Assembly (NCBI RefSeq): GCF_000172155.1
Contig: NZ_ABIZ01000001.1
Location: 4,993,105 to 5,057,104 of the forward strand
Source of the DNA: Verrucomicrobium spinosum DSM 4136 = JCM 18804
GTDB taxonomy: Bacteria; Verrucomicrobiota; Verrucomicrobiia; Verrucomicrobiales; Verrucomicrobiaceae
DNA: 64,000 nucleotides
Direction: 5' to 3'
Part shown: one piece after another, positions 1-64,000 of the stretch
Layout: the number at the start of each line of letters is the position of its first letter
Numbering within the stretch: the first letter of the stretch is position 1
Notes under the pieces: generated by a model
Told to the model about the DNA's origin: nothing
Databases searched by the model: none
The model's input: only the letters and a program-made list of their open reading frames with translations
Made by a program: the position numbers and the translations under genes

Positions 1-444
1 GCTCAGGTCGAAGTAGAACCGGGCACCCGCTGCAGTGACTTCCTGCAGGGCTTCCTTCGTGGCACGCGCAAGGCCTTGTTTGAGAACGGACGCGAGTCCG
101 TGACCATCAGCATTCCAGAGGTCACCCCCTTCACCGTGGGTGCCATCATCGCCCTCTATGACCGTGCGGTCTCCTTCTATGCCAGCCTGGTAAACATCAA
201 TGCCTACCACCAGCCAGGAGTGGAGGCGGGCAAAAAGGCGGCTGGGGTGTTCCTCACCCTGCTCTCCCAGGTGCGTGAACAGCTTGTCAAGGCAGGCAGC
301 GGCACCGCCCCTGCTATCGCCGCCCCGCTCCAGGCCGATGTGGAGGACGTCTATCACTGCCTCACTCACCTCGCGGCCAATGACGCCCAAGTGTCCGTGA
401 CTCTGGGTGGCAGCCCAGAGGAAGACCAATTTTCATCTCGCTGA
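1..444 (+). CDS. pgi: Glucose-6-phosphate isomerase, C-terminal part (5' end outside window)
   Basis: This enzyme interconverts glucose-6-phosphate and fructose-6-phosphate in cytoplasmic glycolysis and gluconeogenesis. The frame is open from base 1, so the gene enters from the left; 147 residues are visible. Recognition rests on GTRKALFENGRESV and on NINAYHQPGVEAGKKAA, which is characteristic of the C-terminal end of bacterial PGI. The TTG at 76 is an internal codon, not a start. A hairpin follows the stop directly. The gene lies a few kilobases from glpX, another sugar-phosphate enzyme, but is not in an operon with it. Confidence 0.9.
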   Translation, partial: AQVEVEPGTRCSDFLQGFLRGTRKALFENGRESVTISIPEVTPFTVGAIIALYDRAVSFYASLVNINAYHQPGVEAGKKAAGVFLTLLSQVREQLVKAGSGTAPAIAAPLQADVEDVYHCLTHLAANDAQVSVTLGGSPEEDQFSSR

Positions 445-446
445 GC

Positions 447-471
447 GAAAGTTCATGCTGGAACTTTCTTT
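447..471 (+). terminator. Hairpin terminator after pgi
   Basis: An 8-bp perfect inverted repeat (gaaagttc / gaactttc) with a 6-base loop starts 3 bases after the pgi stop and is followed by a short T-rich run. It fits a Rho-independent terminator with a weak T tract. Confidence 0.6.
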
Positions 472-486
472 CTGCTCGATTGAAAA

Positions 487-855
487 TTGGAAATGTTAAA
501 TGAGGCGGTGCTGGCAGTAGTCCCGGGTGGCGAGGTGGAGAATTTCCCCCTCGCCTATCAGCTTGCGTGCATTGTATTCACGGGGTTGTTCCTCTGGACC
601 TTCAGCATCGCCCGCGATCCTCGGGGGTGGCGCCGCCTCTATCAGTCGCGGTTCAGCCGCGCAGAGGAAATTTCCGTGAATCGCAACAAGCGGCTGGACG
701 AGGTCATCAAGCGCTATGCCCTGATCATTGCCATGTTCTTTCTGGTCACGGACGTGGCCGTCTTCGTTCTGGGCATCACCTATCAGCATCGCCACACGCC
801 GCACGAGATGACCAAGGAGGAACTGTTCCGCGCTCAGGAGCTGGACAAGTACTGA
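487..855 (+). CDS. Small membrane protein of unknown function
   Basis: I do not recognise this 122-residue protein (TTG start at 487; an in-frame ATG at 493 is an equally good start). It has two likely membrane helices, near residues 22-41 (FPLAYQLACIVFTGLFLWTF) and 75-96 (ALIIAMFFLVTDVAVFVLGI). A basic, Arg-rich segment lies between them and a charged tail follows. Its stop codon directly abuts the stop of the convergent carboxypeptidase gene (855/856), so the two genes share no spacer. Protein-like composition and position support a real gene, but nothing indicates a function. Confidence 0.6.
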   Translation: MEMLNEAVLAVVPGGEVENFPLAYQLACIVFTGLFLWTFSIARDPRGWRRLYQSRFSRAEEISVNRNKRLDEVIKRYALIIAMFFLVTDVAVFVLGITYQHRHTPHEMTKEELFRAQELDKY

Positions 856-2136
856 TCACGGACTTCGCTCCTGGAGATGGGATCCGAGCGCCTTCGCCAG
901 AGCTGCCCCTACGTCCCGATACCCCTCCGTGGTGCTGCTGGCCGTATTCCAGGGAGTCTCCAGACACAGGGCCACAGTCTTCGCATTACCGTTGGCCTGC
1001 ACCCAGTTGCCGCTGATCTGCCGCCACAAAGGATGGTATGAGGAAGCCGTGATCTTGGGCTCTGCCAGCATGGGCATCACTGGCTCGATCTCCGTCCTGG
1101 CGAGTTTCAGGAAATCCGCCTTGAAGGCCTTCGCCTCCGGTTGAAGCAACTCCAGGGCAGGAGCGTAGAAGAAGGCCTTCAGATCCCCCGGAGCCGGGTT
1201 ATGTAAATCGAGGAACACATCCAGCCTTCCCTCGGCCGCCAGGCCCTTGAGAATCTTCTGGGCGGCGGCCACCTCATTCCAGTTGGGCTTCTCACTCCAG
1301 TCGCGGTTGTGATCCTGCGGGAGCGCATCCTTGCCCCCATTGCCCGTGGCGGCGTTGTCCACATCCATCACCGGCACCACATAGATCTCCGCATTCTGCC
1401 GGAGCCAGGCAGCGCCCACATCCGCACTCATGACCCACTCCACGAACCCCTGGCAAACCCAGCTGGATCCGGACTCCCACGCATGCTGGCGGGCGTGTAC
1501 CCACACGCCGAAGCGCCGCTCCGGCACCCGGTCCCCTTCACTGATCCTCAGCATGGGCACCCGCCGCCCTTCCCGGGAGCGACAGAGTTCCATCTCCTCT
1601 GCCATCCGATGTTCTGAGCCGGTCTGTCGCACCCACTCCTCTGCCTTGGCCGGGGAGTAAGGCGGCCCCCACGCCACCAGTACCCGTCCGCTGGCAGAGG
1701 CACTGCCAGGCGGAAGTTGATACTCCATCTGCCCCTCTGCTCCCTTCTTGCCAGATTGTGTTTGCCGCCAAGTCTTGCCATCGGGCGACCAGGCCGCTCG
1801 CAAAGGCATGGCCCATGCTGCTGAGAGGGGCTTCGTCAAAGGCCCGCCCGCCCCTTTGGCCACCACAGCATCACTTCCCGACAACTTCAACGTCAGCGGC
1901 TGGTCCGGCTTCACGCCGGCAACCCGGAAGTACCACCAGCAGGGCCAGCCGCGTTCCGCCTGCCCGCCCGGCATAAACCTGACTTCCTGAGTACCGGCAT
2001 CCAGGCCCAGCACTCTCACCGACGCTCCGTCAAAGTCCGTCTCAACCTCCAATGCATGGCTCGGAACCATGCCCATGCACAAGAGCAATGCTACCGCTAA
2101 ACCACCCGCCAAAAGCGTCTTCATGCCCGCGAGCAT
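856..2136 (-). CDS. Secreted M14-family zinc carboxypeptidase
   Basis: This is probably an exported metallocarboxypeptidase that trims peptides or cell-wall-derived peptides. The start at 2136 (MLAGMKTLL) has GGAGG 8 bases upstream; the frame is open further upstream but has no ribosome site there. Residues 1-28 form a signal peptide ending near SHA-LEV. M14 features are QHAWE with its zinc His and Glu in HARQHAWES, the later zinc His in FLDLHNP, and a C-terminal Glu in CLETPW in the place of the catalytic Glu. The N-terminal beta-sandwich-like region resembles that of cytosolic-type M14 enzymes. The gene is divergent from the beta-helix gene at 2279 across 142 bp. Confidence 0.8.
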   Translation of the reverse strand: MLAGMKTLLAGGLAVALLLCMGMVPSHALEVETDFDGASVRVLGLDAGTQEVRFMPGGQAERGWPCWWYFRVAGVKPDQPLTLKLSGSDAVVAKGAGGPLTKPLSAAWAMPLRAAWSPDGKTWRQTQSGKKGAEGQMEYQLPPGSASASGRVLVAWGPPYSPAKAEEWVRQTGSEHRMAEEMELCRSREGRRVPMLRISEGDRVPERRFGVWVHARQHAWESGSSWVCQGFVEWVMSADVGAAWLRQNAEIYVVPVMDVDNAATGNGGKDALPQDHNRDWSEKPNWNEVAAAQKILKGLAAEGRLDVFLDLHNPAPGDLKAFFYAPALELLQPEAKAFKADFLKLARTEIEPVMPMLAEPKITASSYHPLWRQISGNWVQANGNAKTVALCLETPWNTASSTTEGYRDVGAALAKALGSHLQERSP

Positions 2137-2278
2137 AAGCTGTTCCTCCACCGCCTGACAAGAGCCGAACTTGAGATGGCGACTCATCGAGTGATGACAA
2201 AAATACCAGTACCGTCCCCTATCGCATGCAACACTCCTCTGCATTCCCCGTAGGTACAGGCTTCCCATCACCCGACCC

Positions 2279-3730
2279 ATGAAGATGCCTTACACCGCCC
2301 CCTCTTTTTGTCTCTTGATCACCAGTCTGATCCTGCTTGCGGTCGCTCCCCTCATCCACGCGGAGGGTGGCAAATCCGTGCGTGATTTCGGAGCGGTGGG
2401 TGATGGCAAGGCCGACGACACGGCTGCCATTCAGAGGGCCGTGGACAGCGGGCTGGGCTCGATCGTGCTGCCCAAGGGCAATTACCTACTTACCAAGACC
2501 ATCACGGTGGATCTGGACAAGACCGGATTCACCTCGCTCGTCAGCGATGGCACTGGCAGTCTGGTCATGACGGCGGGCGGGCCAGCACTCCACTTTGTCG
2601 GCACTCACTTGACGGGCTCCGCAGATCCCAAAAGCTTCCAGGAAAATGTCTGGCAAAACCAGCGCATGCCCATGGTGCGAGGGGTCGGCATCACGGGCAC
2701 CCACGCTGAGGCCGATGGCATTCAGGCGACAGGTGTGATGCAACTCACCGTCAGCGAGACGAACATCCACCGCGTGCGCCATGGCATCCGGCTCACCACG
2801 CGCAACCGCAATGTCCTGATCGCCAACTGCCACATCTACCACAACACGGGGTGCGGAATCTTCTATGACCACGTGAACCTGCACCAATCCAATATCGTGG
2901 GCAGCCACATCAGCTACAACGCCCAGGGTGGCATCGTCTTCAAAGGTGGCGAGGTGCGCAACGTCCATATCGGCACCTGCGATATCGAGAGCAACATGAC
3001 CGCGGACACCACTCCCACCGCCAACATCTTGATCGACTCCTCCGAAGGCAGCACAGACGAGGTGGCCATCACCGGCTGCACCATCCAGCACAACAGCAAG
3101 TCACCGGGCAGCGCCAACATCCGGGTGCTGGGCAAGGGCGTCACCAGTCTCAAAAACAGCACCTCCACCCAGGAGGGGCACATCACCATCACGGGCAATG
3201 TCTTCAGTGATGTGATGGTGAACATCCATCTGGACAACGCCCGCGGAGTAAACATCACGGGCAACACCTTTTGGGAAGGATTTGAGCACGATCTCCTGGT
3301 GGAAAACAGCCAGTGTGTAGTGGTGGGGCCCAACGACTTCGACCGGAACCCCCGCTACGTGGTGAATGGCAACTGGTCCAAAGACCTGAATGGCCTGACC
3401 TTCCGCAACTCAGCCGACTGCAAGCTGAACGGATTGCTGGTGAAGGGAGTCTGGCAAAAGCCAGCCGCCGTACGCCTGGAGAAGTGTGACCGCTTCACCG
3501 TCACAGACTGCAGCATCTTCGACTGCGACAATATTGGACTCTGGTTGAAGGACTGCACCCGCACGCTGGTCTCGGGCTGCGTCATTCGTGATGATCGGGA
3601 AGGAGAGGCCAGAAAAGGCACCCTCTCCCTCCGGGTGGAGGGCGGTCGTGAAAACCGGGTCCGCGACAACATCGTGGCCAACGGTCTCAAAGTTGACGAA
3701 GGGGCCGGCGTGGTGCGCAACAACGACTGA
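2279..3730 (+). CDS. Secreted right-handed beta-helix protein (pectate lyase superfamily fold)
   Basis: This 483-residue exported protein probably binds or cleaves polysaccharide. Residues 1-28 are a signal peptide ending at IHA-EGG. The start of the mature protein, VRDFGAVGDGKADDTAAIQ, is the signature of the pectate-lyase-3 / glycoside hydrolase 28-like N-terminus. The rest is a run of short repeats rich in Asn, Gly and Val (NVLIANCHI, NIHIGTCDI, ITGNVF, ITGNTF), as expected for parallel beta-helix coils. I see no decisive catalytic triad, so the substrate is unknown. Confidence 0.8.
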   Translation: MKMPYTAPSFCLLITSLILLAVAPLIHAEGGKSVRDFGAVGDGKADDTAAIQRAVDSGLGSIVLPKGNYLLTKTITVDLDKTGFTSLVSDGTGSLVMTAGGPALHFVGTHLTGSADPKSFQENVWQNQRMPMVRGVGITGTHAEADGIQATGVMQLTVSETNIHRVRHGIRLTTRNRNVLIANCHIYHNTGCGIFYDHVNLHQSNIVGSHISYNAQGGIVFKGGEVRNVHIGTCDIESNMTADTTPTANILIDSSEGSTDEVAITGCTIQHNSKSPGSANIRVLGKGVTSLKNSTSTQEGHITITGNVFSDVMVNIHLDNARGVNITGNTFWEGFEHDLLVENSQCVVVGPNDFDRNPRYVVNGNWSKDLNGLTFRNSADCKLNGLLVKGVWQKPAAVRLEKCDRFTVTDCSIFDCDNIGLWLKDCTRTLVSGCVIRDDREGEARKGTLSLRVEGGRENRVRDNIVANGLKVDEGAGVVRNND

Positions 3731-3947
3731 GAGCGAGTCTCGGTTCACGGTAACTACAGCAGGTCTCATCATCGCTGGAGGTGCGCCCCCCTCTCCCAGC
3801 AGGGAGCGGACCGCCCCCGGAGTGTCTTTCTAGCGCCCCGGGATCGACACCGCACCTCCCGCTTCTGCGTGACAAGAAAGCTGAGATTGGTCATCTGCGC
3901 CGCTGCACATCTATGCTTTAATCAGTGCCAGCTTCCCATTTCAGCCC

Positions 3948-5018
3948 ATGCAGCCCACCGACCTTCCGCCTCTTCGCAGTTCACAGGACCTGGAACGCAT
4001 CCTGGAGTTTGAGTTCGTACGAGCCACGGAAAACGCGGCCCTCCAAGCCATTCACTGGCTGGGGCGTGGGGAGAAGGAGAAGGCCGATGCCGCTGCCTGC
4101 GCCGCCATCGCGGGTGTCTTCGATATTCTGGACATCCGTGGCGAGGTCGTGATTGGCGAGGGCATCAAGGACAATGCTCCGGGGATTTTCGTGGGGGAAC
4201 AACTCGGCACCTGGCGCAATGGCAGCCCACGTTTCAACATCGCCCTGGACCCGATCGATGGCACCACCAACATCGCCAAAGGCCTTCCCAACAGCATCTC
4301 GGTCATGGCCGCCGCCCAGGTGCCGGATGGAGCGCCCAATGTGATGAAGAGCCTCCCCAGCTTCTACTGCCACAAGATCGCCTACGGTCCGGCCGTAAAG
4401 AAGGCCCTGGCTGAACAGGGCACCCGCAGTTTCCTGGACATGCCTCTTAAAGAGGTGCTCAGCTTTGTGGCCGAGGTGCTGGGGAAGCGCATCAGCGATC
4501 TGGTCGTAGTGACGATGGACCGGCCCAGGCACGGTGAGATCTTCCGCGAGATCCGCGAGGCGGGTGCCGCGATGCGCATGATCTCTGATGGCGACATCAC
4601 GGCGGCGGTCGCCCCGTCCCTCCCCGAATCAGGAGTGGATCTCTATATTGGCATGGGCGGCACCCCGGAAGGCGTGCTGGCCGCAGCGGCGCTGAAGTGC
4701 CTGGAAGGCGACATGCAGCTCCGGATGTGGTTTCACAATCAGGAGCACCATTCCGAGGTGGCCGCACTCGTGACTCGCGAGGAACTGACAAAAGTCTTCT
4801 TCGTGGATGACCTGGTCTTGGGCGAAAGCGCCCTATTCTGCGCCACAGGCATCAGCGACAGCTCGCTCCTGCCCGGTGTGAAGCTGATTGGCCATCGGGC
4901 CGAGACGCACTCCATTCTCATGCGAGCCCGCAGTGGAACGGTGCGCCACATTCATGCGACCCACCAACTGGACAAAAAAGTCATCCCCTTGCGAGAATCA
5001 TTTATGAAACTCGCCTAA
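3948..5018 (+). CDS. glpX: Fructose-1,6-bisphosphatase class II (GlpX)
   Basis: This cytoplasmic enzyme hydrolyses fructose-1,6-bisphosphate to fructose-6-phosphate in gluconeogenesis. The 356-residue product has the GlpX metal and substrate signatures GEGIKDNAPGIFVGE (about residue 68) and ALDPIDGTTNIAKG (about residue 99), followed by VTMDRPRH and the GMGGTPEGVLAAAALKC segment. It is slightly longer than typical GlpX (about 320-340). The ATG at 3948 lies at the expected distance before the conserved N-terminus; the ribosome site is weak. It is a single gene, followed by a 340-bp spacer. Confidence 0.93.
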   Translation: MQPTDLPPLRSSQDLERILEFEFVRATENAALQAIHWLGRGEKEKADAAACAAIAGVFDILDIRGEVVIGEGIKDNAPGIFVGEQLGTWRNGSPRFNIALDPIDGTTNIAKGLPNSISVMAAAQVPDGAPNVMKSLPSFYCHKIAYGPAVKKALAEQGTRSFLDMPLKEVLSFVAEVLGKRISDLVVVTMDRPRHGEIFREIREAGAAMRMISDGDITAAVAPSLPESGVDLYIGMGGTPEGVLAAAALKCLEGDMQLRMWFHNQEHHSEVAALVTREELTKVFFVDDLVLGESALFCATGISDSSLLPGVKLIGHRAETHSILMRARSGTVRHIHATHQLDKKVIPLRESFMKLA

Positions 5019-5358
5019 GATCTGGCATTCGAGTTCGCGAAAGTTTCTCGACATCACCGAATTGTCGACGTCCTCCCCCAAGGGGAGGCTGCGGTGAGCT
5101 GTGGCTATAAGCTCTAAGGTGGATCTATTGTCTCAATAAACCCAACATGTCGATTCCTAGTGCTGGACTTTTGGCGATCTTCCCGCCATGATCCTGGGTC
5201 CTGTTAGCATCTCTTGACCCAGCTGAGCTCCCACAGCTGCTTCGCAAGCTCTCCGCGCACCTTCCACTCTCACTTCTCTCCTTCTCGTGAAATAATTTGC
5301 AAATCTAGCATAATTCACCGGATAGAGTCACGTCTGCCGCAGTTCCACCGATTCCGCC
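5019..5358. other. Intergenic spacer glpX-FHA gene, with a 3-nt-loop hairpin
   Basis: No gene is seen in these 340 bases. At 5072-5088 there is a perfect 7-bp inverted repeat with a CAA triloop (cctcccc / ggggagg). It may end glpX transcription, but no T run follows. CATAAT at 5309-5314 could be the -10 of the FHA gene; no convincing -35 is visible. Confidence 0.5.
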
Positions 5359-8300
5359 ATGGCCACCCTCGTATTTGTCCTTGAAGATGAACGTGAAATT
5401 AATGTCCCGTTGGAGGGCCTAATCACGTTGGGCAGCTCGGAAGACAACGACGTAGTCGTTGACGATGCCACCATTTCCGCGAAACACGCGGTGCTGGAGC
5501 CCTCACATCAGGGCAGTTATGTGCTCCGCGACTTGAGATCTGACGCTGGCACCTACGTCAACGGCCAGAGGATACAATCCCAGATGCTGCACCACGGGGA
5601 TGATCTCGCCTTTGGCCTGTTGCGCGGTCGTTTTTTCATGCCTCAGGGCAGCCCTTCATCTGCTCAGAAGTCCCACATCACGCTTCCACCGGGGAAGGAA
5701 ACCGCCGGGGGGGTTCCAGTTGGCTCTGCTCTCAAACCCACGCCAAAAGTCGCCGCACAGGAGCCCTTCCACCTGGAAATTCATTCCAAGCAGGAACACG
5801 TGATCCAGCGCCTGAAGTCGCTCGAAGCTCAAGAGCAGCAGAAGATGGGGCAACTGGAACAACTTGATCGCCAATGCGGTGAAGCTGCGGCCAAGCTCAA
5901 TACCCTGCAGGTGCAAATGCGCGAACTGCAGGACCAGGCCACACGGGAACTGCATGACGGTCATGCCGCCACAGCGCAAAAGCTGGAGGCCGCCCTCAAT
6001 GAGCAGCGGGCCCAGCAGCAACGGCTTCAGTTGGAGATCAATGGTCTGGAGCAACAACGCGAGGCCAAAGATGCTGGCATCGCCGACGCGGAGAAGCGTC
6101 TCCAGCAGCTGAAAGACGCCATCCAAACCCAGGAACAACAACAGCAGGCACTGTCTGAGACACAGATCGCCATCCGCGAAGGACAGTCCCGGCTCGAGGG
6201 GCTGCTGGCAGAGATCACCACAGCGGAAGGGCGCAAGAATGAAGCCCAACAAGTGCTCGCGGACCTGGAGGCCCGCCAGGCCACAGTCGCTGAGCTTGAA
6301 CAAAAAGCCCGCCAGGCGTCTGAGAGCCTGAGCACCACGCAGAACGAAATCCAGCAGGCGGAAAGCCGCCTTGCGGAACTGACCCTCGCCCTCAGCACCC
6401 AGTCCGAGCAGGAAAGCGCCCTCAAAAAATCCCGGGAGGAACTGACGGAAGCGCAAGCCGAGCTTGAGATTGTGAGGGCTGAACTTGCTGGGTGGGAAAC
6501 TCAACGCCAGGCATTGCAGGAAAGCGTGAGCCAGGTGGAAAGTCACCACCAGACGCTCCAGCAGCAGATCAATGAGAAGGAAAGCGCTTTTAGCCGCGCC
6601 CAAACGGAATTGGAAACCGTCGAGCAGCGTCTGCAAGAGCTGCAAAACACGACTTTGAGCGTAGAAGCCGAGCAGCAGAAGCTGATCGAGATCACCCAGG
6701 CACTCCAGGCTGCCCAGAGCAGCCTCGAAAGCGTCCGCTCCGAGACTGCCGAGGGCGAAGCCCTGCGTCAGACCCTGCATGCGACCATCAGCGAGGCCGA
6801 GGCCAAGCAATCCACCCTCGTGCAGGATATTCAGGAGAACGAGCAGCGCCTGACCCGCACGCAGAGCGATCTGCAGAATGTGGAACTGCGGTTGCAGGAA
6901 TTACAGAGCACCAGCCAGTCGCTCGAATCCAAGCAGCAAGAGCTGCAGGAAGTGACCGAGGCCCTTCAAAAAGCCCAGAGCGATCTGGAAACGGCCCACA
7001 GCGAAGTGACCGGCTGGCAGGCCAAGCTGACGACCCTGGAGCAAGCCGTAGGAGGGTTCGAGCTCAAACACTCCGAGCTTCTTACGAGTGTGAAGGAGCG
7101 CGAGATGCAGATCACCGGTCTGCACGCCTTCTTCCAGGACGGCGAAGCCCGCAAAATCCAACTTGCGGCAGATGTGGCGGACCTGGAGGAGAAACAAAGG
7201 CTCCTCGCCCAGACCAACCAGAGCCTCTTGGAAAGCCAGGGGCGTCTCGAGGCTGTCCGCAAGGACATCACCGGCTGGGAGAATCAACGCGCCGCCCTCC
7301 AGTCCAATATTGAGGAACTGGAGCAGAAACAGTCTGCCACCCAGGCCCAGATTTCGCGGAGCGACCAGCAGTTGTCCGACACCCGGGCGGCCATCCTCGC
7401 CGCGCAGGAGCAGCTTGGAGAACTACAGACTGCCGTGGCGGATTTCGATGAGCGGCAGCACCTGCTGCTCACCACGAACGATTCCATCAATCACGCTCAG
7501 GATCAGCTCTCCACGCTGACCATGGCCATCACGTCATTCGAGGCCCAGCGCCAGTCCCTCCAGCAGACGCTGGTGGGCTTTGAGCAGCAGAATCACACCG
7601 CACAAACCGAAATCCAGCAGGCCCGGGCGGAGTTGGAGCGGCTGATGGACCAAAAGCAGCAACTGGCCCGGGTCGTTGCCGAGAACAAGGAAGCGGAATC
7701 GACACGCGAAGAGTTGCGAGGTGATGTGACCAAGCTGCAAACGCGGCGCGAACTCCTGGAGCAGGAGATGGAAGCCCTGGAGAACAGCCGGATCGAAGCG
7801 GAACTGCAGATCACCCGTCTCCAGGCTGATATCACCCGGGCCAGTGAAGAGCTTCACCAGACAGAGGCCCTGAAGCTGGATGCCGAGAAGAGCGTGGCCC
7901 GCAACCGGGATGAAGATGAGCGCCTCCAACAGGCACTGATCACCCTGCGCTCTGAACACGATCTGGCGATCAACTCCCTGTCGGCCCGTCGGGAGGACCA
8001 CAGTGCGATGGAAGCGCGGGTGGCCGACCTCACCGCCGAGGTCCAGGAACTCACTGCCACCATCACCAACCAGACGGTGGAGCAACAACGTCTGGATCAG
8101 ACCATTGCCAATCTGGACCGCCAGCGTGTGGAAAGTGAAGCCGTACTGAAGGAGCAGGAAGAGGCCCTCCACCGCTCCACCACCGCTCACAAACTCGTCG
8201 AGGCCAAGGTCAAAGAAGCTGAGGCCAACGTGCAACACCTGCGTGAGCAGGAGGCGGCGCTGGCTGGCACCTCTGACTCCCTGACGAATGCCCAGAACCA

Positions 8301-9909
8301 TCTGGCCGACCTGGATTCTCAAATCGGCACCCTGGAGACGAAGCGTCAGGAGATGGAGCACACCATCGTGGGATTGGAGAAACAACAACGTGAGCTCCAG
8401 ACCAGCATCACCCTGCGCGAGCAAGAGGTGGCCTCTGCGATCCAGTCTCTTAACGATACCCGCACGCACAACGAGAAGCTCCGCCAGGAGGGCAAGTCTC
8501 TCGATCATAACAACGTCAATCTGGAAGCTGAGATCAAGGCACGCCAGGCCAGCCTTGCCGATCTGGACAAGCGAAACCAGGAGTGTGTGAACATGGTGCG
8601 CCAGCGCGAGAACAACCTCGCCATGGTGAGCAAGTCCCTGGAGCAGTCAGAATCCCTCCAGCAGAATCTCAAGCTGGCCCTGCAGGCACTTGCCGCCCAG
8701 CAGACCGACGCCCAGGTGGAGGTGCAACGGCTCAATGCCACCCGTGACTCCCGCGTCAGTGAAATCGAATCCCTCAATGTGCAGCGCCAGCAGCTGGATG
8801 CCCAGGTGCAGAGCCTCACCCATGAGGCCGCCACGGCCAAGGCCCGCGCCGCAGAGCTACAGGTGCTCGTACAGGCTCGCGAGGACCAGATCAAGACTTC
8901 AGAGACGAAGTACACGAATGCCGAACTCCGCCGCAAGGATCTGGAGCAGCGGATCGTGACCCTCTCCGGGACTGAGGAAAGACTCTCCCTGGCCCGCCAG
9001 CAGCTCAAACAAGCCGAGGAAGCCTACGCTGCGCTCCAAGCGTTGAACTCCAAGTTCGAGGAACGCAAGGCTGAGTACAACACCCTTGAGAAGCGGATGG
9101 AAATGCTTCGCCAGGACGAGAAGGGCACCGATGCCGCCCTTACCGCCCAGCAGAAGGCCCTCCAGACGCTCATGCAGCAGTCAGAGGCCGCCAAGCAGCG
9201 CCAGCGCGCCGAAGGACAGGCGCTGGACAAACAGCTCCAGGCCTCACGCGACGCCCTGGCCTCCGCCAACAAGCAGCTCCATGAAATCACGGCCAAGCAT
9301 GAGGAGATGGTGCAGCACACCCGCCGCCTGGAAGGGGCCGAGGTGAAGCACGCTGAGATGCTTGCCCGGATCAAACAATCTGAACAGCAATCCAGTGAGA
9401 TGGTCGCCCGCCTGCGCAAACTTGAGCAGGAGACGGTGGATGCCCAGGCCCGCTTGAAACAGACCCAGGCCATCGAGCAAACTTCTCAGGAGAGGCTCGA
9501 CTCCCTGCGCAAACAGGAGGGGCCGCTCAAACAGGCCCTTCAAGACCTCCAATCAGCCCAACAGGCGGAACGCCAGCGGTTCGAGGAGATGCGAGTCATC
9601 AACCAGGATGCCGAGCGCCATGCCGCCCAGCACCGCGCCCAGCTCGAGAACGTCCAGGAGGAAATGCGCCAGGAGATTGCCGAACTCGAGAACCGGCTCT
9701 CCACTCTGCACAGCTACAAGGAAGATCTGGACCACCGGTATGCCCGCCTCGCGGCCCTGCCGGAGAACTCCCCAGAAGCTCGCGAGCTCTGGAAGGACAT
9801 CCAACGCGCCAAGGAGGAGATCGCCTCCAAGATGCCCGCCAAAGGCGGCATCTTGGCCCGCCCCCAGACGCGCAGCGTGGTAGTGCCCCGCGGCGGCCGC
9901 GGAGAGTAG
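5359..9909 (+). CDS. Giant FHA-domain coiled-coil protein
   Basis: The 1516-residue product has an N-terminal forkhead-associated (phosphothreonine-binding) domain at about residues 15-95, with LGSSEDNDVVVDD, ISAKHAVL and DAGTYVNGQRI covering the usual GR.../SxxH/NG motifs. LG replaces the common GR. After a Pro/Gly linker (about 98-135), residues 140-1490 are almost unbroken heptad-like sequence rich in Gln, Glu, Leu and Ala. The segment has internal repeats of about 87 residues (compare IEITQALQAAQSSLE and QEVTEALQKAQSDLE). No membrane segment or enzyme domain is visible. By analogy it could be a long filament or scaffold recruited by Ser/Thr kinase signalling; this is inference. It is monocistronic with its own terminator. 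Confidence 0.85.
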   Translation: MATLVFVLEDEREINVPLEGLITLGSSEDNDVVVDDATISAKHAVLEPSHQGSYVLRDLRSDAGTYVNGQRIQSQMLHHGDDLAFGLLRGRFFMPQGSPSSAQKSHITLPPGKETAGGVPVGSALKPTPKVAAQEPFHLEIHSKQEHVIQRLKSLEAQEQQKMGQLEQLDRQCGEAAAKLNTLQVQMRELQDQATRELHDGHAATAQKLEAALNEQRAQQQRLQLEINGLEQQREAKDAGIADAEKRLQQLKDAIQTQEQQQQALSETQIAIREGQSRLEGLLAEITTAEGRKNEAQQVLADLEARQATVAELEQKARQASESLSTTQNEIQQAESRLAELTLALSTQSEQESALKKSREELTEAQAELEIVRAELAGWETQRQALQESVSQVESHHQTLQQQINEKESAFSRAQTELETVEQRLQELQNTTLSVEAEQQKLIEITQALQAAQSSLESVRSETAEGEALRQTLHATISEAEAKQSTLVQDIQENEQRLTRTQSDLQNVELRLQELQSTSQSLESKQQELQEVTEALQKAQSDLETAHSEVTGWQAKLTTLEQAVGGFELKHSELLTSVKEREMQITGLHAFFQDGEARKIQLAADVADLEEKQRLLAQTNQSLLESQGRLEAVRKDITGWENQRAALQSNIEELEQKQSATQAQISRSDQQLSDTRAAILAAQEQLGELQTAVADFDERQHLLLTTNDSINHAQDQLSTLTMAITSFEAQRQSLQQTLVGFEQQNHTAQTEIQQARAELERLMDQKQQLARVVAENKEAESTREELRGDVTKLQTRRELLEQEMEALENSRIEAELQITRLQADITRASEELHQTEALKLDAEKSVARNRDEDERLQQALITLRSEHDLAINSLSARREDHSAMEARVADLTAEVQELTATITNQTVEQQRLDQTIANLDRQRVESEAVLKEQEEALHRSTTAHKLVEAKVKEAEANVQHLREQEAALAGTSDSLTNAQNHLADLDSQIGTLETKRQEMEHTIVGLEKQQRELQTSITLREQEVASAIQSLNDTRTHNEKLRQEGKSLDHNNVNLEAEIKARQASLADLDKRNQECVNMVRQRENNLAMVSKSLEQSESLQQNLKLALQALAAQQTDAQVEVQRLNATRDSRVSEIESLNVQRQQLDAQVQSLTHEAATAKARAAELQVLVQAREDQIKTSETKYTNAELRRKDLEQRIVTLSGTEERLSLARQQLKQAEEAYAALQALNSKFEERKAEYNTLEKRMEMLRQDEKGTDAALTAQQKALQTLMQQSEAAKQRQRAEGQALDKQLQASRDALASANKQLHEITAKHEEMVQHTRRLEGAEVKHAEMLARIKQSEQQSSEMVARLRKLEQETVDAQARLKQTQAIEQTSQERLDSLRKQEGPLKQALQDLQSAQQAERQRFEEMRVINQDAERHAAQHRAQLENVQEEMRQEIAELENRLSTLHSYKEDLDHRYARLAALPENSPEARELWKDIQRAKEEIASKMPAKGGILARPQTRSVVVPRGGRGE

Positions 9910-9942
9910 AGACCGCACAGAGATCCTGCCCCCCTTCCCTTT

Positions 9943-9979
9943 AACGACCACGGCCGCCACATGCAGCCGTGGTCGTTTT
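9943..9979 (+). terminator. Rho-independent terminator of the FHA gene
   Basis: A perfect 12-bp stem (aacgaccacggc / gccgtggtcgtt) with an 11-base loop is followed by TTTT, 33 bases after the stop codon. Confidence 0.85.
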
Positions 9980-10077
9980 GTGACGGGTTCCAACCTTTGT
10001 GAAGCTTCTCTCACGGAGTTTGGCGCGACATCTTCGTCCCGGCTGCAAACTCAGGGCGTTTTCCACGTAGAGTGAGC

Positions 10078-11118
10078 ATGCGCCCCAGGTTCCTCCCCTT
10101 GCCCACCGCCCTCTCTCTTTCACTCGCCATCTCACTGTCGCTGGCAGGGGGGCTGTCTGCGGCGGATGCCGCATTCACGATTCAAAAGACCGGGTCCGGC
10201 GGCCTGGTCATCCAACACGAAGGCAAGCCCTTTGCCGAGTATGTGGTGGATCAGGGAAACAAACCCTACCTCGCCCCGGTCTTCGGCCCTACCGGAAAAC
10301 AGATGACCCGTTCCTATCCGATGAAAACAGTGGACGGCGAACAGCATGACCACCCCCACCATCGCGGCATCTGCTTCGGCCTCGAGGACACGGCGGGGTT
10401 CGACACCTGGGCCGAAAAAGCCACCTTTGAAGAACAGCTCAAAAACCCCAAGCAGGCAGAAAAAGCCAAGGCCCGCCTCGCGGCGCTGGGCGCGATCAAA
10501 CACCGCGAGTACAAGGAAATCAAAGGCGGCGACAAATCCGCCGTGGTGACCGCGGTAAGCGACATCCTGGATGTGAACGGCAGGAAACTCATGGAAGAGC
10601 AACACACCATCACCTTCAGCGCCACGGCCGATACGCGGGTGATCGACTTTGACATTGATTTCATCGCCTCCGAAGGACCGGTGAAACTGGGAGACAAGAA
10701 GGACTCAGGCTTCAGCATCCGCGTGCCCACCAGCATGGCGGTGAAGAACGGCCTGGGCACCCCGGGCGGCACCATCATCAATAGTGAAGGCGTCAAAGAC
10801 ACCGACGCGTGGGCGAAGCGTGCGAAATGGTGCGACTACTCCGGACCTGTCGAAGGGGAAACGCTGGGCGTGGCAATGCTCAACCACCCCTCCAGCTTCC
10901 GTTATCCCACCCCCTGGCACGTGCGCGACTACGGTCTGTTTACCGCGAACCCATTTGGCATCCAGAGCCTCGACAAAACCCAGGCAGACGGCACGGTAGA
11001 ACTGAAAAAGGACGAGCACCTCAAGCTCCGTCACCGCCTGATCTTCCACAAAGGTGATGCCAAATCCGCCAGCATTGAGTCCGCATGGGAGGCCTACTCC
11101 AAAGAGGATCGCAAGTAG
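10078..11118 (+). CDS. Secreted PmoA-like protein (DUF6807 family)
   Basis: This 346-residue exported protein carries the hallmark EQHDHPHHRGICFGLEDTAG, close to the DHPHHRG motif of the family annotated as DUF6807 or 'methane oxygenase PmoA', which is widespread in Verrucomicrobia and Planctomycetes. Residues 1-29 form a signal peptide (ATG at 10078, six bases after an in-frame GTG). The family name is historical and is not evidence for methane oxidation; a carbohydrate-related role is usually suspected from gene neighbourhoods. The next gene starts 41 bases downstream, so the two may be co-transcribed. Confidence 0.8.
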   Translation: MRPRFLPLPTALSLSLAISLSLAGGLSAADAAFTIQKTGSGGLVIQHEGKPFAEYVVDQGNKPYLAPVFGPTGKQMTRSYPMKTVDGEQHDHPHHRGICFGLEDTAGFDTWAEKATFEEQLKNPKQAEKAKARLAALGAIKHREYKEIKGGDKSAVVTAVSDILDVNGRKLMEEQHTITFSATADTRVIDFDIDFIASEGPVKLGDKKDSGFSIRVPTSMAVKNGLGTPGGTIINSEGVKDTDAWAKRAKWCDYSGPVEGETLGVAMLNHPSSFRYPTPWHVRDYGLFTANPFGIQSLDKTQADGTVELKKDEHLKLRHRLIFHKGDAKSASIESAWEAYSKEDRK

Positions 11119-11159
11119 TCCGATTTCGCTCTCCGGCCCGTCAGCCGCCCCCCAGCACC

Positions 11160-12020
11160 ATGCTCCGATCATCCGCACTCACCCGATGGTCTCTCCCCCT
11201 CCTGCTGGTTGGTGCCACAGCATGGTGCGGCCAAGCACTGGCAGAGGGGCGGGAACAGGTGCAGGAACCCCCTGCCACCTCCTGGAAGTTTGAGGAAATA
11301 CACCGATCCCCCGCTGCCGAGGCCAGGCAGGGGGTCGCGGTGGATGCGGCCCATTGTTACGTCATCGACAACCGGGAGATCGGGAAGTACCGACTGGACA
11401 ATGGCGAGCGCGTCGCCCTCTGGGAGGGCCCCAAAGGCGGACCGCTCACCCATCTGAATGCGGGCATCGTGCGGGAGGGGAAACTCTATTGCGCGCATTC
11501 GAACTACCCCTCTGAGCCCACGGTCAGCTCTGTGGAGATCTGGGACTCCGCCACCCTCAAACATGTGGGCAGCCATAGCTTTGGCCACTTTGTCGGCTCA
11601 CTGACTTGGGTGGATTTCAAGGACGGCTTCTGGTACGCCTGCTTTGCCCAGTACGCCAAGGCCGGGGCTGAACCTGGCAAAGACCCGTCCTTCACCGAGG
11701 TAATCAAGTTTGACGACCAGTGGCGGCGGCTGGAAGGCTGGGTGTTCCCGGCTGCGCTTGTGGCGAAGTTCCGCGGAAACAGCAGTTCCGGCGGCGGTTT
11801 CGGCCCCGAGGGACAGCTCTTCATCACCGGGCACGACGCCCGGGAGTTGTACCAGATCGCATTTCCCGAGGCGGGATCCGAACTCATCTGGACAGGAACC
11901 CTTCCCACCACCTTCCCCGGTCAGGCCTTTGCCTGGCAGCATCCCGGTCAAGGGCTTCTCTTCGCGATCGATCGCGGAAAGCGGCAGGTGGTGGCGGGCC
12001 GGGTGGTGAAGCAGCCGTGA
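11160..12020 (+). CDS. Secreted protein of unknown function, possibly beta-propeller-like
   Basis: The 286-residue product starts at ATG 11160 and has a signal peptide (MLRSSALTRWSLPLLLVG..., cleavage near ALA-EGR). The frame is open upstream into the previous gene, but the signal peptide fixes the start. The mature part is a series of short beta-like repeats with DNREIGKYRLDNGE, SSVEIWDSATLKHVG and GQLFITGHDARELYQI, typical in style of six- or seven-bladed propellers. I cannot assign a family. It lies 41 bp after the PmoA-like gene and is probably in the same transcript. Confidence 0.65.
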   Translation: MLRSSALTRWSLPLLLVGATAWCGQALAEGREQVQEPPATSWKFEEIHRSPAAEARQGVAVDAAHCYVIDNREIGKYRLDNGERVALWEGPKGGPLTHLNAGIVREGKLYCAHSNYPSEPTVSSVEIWDSATLKHVGSHSFGHFVGSLTWVDFKDGFWYACFAQYAKAGAEPGKDPSFTEVIKFDDQWRRLEGWVFPAALVAKFRGNSSSGGGFGPEGQLFITGHDARELYQIAFPEAGSELIWTGTLPTTFPGQAFAWQHPGQGLLFAIDRGKRQVVAGRVVKQP

Positions 12021-12056
12021 GCGGAGCGGGCGCGGTAGTTTCCCCAACCCCACGCC

Positions 12057-12368
12057 TTAAGCGCCGTCGTTCCATTCAAAGACCACTCCGGCCTCCAGTG
12101 CCTGCAACACCAGGAGACCCGGGCCGACAAAGTCGAAAGACCTCCCGGGTTCGAGGACATGGTCAACCCGGTCCCCTTCCATGGTGACCCAGGCGCGCCC
12201 CTTCCAGCCGACAAGTATCAGCGTCTGCCCGGCCAGGAGCCCCCACGTACGCAGCTCCCCTTGCGAGAGGCCCGTGCAAGAAGGCATCGGAGCAACCGGA
12301 GGCCGGGCAGGCATCCGGGGTGGGGACTCCGGTTTCACCTTCCTGGCCAGTATGTCTGTCCTGGTCAA
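12057..12368 (-). CDS. Small DUF2917-like protein
   Basis: The 103-residue product contains LSQGELRTWGLLAGQTLILV, then GRAWVTMEGDRVDHVLEPG and GPGLLVLQALE. This resembles the DUF2917 / small cupin-like fold, with its WVT.EGD.D..L..G pattern. The start is uncertain: TTG at 12368 is used here, but the frame is open into the lysR-type gene and no ribosome site is visible. It lies 17 bases downstream of that regulator in the same direction and so is probably co-transcribed. Its role is unknown. Confidence 0.55.
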   Translation of the reverse strand: MTRTDILARKVKPESPPRMPARPPVAPMPSCTGLSQGELRTWGLLAGQTLILVGWKGRAWVTMEGDRVDHVLEPGRSFDFVGPGLLVLQALEAGVVFEWNDGA

Positions 12369-12385
12369 GATTATGGCGAGTGCGA

Positions 12386-13372
12386 TTAAGAACGCCTCCG
12401 GTTGGATTGTTGATGACGAGGCCGACTGGCAGTCTGTCGCCGGGCATTGGCCCCAGAGGGAGCCTCAGCAATTGGTGGCAAGGGGGCCTTGCGCGGCTTC
12501 CCCCAAACTTTGAGCACCGTATCCCGCACTGCCATCACGGCCGGATCGTCGGCTTTGGAAGAAGGGTACCCGATGCAGAGCGGCACCGCCGCCCGGAAAT
12601 GAGGCAGGGCCACAATGCGGTCTTTGAAACCCGGGGCCTCCACCTGACTACGGGACGTGAGCGTGAGCCCCAGTCCGTCCGCCACGAGATTGAGCACCGT
12701 CAGCTCTTCATTGACCCGAAACCGGGGCGTGACACTCAGCCCCTGCTCACGGCAAATGCTCTGGATCGCCAGGAAGTAAGAGCACATCCGTGATACGAAG
12801 ATCCACGGCTTGGCCTCCAGCTTTTTCCAGTCAGGTTGCGCCAGCTCCTCCGCCCAGGCCACGGGAGCCGCCAGGCAGAGTTCAATGGTATCCAACTGGT
12901 GCCAGATGATCTTGGGATGGTTGCACTCGCCTTCAAAGAACCCAATGGAGATGCTGCCTTCATCCAAGCCCTGCAGGATCACGCCACTGCTGCCGCACAG
13001 AAGCTCGTAGCGCAGCTCGGAGTGATTCGCGGTGAGATCTCCCAAAATCTCCATGAGGCGCAAGATTTCAGGTCGATTGTTGAGTCCCAACACCAGCTCG
13101 CCGGAGATCGTGTCCCGGAGGGCATCTGCCTGGCATTTGAAGTCCTTGGCCGCCTCTACAATGCGCTCCGCCTGCTCACGCAGGGACCGTCCAGCCGACG
13201 TCAGCACCATCCCCTTGGAAGTACGCTCGAAGAGCTTCATACCCACCTCATCCTCCAGTGCCCGCAACTGTGCACTCACCGCCGGCTGACTGGTCATGAG
13301 CTTTTCTGCCGCCCGGGTGAGATGACCTTCATCAGCAACGGTGAGAAAGGTGCGGAGATGGTAAAATTCCAT
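12386..13372 (-). CDS. LysR-family transcriptional regulator
   Basis: This is a 328-residue DNA-binding regulator. MEFYHLRTFLTVADEGHLTRAAEKL and SQPAVSAQLRALEDEVGMKLFER form the classic winged-helix N-terminus (residues 1-60). It is followed by a linker helix and a LysR-substrate effector domain from about residue 90 (SGELVLGLNNRPEILRL). The start at 13372 is set by family alignment; the upstream in-frame extension is not conserved in style. The C-terminal 20 residues are basic and probably disordered. The co-oriented DUF2917-like gene follows, so it may be a target or a partner. Confidence 0.88.
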   Translation of the reverse strand: MEFYHLRTFLTVADEGHLTRAAEKLMTSQPAVSAQLRALEDEVGMKLFERTSKGMVLTSAGRSLREQAERIVEAAKDFKCQADALRDTISGELVLGLNNRPEILRLMEILGDLTANHSELRYELLCGSSGVILQGLDEGSISIGFFEGECNHPKIIWHQLDTIELCLAAPVAWAEELAQPDWKKLEAKPWIFVSRMCSYFLAIQSICREQGLSVTPRFRVNEELTVLNLVADGLGLTLTSRSQVEAPGFKDRIVALPHFRAAVPLCIGYPSSKADDPAVMAVRDTVLKVWGKPRKAPLPPIAEAPSGANARRQTASRPRHQQSNRRRS

Positions 13373-13714
13373 GGTGAGAAAGGGTTGTGTTTTTTTGGGG
13401 CACTTCACTGATGAGCGATCAGCTGAGTCAGTTGTCCCACAACGCATACTGCCGTTTTTTAACAGTCTGCTCCAATCGCATTTTCGGATGGTGCGCATCG
13501 AAAATTCAGATGAATGTCTCTGAAGCTCAACCCTGGGGCCGACAGAAGATTCTCGCGCCGCTTTCAGGGCGCAACTTTACAACGCCCTATTCCCAGGCCC
13601 ATCGGGCCGCCATTCTCGGCTCAGCCCCCCATCCATCTAACCTCACTCAACCATGATGGCGCACTACCGACACGCCATCATGTTGATCCATCCGTGGATT
13701 CCCACCTCTCTCCC
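13373..13714. other. Spacer between helicase stop and LysR start
   Basis: The 342 bases hold the LysR-type upstream region and a strong hairpin near the helicase end (listed separately). I see no gene in either strand that looks protein-like. Confidence 0.5.
13652..13682 (-). terminator. Hairpin after the DEAD-box helicase gene
   Basis: A perfect 10-bp inverted repeat (catgatggcg / cgccatcatg) with an 11-base loop lies 33 bases beyond the helicase stop. With one bulge the stem extends about four more pairs. No T run follows, so termination is plausible but not proven. Confidence 0.5.
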
Positions 13715-15073
13715 TCACCGCCCACCACGTCGCGCCTGACCTTCGCGCTGCCCCTGGGCATCGCGCTGCCCCTGACCTTGCCCACGGCCACGACCTTGGC
13801 CGCCCGCGCTGCCGCCACCACCACCGCTTCTCTGCCCCCCACCACCTTGACGGGGGCCACGACCTTCGCCACCGCGACCACGCTGGCCACCACCATCGCT
13901 ACGGCGATCCATGTCGGGTGATGCAGCGGAAGGTGCTTCGTTGTAGTCAAACCCCTCTGCGCGCTTCCGCACAATGCCACGGCCAATGAAACGCTCAAGA
14001 CTCTTCAGGGGTCCATGATCCTCTGGCGAGATGAAGCTGATCGCGTCACCCACGGCATGCGCGCGACCCGTGCGGCCGATGCGGTGGACGTAGTCTTCCG
14101 CATGCATGGGGAAGTCATAATTCACCACATGGGAAATACCGTCCACATCAATGCCTCGGGCAGCGATGTCCGTGGCCACCAACACTCGGGCCGCACCTGA
14201 TTTGAAATCCGCCAGCGCACGCAGACGTTGGTTTTGCGTACGATTGGAATGCAGGGTGACTGTCTTGATACCGTACCGGTCAAGGTGGCGGGCGATGCGG
14301 TCCGCCCCATGCTTCATGCGGCTGAAGACAAGCACCATGTTAAATGCTGGATCCTTGAGCAAGTGCACCAACAACGCCGGCTTGAGGTGCTTTGGCACCT
14401 CGTACACAAACTGGGTCACGCTCTCTGCCGGGTTGGATCGTTTGCCGATCTGCACGGTCTTCGGATGATTCAGGAACTCATGCGTGAGCGCCTCGATCTC
14501 TTTGGACAAGGTGGCGGAAAACAGCAGCGTCTGCCGCTTCTTCGGAAGGGCCTTCACGATGCGTTTAATGGAAGGCAGGAAGCCCATGTCGAGCATCCGG
14601 TCCGCCTCATCCAGCACGAGGAATTCGAGGGAGTTGAAATTGCCGTGGCGCTGGCCCATGAGATCAATCAGGCGGCCTGGCGTGGCGATGACGAGATCCG
14701 TCCCGGCACGGAGCGCCTCGATCTGCGGCCTCTCCCCCACCCCACCAAAAATCATCGCCACTTTCAAAGGCAGATGTTTGGCGTAGGCACGCACGTTATC
14801 GTGAATCTGGGCCACCAGTTCGCGCGTGGGAGCCAGAATGAGGGCCTTGATACCCCTGAGAGGACCCTGACCATGAAGCTGTGCCAGAAGGTGCAGCATG
14901 GGCAACGTGAACGCTGCCGTCTTGCCCGTACCGGTCTGGGCGATGCCAATCATGTCGTGACCCGCCACCACCTGCGGGATGGCGGCAGCTTGAATCGGGG
15001 TTGGCTCAGAGTAACCGGCCTCCTGAATGGCTTTGAGGATATTTTCGTGAAGGCCGAGGGCGCGAAAAGGCAT
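13715..15073 (-). CDS. DEAD-box ATP-dependent RNA helicase, RhlE type
   Basis: This 452-residue helicase remodels RNA, for example in ribosome assembly or RNA decay. Motifs in order: F and Q motif (FRALGLHENIL, PTPIQAAAIP), Walker A AQTGTGKTAA (about 46-55), PTREL, GG, TPGR, VLDEADRMLDMGF, FSATL, then domain 2 with VLVATDIAARGIDV and HRIGRTGRA. The last 60 residues are Gly/Arg/Gln-rich (RGGEGRG, GGGGQRSGGGG), an RNA-binding tail. ATG 15073 starts just before the F motif; a TTG at 15130 only adds a non-conserved leader. It is transcribed divergently from the oxidoreductase gene. Confidence 0.93.
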   Translation of the reverse strand: MPFRALGLHENILKAIQEAGYSEPTPIQAAAIPQVVAGHDMIGIAQTGTGKTAAFTLPMLHLLAQLHGQGPLRGIKALILAPTRELVAQIHDNVRAYAKHLPLKVAMIFGGVGERPQIEALRAGTDLVIATPGRLIDLMGQRHGNFNSLEFLVLDEADRMLDMGFLPSIKRIVKALPKKRQTLLFSATLSKEIEALTHEFLNHPKTVQIGKRSNPAESVTQFVYEVPKHLKPALLVHLLKDPAFNMVLVFSRMKHGADRIARHLDRYGIKTVTLHSNRTQNQRLRALADFKSGAARVLVATDIAARGIDVDGISHVVNYDFPMHAEDYVHRIGRTGRAHAVGDAISFISPEDHGPLKSLERFIGRGIVRKRAEGFDYNEAPSAASPDMDRRSDGGGQRGRGGEGRGPRQGGGGQRSGGGGGSAGGQGRGRGQGQGQRDAQGQREGQARRGGR

Positions 15074-15160
15074 AAGAGGGGCACTATCGGCGAGAATAGG
15101 AAGAGTGCACGGTGAAACCTCAAATTTCAAAAAAGCAAATCTCCGCCCCCAACCGAAAAC

Positions 15161-15189
15161 TTGAAGATTGGATTGTGAATTTTTAAGAT
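15161..15189 (+). promoter_or_regulatory. Sigma-70-like promoter for the oxidoreductase gene
   Basis: TTGAAG at 15161-15166 and TAAGAT at 15184-15189 are separated by 17 bases, 28 bases before the downstream ATG, in the divergent gap between the helicase and oxidoreductase genes. Confidence 0.5.
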
Positions 15190-15216
15190 TCCGCCCCTCA
15201 CAGTCGTTTTTCCAAG

Positions 15217-16524
15217 ATGCTACCTCCCAATCCTCACGCTCTCTCCCGCCGCAGTATGATGGCCCGCACGGGTCTCGTTGGTGCCGCCGGTCTCCTTTCC
15301 AATTTCAACATCCTCCGTGCGCAGGCTACGGACGACAAACTGATCCGTGTCGGCCTGGTGGGCGCTGGTGGGCGCGGCTCCGGCGCTGCGGACCAGACCC
15401 TCAGCGTGGGCGGATCTAACGTAAAGCTCACCGCCATTGGCGACGCCTTTGACGACCGTCTCCAGCGCTCCCTGAGCGGGCTGATGAACAAGCACAATGA
15501 CAAAGTGGACGTGCCGGTGGAGCGCCAGTTCTCCGGTCTGGATGCCTATCAAAAGGTCCTGGAACATTGTGACCTCGTCATTCTGGCCACCCCTCCTGGG
15601 TTCCGCCCTTTCCACTTCGAAGCAGCCGTGAAAGCGGGTAAACACGTCTTCATGGAAAAGCCAGTTTGCGTGGATGCGTACGGTGCCAAAAAAGTGCTGG
15701 AGATGGCCAAGCAGGCCGATGAAAAGAATCTCAAGGTGGTGGTCGGTCTTCAACGTCACTACCAGACGGTGTATCACGAGACCCTGAAGCAGCTGCGTGA
15801 CGGTGCCATCGGAGATGTGATCTCCGCCAATGTGTACTGGAACGGTGGCGCCATCTGGTACCGCGACCGCATGAAGGACATGACGGAGATGCAGTTCCAG
15901 GTGCACAACTGGTACCACTTCAACTGGCTGTGCGGCGACCACATCTGCGAACAGCATGTGCACAATCTGGACGTGGCAAACTGGTTCCTGGATGCCCTCC
16001 CCATCAGCGCCTCCGGCATGGGGGGACGCGCCGTGCGCAAGCCTGACCACCAGTCCGAAATCTACGACCACCACGCCGTGGAGTTCCGCTACCCCAATGG
16101 GATCGTGGTGAACAGCCAGTGCCGCCAGATCACCGGCTGCGCCAACAGTGTGACCGAGGAGTTTCATGGAACCAAGGGCATTCTGCGCCCGGGCTCCATC
16201 GTTGACTACAAAGGCAACACCATCTGGCGCTACCGGGGCAAAAACGATGCCAACCCCTACCAGGTTGAGCACGATGAGCTGCATGCGGCGATTCGCGGCA
16301 ACAAACCGCTTAACAACGCCTACTACGGCGCAACGAGCAGCTTCACCGCCGTACTCGGTCGCTACGCCACCTACACCGGCAAGGAACAGAAATGGGAGGA
16401 AGCACTGGCGACCAACCACCGCACCATGCCAGAGAATCCGACCTGGGACAGCCAGCCCCCCACCCTGCCCGGCCCGAACGGCAACTACCTCGCCCCACAG
16501 CCGGGCACCTACAAGATCGTTTGA
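15217..16524 (+). CDS. Tat-exported Gfo/Idh/MocA-family oxidoreductase
   Basis: The 435-residue product is a predicted NAD(P)-dependent sugar or inositol-like oxidoreductase exported by the twin-arginine route. The N-terminus has SRRSMMARTGLVGAAGLLS, a Tat motif plus hydrophobic stretch. The Rossmann motif is VGLVGAGGRGSGA (about 42-54) and the diagnostic EKPVCVDAYGAKK is near residue 146. The C-terminal domain carries the conserved HNLDVANWFL. Exported members of this family are expanded in Verrucomicrobia and Planctomycetes and often act on unusual sugars; the substrate here is unknown. It is a single gene followed by a strong terminator. Confidence 0.9.
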   Translation: MLPPNPHALSRRSMMARTGLVGAAGLLSNFNILRAQATDDKLIRVGLVGAGGRGSGAADQTLSVGGSNVKLTAIGDAFDDRLQRSLSGLMNKHNDKVDVPVERQFSGLDAYQKVLEHCDLVILATPPGFRPFHFEAAVKAGKHVFMEKPVCVDAYGAKKVLEMAKQADEKNLKVVVGLQRHYQTVYHETLKQLRDGAIGDVISANVYWNGGAIWYRDRMKDMTEMQFQVHNWYHFNWLCGDHICEQHVHNLDVANWFLDALPISASGMGGRAVRKPDHQSEIYDHHAVEFRYPNGIVVNSQCRQITGCANSVTEEFHGTKGILRPGSIVDYKGNTIWRYRGKNDANPYQVEHDELHAAIRGNKPLNNAYYGATSSFTAVLGRYATYTGKEQKWEEALATNHRTMPENPTWDSQPPTLPGPNGNYLAPQPGTYKIV

Positions 16525-16580
16525 GAGTTCTGACGAGCTCTGGACGTTTGAATACACGTCGTAGTTGTTAAGTTCAGTGG

Positions 16581-16611
16581 AGGCGGGCGGCGCAAGCTGC
16601 CCGCCTTCTTT
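16581..16611 (+). terminator. Rho-independent terminator of the oxidoreductase gene
   Basis: An 11-bp stem (aggcgggcggc / gctgcccgcct, one G-U pair) closes a GCAA tetraloop of GNRA type and is followed by tcttt. Confidence 0.8.
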
Positions 16612-16691
16612 GTGACGGGTTGAGTCGTCACCAGCCCCAGAATTTCCCGCCAGGCTCTTGCGAACTGCGAAAATATGGCGAAAACCTCGGG

Positions 16692-17405
16692 ATGGCTCAT
16701 CGATTCCCTTTCTTGTCACTCCTTGCCATCACTCTGGTTCTCCTGACATGCGCGGGTATGCCAGCGACGTCACTTGGACAGACCGTGGCGGATTTCTTCC
16801 CCCTCCTGCCGGACGAGGCCCTCAAGCCCTGGAGCGAGATTCACGGCGAACTCACCCCGGCGCGGAGAAAAGCCCTGCTCAGCGGCGATGCCACAGCGGT
16901 GACCAAAGCCAAGGAGGAAACACATGTCCGTGAGATCCTTGTGGATACGAAGAACGGCTACCTCTACTTCACCTCGACGGGAGACGGAGAGGGCATGAAT
17001 GTACACATGACTTACTGGCGCGAGAAAAAGCAGAAGGACGGAGCCTGCCTCATTGCTGTCGTCATCGATGGCTGGTCCGTGGCCAGTCATGCGACCGACC
17101 TGATCAAGTTCTATCGTTGGGCTCCGGAAGCTCCCAGGAAGCTGGAGGACGTAAGCACCCAGCACATCCCTGCTCTGCATGCGGAAAACTTCTTCAAGAC
17201 CACGAAGGAAATCGGTGAAGAAGCCGAGGCCGCTGGACTGAAGTGGTGGTGGATCCTCCCGCAGAAAGGCACCTCCATCCGCATTCAAGGCGCGGAGGTC
17301 GGTGAAGATCAACTGGCCGAAAAGCTCGGCCCACCGCGATACGTGTACGTCCTCGACTGGAACGGCACTGACTTCTCGATGAAACGGGAAGCTTTAACGG
17401 ACTAA
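16692..17405 (+). CDS. Exported protein of unknown function
   Basis: This is a 237-residue product from ATG 16692, chosen because it places a signal peptide at the N-terminus (MAHRFPFLSLLAITLVLL..., cleavage near SLG-QTV). The mature part contains TKNGYLYFTSTGDGEGMNVHMTYWREKK and a C-terminal segment with KWWWILPQKG. I do not recognise the family. It is convergent with the lipoprotein gene at 17416 across 10 bases. Confidence 0.65.
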   Translation: MAHRFPFLSLLAITLVLLTCAGMPATSLGQTVADFFPLLPDEALKPWSEIHGELTPARRKALLSGDATAVTKAKEETHVREILVDTKNGYLYFTSTGDGEGMNVHMTYWREKKQKDGACLIAVVIDGWSVASHATDLIKFYRWAPEAPRKLEDVSTQHIPALHAENFFKTTKEIGEEAEAAGLKWWWILPQKGTSIRIQGAEVGEDQLAEKLGPPRYVYVLDWNGTDFSMKREALTD

Positions 17406-17415
17406 CACGGCAACG

Positions 17416-17931
17416 CTATCGAGGAGCCAACAACTCCATCAACGCAGGCACGTCTTCATCATTCACCATCTGGGGTGGCGTGCCCACCTTGATGACAAAG
17501 CGCTGCGGTTTCTCAAACATTTGCCCGTTGGCCTCCTTGAACGCATAAGGTGCCACCAGCAGCGGGGTGTCGTGAGAAGCTTCAGGGGGCACATGGTAGA
17601 TCCACTCTGCCCAATCCACTTTGGCCTCTGGTTTCAAATAATCTTGCTGACGTCCCAGCACTTCCACCTTGGGGTATAGCAGGGCTTTGGTGTCCCGCAG
17701 GAGGCCAGGTCCGCATAACTCTGCGAGTGCCTTGGGCCACTTCTGATTTTCAGCATGAAAGGTCTCCAATGCAGATGCCACCTCGGCCCCGCCAGACTTG
17801 AGCGCCTCATAAGCACTCTGGTCGCCCGGCCCTCGTGATTCGCATCCCGCCAGCGGAAAGAGGAGTGCGGCAAACATCAGAGTTCTCAGGAACGCGGGCA
17901 GGATCGAAAGCATTTTCGCCCATAGCTGCAT
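17416..17931 (-). CDS. Predicted lipoprotein of unknown function
   Basis: The 171-residue product has a type II signal sequence with lipobox LAGC, with Cys near residue 29, after MLSILPAFLRTLMFAALLFP. The mature part starts with a long helix-like segment (SAYEALKSGGAEVASALETFHAENQKWP) that resembles pilin-like or type II secretion pseudopilin-derived proteins, where such a segment is followed by a small beta domain. This resemblance is weak. Met7 is an alternative start. Confidence 0.6.
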   Translation of the reverse strand: MQLWAKMLSILPAFLRTLMFAALLFPLAGCESRGPGDQSAYEALKSGGAEVASALETFHAENQKWPKALAELCGPGLLRDTKALLYPKVEVLGRQQDYLKPEAKVDWAEWIYHVPPEASHDTPLLVAPYAFKEANGQMFEKPQRFVIKVGTPPQMVNDEDVPALMELLAPR

Positions 17932-17994
17932 TCCTGCGTCAACTCAAGACGGTCTCCGTTTTGCCAGACGCAAACCGAGTCATCGTCGCCAAAA

Positions 17995-18050
17995 GCTGAA
18001 AATTCCGCTTTTGTTTTGACAACCGACATGAAAAAGGCTGAAAATTCCGC
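17995..18050 (+). promoter_or_regulatory. Promoter/operator region of the blaI-like gene: 14-bp direct repeat
   Basis: Two identical copies of gctgaaaattccgc lie at 17995-18008 and 18037-18050, 42 bases start to start (four helical turns). TTGACA at 18016-18021 followed 17 bases later by TGAAAA (18039-18044) could be the promoter, so the second copy overlaps the -10. The arrangement suits repressor binding on one DNA face. The start codon is only 2 bases beyond the second copy. Confidence 0.5.
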
Positions 18051-18052
18051 CC

Positions 18053-18490
18053 ATGGCAGAATTACCAGCCTTAAGCAAACGAGAGCGGGAGATCATGGAC
18101 ATCGTGTTCGCCCGCGGCAGTGTCACCGTATCTGACCTGCTCTCCGAAATGAGCGATCCGCCCACCCGGTCGGCCTTGCGGTCGCTGTTGACCATTTTGG
18201 AGGACAAAGGCCATCTGCAGCACGGCAAACAAGGACGCGAATTCACCTATCGGCCCACGATCGCCCGCCAGGAAGCGGGGCGGTCCGCTCTCAGCAGAGC
18301 CATCCACACTTTCTTCTCGGGCTCCTTGGGCAAGGCTCTGGCCGCTCACCTCTCAGATCCTGGCGCGAGCTACAGCGAGGAAGAGCTTCGCTCAATCTCA
18401 GAATTCATCGAGTCGAAGCGGAAAGAGCACACTCGTACGGCCTCTTCCCTCAGCACACAGACTCCTCCTTCACCCAAGTCAAAATCATGA
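18053..18490 (+). CDS. BlaI/MecI-family transcriptional repressor
   Basis: This 145-residue winged-helix repressor resembles those paired with BlaR1-type metalloproteases. LSKREREIMDIVFARGSVTVSDLLSEM and SALRSLLTILEDKGHLQHGKQGREFTYRP are the family's helix-turn-helix and wing. In characterised systems the repressor is inactivated by proteolysis when the membrane sensor is triggered. The stop overlaps the start of the downstream M56 gene (ATGA at 18487-18490), so translation is coupled. The start at 18053 leaves a very short leader if the proposed promoter is right. Confidence 0.88.
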   Translation: MAELPALSKREREIMDIVFARGSVTVSDLLSEMSDPPTRSALRSLLTILEDKGHLQHGKQGREFTYRPTIARQEAGRSALSRAIHTFFSGSLGKALAAHLSDPGASYSEEELRSISEFIESKRKEHTRTASSLSTQTPPSPKSKS

Positions 18491-20793
18491 ATCTGATGCT
18501 CCTGAACCATTCCGACTTGGCCGCCCTGAGCCCGCTGCTTGTGACCTTCACCGTGCAGGTCACTCTGCTCTTTCTCGCGAGCGGATTGGCGCTTGGGACA
18601 TTCGGTCAACGATGGTCAGCCTCAAACCGGCATGCGCTGCTGTTGGCTACCGCCTTGCTGGTGCCCCTTCTGATCCCTACATCGATGGCACTTCAGAATC
18701 AGGGCGTGAGTTGGACGATTCTGACGACTGAAGCAGAAGGTGCCACGAAATTGCCCGGCGCATCAGGTTCATGGAAACTGGCCTCGGCCCCCTCTCCGGA
18801 GGAACCCCAAGCCGAGCCTGGCTCTTTTACCCCGACAAGCCCCCCCTCGGGTGGAGCAGGAGACAGTGGACCCGCCCAAGAATGGGACACCACGCACTAC
18901 TTAGTGGCGATCTGGGCGACCGGCCTGTTGGCAGGTGCTGCCTGGCTCATGCTAGGATTGTTGCAACTCGCGGGAGTGGCCCGTATGAGTCATCAGGCGA
19001 GCAGCCATCTGCAGGCTGCCCTGGATCGGCAACTCGCTCACTGGGCATGGGCACCTGGCTTCCAGGTAAAACTGCTGCGCGGCCGCCCCGGCGAGATCCC
19101 GATGACTTGGGGTGTCTTCCAGCACGTCATCACCCTGCCTCCGGAAGCGGACGGATGGCCCGCCTACGCTCTTCGCACTGTGCTTCGCCATGAACTCGGC
19201 CATGTGGCCAGGCGCGATTTCCTATGGCTCACTTGCGCACGGGTTTGCCTTCTGGCCTGCTGGTTCCATCCCCTGGCATGGTGGTTGTTGAAAGAACTCG
19301 CCCGAAGCGCTGAGCATGCCAGCGATGATCTGGCCACGGCATCGATTTCGGGGAGGGCTGCCTATGCCCGGAATCTTGTGCAAGTGGTGTCTCGCTGCCA
19401 TACGCCCGGCCGATTTGGGTTGACCTCCCCTTTCCGCCTGGCACTCGCCATGGCGCGCTCGTCCGCACTGCGACGTCGGGTGGAAGCCCTGATGGAGCAC
19501 CAGCGTGATCGCGCACCGTACCGCCGGGCACTTTTGAAATGGCAGGCCCCTGCATGCGCCCTCCTGGTTTTGGCACTGGGCAGCTTCACCGCGTGCAAGC
19601 AAGAGAATCGCGTGGAGACGGTGGAACCACCCGTTCCAGCCGCAGGCCTCGCCGGCAGCACAGACGATGGCGTGGATGCAAGTCCTGCCAGGAAGCCCGA
19701 CGAGACCCGCATTTATCGTCTGTCGGAAGAGTTGCGGAGGTTGTTGCTCATTGGTGCTTCGAGAGACAATACCGCGGGCGTCGATCCCTTCGCGAGCCCA
19801 CCCTCCCCTGTCCCTACCACGACGGTTCATGCGAAAACTTTGGAGAGGTATGCCACCGCAGCTCGTCTCCACTTGATCAACCACGGACACGTTTCCCACC
19901 GCGCGGATCATCCTCCGCAAGTCATCATGCCAGACATCCGCACGTTGATCGTGACGGCGGACGAACCAACGCACAACGCGATCGCCACTTACTTCGCCCA
20001 GCGCGACTCGGACCAACAGGTGTTGATTCGCAGCTTCATCCTCGAGGTTGAGCAAGGCTGGCTGCCCTGGAGCGACTACGGTCTGCAAGAACCGTCCAAA
20101 GATGGACTGCAGGTTCAGGGCATTCTGAGCAAGGAGCAGGGGCAGAAGTTGCTGACACACGTCCAGTCCGACAAGAGTGTCCAAAGCCTCACGGCCGCCC
20201 CCTCGGTAGCGACGCGTTCAGGCCAGCGCACGCATGTGGACATGGTGAGGGAGTTCATTTATCCCACCGAGTTCGACCCGCCGCAACTGGCGCAACCACC
20301 CACCACCAAGGACGGCAAGCCCATCCCAGGTCTCGGCAACCTGCCCATCTTCCCCACCACGCCCACCGCATTTGAAATGCGCCCCGTGGGACTGAGGATG
20401 GAATTTGACCCTGTCGTTCAGCCCGGCAACGTCCACCGCATCGAACTCTATTGGGAGATTACTGACTTCCTTGGGTTCATGAATTACGGCAACCCGATCA
20501 AGGCCCAGGTCAAAGATCAAAACGGCAAGGAGAAGGAATTGCTGATCTCCGAGAACAAGATTCAGCAGCCGATCTTTGAAACTCTGAAACTCACCACAAG
20601 TTTCTCCGCTCGTGATGGAGAGTATGTGGTGATCGGTGGCATCAGACCCCAGCGCCGCGCTCCGACCCCTGTGGACTCAAGCGCTGTGTTCACCCCGGCC
20701 ATGCCAAAACCGAAATCCGCCGACCCATCCAAGCCATCGATGTACATCCTGATTCTACAGCCCACCGTGGTGACGAACGCTGCGACAAAATAG
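18487..20793 (+). CDS. BlaR1-like M56 metallopeptidase fused to a secretin-like C-terminal region
   Basis: This is a 768-residue membrane protein. Residues 1-340 are an M56 domain with hydrophobic helices near 20-40, 50-70 and 140-160. The zinc motif HELGH is at 235-239 (VLRHELGHVARRD), followed by FHPLAWWLLKELARSAEHASDD. A further membrane helix ends in GSFTACKQ near 365. In place of a penicillin-binding sensor, the C-terminal half (about 465-765) resembles a secretin core: VIMPDIRTLIVTADEPTHNAIATYF, then SLTAAPSVATRSGQR, then REFIYPTEFDPP, GLRMEFDPVV and ARDGEYVVIGGIRPQ. Coupled to the BlaI gene, it is probably an envelope-stress protease-sensor. The fusion reading is from motif resemblance only. 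Confidence 0.8.
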   Translation: MNLMLLNHSDLAALSPLLVTFTVQVTLLFLASGLALGTFGQRWSASNRHALLLATALLVPLLIPTSMALQNQGVSWTILTTEAEGATKLPGASGSWKLASAPSPEEPQAEPGSFTPTSPPSGGAGDSGPAQEWDTTHYLVAIWATGLLAGAAWLMLGLLQLAGVARMSHQASSHLQAALDRQLAHWAWAPGFQVKLLRGRPGEIPMTWGVFQHVITLPPEADGWPAYALRTVLRHELGHVARRDFLWLTCARVCLLACWFHPLAWWLLKELARSAEHASDDLATASISGRAAYARNLVQVVSRCHTPGRFGLTSPFRLALAMARSSALRRRVEALMEHQRDRAPYRRALLKWQAPACALLVLALGSFTACKQENRVETVEPPVPAAGLAGSTDDGVDASPARKPDETRIYRLSEELRRLLLIGASRDNTAGVDPFASPPSPVPTTTVHAKTLERYATAARLHLINHGHVSHRADHPPQVIMPDIRTLIVTADEPTHNAIATYFAQRDSDQQVLIRSFILEVEQGWLPWSDYGLQEPSKDGLQVQGILSKEQGQKLLTHVQSDKSVQSLTAAPSVATRSGQRTHVDMVREFIYPTEFDPPQLAQPPTTKDGKPIPGLGNLPIFPTTPTAFEMRPVGLRMEFDPVVQPGNVHRIELYWEITDFLGFMNYGNPIKAQVKDQNGKEKELLISENKIQQPIFETLKLTTSFSARDGEYVVIGGIRPQRRAPTPVDSSAVFTPAMPKPKSADPSKPSMYILILQPTVVTNAATK

Positions 20794-22706
20794 TGAGGCA
20801 GGGCACAATGAGGCTGAGAGGTGGCCTGCCGACCAAGCGGTAGCACTGCTCGTGGTGCATGCCCCCTCTCCCTTGCTCCCACTCCAGGGTGCGAGGCACT
20901 CACAAGCACTACCAAAGCGGCGGCTCCTGCATGCACTCGTAGGGTGGTTTGCTTCTCTGAAGAGCCTGCCATTTCGAAAGCCACTCAGATTTCCCAACAT
21001 CACAACACCCCCAACGTCTGGAGACGAAGTCGCTGTGGAGTGCGGCGTGAAGCGCCGCTTTCGCGCCCCTCGTAATCATCTCCCAACAGATGACTGGCAG
21101 CAGCGGCACTGGCCCGCTCAGTTTCGCGCCAGCGTCTTGAAGGTCGGTGGCTCGACACCGCTTTCGCCAGCAGGTTACGCGGACAACGAGCGTAGTGGGT
21201 GGCCTGGTGATGATGCGGTCAACCGTGAGCAGTACGCGCCCCCACTCCCCTGCTCTCACCTCACGGTACGAGGAACTCACAAGCGCCACCAAAGCGGCGA
21301 TTCTCGCGCGCATTCCCAAAGATGCTTCGCATCCAGGTGCTGGAAGCCTTGGGTTCTTTTGAAAGCTCCCACGGCTTTCGACATTGAATGTCCAGCATCT
21401 TGGCCACGCATTCCAGCCTGCCCGGACATTCATCTGTCGCGACGCCCCCCACTTTTCAACCACCCCAAAACAGCGGTGTAGTTGTCGACGTAAGGAGGCA
21501 CTAACTGAAGCGTCTGCGGCATGATTCTCGCCTTCGAACACCAACCACCCAGTGCTCCGCCCCCAACCGGCCGAGCGGACACCTTGGACCCTTGCCCCTT
21601 TCCCAGCCACATCACCAAAGACCGTGAAATTTGTGCCAGCCAAGGAACCTGGGGTGGTGAAGCATAGACTGACAGGCTTCAGATGGCCTGTGCCCAGGAA
21701 GCTCGGGGAGCGCACGCATCCTGCGTGCTGTTTGCGGCATCTTGCCGCGAACGTCAGTCAGCGCATGACATCAGGTCCGACTGACGTGGGTGTTTTGATG
21801 GCGATGGGAAGAAAGCAGATGCTATCGGCCTTCCCACCTGATCGTCCTCTGCGGGGGGACCCAACGTTGACTCGTCCCGCCTTGCGGGACTCGTCCAACC
21901 ACTGGGCTGTGCTACAAATCCCCTTCGGGGATTGGGGATTAACTGACGGACTGAGCAGGAGTTGGTTTCTTGGTAGCCCCCAATGCGCGAGGTGGGTCGA
22001 TCCTCCTCACGTCGGCAACTGCATCGGCATTGGAAGCTGGCAGGCAGAAGGCACATCCCAGACCTCTTGTTTGCTGAGGCAGCCTGAAGAGCTTGTCCGC
22101 CGCAAAGGCTTGAACAACCGTCCCGGTGCTTGTTCCCGCGTCCGCCAATGTCCCCAAGAGCCGGGACGGCTCTTCCACCTTGTACAAGGCATCCGCCCAG
22201 ATCTCCAAACTGCACAACACCCCCAATACCTGGCGACGAAGTCGCTGTGGAGGGCGTGCGGGAACCGCCGCTTTTGCGGCCCTGGTGATCATCTCCCATC
22301 AGACGACTCCAACAGCGGCATCGGCCATCCCAACCTCGCGGCAGCGTCTTGGAGTGCTGGTGGCTCGACACCGCTTTCGCCGGCGGATGACAGGGACAAC
22401 GAGGGTCATGGGCAGCCTGCTGATGATGCGGCCAAGCGGGAGCCGTTACGGGCACGCTGCTCCCCTGCTCCCATTCTCTGGTACGAGGAACTCACCAGAG
22501 CCGCCAAAGCGGCGGTTCCCGCACGCACTCCCAAAGATGCTTCGCATCCAGATGTTGTGGGTCCGGTAGTAGCTTGAGGATCAAACAGCCTCCGATGTCA
22601 CCCACTCCAGCGCTCTCGCCCCACCCCTGACCTCAGGTCTGATGTCTGGCGTCTGGCAGTCTGATGTCTGCGTCCTCTCCCGCTTCGCGGGTCGCAGTAC
22701 ACAGAC
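20794..22706. repeat. Non-coding repeat-rich spacer between M56 gene and rRNA operon
   Basis: About 1.9 kb without a credible gene. A degenerate unit of about 350-380 bp occurs at about 20988-21345 and again at about 22200-22555 in the same orientation, with shared blocks such as acaacaccccca, ggtggctcgacaccgcttt and cggtacgaggaactcac. A third partial copy lies at about 20805-20945. Open frames across it are translations of the repeat and change frame between copies. Small hairpins with 3-base loops are frequent (for example 21321-21333, 21874-21890, 21917-21933, 22233-22245, 22536-22548). Confidence 0.75.
22633..22672. repeat. Degenerate heptamer tandem repeat (gtctg-type)
   Basis: A run of about five 7-base units of the type tctggcg / tctggca, beginning caggtctgatgtctgg. 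It is nearly identical to the prophage copy at 54356-54391 over about 36 bases. Confidence 0.7.
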
Positions 22707-22745
22707 AAAAAAAGTCCCCGCCCTCTGGGTCGCAGAAGGCGGGGA
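22707..22745 (-). terminator. Rho-independent terminator of the rRNA operon
   Basis: On the minus strand, tccccgcc and ggcgggga pair around a 15-base loop, and the stem is followed by one C and seven T residues. It lies directly after 5S rRNA. Confidence 0.88.
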
Positions 22746-22750
22746 TTAAC

Positions 22751-22865
22751 TCTGGCAACGATCTACTTTCACATGGCCTGTCGCCATACTATCATCGACG
22801 CTGAGGTGTTTCACTTCCGTGTTCGGGATGGGAACGGGTGGGGCCACCTCGCTGTGGTCACCAGA
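22751..22865 (-). rRNA. rrf: 5S ribosomal RNA
   Basis: On the minus strand the sequence reads from CTGGTGACCACAGCG through the conserved CCCGTTCCCATCCCGAACACG to CGTTGCCAG. The ends pair with each other. The boundaries are estimated from the terminal helix and may be off by a few bases. Confidence 0.92.
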
Positions 22866-22974
22866 CTTCTGTTTCGGTTGAGAGCTTCAAGCTCCAGGTG
22901 AAACAGCCTGTCTGAAGACTTCAGCGCTTCAGCGGTTGCAGTTATAGGTTGGGCTGGCGGCCCTGCCGGAGCAG

Positions 22975-23024
22975 GGTTCCCTGAAAACTGAACAAGGACA
23001 AATTAAGAGTGGTTGAAAAAGAAT
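22975..23024 (-). other. 3' strand of the 23S precursor processing stem
   Basis: This segment downstream of 23S is complementary to 25921-25963 upstream of it; both contain ggttc, tgaaaactg and attaagag when read on facing strands. The pair would loop out the 23S precursor for RNase III-type cleavage. Confidence 0.7.
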
Positions 23025-23029
23025 CAAAC

Positions 23030-25876
<2,847 letters not shown>

Positions 25877-25920
25877 GCCTGTAGCCGCTGGCTTGCGCCA
25901 GCTTCAAATAAAAATTTATC

Positions 25921-25963
25921 TCTTTTTCGCTCTTAATCTGTCTTGTCCAGTTTTCAAAGAACC
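25921..25963 (-). other. 5' strand of the 23S processing stem with boxA-like sequence
   Basis: It is complementary to the region downstream of 23S (22975-23024). On the minus strand it reads GGTTCTTTGAAAACTGG, which also resembles a boxA antitermination element (TGCTCTTTGAA). Confidence 0.65.
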
Positions 25964-26013
25964 TCTCCGGTCCAGTGGCATTAATCAATTCTACACACCC
26001 ATTGGTCACCAGA

Positions 26014-26090
26014 TGGTGGGCCTGAATGGACTCGAACCATTGACCCCCGCCTTATCAAGGCGGTGCTCTAACCAACTGAGCTACAGGCCC
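26014..26090 (-). tRNA. ileT: tRNA-Ile (GAT)
   Basis: This is a 77-nt cloverleaf with encoded CCA. The acceptor is GGGCCTG/CAGGCCC, the D arm GCTC...GAGC, the anticodon arm CCGCC-TTGATAA-GGCGG (anticodon GAT) and the T loop TTCGAGT. It sits in the 16S-23S spacer, second after tRNA-Ala. Confidence 0.97.
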
Positions 26091-26134
26091 GGTTTTCACC
26101 GGTCCCCTGCTTTAAAAGCACTCAGCAAGTCACA

Positions 26135-26210
26135 TGGTGGAGGCATGGGGACTCGAACCCCAGACATCCAGCTTGCAAAGCTGGCGCTCTACCAGCTGAG
26201 CTATACCCCC
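26135..26210 (-). tRNA. alaT: tRNA-Ala (TGC)
   Basis: This is a 76-nt cloverleaf with encoded CCA. The anticodon arm CCAGC-TTTGCAA-GCTGG gives anticodon TGC. The acceptor stem GGGGGTA/TGCCTCC contains the G3-U70 pair that marks alanine tRNAs. It lies closest to 16S, before tRNA-Ile. Confidence 0.97.
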
Positions 26211-26232
26211 TTTGGTGATGCGTGTGTATTGT

Positions 26233-26266
26233 CCCAAGCAAAAGCTAAGTCGTGCACTACACGTGA
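26233..26266 (-). other. 3' strand of the 16S precursor processing stem
   Basis: It is complementary over about 34 bases to the 16S leader at 28006-28043, with a few mismatches; the shared core is aaagctaagt. The two would pair around 16S in the primary transcript. Confidence 0.72.
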
Positions 26267-26375
26267 GGTAACTCACGCAAATATTTGAGCCTTTTAGCAG
26301 ACCAGGTGTTCCGGCGAACCGGGCACTCTGGTCTCGACCTATCCAGTAAGCCGTGAGGGCTCCTGGAATACTCCA

Positions 26376-27918
<1,543 letters not shown>

Positions 27919-28005
27919 TTGTCCATCCATCTCTGAATGAACGGTCCAATGCAAAGCATTGAACTAAATTGACTGGTTGTTTGTTATGACAACCACGCGC
28001 TGTTT

Positions 28006-28043
28006 CTCACACACGCGTAGTACACAACTTAGCTTTTTCTTGG
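28006..28043 (-). other. 5' strand of the 16S precursor processing stem
   Basis: This leader segment pairs with 26233-26266 on the far side of 16S. It lies between the promoter and the mature 5' end. Confidence 0.7.
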
Positions 28044-28181
28044 TTCAAACTAAACCCCAACCCTTGCGGGCCGTTTAGTCTGATTAATGCTGCCAAAGAT
28101 CGTATTCTGATTCTCGAAGAATGCCGCAGTTGCCCGCGTCGCTCTTTTTGTCTCAGCCGCTCGTTTTCGGTGCGGGTGTTG

Positions 28182-28209
28182 ATACTACCCCACATCCTCT
28201 TTCCGTCAA
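28182..28209 (-). promoter_or_regulatory. rRNA operon promoter with UP-like element
   Basis: On the minus strand TTGACG (28204-28209) and TAGTAT (28182-28187) are separated by 16 bases. Directly upstream at about 28219-28239 lies an A/T-rich block with runs of A on the minus strand, as in UP elements of rRNA promoters. The predicted leader is about 257 nt. Confidence 0.7.
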
Positions 28210-28218
28210 CAAGTTGAG

Positions 28219-29118
28219 GCTCTTTTTTTGAAGATTTTTGCGGAGTTTCCGATCGCCTCAGCCTCTACGTAGGCATTTTCTCGATCAAACTCCCCATTCG
28301 ATTGCAAAATTTGGGCCAGTTGCCTGATCGTAAGGAAGATCCAAATGCTGGGAACAGCCTCAGTTCGGGTGGAAATCACCCTTCTTGGGACCCACTTTAC
28401 CCGCTTGAAGACGGTTTGAGGCGATCGAGGCGGCGACCCGTTGCCATTTCGCCTCCCGAAGTCCCAAACCGAGGCTCAACGGGCGGCGTAGTTTCCTAAT
28501 CCGGGAGTTGAGCCCTCTGGGAGGGCAACACCCGGCCGATTGAGAATCCGCCACTCACCTGAGCTCCTCCCTACCTCATCGGGAAGTTGGCTTGTCGACT
28601 TTGACGATCTGATGGTGTCCCAGCCCGGTTTGCCCGATGCCGGAGGCATCAAAGCCATTAGCCGTATGGTTGAAGGAGCGTAGCGACTGATACCTCCGGA
28701 ACATCAGATTCCGTATTGCATCCCGGAGCGGATGCCAGCGACGTCGCCTCCGGCATCTCAACTTCCCTGGAACACTGTTCCCATTTTAATCGGTTATTGA
28801 CGCTGTAGAGGAGAATGAGGCGGGATCTCGCTTCCAGGCTGGTTCCCGGAGTGGCTGGGACGTTCAGTGGGAAAGGCGACACATTTCCGCCGCCAATTGC
28901 CGATCTCTTCCACCCGCCCCCCCACAAAGTTAACCCAAAATTTTGCAACACTCGCAACAACTGCAACACACCTCCCCACTGCGGAAGCGCCTCTGCCGTA
29001 CTGAAGCCCTGAAAAAGTTGGAGTTTTCTTCGATCAGGAGAACCCCGGCTGAAACAGTGCCCCTAACCCCTCGTTTTTATCAACGCAGATTAAAGATTCC
29101 AATCGAAAGAAAAGAGTA
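28219..29118. other. Long spacer upstream of the rRNA operon
   Basis: About 900 bases beyond the rRNA promoter with no credible gene. It contains 3-base-loop palindromes, for example gccctc-tgg-gagggc near 28518 and gatgcc-gga-ggcatc near 28636, and a related imperfect gatgcc...ggcatc pairing near 28730-28760. The segments at about 28360-28500 and 28590-28770 look like dispersed-repeat DNA, but no second copy of them lies in this window. Confidence 0.5.
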
Positions 29119-29148
29119 TTGACACGTTTCCGCATCCCTTCTTAGGCT
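29119..29148 (+). promoter_or_regulatory. Promoter of the ABM-like gene
   Basis: TTGACA at 29119-29124 and TAGGCT at 29143-29148 with an 18-base spacer, 47 bases before the start codon. Confidence 0.55.
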
Positions 29149-29194
29149 CATGGAAACGGCCGTCCGTTACAAAAAACAATAAGGGGGAACAACC

Positions 29195-29503
29195 ATGCAT
29201 GTGACCATCCGCCGCTATAGCATCCACCCGGGATCAACCCAGAAATTGATCGATCTGATCAATGAGGAGTTTCTTCCCACGATCAGCCAGGCCCCGAAGT
29301 TCATCGCCTACTACGCGGTGGATGAGGGGGACGGAGACATCAGTGCCGTGAGCCTCTTCGAGGACGAGCAGAGCGCAATTGCCTCGAACCATCTTGCCGC
29401 CACCTGGGTGATGAAGAATGTGGCCGCCCTGATCTCCCAGCCGCCAAAAATCATTTCTGGTGAGGTGGTGGCGATGGCGGAGTCTGGGATGACTATTTCT
29501 TAG
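29195..29503 (+). CDS. Small ABM-like (dimeric alpha/beta barrel) protein
   Basis: This is a 102-residue protein. MHVTIRRYSIHPGSTQKLIDLINEEFLP, AYYAVDEGDGDISAVSLFEDEQSAIASN and the spacing of strands fit the antibiotic-biosynthesis-monooxygenase fold, a small ferredoxin-like domain that dimerises. Such proteins can be heme-degrading or quinone monooxygenases or have no known activity; no diagnostic residues decide here. A strong GGGGG ribosome site lies 8 bases before ATG 29195 and a sigma-70-like promoter precedes it. The 3' end overlaps the convergent cyclase gene by 11 bases. Confidence 0.75.
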   Translation: MHVTIRRYSIHPGSTQKLIDLINEEFLPTISQAPKFIAYYAVDEGDGDISAVSLFEDEQSAIASNHLAATWVMKNVAALISQPPKIISGEVVAMAESGMTIS

Positions 29504-31766
29504 TCATCTCGTACACGCCGGTCCAGTTCTCCGGCGGGTTCTTGATCAGGTGTTCGCAGCGTTCTTGATACACATGAGTGAGGGTGTCCCCCAACCCCTC
29601 GTCTGCAGCCTGGTTGAAGCGCCCCAATGCCTCGGTGAAGCGGCCGTCACGGTACGCTTTGACACCGTCCTCAAACGTCTCCAGCCCCGGCGGACGTTGC
29701 GTTCCATTCTCACCCAGCACGGCGAAAACCGCTGTCGGAACCTTTTTCCCTTTAACCTGCACGAGATCGGCAGACCGGAGCAGAAATGCGTCTCCCAGCT
29801 TCGAGCGCACCGCCTCGCTGACCACCAGATCCACTCCGTACTCCTTGGTCACCCCCTCCAGACGTGAGGCCAGATTGACCCCGTCACCAATGACGGTAAG
29901 GTCCATTTTTTCATGCGGGGAGTCACATCCGATGTTGCCCGCCACGACTTCAGCCTGGTGAATCCCAATTCCGATCTGGAAGGACGCAATCCCGCGTTCC
30001 TTCCATTCGTTGTTCAGCTTTGCAAGAGACGCCCGCATCGTCAGCGCGGCACGCACTGCATTCACCGCATTGGCTTCGTCCCCGTCCGAGCGGACCGTGC
30101 CCCAGAGCGCCATCACGGCATCACCGATGAATTTGTCCACGATCCCGCGATTCTGCATCACCGCCGCCACCATTTGATTCAGGTACTCGTTGAGCTGCCT
30201 GACCATGTCTGCAGCTTCCATCGACTCAGACATCGAAGTAAACCCGCGCACATCTGAAAACAACACTGCCACCACCTTCTTTTGCCCTTTGAGGGTGGTG
30301 TAAATGCCGTCCCGGTCTCTCATCATCTCCTGTACAAGTTCGGGCGAAGTGTACCTGGCAAGGAAGCGCGATAGTTTACGAGTCTCACGCATCTTCAGGT
30401 AATAGTCGGTGGCTAACCCGGTAAGGCCACAGAGATTGAGCGCCAGGCCAAACGGTATCGGCGAGACTTCTGTACTCAGGTGGTCGAATGCCCACGCACC
30501 TCCGTAATACATACCCACGGTGGCTGCGATCAGCCCCGTCAGGATGATAAAAGGCTGCCGGACCCCCACGATCAGCCCCCAAGCCCCCACGACGCCTGCG
30601 CCCAAGGATGCCAACACCCACCACCAGGGGCCAGGTCTGAGAAACTCTCCAGCGAGCAGCGCCGTCAGGACGTGCGCATGCAAATTCACCCCAGGCATGT
30701 CCCCGAAGGGCGTACGCTGGAAGTCCTGCAACTGGGACGCGACCCCCCCCACCATCACCACCTTGTTGTTGAAGACCGCCCCCCCTGAGAAATTGTCCTT
30801 CCAGAATGAATCAACGAACACTTCATGCAGGGACATCGCCTGGTAGGCATCTTCGCCGGTGAACCGGAAGGCCACCGGATTGGGAACCCCGTCAGTACTG
30901 CCCGGCCGCACGCCTTCTGCCAATACCCTTGTGACGTGCGGAAGTGGCCGCTCCGTCGGATCCGGCAAGCCCGCTTCCCCCAAGAGGAGACGCTCGGCCA
31001 CATCTGACGTGATGGTGGGATAGAGCGTGCGCACGACGTCATCGCCGAAGGTGAAGAAGTTCAAGCAACCGACCTGATGCTTTGCCATCCCGTCAGGACC
31101 GATAACCTCGTCCACCGGAGCACTCAGCCGCAACTGGGTTGTCAGGCCCTTGATCAAGTCATATTTGGCCCCCAAGACGAGCCTGCCGGAGTATTTCTCC
31201 ACGGCCTCACGCAAAAGTTGATCATCCTCCGGATTGGAGTCCTTTCCGATGAAGGCGAGGTCCAGGAATACCATCTTCGCGCCCGCCCCAAAAAGACGAT
31301 CTGCCAGGTTTGCCCAAACCCGCCTCGGATAGGGGTACCGCTGTTTCATGTGTTGCAAAGTTTGCGACACTTCGAGGTCTTCTGGCCATAAAGAGTCCAG
31401 CTTGATGCTGGCGTCATCGATCCCCAGTATGACAATGTCCTCACGAACGAGAGTTTTTCGCCCCTTGATCTGATAGTGATCCAGAACGAACCGGTCGCGT
31501 GCATCCAACGCAACTCGACTCCAGGAAATACTGTAGGCCGCCGCCAGAACTCCCGCCACACCGAGCATGAGCGACAAGACCAACCACTGGCTCGAGGTTA
31601 CCGAGGTGAAAGTATGACTGCTCTGGGGACGTTCTTCAGGCACAGGCGGAGGTGGAGCAACTGGGGTGGAAACTCGCAGAAAGCGTTCCATTCCATGCTG
31701 GACAACGCCAAAAGATTTTCCTAGTCTTGTCATACTGGCACACTTTGCGCGAGTCCCAATTTTCAT
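29493..31766 (-). CDS. CHASE2-domain adenylate/guanylate cyclase
   Basis: This 757-residue membrane receptor probably makes cAMP or cGMP from an extracytoplasmic signal. One N-terminal helix (about 60-78) leads into a CHASE2 sensor (about 85-400, ending at the PFGDMPGVNLHAHVLTALLAG motif). Three closely spaced helices follow (about 405-475), then a class III cyclase domain from residue 494: LFSDVRGFTS and DKFIGDAVMALWG hold the two metal Asp residues, and VIGDGVNLASRLE is also present. A short TPR-like tail ends the protein. The start at 31766 has no good ribosome site; a strong GGAGG lies 25 bases upstream in front of a seven-codon frame that ends in TAA-ATG. The gene is divergent from the barrel gene at 31801. 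Confidence 0.88.
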   Translation of the reverse strand: MKIGTRAKCASMTRLGKSFGVVQHGMERFLRVSTPVAPPPPVPEERPQSSHTFTSVTSSQWLVLSLMLGVAGVLAAAYSISWSRVALDARDRFVLDHYQIKGRKTLVREDIVILGIDDASIKLDSLWPEDLEVSQTLQHMKQRYPYPRRVWANLADRLFGAGAKMVFLDLAFIGKDSNPEDDQLLREAVEKYSGRLVLGAKYDLIKGLTTQLRLSAPVDEVIGPDGMAKHQVGCLNFFTFGDDVVRTLYPTITSDVAERLLLGEAGLPDPTERPLPHVTRVLAEGVRPGSTDGVPNPVAFRFTGEDAYQAMSLHEVFVDSFWKDNFSGGAVFNNKVVMVGGVASQLQDFQRTPFGDMPGVNLHAHVLTALLAGEFLRPGPWWWVLASLGAGVVGAWGLIVGVRQPFIILTGLIAATVGMYYGGAWAFDHLSTEVSPIPFGLALNLCGLTGLATDYYLKMRETRKLSRFLARYTSPELVQEMMRDRDGIYTTLKGQKKVVAVLFSDVRGFTSMSESMEAADMVRQLNEYLNQMVAAVMQNRGIVDKFIGDAVMALWGTVRSDGDEANAVNAVRAALTMRASLAKLNNEWKERGIASFQIGIGIHQAEVVAGNIGCDSPHEKMDLTVIGDGVNLASRLEGVTKEYGVDLVVSEAVRSKLGDAFLLRSADLVQVKGKKVPTAVFAVLGENGTQRPPGLETFEDGVKAYRDGRFTEALGRFNQAADEGLGDTLTHVYQERCEHLIKNPPENWTGVYEMTKK

Positions 31767-31800
31767 TTAGCCAGAATTTCTTTTCATCACCTCCTCAAAC

Positions 31801-32781
31801 ATGACCCACTCCCCCTCTCCCAGGGCACTTTGGATCTCCGCCATTGCACTCGGCCACATCGGCACCGCAAGTTTGCAAGCCCAAACGATCATCGATCCTG
31901 CCAGAGCCTCGGCCGTCGTCCCCACCTCCCCCTCGAACCAACGAGAACTGAGCGCGGCAGAAAGCGCGGCCTCCACTGGCCTGGAGGAAGAGAACGACTA
32001 CGCCCCCGCCACCCCGGGCGATGACGACCTGGGCCAGCAACTCATCCTCAAGCGGAACGAAAAAGTCCAGCCGTTCCGTGCCTGGTTTGACACCGCTGCA
32101 TACTGGACGGACAACGCGGCCAACGTCAGTCAAGGCGAGATCGAGGACTGGTTTCTCACGGGTGGGGTGAACCTGGCCTGGCAGCAGCGCCTGCGTGGCC
32201 GCTACTACGGTGATGTGTACTTGGGACAGCGCATCTACCGCTATGATGAACTGGATGCCCTCGACTATGAGGATGGCCAGGTGTCAGCGGGGTTCCTCGT
32301 CCTGCTTCCTGAGGTGATGAATTCCATCTTTCATGTCCACTATGGCTATCAGCGCATCACCCAGGGCATCGATGATGACCCCATTTACCAGGCCCACACG
32401 CTGCGCGTCGGCCTGCAAAAGACCTTTTTGATCAACCGGCTCAACAGCCTCTACGTCAACGCCACTGCTGCACTGGCACTGGATACGGAGCCTGACATCC
32501 TTGCCCGTCACGAGTACAGCACCTCAGTCGGCTACAACCTGAAGATCACCCGGGAGCTGGCATTCTCCCTGTCGTACCGGCTGTCCTACTTTGACTACTA
32601 CAACCTCCAGGGGCGCGAGGACTGGTATCACAACTGGGGTGCCGGTCTCACCTGGCAACCCTGTGACTTCGTAGAGCTCACGGCCAGCTACAATTTTGGG
32701 CTCAACCGCAGCAATCTGGACGTCTTTGAATACGAGGCCCAGCTTGCAGGCCCGTCAGTTTCCCTCAAGGTCAAGTTCTGA
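31801..32781 (+). CDS. Predicted outer-membrane beta-barrel protein
   Basis: The 326-residue product has a signal peptide (cleavage near LQA-QTI), a Pro/Ser/Glu-rich linker to about residue 90, and then alternating polar/aromatic strands rich in Tyr and Trp (YYGDVYLGQRIYRYD, FHVHYGYQRI, FSLSYRLSYFDYYN). It ends in Phe (SLKVKF), the usual outer-membrane barrel terminus. It has no recognisable enzymatic domain. It begins 34 bases from the divergent cyclase gene and is followed 37 bases later by the FecR protein gene, so barrel and FecR protein are likely co-expressed. Confidence 0.75.
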   Translation: MTHSPSPRALWISAIALGHIGTASLQAQTIIDPARASAVVPTSPSNQRELSAAESAASTGLEEENDYAPATPGDDDLGQQLILKRNEKVQPFRAWFDTAAYWTDNAANVSQGEIEDWFLTGGVNLAWQQRLRGRYYGDVYLGQRIYRYDELDALDYEDGQVSAGFLVLLPEVMNSIFHVHYGYQRITQGIDDDPIYQAHTLRVGLQKTFLINRLNSLYVNATAALALDTEPDILARHEYSTSVGYNLKITRELAFSLSYRLSYFDYYNLQGREDWYHNWGAGLTWQPCDFVELTASYNFGLNRSNLDVFEYEAQLAGPSVSLKVKF

Positions 32782-32818
32782 CCGGCAACCCAGCCTTCCT
32801 CCCGCCCCTCACACCGCC

Positions 32819-35065
32819 ATGAATACCATCACCCGCACCCTGCCCCTGGCACTACTGGGCAGCGCACTCCTGTTTCCCGCAGGTCTATCCGCCGCCAGCT
32901 ACACCAAGGCGGAAGTCACCCGGCTGCACAATGAGGTCAAGGTACTCAAGGAGAACGCGGCCCCGCGTGAAGCTGTTGTCGGAGATGAAATCTCCTCCGT
33001 CACCTCCGTAGCCACAGGTGCAGCCTCCCGTGCGGAACTCAAATTTCCAGACAACTCCCTAACCCGTCTGGGTGCCAATTCCCGGTTCACCATCCGCGGG
33101 GACAAGCGGACGCTGGATCTCGACCAAGGGGTCATGCTGCTCCAGGTGCCGAAGCAGATGGGTGGTGCCAAAGTCCGCACTGCTGCCGTGACCGCTGCCG
33201 TCACCGGCACTACCGTATTGTTCGAATACCTCCCCGGGGGCTTCGTAAAGCTTATCGTCATCGAAGGGGTGGTGGATCTGTACTTCAACAAGGAGCCCGG
33301 CAAATTCACCCACATCACTGCTGGTCAGATGATCATCATGAAAACCGACAGCAATCAGCTGCCGACCCCAGTGGATGTGGATCTCTCCCTCCTGCTCAAG
33401 ACCTCGAAGCTCATCAATGGCGATGATGAGTCGATGCCGAACTTCATGGAGGTGGTGAAAGCCCTCGAGTTCCAGCAAAAGGAGCTCAAGAAGGGGGACC
33501 TCGTCGCCACTAACTTCGTGCTGCCTGGCCGGGGCACCTTGGTGGAGTTGTCCAACAACACGGCGTTGAATGTCATCAATACCATTGCAATCAAGGACGC
33601 CGCCCCCGGCGGAAACTCACCTCAGGGCAATGGTGGCCCCACAGGCAACAATGGGAACAACGGCGGCATCATTCCTCCTGATTACACGGGTGAGGTGCCC
33701 CTCATCGTCGGAGCCAGCTACCTGGGGGACAACTCCTTGGTGGAGACCAATCCCCACGTGACAGTGCATAACAGCCAAGGCGAGGAAATCCGCTTTGCCG
33801 GGCAGGTTTACAATGCCAAGTCGGACCGCACCTCCAACCGGGACTTCACCCTGTTCCCGCTCTTCACCTTCGGCAAACTAGAACCGGTGGAGAACCTCAA
33901 CTTCAAAAAGTTCCTCACCAACACAACTGACGAAGCGCCCACCAAGGAAAGCGAACTCTGGGCGGTGTTCAAGTTCGAGAACTTGGTGGTAAACGGCACG
34001 CCGGAGTTTGACTTCCCCATCTACACCTTTGTCGATGGCCCCGCGTTGGAGGATCCCATCCGCAATGTCATCTTTTCCGCCCAGAAGGATATCCTCTTTG
34101 CTGCCCAGTACGCACCAGGAACGGAGCCCCCTTACTGGTCCGAAGACGACAACGCCTTTGACCTGAGCTACAACTATGACGTCGAGAAAGTGGGCTTTTA
34201 CTCCCAAGATGGCAGCATCACAGTCAATGAAGGTTTCGACGTCAAAGGGGGGAATCAGGACATGGCCTTCGTCGCCAGGGGCCTCGCTTCCGACGTCAAC
34301 CTCTACGGGCGCGTGAGTACCGAGGGAGACGTGCTGGTGAGCGCTGGCCAGGACATCAACATCACCTATCGGCTCAGCGGAAACTTCATCGACGCTGCGG
34401 CCGGACGTGACATCAACATTTCCAACGGCGCACGAGTCAAGGCCACCCAAGGCATCGATTTGCGGGCCAAGGGGTCGATCAATGTGGCCGACACCAGCAC
34501 CCTCAAGCTCATCTGCGCCAATGAAGACGCTGTCGTCAAACTCCTTTCCCAAGGCGGGAACATTAACATCGGCGATGAAAACGAAGGACTGCCCGCATCA
34601 TGCAGAGCCGAAATAAAAGGTCCCATCATTGACATTGAGGCACTTGCTGCTGACGAGGTGAATGGCCAGATCAGAATCTTCAATTCCAACGTCACCGCGT
34701 CCAATATCCTAAGAGCAAGGACCATGAGCCCCAATGGGTGGATCACCATCGGCAACAGCTCCCTCTCAGGAACCAATGCACTTAAGCTGTACGCAGAGGG
34801 CGCCAATGGGGGCATCGACTTCGTCAGCAATACAACCCTCAACGGCAATGAAGTTCACATCGCGGGCCGCACCGTCCGCGTGTCCGAAGGCGTGAATGTC
34901 GATATCACCTCCGGCAATGCCAACGTGTACGCAGATGAGGCCAAGCGTCTCTTCCGGGTTAACGGGGTAGGTGCCAGCCACGGCAGCATCAATGTCAATG
35001 GGGGCAGCGGCACCCTGAACGTGAGCTCCTTTGAGTCGAAGCCTGCCTACAAGTCGGGGCCCTAG
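32819..35065 (+). CDS. FecR-domain protein with adhesin-like repeat C-terminus
   Basis: This is a 748-residue exported protein from ATG 32819 (signal peptide ending LSA-ASY). A FecR domain spans about 45-155 (AELKFPDNSLTRLGANSRF, VPKQMGGAKVRTAAVTAAVTGTT, GKFTHITAGQM). A Gly/Asn-rich linker (about 265-290) follows. From about residue 480 the sequence has hemagglutinin-type beta-helix repeats (GSITVNEGFDVKGG, GDVLVSAGQDINI, AAGRDINISNG, GSINVADTSTLKL). It is probably a surface or periplasmic structural protein. Its neighbours, the barrel and the CHASE2 cyclase, suggest a signal-controlled envelope cluster. Confidence 0.8.
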   Translation: MNTITRTLPLALLGSALLFPAGLSAASYTKAEVTRLHNEVKVLKENAAPREAVVGDEISSVTSVATGAASRAELKFPDNSLTRLGANSRFTIRGDKRTLDLDQGVMLLQVPKQMGGAKVRTAAVTAAVTGTTVLFEYLPGGFVKLIVIEGVVDLYFNKEPGKFTHITAGQMIIMKTDSNQLPTPVDVDLSLLLKTSKLINGDDESMPNFMEVVKALEFQQKELKKGDLVATNFVLPGRGTLVELSNNTALNVINTIAIKDAAPGGNSPQGNGGPTGNNGNNGGIIPPDYTGEVPLIVGASYLGDNSLVETNPHVTVHNSQGEEIRFAGQVYNAKSDRTSNRDFTLFPLFTFGKLEPVENLNFKKFLTNTTDEAPTKESELWAVFKFENLVVNGTPEFDFPIYTFVDGPALEDPIRNVIFSAQKDILFAAQYAPGTEPPYWSEDDNAFDLSYNYDVEKVGFYSQDGSITVNEGFDVKGGNQDMAFVARGLASDVNLYGRVSTEGDVLVSAGQDINITYRLSGNFIDAAAGRDINISNGARVKATQGIDLRAKGSINVADTSTLKLICANEDAVVKLLSQGGNINIGDENEGLPASCRAEIKGPIIDIEALAADEVNGQIRIFNSNVTASNILRARTMSPNGWITIGNSSLSGTNALKLYAEGANGGIDFVSNTTLNGNEVHIAGRTVRVSEGVNVDITSGNANVYADEAKRLFRVNGVGASHGSINVNGGSGTLNVSSFESKPAYKSGP

Positions 35066-35080
35066 CAGCGGATGATGGAC

Positions 35081-35110
35081 AGCCCGCAGTGTGGCGAAGC
35101 ATAGCGGGCT
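35081..35110. terminator. Possible hairpin between convergent FecR and dnaE genes
   Basis: A 7-bp inverted repeat (agcccgc / gcgggct) with a 16-base loop, just after the FecR gene stop. No T run is present. Confidence 0.35.
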
Positions 35111-35244
35111 CCCAGGCCACCCATAGCCCCGCCATTGGCCAAGAGCGGGGAGGGCACCTCCGGCAGGCGGGGCGGTTTTGCACCATTCCGCACTATCGGT
35201 AGCGATGCCCGCCTCTCGCCCGCCGCGCCCCCCCTCCCCTCCCC

Positions 35245-38200
35245 TTACCTCACCCACGGCTGCAACGCCTGCTGCAGCTGAGCATTCACCTCCACATTCA
35301 AGGAGCGGCCCACGCGGAGCACGGCCTCCTCACCGGAGGCGGTCATGATGCGAAGCTGGACCGGGGTTTCCCCAGGGTGATCCGTCAGGATCTTGTGAAT
35401 GGCATCGAGGTCCTTGGGACCGTGCTTGAGCACATCCATGTACAGGGCCAGGGGCTTGGGTTTGCCATTGGGCTTCTCTGGTTTGACCGGCTTCAGCGGC
35501 TTTACCTCCTGCACCGTCATGCGGATGGTCTCCGAGCGGGAATCCTTCTCGCAGCGCCCCTTCATGCCGATGACCCCGCCTTCCACCAGCAGATCCTTGA
35601 ACTTCTCGTAACCTTCGCTCCAGGAAATAACTTCAACCGTCCCCGAGAAATCTTCCAGGGCGAAGGTGGCGAAGGCGCGGTTGTCCTTCTTGGTGTACTT
35701 CACCTCCAGACGCTGGATCAGGCCGGCAACGCGGAGACTGACCCGCTCCTCCTTCACCTCCTGCACATCCGCGATGCGGGTGATGTACTTGCTCTCGTAA
35801 ATGTGGCGGTAGTTGTCCAGCGGATGACCGGAGACGAAGAAGCCAAGCAACTCCTTCTCGAAGGCCATCAGCTCCTCCTTCTTCCATGGCGGCGGGCCAG
35901 CAGACTTGGCAAGAGTGTTCTTCGTCGCCCCCATCGTGTCATCGTCAAACAGGCTGACCATGCCCGCCTTCCTCTCCTTCTGCCGGCTTGAGGCATTAGA
36001 GAGCACTTCATCCAGCACGAAGCACATGCCAGCACGATCCTGCCCGGTCCAGTCGAACCCGCCCACCTTGATGAGCGGCTCCATGAGGCGCTTGTTGATC
36101 ATCCGCGAGTCCACCCGCGCACAAAAGTCCTCCAGGCTGGTGAAGGGTCCGTTCTTCGTGCGCTCGGCAATGGCGGCGGCCATGGCGGCCTCCCCCACGT
36201 TCTTCACTGCAGCAAGGCCGTAGCGGATGGCATTGGGCACGTCACTGCCCTCGATGCACTCCGGCGCAAACTTGAGCGAGCTCTTGTTCACATCTGGTGG
36301 CAGGATGGTGATGCCCATGCGCTGACACTCGGAGACGAAGCCCGCCAGCTTGTCAGTGCTGTTGACTTCATAGGAGAGCACAGCCGCCATGAACTCTACC
36401 GGATAGTTCGCCTTCAGGTAGGCCGTCCGGTACGTCACAATGCCGTAGGCGGCCGAGTGCGACTTGTTGAAGCCGTAGCCGGCGAACTTCTCCAGCAAGT
36501 CGAAGATATCGTTCGCCTTCTTCGCGGGGATCTGGTTGGTCTCACCGCAGCCCTTCACGAAGATCGTGCGCTGCTTCTCCATTTCTTCCGGCTTCTTCTT
36601 CCCCATGGCTCGGCGGAGCAAGTCAGCCGCCCCGAGTGAGTAGCCCGCCAGCAGGTTGGCCGCCTTCTGCACCTGTTCCTGGTAGATCAGAATGCCGTAG
36701 GTTTCCTTGGAAACGTCCTCCAGCAGCGGGTGGAGATACTCCACGCGCTGCTCGCCCTTTTTACGCTTGATGAAGTCCGGGATAAGGTCCATCGGGCCTG
36801 GACGATAGAGGGCCAGCAGAGCGATGATTTCCTCGATCTTGTCCGGCTCCAGCTGCCGGCAGGTGAGAGCCATGCCACCAGATTCCATCTGGAACACTGC
36901 GATCGTCTCGCCCTTCCTCAGCATCTCATAGGTCGTCTTGTCATCCAGCGGCACCGCATCCAGGTTGAAGTCAGGAAATCTCAACCGGACAAAGTCCACG
37001 GCATCCTTGATGACCGTGAGCGTCTTCAGCCCCAGGAAGTCCATCTTCAACATGCCGACGTCCGTGAGCGGGCCCATGGCAAACTGGGCCACCACTTCCC
37101 CTTCACTGCCCCGCGTCAGCGGAATGAAGTTGTCCAGAGGCTGGTCACCGATAACGATGCCCGCCGCGTGAATGCCGGCGTTGCGGGTCATGCCCTCCAG
37201 GAAGGTGGCATACTGCCAGAGCTGCTGGGTGCTGCTCTCGTTCTCCAGCGCCGCCTTGAGCTCGGGGTTTTTCTCAACGGCAGACTCCAGATCGATGTTC
37301 AACTCCGTTGGGATCATCTTGGAGAGCCGGTCGGCATCCCCATAGCTCCAGCCCAGCACACGCCCCACGTCACGCACCACGCTCTTAGCACCCATGGTGC
37401 CGAAGGTGATGATGTGACTCACAGAACGCTCGCCGTAGTGCTGCCGCACATACTCGATCACCTCCGGGCGCCGGGTCTGGCAAAAGTCGATGTCAACGTC
37501 AGGAGGCGACACACGTTCCGGGTTCAGGAAACGCTCAAAGATCAACCCGAAGCGGATGGGGCACAGGTCGGTGATCCCGAGCGAGTAGGCCACCAGAGAA
37601 CCGGCCGCCGATCCACGGCCTGGCCCCACAGGGATGCCGTGGTCACGCGCCCACTTGATGAAGTCCCACACGATCAGGAAGTAGGACGTGAAGTTCATCT
37701 TGTTGATGATGCCCAGCTCGTAGTCCAGACGCTCCCTCAGCATGGCATCATTCATGGCACGCTCCTTCCCATAGCGGAAGATCATGCCATCCTCGCACAA
37801 CTGCCGGAAGTAACCTTCCCGGGTCTGCCCCTCCGGCGGCGGGAATTGGGGATACTTCTCAATGCTGGAGGCATCCAGCTTCAGCTTGATGTTGCACTTC
37901 TCCGCAATCTCCAGCGTGGTATCGCAGGCCTCCTCAAAGTCCTCAAACAGCTCTCGCATCTGCTCGGCCGTCTTGAAGTAAACCTCCGGGGAGTAGTGCA
38001 GCCGCTTTTCATCGTGCACGTTGGCCGCGGTTCCTATGCAGATCATGACATCATGAGCCTCATGGTCCTCCTTGTTCAGGAAGTGGACGTCGTTGGCTGC
38101 GACCATCTTCAAGCCGAACTCTCTGGAAAACTCCCGCAGCTTCAGCATGCAGCGCTGCTGCTGGGCCATGCCGTGATTGTGTAGTTCGAGGTAAAAGTTG

Positions 38201-38712
38201 TCCTTCCCGAAGATGTCGATGAATTCCTGCACCGTCTTGCGGGCCTCATCCTCGCGGTCGGTGAGGATGAACTCGTTGATCTCACCGCTGATGCAGCCGC
38301 TCAGACAGATCAGGCCCTCGGAGTGCTTTTTCAGCGCCTCCTTGTCCACCCTCGGCTTGTGGTACATGCCGTCCAGGTGGGCCAGCGTCACCAGCTTCAC
38401 GAGGTTGGCATAGCCCTCATTGTTGGCCGCCAGGAGGGTGAGGTGCGAACTGCGCTTCCGCCCTGTCACATCCTTCTTCTCCCACATCGATCCGGGAGCG
38501 AGGTAGATCTCACACCCAATGATCGGCTTGATCCCCGCCTTATTGGCCTCCTGGTAGAACTCAATGGCTCCAAAGAGGTTGCCGTGATCCGTCATGGCCA
38601 CCGCCGGCATCCCCAGCGATTTGGCCTTCTTCATCAGGTCAGGAATCCTCACCGCCCCATCGAGCATCGAGTATTCCGTGTGCAGATGTAGATGGACGAA
38701 AGAAGCAGACAT
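35245..38712 (-). CDS. dnaE: DNA polymerase III alpha subunit
   Basis: This is the 1155-residue replicative polymerase. It has an N-terminal PHP domain (FVHLHLHTEYSMLDG, VAMTDHGNLFGAIEF), the polymerase core with GPGRGSAAGSLVAYSL and catalytic PPDVDIDFCQTRR near residue 402, the KKKPEEMEKQR and GYGFNKSHSAAYG motifs, a helix-hairpin-helix region, and an OB fold at about 985-1070 (SLRVAGLIQRLEVKYTKKD). Length and order match DnaE1-type enzymes. The start at 38712 fits the conserved N-terminus. It is a single gene on the minus strand. Confidence 0.96.
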   Translation of the reverse strand: MSASFVHLHLHTEYSMLDGAVRIPDLMKKAKSLGMPAVAMTDHGNLFGAIEFYQEANKAGIKPIIGCEIYLAPGSMWEKKDVTGRKRSSHLTLLAANNEGYANLVKLVTLAHLDGMYHKPRVDKEALKKHSEGLICLSGCISGEINEFILTDREDEARKTVQEFIDIFGKDNFYLELHNHGMAQQQRCMLKLREFSREFGLKMVAANDVHFLNKEDHEAHDVMICIGTAANVHDEKRLHYSPEVYFKTAEQMRELFEDFEEACDTTLEIAEKCNIKLKLDASSIEKYPQFPPPEGQTREGYFRQLCEDGMIFRYGKERAMNDAMLRERLDYELGIINKMNFTSYFLIVWDFIKWARDHGIPVGPGRGSAAGSLVAYSLGITDLCPIRFGLIFERFLNPERVSPPDVDIDFCQTRRPEVIEYVRQHYGERSVSHIITFGTMGAKSVVRDVGRVLGWSYGDADRLSKMIPTELNIDLESAVEKNPELKAALENESSTQQLWQYATFLEGMTRNAGIHAAGIVIGDQPLDNFIPLTRGSEGEVVAQFAMGPLTDVGMLKMDFLGLKTLTVIKDAVDFVRLRFPDFNLDAVPLDDKTTYEMLRKGETIAVFQMESGGMALTCRQLEPDKIEEIIALLALYRPGPMDLIPDFIKRKKGEQRVEYLHPLLEDVSKETYGILIYQEQVQKAANLLAGYSLGAADLLRRAMGKKKPEEMEKQRTIFVKGCGETNQIPAKKANDIFDLLEKFAGYGFNKSHSAAYGIVTYRTAYLKANYPVEFMAAVLSYEVNSTDKLAGFVSECQRMGITILPPDVNKSSLKFAPECIEGSDVPNAIRYGLAAVKNVGEAAMAAAIAERTKNGPFTSLEDFCARVDSRMINKRLMEPLIKVGGFDWTGQDRAGMCFVLDEVLSNASSRQKERKAGMVSLFDDDTMGATKNTLAKSAGPPPWKKEELMAFEKELLGFFVSGHPLDNYRHIYESKYITRIADVQEVKEERVSLRVAGLIQRLEVKYTKKDNRAFATFALEDFSGTVEVISWSEGYEKFKDLLVEGGVIGMKGRCEKDSRSETIRMTVQEVKPLKPVKPEKPNGKPKPLALYMDVLKHGPKDLDAIHKILTDHPGETPVQLRIMTASGEEAVLRVGRSLNVEVNAQLQQALQPWVR

Positions 38713-38846
38713 GTCCCTTTGAGATAGGACAGAAAACAGGTCCGCGCAAGGCTCCCGGCCCCGGAACTAAATTCAAGTTTTCAGGCCACCGCCGCCCACA
38801 TGAACCAGTACCATCCGCCCCGGGCCTCCGCCGCAGGCACCGCGGC

Positions 38847-39182
38847 CTAGGCCATCTCAGCCTTCCCTAAAAACTCCCACTCCATTCCGTTTTTCCAGTC
38901 CGGATTCCCCTGGGAAAAGGAGGTGAACTTCCGGACAATCTCGCCAGCGCTGAAATCACGTTTTGCCCGGAATTGCTGGGCACTGGAATCTTGGTGCGCC
39001 AGTTCAAACCCAACGTCACGATCCCCACTGGCCTGCAAGAAAGTACCGTCCTCCAACTGATCAAGAATCAGGAAAGCATCCCCTTCCCGGGAATCGAGCG
39101 CAAACACAGCCTCTCGAATATCCCGCTCCGTCGGATTTTCTACGCTGACGCCGCCACAAATGCCAAGCGTGTATCGTTTCAT
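38847..39182 (-). CDS. Hypothetical protein at the host/prophage border
   Basis: This is a 111-residue soluble protein that I do not recognise. It has TERDIREAVFALDSREGDAFLILD, an acidic centre (DGTFLQASGDRDVGFELAH) and a C-terminal WKNGMEWEFL. Its overall size and alternating beta pattern recall small immunity-type proteins, but no motif proves this. It lies between dnaE and the integrase gene and could belong to either side of the prophage junction. The start codon lacks a nearby ribosome site. Confidence 0.5.
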   Translation of the reverse strand: MKRYTLGICGGVSVENPTERDIREAVFALDSREGDAFLILDQLEDGTFLQASGDRDVGFELAHQDSSAQQFRAKRDFSAGEIVRKFTSFSQGNPDWKNGMEWEFLGKAEMA

Positions 39183-39221
39183 ACCAGATCAGGGGTGTGA
39201 TTATGCCTCCAGTAAAGGCAA

Positions 39222-39237
39222 CGTTTTGAGTAAAACG
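39222..39237. repeat. Hairpin upstream of the integrase gene
   Basis: A perfect inverted repeat cgtttt-gagt-aaaacg in an A/T-rich region, unlike the surrounding high-GC DNA. It could be part of the attachment-site region or a terminator. Confidence 0.35.
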
Positions 39238-39362
39238 ATTATGTGAGGATTTTGTTGTGACGAAATACATACATTTTTTTCAGTCCTCATACTCAACACC
39301 TTATAATTTTTCCGCTTGAAGAATTCCCTTTTTGGTCGTGCTATTACTGCTATTCCACCCCG

Positions 39363-39388
39363 GTTTAGCACACTCCGTTTAGCACACA
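39363..39388 (+). repeat. 11-bp direct repeat directly before the integrase start
   Basis: gtttagcacac occurs at 39363-39373 and 39378-39388, 15 bases apart start to start, ending 9 bases before ATG 39398. Repeats placed like this can be arm-type binding sites of an integrase. Confidence 0.5.
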
Positions 39389-39397
39389 ACCCCCTCA

Positions 39398-40474
39398 ATG
39401 GAAGGCCTTTATCAGCGCGGCAAGGTCTGGTGGCTACGGTTCACCCCAGCCCCAGGCGCAGCCCAGCACCGACAGTCCTTGGAGACCCAAGACGAGGCCG
39501 TGGCCATCGTCAAGGCCCGCGAGGTCCAACAGCGCGCCAGCACCCAGATGCGCGCCCAGATGCAGGAGTGCCCCGCAGAGCGCGACCGATACCTGGCGGT
39601 CATGCACCGGGAACGGGAGCTGACAGAGAGCACCCTCAAATTCCGAAAAGCCGCCATCAACCACCTGGTGAAGTTCACCCAGGCCACCACACCCCGGCAG
39701 ATCACCCCCCGGCAGGTCAGCGCATGGGTGGACGCCTTGAAGAAGCAGAACCCAGAGACGGCCATCAACTACCTCTCCGTGGCCCAGTCCTGGTTCAGCT
39801 GGCTCCAGCAGGGGTTTAAGATCAATTCCAATCCCGCCAGCCAGGTCAAGCCCCCGAAGAAGCCCACGAAAGGACGAAAGCAATTCCTGCGACCGGAGGA
39901 GGCCCGCAAGCTCATCACGGCCGCCACAGGGGATCGGGATCTGACCTTTGCCCTGTACTGCGCCCTTCACGCCGGACTCCGGAGGAAGGAGGTCATTGAG
40001 GCCCGCCCCTCCTGGTTTGACCTGGACGCCGGCCTGCTCCACGTCCAGGCCACCCCCACATTTGTCCCCAAGGACAAGGACAACCGCACAATCCCGCTCA
40101 CCAAGGAGTTCCGGGAATGGCTCCGGAAGAACTACACCATGCAGGAGCCCTTCATGCTGTCCCCGGAGCGCACCCACGGGAAGAGCCCCTACCGCTACAA
40201 CTTCGGCCGAATCTATGAGCGGCTGCTGGAGAGGGCGGGACTGTCCGCGAATTTCCACGATCTCCGGCGCACCTTCGCGTCCCTCCACGTCTCAAAGGGC
40301 ACCAGCGTGTACAAGGTAGCCCAGTGGCTGGGGGACGGCGTGGTGGTCGTACAGCGCACCTATGGCCATCTCCTCCCCCAGGACGACCAGATTAACGACA
40401 TCTGGGAGACTACCCCGCAGCCCGCCGCGCCCGATACGAAGCCCGAAAGTACTCCTTCGCCTCAGCCTTCGTAG
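39398..40474 (+). CDS. int: Tyrosine recombinase (phage-type integrase)
   Basis: This is a 358-residue site-specific recombinase. The N-terminal region with YQRGKVWWLRF is an arm-binding-like domain, followed by a core-binding domain (TLKFRKAAINHLVKF) and the catalytic domain. Catalytic Arg is in HAGLRRKEV (about 193), HxxR is in HDLRRTFAS (about 287) and the nucleophile is Tyr in QRTYGHLL (about 321). The usual LGH is LGD here. It is the only long plus-strand gene of the prophage end and marks its left border. Its last 65 bases overlap the convergent recombinase gene. Confidence 0.88.
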   Translation: MEGLYQRGKVWWLRFTPAPGAAQHRQSLETQDEAVAIVKAREVQQRASTQMRAQMQECPAERDRYLAVMHRERELTESTLKFRKAAINHLVKFTQATTPRQITPRQVSAWVDALKKQNPETAINYLSVAQSWFSWLQQGFKINSNPASQVKPPKKPTKGRKQFLRPEEARKLITAATGDRDLTFALYCALHAGLRRKEVIEARPSWFDLDAGLLHVQATPTFVPKDKDNRTIPLTKEFREWLRKNYTMQEPFMLSPERTHGKSPYRYNFGRIYERLLERAGLSANFHDLRRTFASLHVSKGTSVYKVAQWLGDGVVVVQRTYGHLLPQDDQINDIWETTPQPAAPDTKPESTPSPQPS

Positions 40475-41273
40475 CCACGCCATCATAGTGTGCCGCCAGC
40501 GTCCTGATTTTGTAGTGCCCTAGAATCCGGCTGCACATGGCCGCATGCCCCGTCCAGGCGGCGTAGTAGGTGGCAAACGTATGCCGGAAGATGTCGTGAT
40601 GCAGCTGCACCCCCGCCGCCTTTCCCGCCCGCGCCCGCTCATGCACGTAGCGGTACACGGCAATGACGTCGTCAGATCCCGGCATCACCCGCCCCTCCGC
40701 TTTAGCCAGAGGCTTGAGCAGCGTCCAGATGATGGCGGGAATCCCCTCAATCATGCGCGCCCGGCGGATCTTGGAGACCCTGGCAGAAATGCGTATCCGC
40801 CTCTCTGAGACCTGCACATCCCTCCACTCGATCCGACACATCTCATACGGCCGCAGTCCCGCATACAGGCCAAGGACGCATCCTGCGCGGTATTCCTCCC
40901 GCACGGCCGCGAGGAATCGCACCGCCTCATCTGGAGTCCAGTAGCTGATGGACCGCTCATCCGTCAGAGCCGCCGACGGCACCTTGCCCACGTGGAAAGT
41001 TAGCTTGAGCACCTTCACCTCCCTCAGCCAGCGGAAGAATGCTTGCGTCAGTAGCGCGTGGTTCCGGCTCTTCTTGGCGGCCAATGCCACGATTTGCCCG
41101 TCCGTCACCCGCCGCACCAGCTTATCCCGCCACTCCCGCTGCATCCACCTGGCCCACACATGCCAATTCGTCATGGTGGCAGGCCGAAGATTCTTCGCCA
41201 CCCTCGACTCGATGAAGTGGGGCACCAGGTCCCCCACCGTCTTCAGCCGGCGCAACTCAGCCCCGTCAATCAC
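40410..41273 (-). CDS. Second tyrosine recombinase, convergent with the integrase
   Basis: This is a 287-residue recombinase. Core-binding helices (PATMTNWHVWARWMQ) precede the catalytic domain with Arg in LYAGLRPYEM (about 141), HHDIFRHTF (about 224), LGHYKIRT and Tyr in AAHYDGV (about 264). All canonical residues are visible. Its start overlaps the stop of the upstream winged-helix gene (ATGA). Its 3' end overlaps the plus-strand integrase by 65 bases. It may be an excision partner, an accessory resolvase, or the true integrase with the other gene in a supporting role. Confidence 0.85.
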   Translation of the reverse strand: MIDGAELRRLKTVGDLVPHFIESRVAKNLRPATMTNWHVWARWMQREWRDKLVRRVTDGQIVALAAKKSRNHALLTQAFFRWLREVKVLKLTFHVGKVPSAALTDERSISYWTPDEAVRFLAAVREEYRAGCVLGLYAGLRPYEMCRIEWRDVQVSERRIRISARVSKIRRARMIEGIPAIIWTLLKPLAKAEGRVMPGSDDVIAVYRYVHERARAGKAAGVQLHHDIFRHTFATYYAAWTGHAAMCSRILGHYKIRTLAAHYDGVATKAEAKEYFRASYRARRAAG

Positions 41274-41554
41274 GCCTCACCCTCCTTCCCAAGCGCAAGG
41301 GCGATGATCGGTGACGGGATCTCCAACCGCGGAGTCACCCCTTGCTCCCAGCGGTAGCACTTCCCCCTCAGGTCATACCTCAGGCACCCGGGATGCTCCT
41401 CAAGCAGCGCCTGGATATCAGCAGATGCTTGCGCCTCCGACACGTCAAAGGCCGCCATCACGTCCCTTCTCTGGATACTCCCCCGGGCATGACAGGCCCG
41501 CTCAATCCAGGCCCGCCGTACGCGGGCCGCCCATCTGTCGCGGGAGCGGTTCAC
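41270..41554 (-). CDS. Small winged-helix DNA-binding protein
   Basis: This is a 94-residue protein. RWAARVRRAWIERACHARGSIQRRDVMAAFDVSEAQASADIQALLEEHP resembles the N-terminal helix-turn-helix found in WYL-type regulators, without the effector part. It lies in a tight chain with the recombinase (4-base overlap downstream) and the coiled-coil gene upstream (4-base overlap), so it could control the recombination genes. Confidence 0.65.
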   Translation of the reverse strand: MNRSRDRWAARVRRAWIERACHARGSIQRRDVMAAFDVSEAQASADIQALLEEHPGCLRYDLRGKCYRWEQGVTPRLEIPSPIIALALGKEGEA

Positions 41555-42024
41555 TTGCCCACCCCCATCCCTTCGATTTTACCCACCGCATCCGCCAACT
41601 CCTCAGGCCAGTAGCAACGTTCAGACCACACTCTTTGCACCGTGCCGACATCGATAGGCTCCCCATCCGTCCAGCGCTCAGGCACCAGCGCTACGTAACC
41701 GGAGCCCATCATCATCAGGCCCACCGCCACCCAACCGCCCGCGACGGACGGAGCCATCCCCGCCCACTCCGCTTGCTTTGCCGTGAGGGTCACCAGCTTT
41801 TTCCCAGCGGGCACCACCACCGGAGCGAGGATTCTCGCCCGCAATTCCGCACGTTCACGCTTCTCCCGCGCTTGCCGCTCGCGGCACTCTTCCGCCCTCT
41901 TCTCCATCGCCACCTCATTCAGCGCCGCCTGATAGGCGCGCTGCGCATCCTTGGTTTCCGCAGCGGCCGGGGCTTTCCGTTGCAGTTCAACGGCACGATC
42001 TTTCAGTTGAGCAATAGTCTGCAT
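41551..42024 (-). CDS. Hypothetical prophage protein with coiled-coil N-terminus
   Basis: The 157-residue product starts at ATG 42024, with AGGAG 8 bases upstream. Residues 1-75 are charged and helical (KDRAVELQRKAPAAAE..., RAEECRERQAREKRERAEL). The C-terminal half has a hydrophobic Gly/Met patch (GGWVAVGLMMMGSGYVALV). The function is not recognised. It is the first of a coupled trio with the winged-helix and recombinase genes. Confidence 0.55.
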   Translation of the reverse strand: MQTIAQLKDRAVELQRKAPAAAETKDAQRAYQAALNEVAMEKRAEECRERQAREKRERAELRARILAPVVVPAGKKLVTLTAKQAEWAGMAPSVAGGWVAVGLMMMGSGYVALVPERWTDGEPIDVGTVQRVWSERCYWPEELADAVGKIEGMGVGK

Positions 42025-42108
42025 CTTGCAATCTCCTATGGAGTTCATCCCGGGGCCGCCGGGGCGGATCAGTAATCACTTGCTGATGTGAGTAGAATAA
42101 CTACCCAG

Positions 42109-42133
42109 TGAAGTTTTGCAATACAAAACTTCA
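42109..42133. repeat. 10-bp-stem palindrome at the end of the RHH-like gene
   Basis: tgaagttttg and caaaacttca pair around a 5-base loop, overlapping the stop of the 42131 gene. The half-site core (ttgcaaaact on the minus strand) reappears in the first codons of the same gene, so it may be an operator as well as a terminator. Confidence 0.45.
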
Positions 42134-42373
42134 GTCTTTCTTCTCAGCCGTCTCTCTGGCAATCTTTTCCTGTATCGCCTCCACAAGCCAGGCCGCGAGC
42201 TTTATTCCGCGCTTGCGGGCGCAGGCCACGGCTTTCCCCTTCATGCCACTGGGAGCGCGCAGAGAGAAAGAGTCCCCATGAGATTCCTCTGGGGACTTAG
42301 CTGCGAACTTGTTGCCTTCCGGTGCGGCCATGAGCGCCACACATAGCCCGATGCGTTTAGTTTTGCAACCCAT
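42131..42373 (-). CDS. Small ribbon-helix-helix-like protein
   Basis: This is an 80-residue protein. DSFSLRAPSGMKGKAVACARKRGIKLAAWLVEAIQEKIAR fits the strand-helix-helix pattern of Arc/CopG-type DNA-binding proteins. ATG 42373 overlaps the stop of the endolysin gene (TGATG) with GGGAGG just upstream, so translation is coupled. The fold assignment comes from pattern only. Confidence 0.5.
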   Translation of the reverse strand: MGCKTKRIGLCVALMAAPEGNKFAAKSPEESHGDSFSLRAPSGMKGKAVACARKRGIKLAAWLVEAIQEKIARETAEKKD

Positions 42374-42795
42374 CACGCCTCCCGCCTGACGCCTTGGATG
42401 ACGGAGGGTGGGAATGGCGCAATGCTCACCCGGTTCCCCTGGTTCCCGCCCAGCAGGTACACCCGGCCGCCTTCGAGCCGGTCAAACAGGGCCACATGGT
42501 GGCCGCCGTCCCGGGATGTCACGACAGTGTCTCCGCGCTTGGCGTCCTTGAGCTTTACCTCCTGGCCCCACTCCAGCCACTTGCGCGCACGATAGTGCTC
42601 CTTCGGCACCCCGGTGCCACACCAGAGCCCCAGGTACCCACGGAAGATCCCGCACCAGGCCGTCTTACTATCATCCTGGTCCAGCCACGAAGGGGCTGTC
42701 TTGAACATCTCCGCAATCAGCGGGTTGGACTGTTGTCCGGGGGTTTCCGCGACACCGAGGTAGCGCAGGGCAAGGTCGTAGATTTGCTGACTCAT
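42373..42795 (-). CDS. CHAP-type endolysin (TIGR02594-like peptidoglycan amidase)
   Basis: This is a 140-residue predicted cell-wall hydrolase for phage release. It starts with YDLALRYLGVAETPGQQSNP; the catalytic Cys is in TAWCGIFRGYLGLW and the His in GGHHVALFD, in the order of the small NlpC/CHAP family annotated TIGR02594. It follows a string of small membrane proteins, as expected for a lysis module. The frame is open upstream into the DUF1353 gene, but ATG 42795 fits the family start. A TTGACAC motif lies about 10 bases before it. Confidence 0.75.
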   Translation of the reverse strand: MSQQIYDLALRYLGVAETPGQQSNPLIAEMFKTAPSWLDQDDSKTAWCGIFRGYLGLWCGTGVPKEHYRARKWLEWGQEVKLKDAKRGDTVVTSRDGGHHVALFDRLEGGRVYLLGGNQGNRVSIAPFPPSVIQGVRREA

Positions 42796-42812
42796 ACAAG
42801 CCAGCCCCAGTG

Positions 42813-43274
42813 TCAACCCTTCCAGCTCATCCACCCGCCCAGCCTCACCCCCAGGTACATGATTCGCCGGCGACGTTTCCCCACCCCGCACTCCCGCAGC
42901 AGCCGGGCAAAGAGCCGGTCCGCTTCCTCCCGGGTCCACACGTGGGCGGCATCTTTCCAGCCAGCAGTCTCCCACCCAACGCCTGGAGACAGCACCCGGT
43001 GCACGCCCGCCGGCAATTTCCCGGCATGCCTATATAGATAGTCATGCGCCACGGCCGCCGCACGGTGCAGGCCGTCCGGGGTGATCCCCGTCAGCGTCCA
43101 CAGCAGGCGCGGCACGCTTGCACCGTCCAGGCAGAATCCACGCGGCACCACCAGGCACTGCCGGGTACCGTCCGGGAGATCCCAGACATACCGCCACGGG
43201 CGGATCAGTCGGTACCACGATCCCTCACCAGGTATCCGTACCGGAATCAAGATCGGCTGAGTCGGTGAGCTCAC
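42813..43274 (-). CDS. DUF1353 family phage protein
   Basis: This is a 153-residue protein. WYRLIRPWRYVWDLPDGTRQCLVVPRGFCLDGASVPRLLWTLTGI and AAVAHDYLYR match the DUF1353 pattern (V..GF.TDGASVP..., H.DYLY), a family common in phage lysis or tail regions whose biochemical role is unproven. The start is probably GTG 43274, overlapping the TGA of the 28-residue gene (GTGA); ATG 43307 would extend it by 11 residues. Confidence 0.7.
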   Translation of the reverse strand: MSSPTQPILIPVRIPGEGSWYRLIRPWRYVWDLPDGTRQCLVVPRGFCLDGASVPRLLWTLTGITPDGLHRAAAVAHDYLYRHAGKLPAGVHRVLSPGVGWETAGWKDAAHVWTREEADRLFARLLRECGVGKRRRRIMYLGVRLGGWMSWKG

Positions 43275-43357
43275 CGGTCTTGGATGTCGTGGATCGTGTA
43301 CAGCCATGCTAGGGCGAGGAGGATGCAGCCGATGGCAATGACGAGGAGCCAGTTCAT
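43271..43357 (-). CDS. 28-residue single-pass membrane peptide
   Basis: The frame encodes MNWLLVIAIGCILLALAWLYT plus a charged tail. Its ATG overlaps the stop of the upstream holin-like gene (ATGA) and CGGAG stands directly before it. Its stop overlaps the GTG of DUF1353. Overlaps on both sides and an almost pure transmembrane sequence argue that it is real; it is likely a lysis-related micropeptide. Confidence 0.6.
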   Translation of the reverse strand: MNWLLVIAIGCILLALAWLYTIHDIQDR

Positions 43358-43626
43358 CTCCGACGAAGCAAAGCGTCCCCAGCAATGACGGCCATGAGAA
43401 ACAGCGCAAACACTGCCACTAGGCAGAGCGGCCCGAAACACGGGATCAGCCAGCAGAGCAACGCAAAGCCGCCATAGGTGATGCCTCCAGGCGCGTGGCC
43501 AACCATGGGATTCGCCACATCTGGTGCGGCCCATGCATCCCACACCGCCCCACCAAGGCAGAAGATGAGGAAGGCAATCACAATGCCGAGCAACCAACCG
43601 CCGAAGATTTTAGAGAGTGGTTTCAT
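43354..43626 (-). CDS. Holin-like small membrane protein
   Basis: This is a 90-residue protein with two membrane segments (WLLGIVIAFLIFCLGGAVW and LLCWLIPCFGPLCLVAVFALFLMAVI) and a basic C-terminus (LLRRR). This is the size and layout of a class II holin, which would let the endolysin reach the wall. ATG 43626 follows an AGGAG and a gggaaataac block. Confidence 0.55.
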   Translation of the reverse strand: MKPLSKIFGGWLLGIVIAFLIFCLGGAVWDAWAAPDVANPMVGHAPGGITYGGFALLCWLIPCFGPLCLVAVFALFLMAVIAGDALLRRR

Positions 43627-43629
43627 AGG

Positions 43630-43809
43630 TTATTTCCCACTCCTTTTTACAGGGTCCAACGTCACACCCACGCCCACCGGCTGCCCCTGCGGGGTGACGT
43701 AGTTCAGGCTATAGGTCCGCTTGTAGCCGTCCAGGTTCTGGCAGCTCGCCAGTGCCAGGCCGGCCCCAATGCAGACCCCGATCCAGATTGTCTTAAGGGT
43801 GCTCTTCAT
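43630..43809 (-). CDS. 59-residue predicted lipoprotein (possible o-spanin)
   Basis: MKSTLKTIWIGVCIGAGLAL leads to lipobox LASC (Cys at about residue 23). The short mature part contains YKRTYSLNYVTP. It overlaps the upstream gene by 17 bases and ends 4 bases before the holin-like start. A tiny lipoprotein in a lysis cassette next to a single-pass membrane protein is the usual arrangement of outer and inner spanin; the assignment is by context. Confidence 0.6.
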   Translation of the reverse strand: MKSTLKTIWIGVCIGAGLALASCQNLDGYKRTYSLNYVTPQGQPVGVGVTLDPVKRSGK

Positions 43810-44101
43810 TTTCCGCTTTGTGTTGTTTCCTCTTAGCGTGATCCTCTTTCCCCTTCTCCCGCTCCGCCTTCAGGATCTTGTCAAGCTTCAGGTCCGCTTG
43901 CGGCCGGCAGGGTGATGCCGCGCAGCACTCGCACGCGTACACATGCTCTCCACGCACTCCCGCGCACGTGCAGTCTTGCGCGGGATCATACTGGCACTTC
44001 GCGCGGGCTGGATTAATGGAGTCCCGTAGCGCCTGCTTAGCCACCAGGGCCAGCCAGACCATCAGGCCAAAGGCAAAGAGGATGAAGGCGCGGACGATCA
44101 T
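43793..44101 (-). CDS. Small membrane protein with Cys-rich and charged tail
   Basis: The 102-residue product has one N-terminal membrane helix (FILFAFGLMVWLALVA), a Cys-rich centre (CQYDPAQDCTCAG, YACECCAASPC) and a strongly charged helical tail (KLDKILKAEREKGKEDHAK). Membrane anchor plus periplasmic helix would suit an inner spanin. The start overlaps the upstream stop by four bases. Confidence 0.6.
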   Translation of the reverse strand: MIVRAFILFAFGLMVWLALVAKQALRDSINPARAKCQYDPAQDCTCAGVRGEHVYACECCAASPCRPQADLKLDKILKAEREKGKEDHAKRKQHKAENEEHP

Positions 44102-44343
44102 TGGCGGGGCATCTTTTCAGTTGGAGGATCGCGGAACATGCAGCCCGGCACCGGGCAGCGCTTCACCGCGTTGAGCGTACCTGTCGCGATCCCGTGCAGC
44201 GACTTCACTTCCTCCACTTCCTCCCGGAGTTCGTAGCGGTCCTTCTCACACTGCTCCTGCTTCACCCACATGAGGCGGCAGACATAAACGAGGCCTGATG
44301 TGACAGCCGTGAGAGCAGTGAGGAGCGCGTTTTCCAGGGTCAT
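44098..44343 (-). CDS. Small membrane-anchored coiled-coil protein
   Basis: This is an 81-residue protein with an N-terminal helix (LLTALTAVTSGLVYVCRLMW) and then a coiled coil (KQEQCEKDRYELREEVEEVKSL). ATG and TGA overlap with both neighbours. It may be a second holin or spanin component; the family is not recognised. Confidence 0.6.
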   Translation of the reverse strand: MTLENALLTALTAVTSGLVYVCRLMWVKQEQCEKDRYELREEVEEVKSLHGIATGTLNAVKRCPVPGCMFRDPPTEKMPRQ

Positions 44344-44462
44344 GGGGTAAATCCAGAGTCACAGATGAACTGTATGAGGTTGCCCAGGATCGCCACACAC
44401 AGCCTGTCCCACCAGAGGAGGACCAGCAGGACGACCACCACAACGACGGCGAGCACCTTCAT
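44340..44462 (-). CDS. 40-residue membrane micropeptide
   Basis: The frame encodes MKVLAVVVVVVLLVLLWWDR and then LCVAILGNLIQFICDSGFTP. It is nearly all Val/Leu, a single membrane helix. The stop overlaps the next start (ATGA), and a TTGACAC motif lies about 10 bases before the ATG. It opens the lysis cluster. Confidence 0.6.
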   Translation of the reverse strand: MKVLAVVVVVVLLVLLWWDRLCVAILGNLIQFICDSGFTP

Positions 44463-44486
44463 GCGCCCGCCGTCGTGTCAACTTCC

Positions 44487-46049
44487 TCACCCAATCCGGT
44501 GCGCCAGGATGCTCAGCTGCACCACCTCCAGATTGCCGACAGAGGGCGCCACCGACACATCACCGTACATGGCAATTCGGTCTCCGGAGCGCGGCGTCTC
44601 ATACACCGATGCCGGCAACGCGCACGATCCCAGGCTGCGCGTCTGCGCGGAGGTCACCTGCGTGGGGAATGCCAGCGCGGTCCCCACATCCGCCTCCGTG
44701 TTGTTCAAGCGGTGGAACTTGAGCGTGATGGTCCGGGAGGTGGAGAACGTCGCGCCGGCCAGCTGGACGGTGGCTTGGCCAGACAGCAGCCAGATCCCAG
44801 GCAGAGGCAGCTCCACATACCCTCCCATTTGTTGCGGCGTCGCGTTGAGCGTAGATGTTGCGGCCGTACGGACGTAAGTCTGCACAGACTTCCGCAGCAG
44901 AGAGGAATCATAGTTGGGAGCCACTCCCAGATTGCTATTCTGATCGCCCAGAGTGGCCAGGCCATTGACCGTCAGGGTACCATTGCCACTGCCAAACGGG
45001 CTGATATTGGCACTGCGCACCTGCACCTCATCGTTCAGCGTAATACTCTTTCCCGGTTGCCCGGAGGCACCATTGGCAGACAGGTTTCCTGACACCCTCA
45101 GCGTGCCGTTCAACGTCAGCGAGGCATTTACGTTGAACAGCTCATCACTCGGATCTGAGATATCGATGATGTCCGTCACCCTGGCCACACCGCAGCCGAT
45201 CACCGTCAGGGCAATTCCCTTCGCCGTAATCCGCCCCATGTCACCGCGCAGGGCCAGCGTCATGGTATGCGCCCCGAACTCTGAGGTGACGTAGTTGATC
45301 GTCAGATTCAGCTTGCCGGTGGAGGCATCATAACCCGGCTTCAGCTCCAGGAAGATGGACCGATAATCCACCTCATCCACCACCACCTCACTTTCATACG
45401 CTGCCAGGCCATTCACCCGCAGCGTGAAGAAATCCGAGGGCACCGCGGGAGTCGCCACCATGATCGCCTCCATGGCCGCCTGCATGGTCAGGAAGGGACG
45501 CGACGCATTACCCACCTGCCCCGTCTCATCGTCACCGTGCACATCCACCACGGCCGTCCTGCTCTCCAGGGACCCGTACCGTGCATCCAAATCCTCCCAG
45601 GGATCAGGAGCCAACACCAGAGGCGGGGCATCATCCGGCTGCACCACCGGTCTCTTCACGATCCAGTCCAAGATCTGCGAGAAGGTCGGGTGATCCTCCG
45701 CAGTCGGACGGTGACTGATCTGGAAGTACAGCGTCTTGTTCAGATCCGAGTCCTCCTCAAAGAGCGCGTCCAACACATCACTGCTCAGCACCAGCAAGCC
45801 ACTGTAATAGCCCCTGTAGTCCTCCGGGAGCACCCACTCCGCGAGCACAGCCCCCGCATCCCCATCCAGGTCCGCTTTCAGCGTGGCCACCAGCAGCGAG
45901 CCGGGGAGCAGCAGCTCCGGCGTATCTCCACGGAAGCAGCGCAACCGCAGCTCCAGGCCCTCCCGGTGAAACAGGTTGTCCAGGGAATCAGCCCGCAGGC
46001 TGCCGTTGTTTAGGTCATAACTTAGGTTAATGGCGCGCATCAACGCCAT
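44487..46049 (-). CDS. Distal tail / fibre-like structural protein
   Basis: This is a 520-residue protein, the last large structural gene before the lysis cluster. The N-terminal part (INLSYDLNNGSLRADSLDNLF, LYFQISHRP) is globular. The middle has beta-repeat style (LTLNGTLRVSGNLSANGASG, GNGTLTVNGLATLG) typical of fibres. No receptor-binding family is recognised. An AGGAGGG ribosome site precedes the ATG, with a TTGACACC motif between them. Confidence 0.6.
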   Translation of the reverse strand: MALMRAINLSYDLNNGSLRADSLDNLFHREGLELRLRCFRGDTPELLLPGSLLVATLKADLDGDAGAVLAEWVLPEDYRGYYSGLLVLSSDVLDALFEEDSDLNKTLYFQISHRPTAEDHPTFSQILDWIVKRPVVQPDDAPPLVLAPDPWEDLDARYGSLESRTAVVDVHGDDETGQVGNASRPFLTMQAAMEAIMVATPAVPSDFFTLRVNGLAAYESEVVVDEVDYRSIFLELKPGYDASTGKLNLTINYVTSEFGAHTMTLALRGDMGRITAKGIALTVIGCGVARVTDIIDISDPSDELFNVNASLTLNGTLRVSGNLSANGASGQPGKSITLNDEVQVRSANISPFGSGNGTLTVNGLATLGDQNSNLGVAPNYDSSLLRKSVQTYVRTAATSTLNATPQQMGGYVELPLPGIWLLSGQATVQLAGATFSTSRTITLKFHRLNNTEADVGTALAFPTQVTSAQTRSLGSCALPASVYETPRSGDRIAMYGDVSVAPSVGNLEVVQLSILAHRIG

Positions 46050-46070
46050 CAGGTGTCAATCCCTCCTGGA

Positions 46071-47261
46071 TCACCCCTCCACCCAGTCCACCGCATACAT
46101 CGTCCCACTGCCCGCATGCGTGCCACCTTCACCCGGCGCTCCGTCCGAATAGATCACCCACGCCATGTCAGATATGACAGGATCTCCAGCCACCTGAACC
46201 TCATAGGTCCCAGGGGCAGATCCAGGGGAGACAGATACATCGCCCACAGACACCCCCAGCTCTGACGCCAGCGCCGCCAGGCCTTCCTCAGGGGATTCCA
46301 CTTCGAACACTCCTATCTCCGCCCATGTGAACGGCCCAGGTCCGTCGTAGAGGTAGCCGAGAAGGATGTTTATTTCCCCAGTCCCGCCCGTCAGCGAGCC
46401 CGCCCCGTCGTACAGATGACCAGGCACCGGGCAGTCATCATCCCGCATCTCCGCCTGGTCATTCGCACTCGCACTGTATCCCGTGCCGGATCGGTACGCC
46501 TTGGCCCACACGCGGAAAGGCCCCTGGCCACGCGGTGCCGTGATGGCAAAGGTGCCATCCACCCCGTCGCCAGGGCTGATCGTGCCAGATTGAGCAATCT
46601 TCGGCCCCTTCGGCGTCCCATGGTGCACAGAGTAGAACCACAGCCCCGCCGGCGCATCCGTGGTGCCAGACAGCTCCAGGTTAAAGGAAAACTCATCCTC
46701 CACCGGAGCCTGGCTGGGGAGTCCACCCACCAGGGGAATGCACCCGCTCGTGGTCCTGGTCACCGTCAGCGTCATGTCCGTCTCAGTCGGCTCCGCCCGT
46801 TTCCGGCGAGGGGCAGGCTCTTCACCGCCGCCCCCTTCACTCCCACTGCCCCCGTTCGGGTTGTCGAAGCCCCCCGGCAGCGGGGAATCAGGATCTGAGG
46901 GGTAGTCACCCGGCCCACTCCCACCACCACCGCCAGATCCGCCACCGCCTCCAGAGCCTCCTCCACTTCCCCCCGTGCTCCCACCAGGCCCCGGTAGCTC
47001 ATCCACAGGCGGTACCGTCACCGGCTCCTCATCCACCCCTTGCAGCGTCCAGTCACTAGCCCGCAGGTCATCAGCGACCACATCCGCAGCATGCACCACC
47101 CGCGTCGCCGTGGCCGTGGTGTAGTGGTACAGGCCGAAACGATAGGTCACCCAGGCCAGCTCATGCCCGCCCTCCGCGTTGTTCCAGCTCGCTCTACGGA
47201 TCGCATAGCCCGCCAGGGCATAGCGCCTGGCCACGGGGAATCTCATCGTCACCAGGGCCAT
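46071..47261 (-). CDS. Tail-associated protein with Gly-rich hinge
   Basis: This is a 396-residue protein. A globular head (residues 1-85) is joined by a long Gly/Ser/Pro linker (about 88-160) to C-terminal beta domains (VEDEFSFNLELSGTTDAPAG, PFRVWAKAYRSGTGYS). The start overlaps the previous stop (TGATG). Flexible linkers of this kind occur in phage appendage proteins; the exact role is unknown. Confidence 0.55.
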   Translation of the reverse strand: MALVTMRFPVARRYALAGYAIRRASWNNAEGGHELAWVTYRFGLYHYTTATATRVVHAADVVADDLRASDWTLQGVDEEPVTVPPVDELPGPGGSTGGSGGGSGGGGGSGGGGGSGPGDYPSDPDSPLPGGFDNPNGGSGSEGGGGEEPAPRRKRAEPTETDMTLTVTRTTSGCIPLVGGLPSQAPVEDEFSFNLELSGTTDAPAGLWFYSVHHGTPKGPKIAQSGTISPGDGVDGTFAITAPRGQGPFRVWAKAYRSGTGYSASANDQAEMRDDDCPVPGHLYDGAGSLTGGTGEINILLGYLYDGPGPFTWAEIGVFEVESPEEGLAALASELGVSVGDVSVSPGSAPGTYEVQVAGDPVISDMAWVIYSDGAPGEGGTHAGSGTMYAVDWVEG

Positions 47262-48010
47262 CAGTCTTCTGTCAGGTCAGGGGTTTGATCGCGGAAGATT
47301 TCCGTTGTGAAGTTCTGGCTGGATCTCTCCAGCACCGTGGGATCTTCATCACCCGGCAGAGTGTGCAGCACGCCCCACCGCAGCTCAGACACACCAGCGA
47401 AGTTCGTCGCCTTGTCCCCTTCGTAGTTGCTCAGCACACCAGCGAGCGCGTCAGGGTCCAGATGCACCAGGATGCGGTATCGCGTTGACTCATAGGACCC
47501 CACTTTTTCAAAGTCCCCGTCACTCTGCACCAGGAGCTGCTCCGGATCATATTCCTTCAGCGCGTAGCTCAGCGCGGAGATCTCCAGATCCTGGAGCACG
47601 TTACCCTTCCTGAATCCTACGGAGAGCATCAGCCAGTCCCCCTTTTTGCCAAAGAGCACCGCCGTGGCACTGAAGTTTCCGCCAGGCAAACTCACCGCCC
47701 CGGTGAGCAGGTTCACATCCACTTCCACGAAGGCATCCGCGTTGTACTCGCTGGTCTCGATTCCCACCGCGAGGAAAAGCGGCGCGCTCGTGCCGTCGCC
47801 ATTCGTGGCCGTCAGAGTCACCACATACACTCCCGCTTCCGTGGCCGCTCCACTGATCCGGCCCGTGGTGCCGTTGATCGCCAGCCCCGCCGGCAGGCCC
47901 ACGGCCGCCCAGCTTGTCGGCGTGTTGGTCGCCGCTGGCTGATAGATAAAAAACTCCCCCCGGCGGTAGGCCAGGATGGAGGTGGTGGTATCGATGACGG
48001 GTGCAGCCAT
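47261..48010 (-). CDS. Tail protein with putative Ig (He_PIG) domain
   Basis: The 249-residue product carries GLPAGLAINGTTGRISG and EAGVYVVTLTATNGDG at about residues 38-75, the hallmark of the bacterial immunoglobulin-like He_PIG domain often displayed on phage tails and capsids. The remainder (DADAFVEVDVNLL-like region to the C-terminus) is unassigned. It is coupled to the next gene by TGATG, and an aggaaataac block lies 10 bases before the ATG. Confidence 0.65.
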   Translation of the reverse strand: MAAPVIDTTTSILAYRRGEFFIYQPAATNTPTSWAAVGLPAGLAINGTTGRISGAATEAGVYVVTLTATNGDGTSAPLFLAVGIETSEYNADAFVEVDVNLLTGAVSLPGGNFSATAVLFGKKGDWLMLSVGFRKGNVLQDLEISALSYALKEYDPEQLLVQSDGDFEKVGSYESTRYRILVHLDPDALAGVLSNYEGDKATNFAGVSELRWGVLHTLPGDEDPTVLERSSQNFTTEIFRDQTPDLTED

Positions 48011-48031
48011 GATGTTATGGTTATTTCCTAC

Positions 48032-50713
48032 TTACGCGGACTTGATCACCGCTTTCCCAGGCTCGCTTTCGTTGTCGGACTCCTCCACGCCCACCTTGCG
48101 ATCCAGCCCCAGGATGGCCACGAACCCACGCGGATCACTTTCGTTGTTTTCCGTGTCGAAGCGCACCAAACGCCCCCGCAGCATGAAGTTTGCGCTGGTC
48201 GGGGCCGGCGCACTCCCCTCCTCAGATCCGTACAGGATGCGGGCGGCCGTGATCGTATCCACCGCTGACACCAGCGCCCGCGTGATCCGGCACCCCACCG
48301 TGTGCACAGAGGGCACTGGCGTGACCTCCAGCACCTGCTCCAGGAGTGGCACCGGGTTCCATACCACTTCCTTCAGGTTGCGCCCCGGCTGCGCCGTCAC
48401 CGTGATGGTACCCGTCCCAGCACTGGTCAGGTCCAGCACCGCACCGCCCAGAGCCGCAGAGAGCTGGAGCGTGTTGGTGTCCGTATTCTTCACGTAGTAC
48501 ACCGTGCCCGCCGTCAGACCTCCCGGCACCGTGCCACTGCTGGCCACTTTCACGGGCGTTCCTTCCGCCAGTCCGTGAGCGGCCGCCGTCAGCGTGTTGG
48601 CTCCTGCATCCGCCGTCACCGTGATCGCCGCACCCGTGGGAGTCGCGTCCTCCGTGATCGCTGCCCACTCGATCCGCACGGCCCACCGGGCATTGGTGTT
48701 GCTCTTCAGCACCGCCAGCTCCAGGCCCAGCAGCACCTCCAGCTTCTTCTTCAGGCGGAGCTGCTTTTCGTTGACCGAGATCCGGAACAACTCCCTCGCA
48801 TAGTCCGTGGGGTACCAGCTCGTTTCCGATCCGATCCGCTCCACGCGATACCACATGCGCCCGTCACAGGTCGCATGCTCACCAGGGCGCAGCTGCACCG
48901 ACTTGCGCCCCATCCCGCCAGGGAGCAACACCGTGCCGGCGGACTCATTTTTGAAGACCTTGCCTTTCAGACTGTCAGAGATCGCCACCAGCGGCACCGT
49001 CAGGCTCTCCACCACGGCATCATGCACCGCCGCCAGCAGCCCCCCCACCCGTGGCAAGAGCGCTTGATTGAACCCCGCCAGGCCCGTGGCCGGCACCGGC
49101 AGATTCAGGGACCGCACCGGATACACCTCCCCGATTTTCGGCAGGTCCCATGAGGAGATTACCCCCTGCGCCGCCACTGGATCAGCCACCACCGCACCCG
49201 TGGGTATCAGGTCCTCCAGCGCTTGCAGCCTGGCCCCCAGATCATCCAGAATGGTCTGAAGCCCTACAATCTGCCCCACCGTGTGGGTATGCGCATTGAA
49301 GGCGCTCGCCTGACCCATGGCCATAACCGTCACCGCCAGCGCGCCCACCGTCGGCACCGGGTCCGCGTAGTCTCCCAGCACCGTCACCGTCAGGCTATTG
49401 GGATTCGTGACATCCACCTTGTAGTCCGCGCCACGCAGCACCGCGCCTGGCGAGGTGTTTTCTCTCACCATCACCACCACGCTCTCACTACCCAGATTGT
49501 GGTCCAGTACGAAGACCGTCGCCACCCCGTCCCCCAGCGTGGTGCCCCAGTGCAGGATGCCCACCGCCACCTGGTCCGGGGTGAAGGGGACATAGCTCCG
49601 TGGTTGCGGAGGCCTCAGCCAGTCGATACCCGCCGGCTGGGACAACTCATCCCACGTCGTCTCCCGCTGCACGGTGAGATCCATCCGGAAGGTGATCCGG
49701 TCCAGCAGCTCCTCATCATTCTCATCCTCCAGGAGCAGCTCGATCTCAAAGGGCAACGTTTCCTCCCCCGTCGCACTGCGGCGCAGGAAGGCATCCATTT
49801 CAGCCGTCCCCAGCGCCAGGCGGAATTTCAAATCTCCCGGCGGCGCGTCGAAAACCTCGACTTCCAGCAAGGGTTGATCCACGCCCACCATGCTGCCGGC
49901 GAACTCAATGTGGGCCGCGTTCGGCGTGGGATTCGTCACCACCCACTCACCATCCTCATCAGCCAGAGGCTCCAGCGCCTCCGCGATCTCATCCGGCCCG
50001 TCTTCCATCGACAGGTTCGCCGTCTTGCTGAAGCCGCGCTTGATGCAGTACACCCCGCGAAATGCCGGCGGCACCACCAGCTTCTGCACCTCGCCCCATT
50101 CCACCGTGCCATTCACCCCGCCATCCGTCAGCGCCGTGATTTCCGGAGCCCCCGGCACCACTTCGGCAAAGGTGGAGACTCCCGCCAGCGGAGCCCGCAC
50201 CAGGCGCACCTCATGCACCCAGATCCCGCCCAGTTGCGTCTCCCGCACCCGCACGAAGGATACCGGCCAGAGTTGATTGCTATGCACCACCAGGGGCACA
50301 ATGGCGTTGTGCGACGCCCAGCGGATCAGATAGGAACCATCCACCTGCTCCACCGTGCAGGCCCCATAGGTGGGCACCAGGGTAGTCAGCTGCGCAATAG
50401 CCGCCCGCACCTGCTCCGCCGTCGCATTCCATGGCAGCGCACCCGTCACATTCACGTTTACCACCGGAGCATCCTCCCCGATGTGCAGCCGCCAGGACCC
50501 CGACACCGGACGCTCATCCTGGCCACCCAGCGTCGCTTTCAGCTGCTGGCACACCCGCGTCACCTCCGCCGTCGCCCCGCCCACCCGCTGCGCCAGGCGC
50601 AGGGCCAGCACCAGCGTATCCCCCTGCACCAGCTTCGGGAACGTGAACGCCGCCCCACCCAGCGTTTCAGACAGTCTCTTGTTCGTCAGGTCGGCATAAA
50701 GGAGTGCTTGCAT
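48032..50713 (-). CDS. Large tail tip / fibre protein with insertion domain
   Basis: The 893-residue product is the biggest distal tail protein. The N-terminal 450 residues repeat a beta-sandwich style (SGSWRLHIGEDAPVVNVNVTG, GEETLPFEIELLLEDEN). A coiled segment (VGQIVGLQTILDDLGARLQALEDL, about 480-505) suits a trimeric fibre. Residues about 688-778 form a separate domain (AAHGLAEGTPVKV, TAGTVYYVKNTDTNTLQL) that also occurs in the major capsid protein. The receptor is unknown. Confidence 0.65.
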   Translation of the reverse strand: MQALLYADLTNKRLSETLGGAAFTFPKLVQGDTLVLALRLAQRVGGATAEVTRVCQQLKATLGGQDERPVSGSWRLHIGEDAPVVNVNVTGALPWNATAEQVRAAIAQLTTLVPTYGACTVEQVDGSYLIRWASHNAIVPLVVHSNQLWPVSFVRVRETQLGGIWVHEVRLVRAPLAGVSTFAEVVPGAPEITALTDGGVNGTVEWGEVQKLVVPPAFRGVYCIKRGFSKTANLSMEDGPDEIAEALEPLADEDGEWVVTNPTPNAAHIEFAGSMVGVDQPLLEVEVFDAPPGDLKFRLALGTAEMDAFLRRSATGEETLPFEIELLLEDENDEELLDRITFRMDLTVQRETTWDELSQPAGIDWLRPPQPRSYVPFTPDQVAVGILHWGTTLGDGVATVFVLDHNLGSESVVVMVRENTSPGAVLRGADYKVDVTNPNSLTVTVLGDYADPVPTVGALAVTVMAMGQASAFNAHTHTVGQIVGLQTILDDLGARLQALEDLIPTGAVVADPVAAQGVISSWDLPKIGEVYPVRSLNLPVPATGLAGFNQALLPRVGGLLAAVHDAVVESLTVPLVAISDSLKGKVFKNESAGTVLLPGGMGRKSVQLRPGEHATCDGRMWYRVERIGSETSWYPTDYARELFRISVNEKQLRLKKKLEVLLGLELAVLKSNTNARWAVRIEWAAITEDATPTGAAITVTADAGANTLTAAAHGLAEGTPVKVASSGTVPGGLTAGTVYYVKNTDTNTLQLSAALGGAVLDLTSAGTGTITVTAQPGRNLKEVVWNPVPLLEQVLEVTPVPSVHTVGCRITRALVSAVDTITAARILYGSEEGSAPAPTSANFMLRGRLVRFDTENNESDPRGFVAILGLDRKVGVEESDNESEPGKAVIKSA

Positions 50714-50745
50714 AGGACGGCTTCCCGCCCCCGGGTGTCAATTAC

Positions 50746-50892
50746 TCACAACCCAAAAAACACCGGATCAAACCCCTCCGCTCGATACGGCCACTCCGGA
50801 TCAAGCGGCTCCACCGCTTCCTTCTCCGTCGCCGCCCGCTCAGCCTCCAGCCGCGCCCCCTTGTCCAGCCCATGCCCATCAGACTCAGCCAT
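50746..50892 (-). CDS. 48-residue acidic prophage peptide
   Basis: The frame runs from MAESDGHGLDKGARLEAERA to DPVFFGL. It fits exactly between two tail genes and has an independent start preceded by a tandem-repeat element 20 bases away. The function is unknown. It could be a tail chaperone fragment or connector. Confidence 0.5.
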   Translation of the reverse strand: MAESDGHGLDKGARLEAERAATEKEAVEPLDPEWPYRAEGFDPVFFGL

Positions 50893-50912
50893 ACTCAGTT
50901 CAGTGAAATTAC

Positions 50913-50945
50913 ATTAGCGTTCCGTTAGTGTCCGTTAGTGGTTCC
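50913..50945. repeat. TTAG-type 33-bp spacer repeat, copy 1
   Basis: The plus-strand sequence begins attagcgttccgttag and ends gttcc. It differs from copy 4 (60924-60956) at one base. It stands between the stop of the 50952 gene and the start of the 48-residue gene. Confidence 0.75.
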
Positions 50946-50951
50946 TTTTTC

Positions 50952-52001
50952 TCATACCGTCCAGAACCGCCCCGCCAAGCCCTCCCGGCCAAGGAACTGC
51001 GCCGCCGCAGAGTTCGCGTCATTCACCTGCGCCAGGATAAACTGGTTCAGCGCATCGCCCACCCCGCCGGCCAGACCGGTCTGCAGGACCAGATTTTCAC
51101 TCTGCCCCGGCGGGCGGAGGTAGTTCGTGGCATGGGTCAAATTCCAGAACAGCCGATGCTTCACATAGGCACCCCAGGAGCCATCCGGCTCCTGCCCCGG
51201 CCCCATCCCTTCCGGTGAGACCAGGTACACCGTGGCAATCAGCCGCTCGTCAGTCGTATCATCCGTCCAATTGCCCGCCAGGCGGTCCTGGAGCGACGCC
51301 ACCGCCGGCGGAGTCCACTGGGATTCCAGATCGATGTACGAGCGCACGCGGAAATCCAGCGCCCGCGTGGTAATCACATCGAACTGCGCAAAGCTCCCGT
51401 CCAGGCCCGCGCCCGTGGTCCATTGCGTGGCCGTGCCCACCCGGTCCTGCTTCAGCACCACGTCCAGCGCCCGCAGCAGGCGGCGCTTGCCGCTCTCCGG
51501 GTCCATACTGGTCTGCTCCGTGAGAATCCCTGCGGTGAACTGAATCGCCGGCGGCTCACCCACCCCCAGGTTGCGGAAGAAATCCGGCACCTCCTCATAC
51601 GTCAGGCTAATACTCCCGTCCGGGTTCGAGGTCGCACTGGTGGCCGCGGCATCCGGACCAATCGCCCGCCAGCCCGCCAGGCGCACCAGCGGCTTTTCCG
51701 TCAGCCAGGCCTCCACCGTGGCATCCTGCTTTGCCGGCAGCGCCTTTCCCCGCTTCAGCCGCTCCCGCGTCTCCAGGCTCACATCACTCACCAGCGCCTC
51801 CACCGAGGCATCCAGCCCGCCCACGAACCCCGGCCACACCGTGGACACCCACGCCTTCCGCAGCGGGTCCCACTGCGGCCGCACATTCCAGGGATGCCTC
51901 CAGCCCGTGCCCTCCACTTCCGTCACGGATACCACCAGCGACCGCCGCAGCGCCGCAATCATCCCATTCCAGGCCTCCGCCGACTGTACCGGCAGGCTCA
52001 T
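50952..52001 (-). CDS. Prophage structural protein, unknown
   Basis: This is a 349-residue protein between tape-measure-side and fibre genes, coupled to the upstream membrane-coiled-coil gene by an ATGA overlap. It contains EGTGWRHPWNVRPQWDPL, VWPGFVGGLDASVEAL and a C-terminal ATNYLRPPGQSENLVLQTG. I do not recognise a family. Its position suggests a distal tail or baseplate component. Confidence 0.6.
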   Translation of the reverse strand: MSLPVQSAEAWNGMIAALRRSLVVSVTEVEGTGWRHPWNVRPQWDPLRKAWVSTVWPGFVGGLDASVEALVSDVSLETRERLKRGKALPAKQDATVEAWLTEKPLVRLAGWRAIGPDAAATSATSNPDGSISLTYEEVPDFFRNLGVGEPPAIQFTAGILTEQTSMDPESGKRRLLRALDVVLKQDRVGTATQWTTGAGLDGSFAQFDVITTRALDFRVRSYIDLESQWTPPAVASLQDRLAGNWTDDTTDERLIATVYLVSPEGMGPGQEPDGSWGAYVKHRLFWNLTHATNYLRPPGQSENLVLQTGLAGGVGDALNQFILAQVNDANSAAAQFLGREGLAGRFWTV

Positions 52002-52321
52002 GGCTTCTTCACATCACTCACCGCCGGCAGCAGCCCACTGTCCTCCATCCGAGGCTCAGCCATCTCCAGCTCCTTCAGCCTGGCCTCCAGCGCCTCAATC
52101 CGTTTCCACGTCTGCCAGTCCTCCCGCATATCCTCCCAATAGAACGCTTCCCGCATCTCATTCTGATGCCTCAGCTCCCGCGTGTGCCCCTTCTCCCGGA
52201 TCTTGAGCCGCCCCAACACAGACTCGTGGTACACCGCCGCAATCAGCAGCACGACCACAATTCCCACCAGCTCCAGCATGCCCAGCCGGAAACGCTCCAG
52301 ATCATCGAAGTTGGATTTCAT
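51998..52321 (-). CDS. Membrane-anchored coiled-coil protein
   Basis: This is a 107-residue protein. A short N-terminal segment precedes one membrane helix (LGMLELVGIVVVLLIAAVYH), and a charged coiled coil follows (RELRHQNEMREAFYWEDMRE, RIEALEARLKELEMAE). The ATG lies at the edge of a TTAG-type repeat element. The role is unknown. Confidence 0.55.
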   Translation of the reverse strand: MKSNFDDLERFRLGMLELVGIVVVLLIAAVYHESVLGRLKIREKGHTRELRHQNEMREAFYWEDMREDWQTWKRIEALEARLKELEMAEPRMEDSGLLPAVSDVKKP

Positions 52322-52345
52322 TAGCGTTCCATCAGCGTCAATTGC
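52320..52345. repeat. TTAG-type spacer repeat, copy 2 (truncated)
   Basis: It begins attagcgttccatcagcgt and then diverges. It overlaps the start codon region of the 51998 gene. Confidence 0.65.
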
Positions 52346-52375
52346 GCGTCTCCCGTCGCGCCCCGGACTCTCCCT

Positions 52376-52681
52376 CTACTCGGTTCCGTCAGCCAGGTCA
52401 TACCCTTCATTCTTCTTTGCGCTCACCAGCCAGGCTGGAGCCAGCCACATGATCGCACCGATGGTGTCCTGATAGAAATCGTTCGTGACCTTCTTCAGCT
52501 GGCTTTTAGGCATCCAGCACTTGCCGCGATAGGGATTCCCATAGGAGTTGAAGCGAGTTGCAGGAAATTCAACCGCCTTTGCGCTCTCGCCCGTTTGCCC
52601 CTCCAGAAGGAGAAGCCCGGTGGACATCGCCCCTGCGTTCACCCACTCGCTAACTTTCGTGAATTTGTTCGTCGTGCTCAC
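52376..52681 (-). CDS. Moron-like small protein, divergent from a helix-turn-helix gene
   Basis: The 101-residue product starts at GTG 52681, placed about 7 bases after a good -10 box, so the transcript may be leaderless; an internal ATG (residue 19 of this frame) is an alternative. Sequence such as YRGKCWMPKSQLKKVTNDF and IMWLAPAWLVSAKKNEGYD is not assigned. It runs in the late-gene direction but has its own regulated promoter. Confidence 0.55.
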   Translation of the reverse strand: MSTTNKFTKVSEWVNAGAMSTGLLLLEGQTGESAKAVEFPATRFNSYGNPYRGKCWMPKSQLKKVTNDFYQDTIGAIMWLAPAWLVSAKKNEGYDLADGTE

Positions 52682-52687
52682 GTTGTC

Positions 52688-52716
52688 ATTATGTCGGCAT
52701 TGCCGACTTTTTGCAA
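52688..52716 (-). promoter_or_regulatory. Promoter of the 52376 gene
   Basis: On the minus strand TTGCAA (52711-52716) and CATAAT (52688-52693) are separated by 17 bases. The first palindromic operator sits in the spacer. Confidence 0.6.
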
Positions 52717-52738
52717 CAACTATTTTCGGCATTGCCGA
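52693..52738. promoter_or_regulatory. Twin palindromic operators in the divergent promoter region
   Basis: The palindrome gtcggca-t-tgccgac lies at 52693-52707, and its core tcggcattgccga repeats at 52726-52738. Centre spacing is 32 bases (three turns). One copy lies in the leftward promoter and one overlaps the -35 (ttgccg, 52732-52737) of a possible rightward promoter with -10 TATGTT at 52754-52759. Confidence 0.7.
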
Positions 52739-52764
52739 CAAATATTCATGTGCTATGTTGGACC

Positions 52765-52956
52765 ATGCCCTTCAAAGACCAACTCACTCAGTACACCGCC
52801 TCTCAGATCATCACCGCTCTCGGATGCCCCAGGGCAACAGCCTATGACTGGCTCGACGGCCGCCGTGAGCCACCCGAATGGCAGCAGCCCCACTGGCTGA
52901 CCATCCTGGCTAAACGAGTAAAGCCAGTAGAAAAGAAGAAGCCCGAAGCTCATTAG
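52765..52956 (+). CDS. Small Cro/CI-like helix-turn-helix protein
   Basis: This is a 63-residue protein. LTQYTASQIITALGCPRATAYDWLDGRREPPEWQ fits a helix-turn-helix of the Cro or excisionase type, followed by a basic tail. It is the only plus-strand gene inside the late operon. Its ATG is close to the predicted transcription start, so it may be leaderless. It probably binds the twin operators and controls the divergent gene. Confidence 0.65.
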   Translation: MPFKDQLTQYTASQIITALGCPRATAYDWLDGRREPPEWQQPHWLTILAKRVKPVEKKKPEAH

Positions 52957-52984
52957 CGTTCCATCAGCGTCAATTAGCGGTTCC
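52952..52984. repeat. TTAG-type spacer repeat, copy 3
   Basis: It begins attagcgttccatcagcgt and ends gcggttcc. The stop codon of the helix-turn-helix gene (TAG) is formed by the repeat itself. Confidence 0.7.
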
Positions 52985-52992
52985 TCCTGAAG

Positions 52993-53619
52993 CTAGACAC
53001 TCCAAAAGAAATGCCGCCCCGGCTGCCCCTTTGCCGGCACGGCCGCCGCATAGGCATGCTTCAGGTTGTGCATCGTGATCTGGTCCACCCGCCGCACGCT
53101 CTTGCCATCAGCGCTCCACGTCAGCACCGCCAGCGGTTGCCACCCCACCAGCTCCTCCGGAGACGCCAGCGTGGCCGCATGCGTGATCGTGGCCCAGTCC
53201 TCCACTGTCTCCGCAGCCTTCCCATCTGCACCCACGCGCACCGCCAGGTGCACCCAGCTCTTCAGATCCGCGTTCGGCTTGTCCTTGCTGATGCTCAAGC
53301 GCGGCACCGGCACCACCTTCTTGTCCGGCATCACCCCATCCAGGGGCACCCCTTTGATCGTGGGCACATGCGAATCATTCACAAACCCCATCTTCACCGT
53401 CACTTCACCCTGCATGGCCGATACCTTGAACCGTGGCGTGAACACCGCAGGCTCCTCATCCACGATCACGCAAGTGCCCTGCGGACTGCTCACGAATCGC
53501 ACTCGCCCGCTCGTAGTGTACGGCCGCAGCAGATCCGGCAGCTCCCGCACCAGGCGGTCCACAAAGGGCTGCACCGGGTCACCCGGCTTCACCAGCAGGT
53601 CATTCAGGTTCATTCCCAT
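52993..53619 (-). CDS. Prophage tail-region protein, unknown
   Basis: This is a 208-residue protein starting at ATG 53619, with GGAGG 9 bases upstream. It contains VDRLVRELPDLLRPYTTSGRV, VPVPRLSISKDKPNADLKSWVHLAVRV and a C-terminal GQPGRHFFWSV. The family is not recognised; the position after the tape measure suggests a distal tail protein. Confidence 0.55.
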   Translation of the reverse strand: MGMNLNDLLVKPGDPVQPFVDRLVRELPDLLRPYTTSGRVRFVSSPQGTCVIVDEEPAVFTPRFKVSAMQGEVTVKMGFVNDSHVPTIKGVPLDGVMPDKKVVPVPRLSISKDKPNADLKSWVHLAVRVGADGKAAETVEDWATITHAATLASPEELVGWQPLAVLTWSADGKSVRRVDQITMHNLKHAYAAAVPAKGQPGRHFFWSV

Positions 53620-53625
53620 AACTCA

Positions 53626-54333
53626 TCACCTCCGTTTAATCAGCCCGTACAGGATGGCCAGATAGCCGTCCCGCGGCACCAGGTCATAATTCTCCCCCAG
53701 CGTCCAACCCTCCGGCCCCTGCTGGTCAAATTTGGGAAGCTGGGTCAGCCACACATAACCGTCCGGCGTCTGGATTCCGGAATTGCCCGGCAGCCGCTCC
53801 AGCACCGTCCCCGGCTTGTCCAGCAGATCTGGAGGGAAGGACTTGCGCACATAGGTACGGCTCACCTGGCCAATCAGGATCGGCCACGTCTTCGCGCCAA
53901 ACATGGGATTCACTGCCTGCTTCGTTTTCGCAGCGCCAGAGAGCCCACCGCCGGACGCCTTCCCGCTCCCGGAAAGAAACTGCGGCCACACAACCCGGCC
54001 CTCCTCAATCGTGCCCTCATACCGCGCCAACAACTCATCCAGGAAGGGGTGCGTTTCGATGGGATCTTCCCGAAACTTCAGCTCTCCGCTCCAGCGCTCA
54101 TTGTCGGGCGAGGTCTCCACCTCCACCCCCTTGTATGTGATCAGCACCACGTGCCGACCTTTCCCCCCCTCCAGCTGGTGGGAGGTGCGGGAATCTTCTG
54201 GCATCCCCAGCATGGTCCGATCCCCTACCGTCAGAGTCTCCTCCAGGGTGTCCACGATCCACTTTTTCACAAGGCTGATCCCGCCCGTCCGGTCCCGGCT
54301 GGTAGTGAGCCCACGTTGTTCAAGTACAGCCAT
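53626..54333 (-). CDS. Prophage tail-region protein, unknown
   Basis: This 235-residue protein is encoded directly downstream of the tape measure gene. It contains DRTMLGMPEDSRTSHQLEGG, ETSPDNERWSGELKFREDP and PDGYVWLTQLPKFDQQG. It may be a distal tail (Dit-like) protein by position. An aggaaataac block lies 5 bases before the ATG, and a heptamer repeat fills the rest of the spacer. Confidence 0.55.
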   Translation of the reverse strand: MAVLEQRGLTTSRDRTGGISLVKKWIVDTLEETLTVGDRTMLGMPEDSRTSHQLEGGKGRHVVLITYKGVEVETSPDNERWSGELKFREDPIETHPFLDELLARYEGTIEEGRVVWPQFLSGSGKASGGGLSGAAKTKQAVNPMFGAKTWPILIGQVSRTYVRKSFPPDLLDKPGTVLERLPGNSGIQTPDGYVWLTQLPKFDQQGPEGWTLGENYDLVPRDGYLAILYGLIKRR

Positions 54334-54355
54334 GATCTGTTATTTCCTATCTATT

Positions 54356-54391
54356 CAGGTCTGATGTCTGGTGTCTGGCAGTCTGGAGTCT
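54356..54391. repeat. Heptamer tandem repeat upstream of the 53626 gene
   Basis: On the minus strand it reads as 7-base units cagactg, ccagaca, ccagaca and tcagacc. It is almost the same sequence as the host element at 22633-22672 and overlaps the end of the tape measure gene by a base. Confidence 0.75.
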
Positions 54392-56676
54392 CACGCAAAG
54401 CGCGGCGTCATATCCACCGGCTTCGATTGGGTGACATTCGGCCGCTGCACCGGCTTGCTGGTGTTCTGCTCGATCTTCTGGAGCAGCGCCGTCTGCCGCT
54501 TCGCTTCCTCCACCATCAGCTCCCCAGGGGACCGCCCCATCAGGAGATTCACCGCACTGGCAAACATCCCCGGCGTGGCGATGGCGTTCTCTTTCACTTT
54601 CGGGATCTCCGGAGCAGCCGCCTGCACACTCTTGGCCACCTCCGCAGCTTTAGCCGCATCTGCCGCCAGGCGCTTCTGGATGCCATCCAGCACCTGCTGC
54701 ATCCGCCCCCGCTCCTCTTTGGTGTCGAAGACCTCACTGGCCTTCCCAAAGGCCTCTTTGAACGCCCCCGGCATGGCTTTTAGGAAATTATCAAACTGCT
54801 TCATCCCTTCCTTGATCACCGGGTCCAGCTGCTGCCCGGCGGAGGACATCGCCCCGCCGGCCGCTATCCGCATACCCTGCGCCGTGGCCCGTAGCTGCTC
54901 TGGCAGATTCCCCACTGTCAGCCCCAGCCCGGGAATACTGCGCACCCCCGCCGCCATGCTCGCCACCGCCTCAATCAGCATCGCAGAGAACTGCGCACCG
55001 ATCCCCAGCAGCACATTCCCCAGACCCGCCCAAAATTCAGGCTTGCCAATCTCGCCAAAGATCGTCACGAAGACCATCGCAGCTGCACCCACCCCCGCCC
55101 CAAAGACCGCCAGGGAGCCTTGCAGCCCCGCATAGAGCACATTCACAGACTCCATGAAGGCCAGCTTCAGGCCATCCCCCATCACCGACAGCGCCCCACC
55201 CGTGCCCAGCTCCTTCACCGCCGTGATCGCCATCTTGAGACTGTCCCCGATGGCCGACCCCAGTTTCCCGGCCGCTTCCCGCACGTCACCCATCCGGGCC
55301 ACCACCGCGCTCAGCATGGGGCGGATCTGGTCATTGATCGGTTTACCCAGGGCCAGCTGCACGCTCTCAATCTCGCCCAACATCGTGCTCCACAGGCCAC
55401 CCGTGGTCTTACCCAGCTTCAGCGCCAGGCCCTCGAACTTGCCCCCGTTGCTGGTCAGGTCCACAAACGCCTGCTCCAGCATGGCAAAGGTCACCTTGCC
55501 CTCACTGGCCAGCTTCTTCACCGCCGCCGGCGTCACCCCCAGCTGCTTCGCAAATTCCTGGATCACCGGAATACCCCGGCCAGTGAGCTGGTTGATGTCC
55601 TCCGCAAAGAGCTGCCCCTGCACGCGAGCCTTCCCGTAGATCTCCGCAATTTCCCCGAACTGCTGGGACTTCCCACCGATCCCCGCCGTGATATCCCCGA
55701 TCCGGTCCAGCGTGTTCCCCACCTTGTCCGCTTCCTCGCCAAAGGCCAGCAGACTCCGGCCCGCTTTCGTGTAGTCCGTGGCCGTATACGGGGAGATGTC
55801 CGAGCGCTTGCGGAGATCCGCAATCATCTTGGTTGCTTCCTCCACCCCGCCCAGCATCACCTCCATGCTCACCTGGAGCTGCTCCGCATCCACGGCCGCC
55901 ACCACCGAATCCTTGATGATCTCCCCCACCTTCAGCGCCGCGAAGCTTGCCCCAATCGCCGCCACCAAGGCCGCCACCACCGCCAGGATGCTGGGACCGG
56001 AGCTGCCAATGCTATCACGCATGCTCTTGCCCACATCCGGCATTTTGGGCGCAGCCGCCGTCTGCGACACCGCCCCCAGGTCCCTGTAGGCCTTCACCAG
56101 GCCAAAGATGGCCAGGCCCGCCGCGCTGGATACCTTGATGATCTTCAGCAGCCGCTCTGCCAGGTTCCGTTGCGGAGGCGCGGCCGCGTTTGCCGCTGCT
56201 CCCGTCTGCTGCACCGCAGCCGCCACCTGCTGCACGGGCGCAGCCTGGCCACGGAAGCGCCGCCACACTTCCGCGATGGCCTTCACCCCGTTCACGATCC
56301 CGGCCGCGTTATTTCCAAACTGTCCCAGCCGGGCAAAGAGGATGCCCGTCTTTTGGGCAAAGCTCAACTGTGCCCCGCCAGCCGCACCCGCCGCCCCTGC
56401 CAACCTCCCATACCCAGCAGCAGCCGCACCCGCCCTGGCTCCCGCCTGGCCCACCGCCGCCCCCGCCGTCGCCGCAGAGGCCTGCACCCGGCCCATGCTC
56501 TGGGTGATGTTGTTGCTCGCCGCCTGCGCTGCCGGAGCCGAACCGCGCCACAGATTCGTATTCACGCGGTTGCCCGCCTCCTCTGCCTGCGCTGCCATCC
56601 GCTGCATGATGATCACGACCCGTTCAGCCAGTCGCTCGAACTGGTCCATGTTCATCGTCAGCGCGGATTCCATCAT
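54391..56676 (-). CDS. Phage tail tape measure protein
   Basis: The 761-residue protein sets tail length and is threaded through the tube. An Ala/Gly-rich N-terminal helix region precedes the tape-measure domain at about residues 257-445, with VVAAVDAEQLQVSMEVMLGG, RKRSDISPYTATDYTKAGRSLLAFG, QLFAEDINQLTGRGIPVIQEF and LGKTTGGLWSTMLGEIESV. Hydrophobic stretches near 165-185, 215-235 and 515-545 are usual for the family. At about 1.5 A per residue the tail would be about 110 nm (inference). GAGGTG lies 6 bases before ATG 56676. Confidence 0.88.
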   Translation of the reverse strand: MMESALTMNMDQFERLAERVVIIMQRMAAQAEEAGNRVNTNLWRGSAPAAQAASNNITQSMGRVQASAATAGAAVGQAGARAGAAAAGYGRLAGAAGAAGGAQLSFAQKTGILFARLGQFGNNAAGIVNGVKAIAEVWRRFRGQAAPVQQVAAAVQQTGAAANAAAPPQRNLAERLLKIIKVSSAAGLAIFGLVKAYRDLGAVSQTAAAPKMPDVGKSMRDSIGSSGPSILAVVAALVAAIGASFAALKVGEIIKDSVVAAVDAEQLQVSMEVMLGGVEEATKMIADLRKRSDISPYTATDYTKAGRSLLAFGEEADKVGNTLDRIGDITAGIGGKSQQFGEIAEIYGKARVQGQLFAEDINQLTGRGIPVIQEFAKQLGVTPAAVKKLASEGKVTFAMLEQAFVDLTSNGGKFEGLALKLGKTTGGLWSTMLGEIESVQLALGKPINDQIRPMLSAVVARMGDVREAAGKLGSAIGDSLKMAITAVKELGTGGALSVMGDGLKLAFMESVNVLYAGLQGSLAVFGAGVGAAAMVFVTIFGEIGKPEFWAGLGNVLLGIGAQFSAMLIEAVASMAAGVRSIPGLGLTVGNLPEQLRATAQGMRIAAGGAMSSAGQQLDPVIKEGMKQFDNFLKAMPGAFKEAFGKASEVFDTKEERGRMQQVLDGIQKRLAADAAKAAEVAKSVQAAAPEIPKVKENAIATPGMFASAVNLLMGRSPGELMVEEAKRQTALLQKIEQNTSKPVQRPNVTQSKPVDMTPRFA

Positions 56677-56697
56677 AAGATCACCTCAAAAGTTATT

Positions 56698-57282
56698 TCA
56701 GCTCACCTTCAACCCGGCCGCCTTCCCGGCCCGCAGCATGATGCCCATCAGCGCCCGCTCCATGCGGCGGAGCCGTTTCTCCATCAGCTTGTCCACCCTC
56801 ACCTCCAACCCCTCCACCGCCGTGGCATAGGGGGTGGTATTCCATACCCGAATCGTCACCGTGCCGCGCCCATCCACCGCCACCTCCACCTCCCAGGCAC
56901 GAGCCAGCGCCCCCACCCGCGCCTCGCGGGTGGAGATGTACTGCTGAATCTCCGGCCAGGGCACCTCATGCCGGGGGTTCAGCCGTGCCGGCACCCGGCC
57001 TTTTACGCGATGCTCCCTCATCAGGGACTCCAGACTGCCAGCCTGCTCGCCGTTCGCACGCGGCACCGCTACCCTGTACACATCACTGCGCACCCGGGCA
57101 CGCCCCCGCGCAATCCCCGCCGAGAGCTTCACGCTCCCATTCGCCGGAGGCGTGACATCTTGCACCGCCTTCAGGATGCGCGGAGCCTCCCGTTGAGCCA
57201 GGGTTCCAGCCTCCCGACGCAATTCGGCCGCCATCTTGCGGATGGCGGCCACGTCCTTGCTTACGTTCATGCGGAAGGCCAT
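56698..57282 (-). CDS. Prophage protein between chaperone and tape measure
   Basis: This is a 194-residue basic protein (FRMNVSKDVAAIRKMAAELRREAG, EARVGALARAWEVEVAVDG, MEKRLRRMERALMGIMLRAG). The pattern of an N-terminal helix with 'tail completion' style strands recalls HK97 gp10-like connectors, but its place between the chaperone and the tape measure gene is unusual for that. No firm assignment. Confidence 0.55.
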   Translation of the reverse strand: MAFRMNVSKDVAAIRKMAAELRREAGTLAQREAPRILKAVQDVTPPANGSVKLSAGIARGRARVRSDVYRVAVPRANGEQAGSLESLMREHRVKGRVPARLNPRHEVPWPEIQQYISTREARVGALARAWEVEVAVDGRGTVTIRVWNTTPYATAVEGLEVRVDKLMEKRLRRMERALMGIMLRAGKAAGLKVS

Positions 57283-57285
57283 GCT

Positions 57286-57540
57286 TCACTCGTCCGTGTC
57301 ATCCAGATCCGGAGGCAGCTCCAGCCGCACCCGCTCTCGCAGGCGCTCCGCCACCTTCCTCACTGGTTGCCCGGTCGGCACCGTCCAGGCCATGTTGGCC
57401 CGCAGGGCACAGTGGTAGTACTGGAGCACTCTCGGCAGCGGGATGTACCAGGTGATGGATTCCTCCGCCTCCGCATCGATTCGTCCTCCTGCCAGGGTCC
57501 ACACCATCCACGCCGTGGCCCCTGGCTCTATTAGTTTTTT
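57286..57540 (-). CDS. Tail assembly chaperone extension read by -1 frameshift (gpGT-like T part)
   Basis: This frame has no stop from the slippery site to 57286 and runs KLIEPGATAWMVWTLAGG..., then ESITWYIPLPRVLQYYHCALRAN and a charged tail. In-frame ATG 57507 lies within it, but there is no ribosome site. It is in frame -1 relative to the chaperone gene and is best read as the C-terminal extension made by slippage, as in lambda gpG-T. It could be translated alone at a low level. Confidence 0.7.
   Translation of the reverse strand, partial: KKLIEPGATAWMVWTLAGGRIDAEAEESITWYIPLPRVLQYYHCALRANMAWTVPTGQPVRKVAERLRERVRLELPPDLDDTDE
57492..57540 (-). promoter_or_regulatory. -1 programmed ribosomal frameshift site with downstream stem
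   Basis: The slippery heptamer A AAA AAC (57534-57540, minus strand) is in the correct register: zero frame CCA AAA AAC TAA, -1 frame AAA AAA CTA ATA GAG. A stem of CCAGGG with CCCTGG (57492-57525), with an inner CCAC/GTGG stem, begins about 8 bases downstream and could stimulate slippage. Confidence 0.8.
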
Positions 57541-58034
57541 GGCGCGCCTTTCTCCCCAGTGCCCGGCTTAGGCTTCACCTGCACCGCAGCCGCTTCCGCC
57601 AGTTTGGCGATCCGCTCCACCTCAGCCAGCAAGAGGGGAAGCTCCTCCATGCTCAATCCAAAGGAGAAATCCTCCACCTCCTGCTCCCATCGCCCCTCGC
57701 GCACCGCCGCCTTCACTTCAGGGAGAGGCGCGCTCTGGAGCCAGGCAAACGCCGTCAGCTGAAATTCCATCGACCAGGCCTCCACAGGCTTCGGTAGAAT
57801 CTTCCTGCCCACCGATCCAGGCAACAACCCCGGCTCAACCTCCACATTGTTCGGCACCTCTCCTTCCGGGGCATCATCCAGAGCCCCAGTAAATGCCGTC
57901 AGCTTCATCTGCCGGCAGAAGCTCAGCGTGCCCAGGGAAAAGGGGCGCAGAGTCAAGCCCCCCACGTTCATTCCGCCTTCAGCAAAGGCCTTTTCAAGCG
58001 CGGTCTCACGTGCCGCCCCCGTCGTAGTGTCCAT
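57531..58034 (-). CDS. Tail assembly chaperone (gpG-like)
   Basis: This 167-residue protein starts at ATG 58034 with AAGGA upstream. GLTLRPFSLGTLSFCRQMKLTAFTG is close to the tail-chaperone style, and the C-terminus LPLLLAEVERIAKLAEAAAVQ is helical. The gene ends in the slippery A AAA AAC followed at once by TAA. A gene before the tape measure that ends in a -1 slippery site is the conserved tail chaperone arrangement of long-tailed phages. The longer product coats the tape measure protein during assembly. Confidence 0.8.
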   Translation of the reverse strand: MDTTTGAARETALEKAFAEGGMNVGGLTLRPFSLGTLSFCRQMKLTAFTGALDDAPEGEVPNNVEVEPGLLPGSVGRKILPKPVEAWSMEFQLTAFAWLQSAPLPEVKAAVREGRWEQEVEDFSFGLSMEELPLLLAEVERIAKLAEAAAVQVKPKPGTGEKGAPKN

Positions 58035-58073
58035 GTTGTTGTTTCCTTTTTGTGTTGCCAGGCAGGGCACCGA

Positions 58074-58556
58074 TTACTGGCGCGCCTGTTCAAATTCTCT
58101 CAGCATCTCCGCCCGCTCCTCATCCGTGGCATCCTGAGGAATCAGCACGATAGAGGTATGCTCCCCATCACTCTCCGTGATCTTCTCCAGCGGCTTGCGC
58201 TCCTTCACGCGCTTCACGAGGCCCGCCCGCGTGCCCCACAGTGCCCGCATGTACGAGATGGGATGATCCGGATTCGCCCGGCACCATTCCACATCGTCAA
58301 AGCGTTTCACCAGCTCCGCCAGGGTGATGGTCTCCGCCGGAAAATTGGGGCGGAAGGTCGCGGTGGAATCCGCATCGAAAGTCCATACATGCTCACGATG
58401 CAGCACGCCGTCCCTATCCTCCACCGTGTCCAGCAGACACTTGTCACTGGAGAAAGCAATGCCGCTCGCCAGGGCCACCGATACCTGCCCCAGCGTAGGG
58501 CTCTGGATCGGACTCCCCGTGCCCTTGATGAATGTGATTCCTTGTCCCTTTTCCAT
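58074..58556 (-). CDS. Prophage tail-region protein, unknown
   Basis: This is a 160-residue protein. GITFIKGTGSPIQSPTLGQVSVALASGIAFSSD is followed by DVEWCRANPDHPISYMRALWG and a charged C-terminus. It lies between tail tube candidates and the chaperone. The family is not recognised. Confidence 0.55.
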   Translation of the reverse strand: MEKGQGITFIKGTGSPIQSPTLGQVSVALASGIAFSSDKCLLDTVEDRDGVLHREHVWTFDADSTATFRPNFPAETITLAELVKRFDDVEWCRANPDHPISYMRALWGTRAGLVKRVKERKPLEKITESDGEHTSIVLIPQDATDEERAEMLREFEQARQ

Positions 58557-58574
58557 GTCACCTTGCCAGGTTCA

Positions 58575-58904
58575 TCAGGCCGCCGCCGGCCAGTTCTTGG
58601 CCGACACCGCCCACTCGTTGCGCGTATCGTGATGCTCCGTCTCATCCGTGTTGAGCACGATGGTCTTGCCACCCGTTACACCCACCACGGCCAGCTCTTC
58701 CTCACCAGCCAGCAGACCGTCAGGGAGATCCCCCTTGCCTTCCAGGCTGATATCAAATTTCGGGTCCCGCGCATCCCCCTCCTCGATTTCATCGTCAATG
58801 TTCAGCAGCGGCTCATCCTCCGTCAGAGACTTCTCAATCTCCACCTTCAGGCAGAGCGTGTACTCCACCTCAGTGATGGCCAGCGGATTCAAGGCAGCAG
58901 GCAT
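58575..58904 (-). CDS. Small structural protein, possible tail tube-like
   Basis: This 109-residue acidic protein has alternating beta strands (EVEYTLCLKVEIEKSLTE, PKFDISLEGKGDLPDGLLAGEEELAVVGVTGG) and ends WAVSAKNWPAAA. Size and position suit a minor tail or decoration protein; the assignment is tentative. A heptamer repeat precedes the start by about 25 bases. Confidence 0.5.
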   Translation of the reverse strand: MPAALNPLAITEVEYTLCLKVEIEKSLTEDEPLLNIDDEIEEGDARDPKFDISLEGKGDLPDGLLAGEEELAVVGVTGGKTIVLNTDETEHHDTRNEWAVSAKNWPAAA

Positions 58905-58928
58905 ATTAAAAAAACGATGTGTAGTTTC

Positions 58929-58963
58929 CTAACTCTTAACTCCTAACGTCTAACCCCTAACTC
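58929..58963. repeat. TAACTCC-type heptamer tandem repeat, copy 1
   Basis: It consists of about five 7-base units (ctaactc, ttaactc, ctaacgt, ctaaccc, ctaactc), ending 2 bases before the stop of the upstream gene. It shares ctaactcttaactcctaac with 62104-62132. Confidence 0.75.
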
Positions 58964-58965
58964 AA

Positions 58966-59310
58966 TCAGGGCTCTTCAGGCTCCGTATAGACCCCGTTCT
59001 GTAAGATCCTGCCCGTGTACTCAAACATAGCCCTTTTACCCAGTTCCTTCGTCTTCTTCGCCTTGATCACCTTCACGGTTCCCACCGTGATCGTCCCGGC
59101 CGTCACCGTGGCAAAGGCCGCTTCACCCACGCCCTTCACCGTGACCTCACCCTTGATGTGTCCTCTCTGATCCGCATAGACCGTCACGCCCAGGTTGTTC
59201 TTTTCCTCCACCACCTCCACAGGCATGGACTTTTTGCTTTCGTGCGCGAACCCCCCAATAGGGGCCGCGATCAGCACGGGATCATCTGTGACTCCAATGT
59301 GGGACGACAT
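58966..59310 (-). CDS. Small structural protein, possible tail tube-like
   Basis: This is a 114-residue protein. PVLIAAPIGGFAHESKKSMPVEVVEEKNNLGVTVYADQRGHIKGEVTVKGVG and MFEYTGRILQNGVYTEPE give a small beta-barrel pattern compatible with a tail tube or head-tail connector. A TTGACACC motif is about 10 bases before the ATG and contains the stop of the upstream gene. Confidence 0.55.
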   Translation of the reverse strand: MSSHIGVTDDPVLIAAPIGGFAHESKKSMPVEVVEEKNNLGVTVYADQRGHIKGEVTVKGVGEAAFATVTAGTITVGTVKVIKAKKTKELGKRAMFEYTGRILQNGVYTEPEEP

Positions 59311-59325
59311 ACCCGCCCGCAGGTG

Positions 59326-59625
59326 TCAAACCCCCAGCTCAAGCTCCGGCGCGTTGCACATGGTCTTCGCCCGGTCAAACGGTGCACCACAGAGATCCAC
59401 GTGCTGCTCAGGCGTGCCGATCTTCTCCACCTTGATCACCTTCACCCCCAGCTTCAGCGCCGTACCTTGCAACCTGGCCATGTCCTGATCCAGCAGGTGG
59501 GCAATCACAGGATACCGGCGAAACAACGGGTGCCCCATGTTCAACGTGTGCAAATGCAACGCCTGGCCGCCCGCCACCGAGTACGCCACCGCCGCCCGCA
59601 GCTCCATCATCTCAAAGCGTTTCAT
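59326..59625 (-). CDS. Prophage protein, unknown
   Basis: This is a 99-residue protein. MKRFEMMELRAAVAYSVAGGQALHLHTLNMGHPLF is followed by LLDQDMARLQGTALKLGVKVIKVEKIG and a C-terminal FDRAKTMCNAPELELGV. It reads like a small globular domain with a Lys/Val strand; I cannot name the family. Its stop codon is part of the TTTGACACC junction motif. Confidence 0.55.
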   Translation of the reverse strand: MKRFEMMELRAAVAYSVAGGQALHLHTLNMGHPLFRRYPVIAHLLDQDMARLQGTALKLGVKVIKVEKIGTPEQHVDLCGAPFDRAKTMCNAPELELGV

Positions 59626-59663
59626 ATCATTGTTGGAGTACCGCCTTTAGGCGGAATCAGTTT

Positions 59664-59700
59664 CAGGTCTTCTGTCTTTCGTCTTCCCGTCTTCTGTCTG
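59664..59700. repeat. GTCTTCT-type heptamer tandem repeat
   Basis: It starts caggtct and continues in 7-base steps tctgtct, ttcgtct, tcccgtc and ttctgtc. It fills the spacer upstream of the 59625 start, where a ccgcc-ttta-ggcgg hairpin (59641-59654) also lies. Confidence 0.7.
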
Positions 59701-59711
59701 GAGCGCAGCGA

Positions 59712-60140
59712 CTACGCCATCTCCAGCGCGAACGTGTACCGCAGCGTCGTCTTGAACATCCCACTCCCATGAGCATCCACGGGCTCGATGAAATACCACC
59801 CCTGCACATTCGCCCCGGCCGCCGTCACCATCGCCGCAGAGATCTCATCCACGTTCTCATCCACCACCACGCCCCGTATGGCACCCAGTAGCTCCCGGTG
59901 GTTTGTCTCCGTCACCCCCGCGACCACCGGAGTACACGCGGAGATCTCCACCTCCGCATCATACAGCCCACCCGTGCTCTCCGGCCCGGCGATGCGCGGC
60001 ACCCTGGCGCACTTCACCTGCACCCAGGCCACCGTATCCGGCACCGGGACAACCGTGGCCGCCTCCAGGACCATCGTCCCGGCCAGCGCCGTATCCAGGA
60101 ACACCTTCAGCCCCTTCTCAACTTCCGAGGTCGTCGCCAT
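59712..60140 (-). CDS. Tail terminator / completion-like protein
   Basis: This is a 142-residue protein. It starts with a helix (TSEVEKGLKVFLDTALAGTMV), followed by strands VPDTVAWVQVKCARVPRIAG, VEISACTPVVAG and a C-terminal FKTTLRYTFALEMA. This resembles the tail terminator (gpU-like) fold, and its position before the tail tube genes agrees. It starts 6 bases after the exonuclease-like gene. Confidence 0.55.
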   Translation of the reverse strand: MATTSEVEKGLKVFLDTALAGTMVLEAATVVPVPDTVAWVQVKCARVPRIAGPESTGGLYDAEVEISACTPVVAGVTETNHRELLGAIRGVVVDENVDEISAAMVTAAGANVQGWYFIEPVDAHGSGMFKTTLRYTFALEMA

Positions 60141-60146
60141 AGCAGA

Positions 60147-60755
60147 TTAAAGCTGGATATCCATAAAAGGAGCCACCGCCGCAGACAGCAGCTCATACGG
60201 CACCGGCTCCAGCGCTTCCGGCAGCCCCAGGAGCATTCGGAATGCCTCCGCTTCCTTCTGCGCCCCCACCAGCGCCCGGTGCGGTTTCGGCTCCGGCTCC
60301 ATCCCCAGCAGCTCATAGATCTCATCCGTGTAGTAGCCTTTCGCCGGCACCCTCCGACCACAGGCCAGCGCATACGCGACGGCCAGAGTATGCAGATCCA
60401 GGGTGCGATGCACAAACGGCAGCTCCAACCCGTGCCGCTTCGCCCCCTCCTGGAGGAACCACAGATCATGCCGCGGATTCTGTCCGCAGAGGATCACCGG
60501 ACCCGCGCCCACCCATTCCACAAACTGCTCCAGCGCCTCCACTTCCGCCGCCACGGTAGGGTCCAGATGCCAGTCACAGCCATTCACCTCCATGGCCCGC
60601 GCCTCAATCACCGCATCAGCATGTGGCCGACACTTCATCACAAACTCACCCGCCCCCAACATCCACACCGCCCCGATCTCCACGATCCCACAGGCCCGGC
60701 CATCCAGCCCCGTGGTCTCCAGATCCGTCACCAGCAAACGCGGCTCATCGCTCAT
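60147..60755 (-). CDS. DnaQ-like (DEDD) 3'-5' exonuclease-fold protein
   Basis: This 202-residue protein starts at ATG 60755, overlapping the 54-residue gene. Exo I is LVTDLETTGLDG (residues about 8-19, acidic pair present). Exo II is CGQNPRHDLWFL with its Asp. Exo III would be HRALVGAQKEAEAF, but the expected Asp of HxxxxD is Gly. It may be inactive or use another residue. An exonuclease-like gene among head-tail genes is unusual. Confidence 0.75.
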   Translation of the reverse strand: MSDEPRLLVTDLETTGLDGRACGIVEIGAVWMLGAGEFVMKCRPHADAVIEARAMEVNGCDWHLDPTVAAEVEALEQFVEWVGAGPVILCGQNPRHDLWFLQEGAKRHGLELPFVHRTLDLHTLAVAYALACGRRVPAKGYYTDEIYELLGMEPEPKPHRALVGAQKEAEAFRMLLGLPEALEPVPYELLSAAVAPFMDIQL

Positions 60756-60909
60756 GCACCCCACCGGGTGTCAACGGTCCCCGGCCCGCTATAATCCTCG
60801 CCACCTCCGCCCTAAGCTCTTGCGATGTGGGCACCCGGCCCAACCGCGACACTAGGCGGTTATAAATTGTATCTGGATGGTGATTAATCACCGTAAATTG
60901 GATCTTCAT
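60745..60909 (-). CDS. 54-residue prophage protein
   Basis: The frame starts MKIQFTVINHHPDTIYNRLV and continues SRLGRVPTSQELRAEVARII to the C-terminus GGVHER. It begins 15 bases after a TTAG-type repeat element and overlaps the exonuclease-like gene by 11 bases. The helical C-terminus suggests a small DNA- or protein-binding domain; no family is known to me. Confidence 0.5.
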   Translation of the reverse strand: MKIQFTVINHHPDTIYNRLVSRLGRVPTSQELRAEVARIIAGRGPLTPGGVHER

Positions 60910-60923
60910 ATCCGGGATCAGTT

Positions 60924-60956
60924 ATTAGCGTTCCGTTAGTGTCCGTTAGCGGTTCC
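60924..60956. repeat. TTAG-type 33-bp spacer repeat, copy 4
   Basis: It begins attagcgttccgttag and ends gcggttcc. It is one base different from copy 1, more than 10 kb away. Confidence 0.75.
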
Positions 60957-60963
60957 CTTTTCC

Positions 60964-61299
60964 TCAATCCCCAAACCGCCCACACACCAGCTCCCACGCC
61001 ACATTCACCGTGCGCAGCCCCGCAGTCCGGATCAGACGATACACCGTCCCATCCACCGTCACCAGGGACCGCACCGCCGGCGGATTGAGCAGCAGACTTT
61101 TCCGGATCGCCACATAGAGGATATTCTGCCACACCCAGTTCCCATCCTCATTCTGCACCTGCTGACGCGCCCCCTGCGTCACCGTGCACACGTAGGGGTT
61201 GCCACCAATCCACGCCGTCCCCGGGTATGTTTCCTCCCGTGCATCCTGGTGCCGATTCCGCGCCGCCGCCACCGCTTGAGCAATACCTTTGAGACTCAT
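60964..61299 (-). CDS. Head-tail connector-like protein
   Basis: This 111-residue protein starts at ATG 61299. It has an N-terminal helix (LKGIAQAVAAARNRHQDAR) and then a beta-rich part (ILYVAIRKSLLLNPPAVRSLVTVDGTVYRLIRTAG). Size and place between the capsid and tail terminator genes suit a head closure or connector protein. The family is not certain. Confidence 0.5.
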   Translation of the reverse strand: MSLKGIAQAVAAARNRHQDAREETYPGTAWIGGNPYVCTVTQGARQQVQNEDGNWVWQNILYVAIRKSLLLNPPAVRSLVTVDGTVYRLIRTAGLRTVNVAWELVCGRFGD

Positions 61300-61324
61300 G
61301 CCCGGGCGCACCTGTCAAAGTCCA

Positions 61325-61367
61325 AAAACAAAAGACCCGTGAGCATGCCCTACACACTCACGGGTCC
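61325..61367 (-). terminator. Rho-independent terminator inside the late operon
   Basis: A perfect 10-bp stem gacccgtgag / ctcacgggtc with a 13-base loop is followed on the minus strand by TTTTGTTTTT. Confidence 0.78.
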
Positions 61368-61449
61368 TTCCTTTTCATCACCGAACTTCTCAAGACAACA
61401 TTCACACAATCACTTTCACTAACTCCCCTCCGCCCCTGTCAAACAAGAC

Positions 61450-61479
61450 GCGCCGCCATGATCACTCATGACGGCGCGC
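61450..61479 (-). terminator. Hairpin after the coiled-coil capsid-region gene
   Basis: cgcgccg and cggcgcg pair, the stem continues through one mismatch with catga / tcatg, and a TCAC loop closes it. It lies about 55 bases after the stop of the 61534 gene. Confidence 0.6.
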
Positions 61480-61533
61480 TTTGGCTTTGCCTGGCAAGGG
61501 CAGCAACCCAGTCGGAACGTACTGGGAAATTAA

Positions 61534-62076
61534 TCACCCCGTCTTAGGAGGCTCAGACGGAGCCGTTGAAGTAGGCGCAGGAGCAGGACCAAGCGAGGTG
61601 GGAGGAACAACAGGCGGCACCGGAGCACTCGCACCCGATTCACCCCCAGCACCCGGCGCAGATTGCACCAAGCGCTCAGCCAGGGCAGTCTCCAGGCGCA
61701 CCTTCAGCTCTTCAGCAAGCTTCACGGCTGCATCACGCTCCGAGATCACGGCATCACGCTCAACCTCCGCCATCTCCAGCAGCTCACGAGCCTCCGCCAG
61801 TTCAGCCTGCGCCACCTTCAACTTCGCCGCAGGCCCGGCCGCTTTCTTCAGCTCCGGAGGAAGCTTCGCCGGCACCCCAGCCTTCATCTTGTGCACCTTC
61901 TGGCCCCCGCCACTGTCCCAGAGTGCGAAGTGAGGCAGCCCCGGCAGGATCTCCCCGCCACCCAGGCCAATGACGCTCTTATGGAGCCTCACCGCCTGAT
62001 CATAGGGCATGGGACCCGCCAGGTCCACCCCCTCACGTCTGGATTCATTCAGGCACAGCAGCAGGGCCAGTTTCAT
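61534..62076 (-). CDS. Prophage capsid-region protein with coiled coil
   Basis: This is a 180-residue protein. The N-terminal part (LALLLCLNESRREGVDLAG, HKSVIGLGGGEILPGLPHF) precedes a coiled coil at about 85-145 (KVAQAELAEARELLEMAEVERD) and a Pro/Ser/Ala-rich tail. It is adjacent to the major capsid gene. The role is unknown; a minor capsid or assembly protein is possible. A heptamer repeat lies 27 bases before its start. Confidence 0.55.
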   Translation of the reverse strand: MKLALLLCLNESRREGVDLAGPMPYDQAVRLHKSVIGLGGGEILPGLPHFALWDSGGGQKVHKMKAGVPAKLPPELKKAAGPAAKLKVAQAELAEARELLEMAEVERDAVISERDAAVKLAEELKVRLETALAERLVQSAPGAGGESGASAPVPPVVPPTSLGPAPAPTSTAPSEPPKTG

Positions 62077-62103
62077 AGGCAGTTGATCAATTCGCGTTCT
62101 TTC

Positions 62104-62132
62104 CTAACACCTAACTCTTAACTCCTAACCCA
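62104..62132. repeat. TAACTCC-type heptamer tandem repeat, copy 2
   Basis: It has four 7-base units (ctaacac, ctaactc, ttaactc, ctaaccc). It shares about 20 identical bases with the copy at 58929-58963 and lies upstream of a start codon in the same way. Confidence 0.75.
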
Positions 62133-62139
62133 CTCCCGC

Positions 62140-63309
62140 TTACGCCAGCGGACTGCGAATGATTTTGAGCTGCGCAGCATCGCCCACCTCGAAGGAATAA
62201 TGCACCTCCATCGCCTGGACTTCCTCGTCCGTGTCATCGTAGGCAATCCTGCGGTACTGGATCGTCAGGCCGTTCTCATCACTCAGCTCCTGATAGTCCA
62301 CCAGCTTCTTACGCACGCCATCAGTGGGCGGCACGGGGGAAAAGCCCACCAGGATCGCAGAGGGGAGCACCGCGATACCGCGCACGTCTTCATACTTGCG
62401 CACCGTGCCGGCGGAAGCATCCACCGTGACGTTGATCGCCGCACCGCCCGGAGTCGCCGCCACCTTGAAGGCGTTCGTCGTCGCATCGCGGACGAAGTAG
62501 GCCACCGTTGCAGCCGTCAGGCCTGTACCTCCCGTCAGAGTCGGAAAGATGACCCGGTCCCCATCAGCGAACCCATGCAGCGCCGCCGTCACGATGTCAT
62601 CATCCGCCTCAATCGTGCAGGCGATGGCCGTCGTGTTGTTTGGCACCAGGCCCGCGGATACATGGGTATCGAACCCCAAGACGTCACCCACCCGCCCCGA
62701 CCGGAACGAGGCTCCACCGTCGCCCCGCTTGCTGGCGTCAATGATCTGCCCCTGCTTCAGCAGGTTGGCACCGTAGCTGGTTCCAAGAATGAGGCTCCTC
62801 CCCATCTCCGGCCAATGATCATCAGCGCAGAGCTGCATCATGTCCGCCACTTCGCTTTCATCGAAGTTACCCGCCGTTACAGGCGTGATGGTCGTCCCGG
62901 GATAGTTCGCAGCACCCACCACGCCGAAGATGTGGGCCAGCACATCATAGGCCAGCGCCTCCCCCTTCAGACGACCGTGCATCTCAGGATTGAAGGCAGG
63001 CTGACGCGCACGCTCAGCCCCCGTGAAGCTTAGCGCCTGCACCTTGTTGTACCAGGTCGTCATCTCACGGGAATCGGTGACGGTATTGGTCACCAACGCC
63101 TTGTAGGAACCATTCGCGGCACGGCTCTGGCTGGTCCCGGTCGCCGTGAGCGGATAGAACGGGATCGCCATCTTGTCATTGCCCTTCAGGTGCACATTGC
63201 GAAACACCGTGGAGAAGGACAGAAGCGGCAGAAGCGTACGCTTGAGCGCACGCATGGAGCTGTCTAGCACCTCAGAGAGTTGCAGGGCGGAATCAATCGT
63301 ATTGGACAT
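62140..63309 (-). CDS. Major capsid protein with inserted domain
   Basis: This is a 389-residue coat protein. KMAIPFYPLTATGTSQSR, AYDVLAHIFGVVGAANYPG, FDESEVADMMQLCADDHWPEMGRSLIL and GRVGDVLGFDTHVSAGL are typical of P22/HK97-fold coats of long-tailed phages. Residues about 230-306 (AALHGFADGDRVIF, AATVAYFVRDATTNAFKVA) form a separate beta domain that interrupts the coat fold and is also found in the tail tip protein. The gene comes directly after the scaffold-like gene, as expected. Confidence 0.78.
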   Translation of the reverse strand: MSNTIDSALQLSEVLDSSMRALKRTLLPLLSFSTVFRNVHLKGNDKMAIPFYPLTATGTSQSRAANGSYKALVTNTVTDSREMTTWYNKVQALSFTGAERARQPAFNPEMHGRLKGEALAYDVLAHIFGVVGAANYPGTTITPVTAGNFDESEVADMMQLCADDHWPEMGRSLILGTSYGANLLKQGQIIDASKRGDGGASFRSGRVGDVLGFDTHVSAGLVPNNTTAIACTIEADDDIVTAALHGFADGDRVIFPTLTGGTGLTAATVAYFVRDATTNAFKVAATPGGAAINVTVDASAGTVRKYEDVRGIAVLPSAILVGFSPVPPTDGVRKKLVDYQELSDENGLTIQYRRIAYDDTDEEVQAMEVHYSFEVGDAAQLKIIRSPLA

Positions 63310-63368
63310 ATGCGGGGACGTTCAAGTTTGGCTTCTGCCAGTTGGGAAGTTCTAGGTGTCAATCACCC

Positions 63369-64000
63369 TCAGTTGCCGCCGTGCACCTTGCGGTACTCCA
63401 CCAGCAGCTTCTGGCGCTCCTGCGCAGTCGGGAGTTTCTCCATTGCCTTCTCCAGATCCTCACGGTTCGAGGGCACATCCCCACTCTTCGCCAGGTCATC
63501 ACCCGACTGCGCCGCCGGCAGTTGAGCGGCAGGGAAACCCAGGGCACGCATCTGCTCCTTCGTCTTCTGGTCCACCGTCTTCGCCTCACCCTTCAGCTTC
63601 GTGGCCTCCGCTTCAATCTTGCCCAGGGCGGCCTCCGCTTCCTTCGCATCCGCCTCCAGCGCTACAATCCTGGCATTCGCCTGATCCAGCTGGCCCTGGA
63701 GCGTGGTAGCCAGCGCTTCCTTTGCCGCCACCTGGCCCTCCAGATCGGCAATCTTGGCATTCAGATCCGCCACCGCCTGATCCCCTTTCGTGACCATCGC
63801 CGCCGCCGCCGTGAACCGCTGGCCAATCGTCATCTTCTTCTCCGGCTCCTTCGCCTGGCCACCACCGGCACCACCTTCGCCACCCTGCCCCGGATCTTCC
63901 GCCTGCTCCAACAGCACCGGACGAATCCACAGCCCCAAGGACGCCGCAGCGATCCCCGCGCCCACATCATGAGCAGCCAGACCGGGACCAAACCCAAGGA
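63369..64000 (-). CDS. Scaffold-like protein, possibly protease-scaffold (5' end outside window)
   Basis: The frame is open through the right edge, so the N-terminus is missing; GTG 63965 is internal. A hydrophobic segment (GAGIAAASLGLWIRPVLLEQ) is followed by a Gly/Glu linker and a long coiled coil (KGDQAVADLNAKIADLEGQVAAKEA...) with an acidic/basic C-terminus (AQERQKLLVEYRKVHGGN). This is the usual layout of a capsid scaffold upstream of the major capsid gene, often fused to a prohead protease. The missing part would decide. Confidence 0.65.
   Translation of the reverse strand, partial: LGFGPGLAAHDVGAGIAAASLGLWIRPVLLEQAEDPGQGGEGGAGGGQAKEPEKKMTIGQRFTAAAAMVTKGDQAVADLNAKIADLEGQVAAKEALATTLQGQLDQANARIVALEADAKEAEAALGKIEAEATKLKGEAKTVDQKTKEQMRALGFPAAQLPAAQSGDDLAKSGDVPSNREDLEKAMEKLPTAQERQKLLVEYRKVHGGN

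Follow-up and report, generated by a model that had tools for sequence, protein, structure and literature searches.

A BlaI-linked M56 protease fused to a secretin-derived domain, with a predicted internal lipoprotein signal, in Verrucomicrobium spinosum and its relatives

Introduction

To our knowledge, pairs of a BlaI-type repressor and an M56 peptidase occur across many phyla, and an understanding of the signal is limited to those with a penicillin-binding sensor. The closest described systems are BlaI–BlaR1 and MecI–MecR1 of Staphylococcus aureus and Bacillus licheniformis. The signal peptidase SpsB is reported to cut S. aureus BlaR1 between Gly331 and Gln332, in the linker that connects the sensor to the last helix; the cut is proposed to serve turnover in the absence of beta-lactam (PMC9834060). 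In a search of open-licence papers, no description was found of a BlaR1 or M56 protein combined with a secretin, TonB, or a lipobox, and none of a lipobox at the BlaR1 shedding site or of a near-exclusive operator pair.

Here, we analyze an operon of Verrucomicrobium spinosum DSM 4136 = JCM 18804, located in a stretch of 64,000 nucleotides (contig NZ_ABIZ01000001.1, positions 4,993,105 to 5,057,104 of the forward strand). This whole stretch is referred to as the window, and all coordinates are given within it unless a genome position is named. The genome consists of one contig of 8,220,857 bases.

Results

The repressor gene and the protease half of the fusion protein

A sequence-only reading of the window had described an operon of a repressor and a HELGH-type M56 peptidase at 18053–20793, and both open reading frames lie exactly there. 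The first gene (18053..18490, + strand) encodes a BlaI-type repressor of 145 amino acids (PF03965, E 4.3e-23), which matched the penicillinase repressor structure 1p6r in phmmer (E 7.1e-8). It shares four bases (ATGA overlap) with the second gene (18487..20793, + strand), an open reading frame of 768 codons whose product was identified as an M56–secretin fusion by Pfam and NCBIfam matches. The motifs APSVATRSGQR, EFIYPTEFDPP, and VIGGIRP, on which the assignment of a secretin-like half had been based, are all present in this protein. When the window and 18 loci were compared, no conserved neighbor gene other than those of BlaI and M56 was found, except among close relatives; open reading frames antisense to the blaI and M56 genes had been set aside by eye.

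The BlaR1-type M56 peptidase domain covers residues 132–334 (18880..19488, + strand; PF05569, E 1.4e-17) and contains the zinc motif HELGH at residues 235–239 (19189..19203, + strand). H235, E236, and H239 were invariant in an alignment of 19 full-length fusions (19/19), likewise E276, D280, and R331. The zinc-site residues were equated with His201/Glu202/His205, Asp246, and Arg294 of BlaR1 using an alignment to 8exp (E 1.4e-10), which was read by eye. The model of the full-length protein is of modest confidence (pLDDT 62.7); Foldseek matched it to both the S. aureus BlaR1 structures 8exp–8ext and to secretins. Its predicted helices at residues 15–42, 45–71, 131–167, and 347–369 would fit the four-helix topology of BlaR1 with both ends outside the cytoplasm. 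The operon probably encodes a self-contained BlaI/M56 control circuit of the BlaR1 kind; as a BlaI/M56 system, it is a variant of what is already known. By analogy to BlaR1, the M56 domain would cut BlaI on a signal, and the last helix would couple both sides of the membrane. The sensor is not penicillin-binding, as had been claimed: transpeptidase and beta-lactamase matches were absent from the Pfam, NCBIfam, and Foldseek results, and the C-terminal half matched secretins.

The C-terminal half is derived from a secretin

Residues 541–720 matched the NCBIfam profile NF042912 of the Amuc_1098 family type IV pilus outer membrane proteins (E 2.1e-49, positions 565–751 of 805); the total score of 168 bits, compared with a family cut-off of 750, does not reach the level of a full-length equivalog. 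In the HMM search against Secretin, STN, and NolW profiles, which had been proposed as a check with the sequence-only reading, Pfam Secretin matched residues 567–722 (E 1.5e-5), but at 25.1 bits remained below the cut-off of 27.5, and STN and NolW gave no Pfam match at E up to 1. The truncated secretin-core-like domain was assigned to residues 541–722 (20107..20652, + strand), based on NF042912 and the structural matches given below. It is preceded by a probable N-domain remnant of the order beta-beta-alpha-beta (residues 478–522; 19918..20052, + strand), as judged from the secondary structure of the model, an alignment to the N1-like region of the secretins of the same genome, and a TIGR02517 match starting at residue 485. 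NF042912 was matched in all 19 fusions and Pfam Secretin likewise (19/19, at E up to 0.01); the domain scan found M56 and Secretin in each of the 19 and an SLBB domain in 12. Solved secretins were the best matches in a PDB profile search with the 19 C-terminal halves (6i1x, GspD, E 6.7e-8), and Wza was also matched, via the rows bearing an SLBB domain. The SLBB domain of Wza-type proteins is part of polysaccharide export.

The AlphaFold model of the C-terminal half is of modest confidence (pLDDT 68.7, pTM 0.55). Secretins filled the first 40 rows of the Foldseek result (TM-scores 0.2–0.4), with nothing notable after them, and reached Z-scores of 8.8–12.0 with VIA, where the next row scored 4.9. 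The rmsd values were high in VIA (about 4–16 Å), which we put down to domain orientation. An unrelated fold was not seen in the structure prediction; both Foldseek and VIA led to secretins.

In a tree of 49 domains, a branch (support 97/93) separates 21 fusions and two stand-alone copies from 26 true secretins; the weak rows L004/L055, L081, L087, L088, and L006 were omitted from this tree, and its long branches, above all that of L160, call for caution. The first core segment, which extends from the first core strand to the next helix, comprises 22 residues in the window, 21–24 in 20 fusions, and 22–24 in the two stand-alone copies, in contrast to 70–103 residues in all 26 true secretins. The stretch past the GG pair is also shorter in the fusions (17–36 residues, compared with 34–37 in true secretins). 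A motif of the type VPxLGDxPxLGxxF, described by a pattern of our own, was present in none of 25 M56-fused rows, which count one gene twice (L004/L055), but in 26 of the 31 rows without M56, the exceptions being L028, L161, the second half of L065, the second open reading frame of L087, and L006. With an initial, stricter pattern, which was then relaxed, the numbers were 0/25 for the fusions and 17/31 for the secretin rows. The sequence-only reading, which had seen secretin-core motifs in the C-terminal half, is supported as to the origin (NF042912, E 2.1e-49), but not as to a core that could act like that of a secretin: the half is without the VPxLG motif and without about 70 core residues that all 26 true secretins have. 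Judged by its sequence, the half is derived from a type IV pilus secretin of the Amuc_1098 family. The short first core segment and the loss of the VPxLG motif point to a recast piece, with little prospect of forming a pore on its own, rather than to a working secretin. Short secretin-like proteins of the same clade stand alone in the genomes G030 and G113, with an apparent ordinary signal peptide (judged by eye), so the domain can exist without the protease.

Recurrence of the fusion and related M56 proteins

The fusion was also found in other genomes, where a search had been suggested together with the sequence-only reading. A scan of genome contigs with ten fusions gave 309 pattern matches, among them 146 relatives, from which 80 loci were kept; 19 of these carry the window's fusion, one in broken form (L065). 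In the 386 searched genomes of the order, the fusion was whole in at least 19 and in two pieces in one (G104), and the other rows were mostly true secretins. The broken L065 is probably the same gene as the copy in G104, and its second open reading frame was used unmended. After removal of duplicates, 19 distinct intact fusions of the window's family remained. A BlaI gene precedes 18 of them, and the remaining one begins at the end of a contig. Of the 68 genomes listed for this family, about 20 contain the fusion. The nearest named relatives of the gene belong to Verrucomicrobium sp. BvORR034 (86% identical) and BvORR106 (75%), in which the same fusion is unbroken. A distant relative of the fusion, L160, is located in G199, a genome of another family, and also has a BlaI gene beside it. 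A frameshift or an assembly error joining two separate genes was ruled out because the fusion is unbroken in 19 distinct sequences.

Four other M56 matches were detected in the genome of V. spinosum. A quick M56 tree, calculated with SH-aLRT only and with many open forks, placed the fusions, L160, L081, L087, L088, and L003 of the same genome into one clade (SH-aLRT 90); the paralog L055 (included as L004) branched outside this clade on a long branch. The C-terminal stretch of L003 matched residues 252–349 of the Amuc_1098 profile (E 3.8e-6), L055 contains an N-domain and secretin pieces, and L001 ends in ExbD/TolR (E 1.9e-9). Counting the window's protein, a secretin or Ton-type piece is thus present in four of the five M56 proteins that this genome encodes. 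In a search of the phylum, at least 9 of 387 genomes matched the M56 profile at E 1e-45 or better, a count that says little about how common this kind of protein is, since no more than five candidates were scored per genome. Three of nine M56 tails from this search (L237, L238, and L239) look secretin-like by eye, with weak profile matches: NF042912 matched L237 (E 3.4e-4) and L239 (E 1.9e-7) and, among the matches listed, not L238, and Pfam Secretin was below the cut-off or absent. Among the M56 proteins of this study as a whole, many have long C-terminal periplasmic parts of different kinds.

A predicted lipobox in the last M56 helix

The last predicted transmembrane helix (residues 347–370; 19525..19596, + strand) ends with the lipobox SFTAC, in which Cys370 is encoded at 19594–19596. 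A lipobox of the form [LF][TS]A|C following a hydrophobic stretch was present in all 19 distinct fusions, in 0/5 other M56–secretin proteins, and in 0/58 M56 proteins without secretin. A laxer, PROSITE-like pattern gave 19/19, 0/5, and 4/58, respectively. Among the 37 alignment columns of residues 340–376, only R342, L364, A369, and C370 were invariant in the 19 full-length fusions; position 367 is L or F, position 368 is T or S, and position 371 is R or K. The spacing from R331 to C370 is 39 residues in all 19, compared with 38 residues from the equivalent Arg294 to Gln332 in BlaR1. By this spacing, the lipobox is placed at the position where BlaR1 is cut (PMC9834060). The genome encodes LspA (E 4.8e-35) and a LolA-like protein (E 1.2e-5). 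The predicted signal is internal instead of N-terminal, since it occupies residues 347–370 of 768 behind three other helices. Signal peptidase II probably frees the secretin-derived half as a lipoprotein. The 19 fusions with a lipobox form a single clade. The lipobox is absent from L160 and the other M56–secretin proteins and is therefore not essential to the wider kind.

A predicted tandem operator pair upstream of blaI

Two dyads are located upstream of blaI. Operator 1, AGCTGAAAATTCCGCT (17994..18009, + strand), is found at the same place in related loci, and operator 2, GGCTGAAAATTCCGCC (18036..18051, + strand), likewise conserved in related loci, ends one base 5′ of the start codon. Between them lies a TTGACA sequence (18016..18021, + strand), which resembles a −35 box and may belong to the promoter. 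Two dyads at a distance of 39–44 bases are shared by the window and 17/17 related loci for which the upstream sequence is complete; in L065, where it is cut, one dyad is visible. Apart from L062 and L063, every listed locus has TTGA[CT] at approximately −33 to −40 relative to the start codon, and the stretch between the dyads usually contains TTGAC. The start codons of a few loci were placed by hand for this comparison.

The exact word GCTGAAAATTCNGC occurs three times in the genome of V. spinosum, twice at the operon and once at genome position 1268109 inside a long open frame. With up to one mismatch, searched in three genomes, this word gave 18 matches in the V. spinosum genome, compared with 2 for the reversed control, which differs from it in word make-up; among the matches listed, no tandem pair was found in the 15 further one-mismatch matches of this genome. 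The exact word GGYTGAWWWWTCARYC was searched in 31 genomes. The 19 fusion genomes contain 24 sites, of which 23, from 13 genomes, belong to the operon. The word was absent from six fusion genomes, in five of which (V. spinosum, G000, as well as G001, G003, G011, and G018) the dyad departs from it, whereas in G026 the contig starts at the gene. The 12 genomes without an intact fusion contained six single sites, distributed over four genomes. As exact operator copies are otherwise rare, control by the operon is probably directed mainly at itself. The view that it has no other target at all is weakened by the surplus of matches with one mismatch, and weaker operator sites may exist elsewhere in the genome. 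Taken together, the sites suggest autoregulation with few or no other targets by a predicted binding of BlaI.

Discussion

Based on the anatomy of the operon and its conservation, we infer the following course for lipidation, release, signaling, and function, a reading that in our view has close to an even chance: a circuit of the BlaI/BlaR1 type tunes its own secretin-derived lipoprotein, and M56 cuts BlaI on a cue from the envelope. A BlaI dimer would repress the operon via the two tandem operators around its own promoter. The last M56 helix would serve as a lipoprotein signal inside the chain. Lgt and signal peptidase II would process the protein at Cys370, and the secretin-derived half (approximately 399 amino acids) would be released as a lipid-anchored protein of the periplasm or the outer membrane. 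In S. aureus BlaR1, the sensor is shed by a cut of signal peptidase I, whose place this processing would take. The cue perceived by M56 might be a missing or unprocessed lipoprotein, or binding of the lipoprotein to a partner, for instance the pilus secretin. On this cue, M56 would cut BlaI, and more fusion protein would be made. No other clear operator was found, so the lipoprotein half probably serves both as output and as sensor of the circuit, which would then hold the level of the released half in balance. If processing were complete, M56 would lose its covalently attached sensor, and signaling would need a non-covalent route. A stricter form, in which the regulator is its own sole output, is considered doubtful: the protease would watch the release of the lipoprotein by signal peptidase II, or what becomes of it afterwards during lipoprotein sorting or assembly of the secretin, and adjust the same protein by repressor cutting. 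The sensor-shedding site of BlaR1 would then have been recast as a lipobox, which would provide a built-in balance for one envelope component.

In line with the BlaR1-like M56 fold and zinc site, the protein may instead be a plain receptor of the BlaR1 type, whose secretin-derived domain remains tethered to M56 and recognizes a ligand (pilus secretin, lipoprotein, glycan, or polysaccharide); ligand binding would move the last helix and thereby activate M56. The conserved cysteine would then merely anchor or shape the helix end. The long and varied C-terminal periplasmic parts of many M56 proteins and the SLBB domain added in 12 of the 19 fusions are in line with such a receptor, but it leaves unexplained why L/F-T/S-A-C is kept in 19/19 sequences while the surrounding helix drifts, and why a clear operator pair is confined to the operon. 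We regard it as possible, though rather unlikely. The sequence-only reading had proposed a possible sensor of secretin assembly or outer-membrane status; in the version for secretin assembly, the cut-down domain would dock on subunits of an Amuc_1098-type pilus secretin in the periplasm and report assembly. This appears improbable, even though the domain descends from the Amuc_1098 family itself and at least two secretins of this family (L056 and L057) are encoded in the genome. In the window and the 18 loci compared, no copy has a pilus or secretion gene beside it, and, among the matches listed, true secretins of the family occur in most searched genomes of the order, with or without the fusion, and the operator was not found at them. 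A functionless leftover or artefact of a chance joining of genes would be compatible with the presence of the fusion in no more than about 20 of the 68 genomes listed for the family. Such an origin is very improbable, since sequences with only approximately 30% identity to that of the window still retain the zinc site, the lipobox, the domain, and the operators.

For the preferred reading, in which the circuit tunes its own lipoprotein, a functional lipobox would mean that the transmembrane helix of a receptor also directs lipoprotein processing, and the BlaR1 cut by signal peptidase, which has been little studied, would become a design element of a general and testable kind. An entire M56 lineage bears secretin parts here, and the fusion is a concrete case of a secretin domain recast into something other than a pore.

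The fusion system shares with BlaI–BlaR1 and MecI–MecR1 of S. aureus and B. licheniformis the BlaI-type repressor gene overlapping or adjoining the M56 gene, the HExxH…E zinc site with its Asp and Arg partners, and a periplasmic domain after the last helix, with a cut site of a peptidase, predicted in the fusion, directly after that helix. In contrast to these systems, a secretin-derived domain takes the place of the penicillin-binding sensor, a lipobox is found where BlaR1 has a signal peptidase I site, and a separate target gene was not found. The other M56–secretin proteins of the Verrucomicrobiota (L055, L081, L087, L088, and L160) also combine M56 with a secretin part, but, unlike the window's fusion, all of them are without a lipobox; in L081, L087, and L088, the Pfam secretin domain is nearly whole, and the upstream dyads read TGCTAR…YTAGCA (by eye). 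An Amuc_1098 secretin is the sequence source of residues 541–720, and probably also of the preceding N-domain; the fusion differs from it in being joined to a membrane protease and in the loss of approximately 70 core residues and the VPxLG motif. With the lipoproteins processed by Lgt and LspA, the fusion has in common the hydrophobic stretch, the [LF][TS]A|C sequence, an Arg or Lys at position +2, and an LspA encoded in the genome, whereas its predicted signal is not an N-terminus but the last helix of a membrane protease with four predicted helices.

Other M56 proteins of V. spinosum

The genome that contains the window encodes further M56 proteins. A BlaI/M56 pair distinct from that of the window (L001, positions 7859710-7860375 of the genome, minus strand) includes an M56 protein that ends C-terminally in an ExbD/TolR domain (PF02472, E 1.9e-9). 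The C-terminal stretch of another M56 protein (locus L003, identical to L231; 8182537-8183412, plus strand) resembles the Amuc_1098 secretin's N0/STN region (E 3.8e-6), and the sequence 5' of the BlaI gene at this locus contains the dyads TGCTAA...TTAGCA. A second M56-secretin protein of 841 amino acids is encoded on the minus strand at positions 4583-7108 of locus L055. It comprises an N-domain and broken-up secretin pieces, and its match to the Amuc_1098 family profile NF042912 (E 1.7e-28) is split over two stretches.

Flanking regions of the operon

The minus-strand ORF at 17416-17931, divergent from the operon, encodes 171 amino acids and has a counterpart in G001, one of the genomes with a fusion. 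The N-terminus of its product appears lipoprotein-like (PLAGCES); a domain-family search with the product gave no match. The region 3' of the operon (20868-22557) is a gene-poor, duplicated stretch that contains direct repeats 45-98 bases long; most of their copies lie about 1213 bases apart and share 76-84% identity.

Related proteins in other genomes

Short secretin-like proteins of the fusion's clade stand alone, without M56, in G030 (L028) and G113 (L161); judged by eye, their N-termini look like ordinary signal peptides. Outside the window's family but within its class, three M56 proteins (L237, L238, and L239) have degenerate tails that are possibly secretin-like, with weak matches. In phyla other than that of the window, a possible lipobox also closes the last helix of the M56 proteins L111 and L107 (uncultured proteobacterium and Myxococcales, respectively); in L111, it is followed by a weak TonB_C match (19.8 bits versus a cut-off of 24.6).

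The M56 proteins L233 (G105) and L236 (G114) are fused to PBP2/MrdA-type penicillin-binding transpeptidases (PF00905, E 1.1e-35 and 7.7e-46, respectively). By their domain composition, both are beta-lactam-type receptors, with a class B PBP as the predicted sensor.
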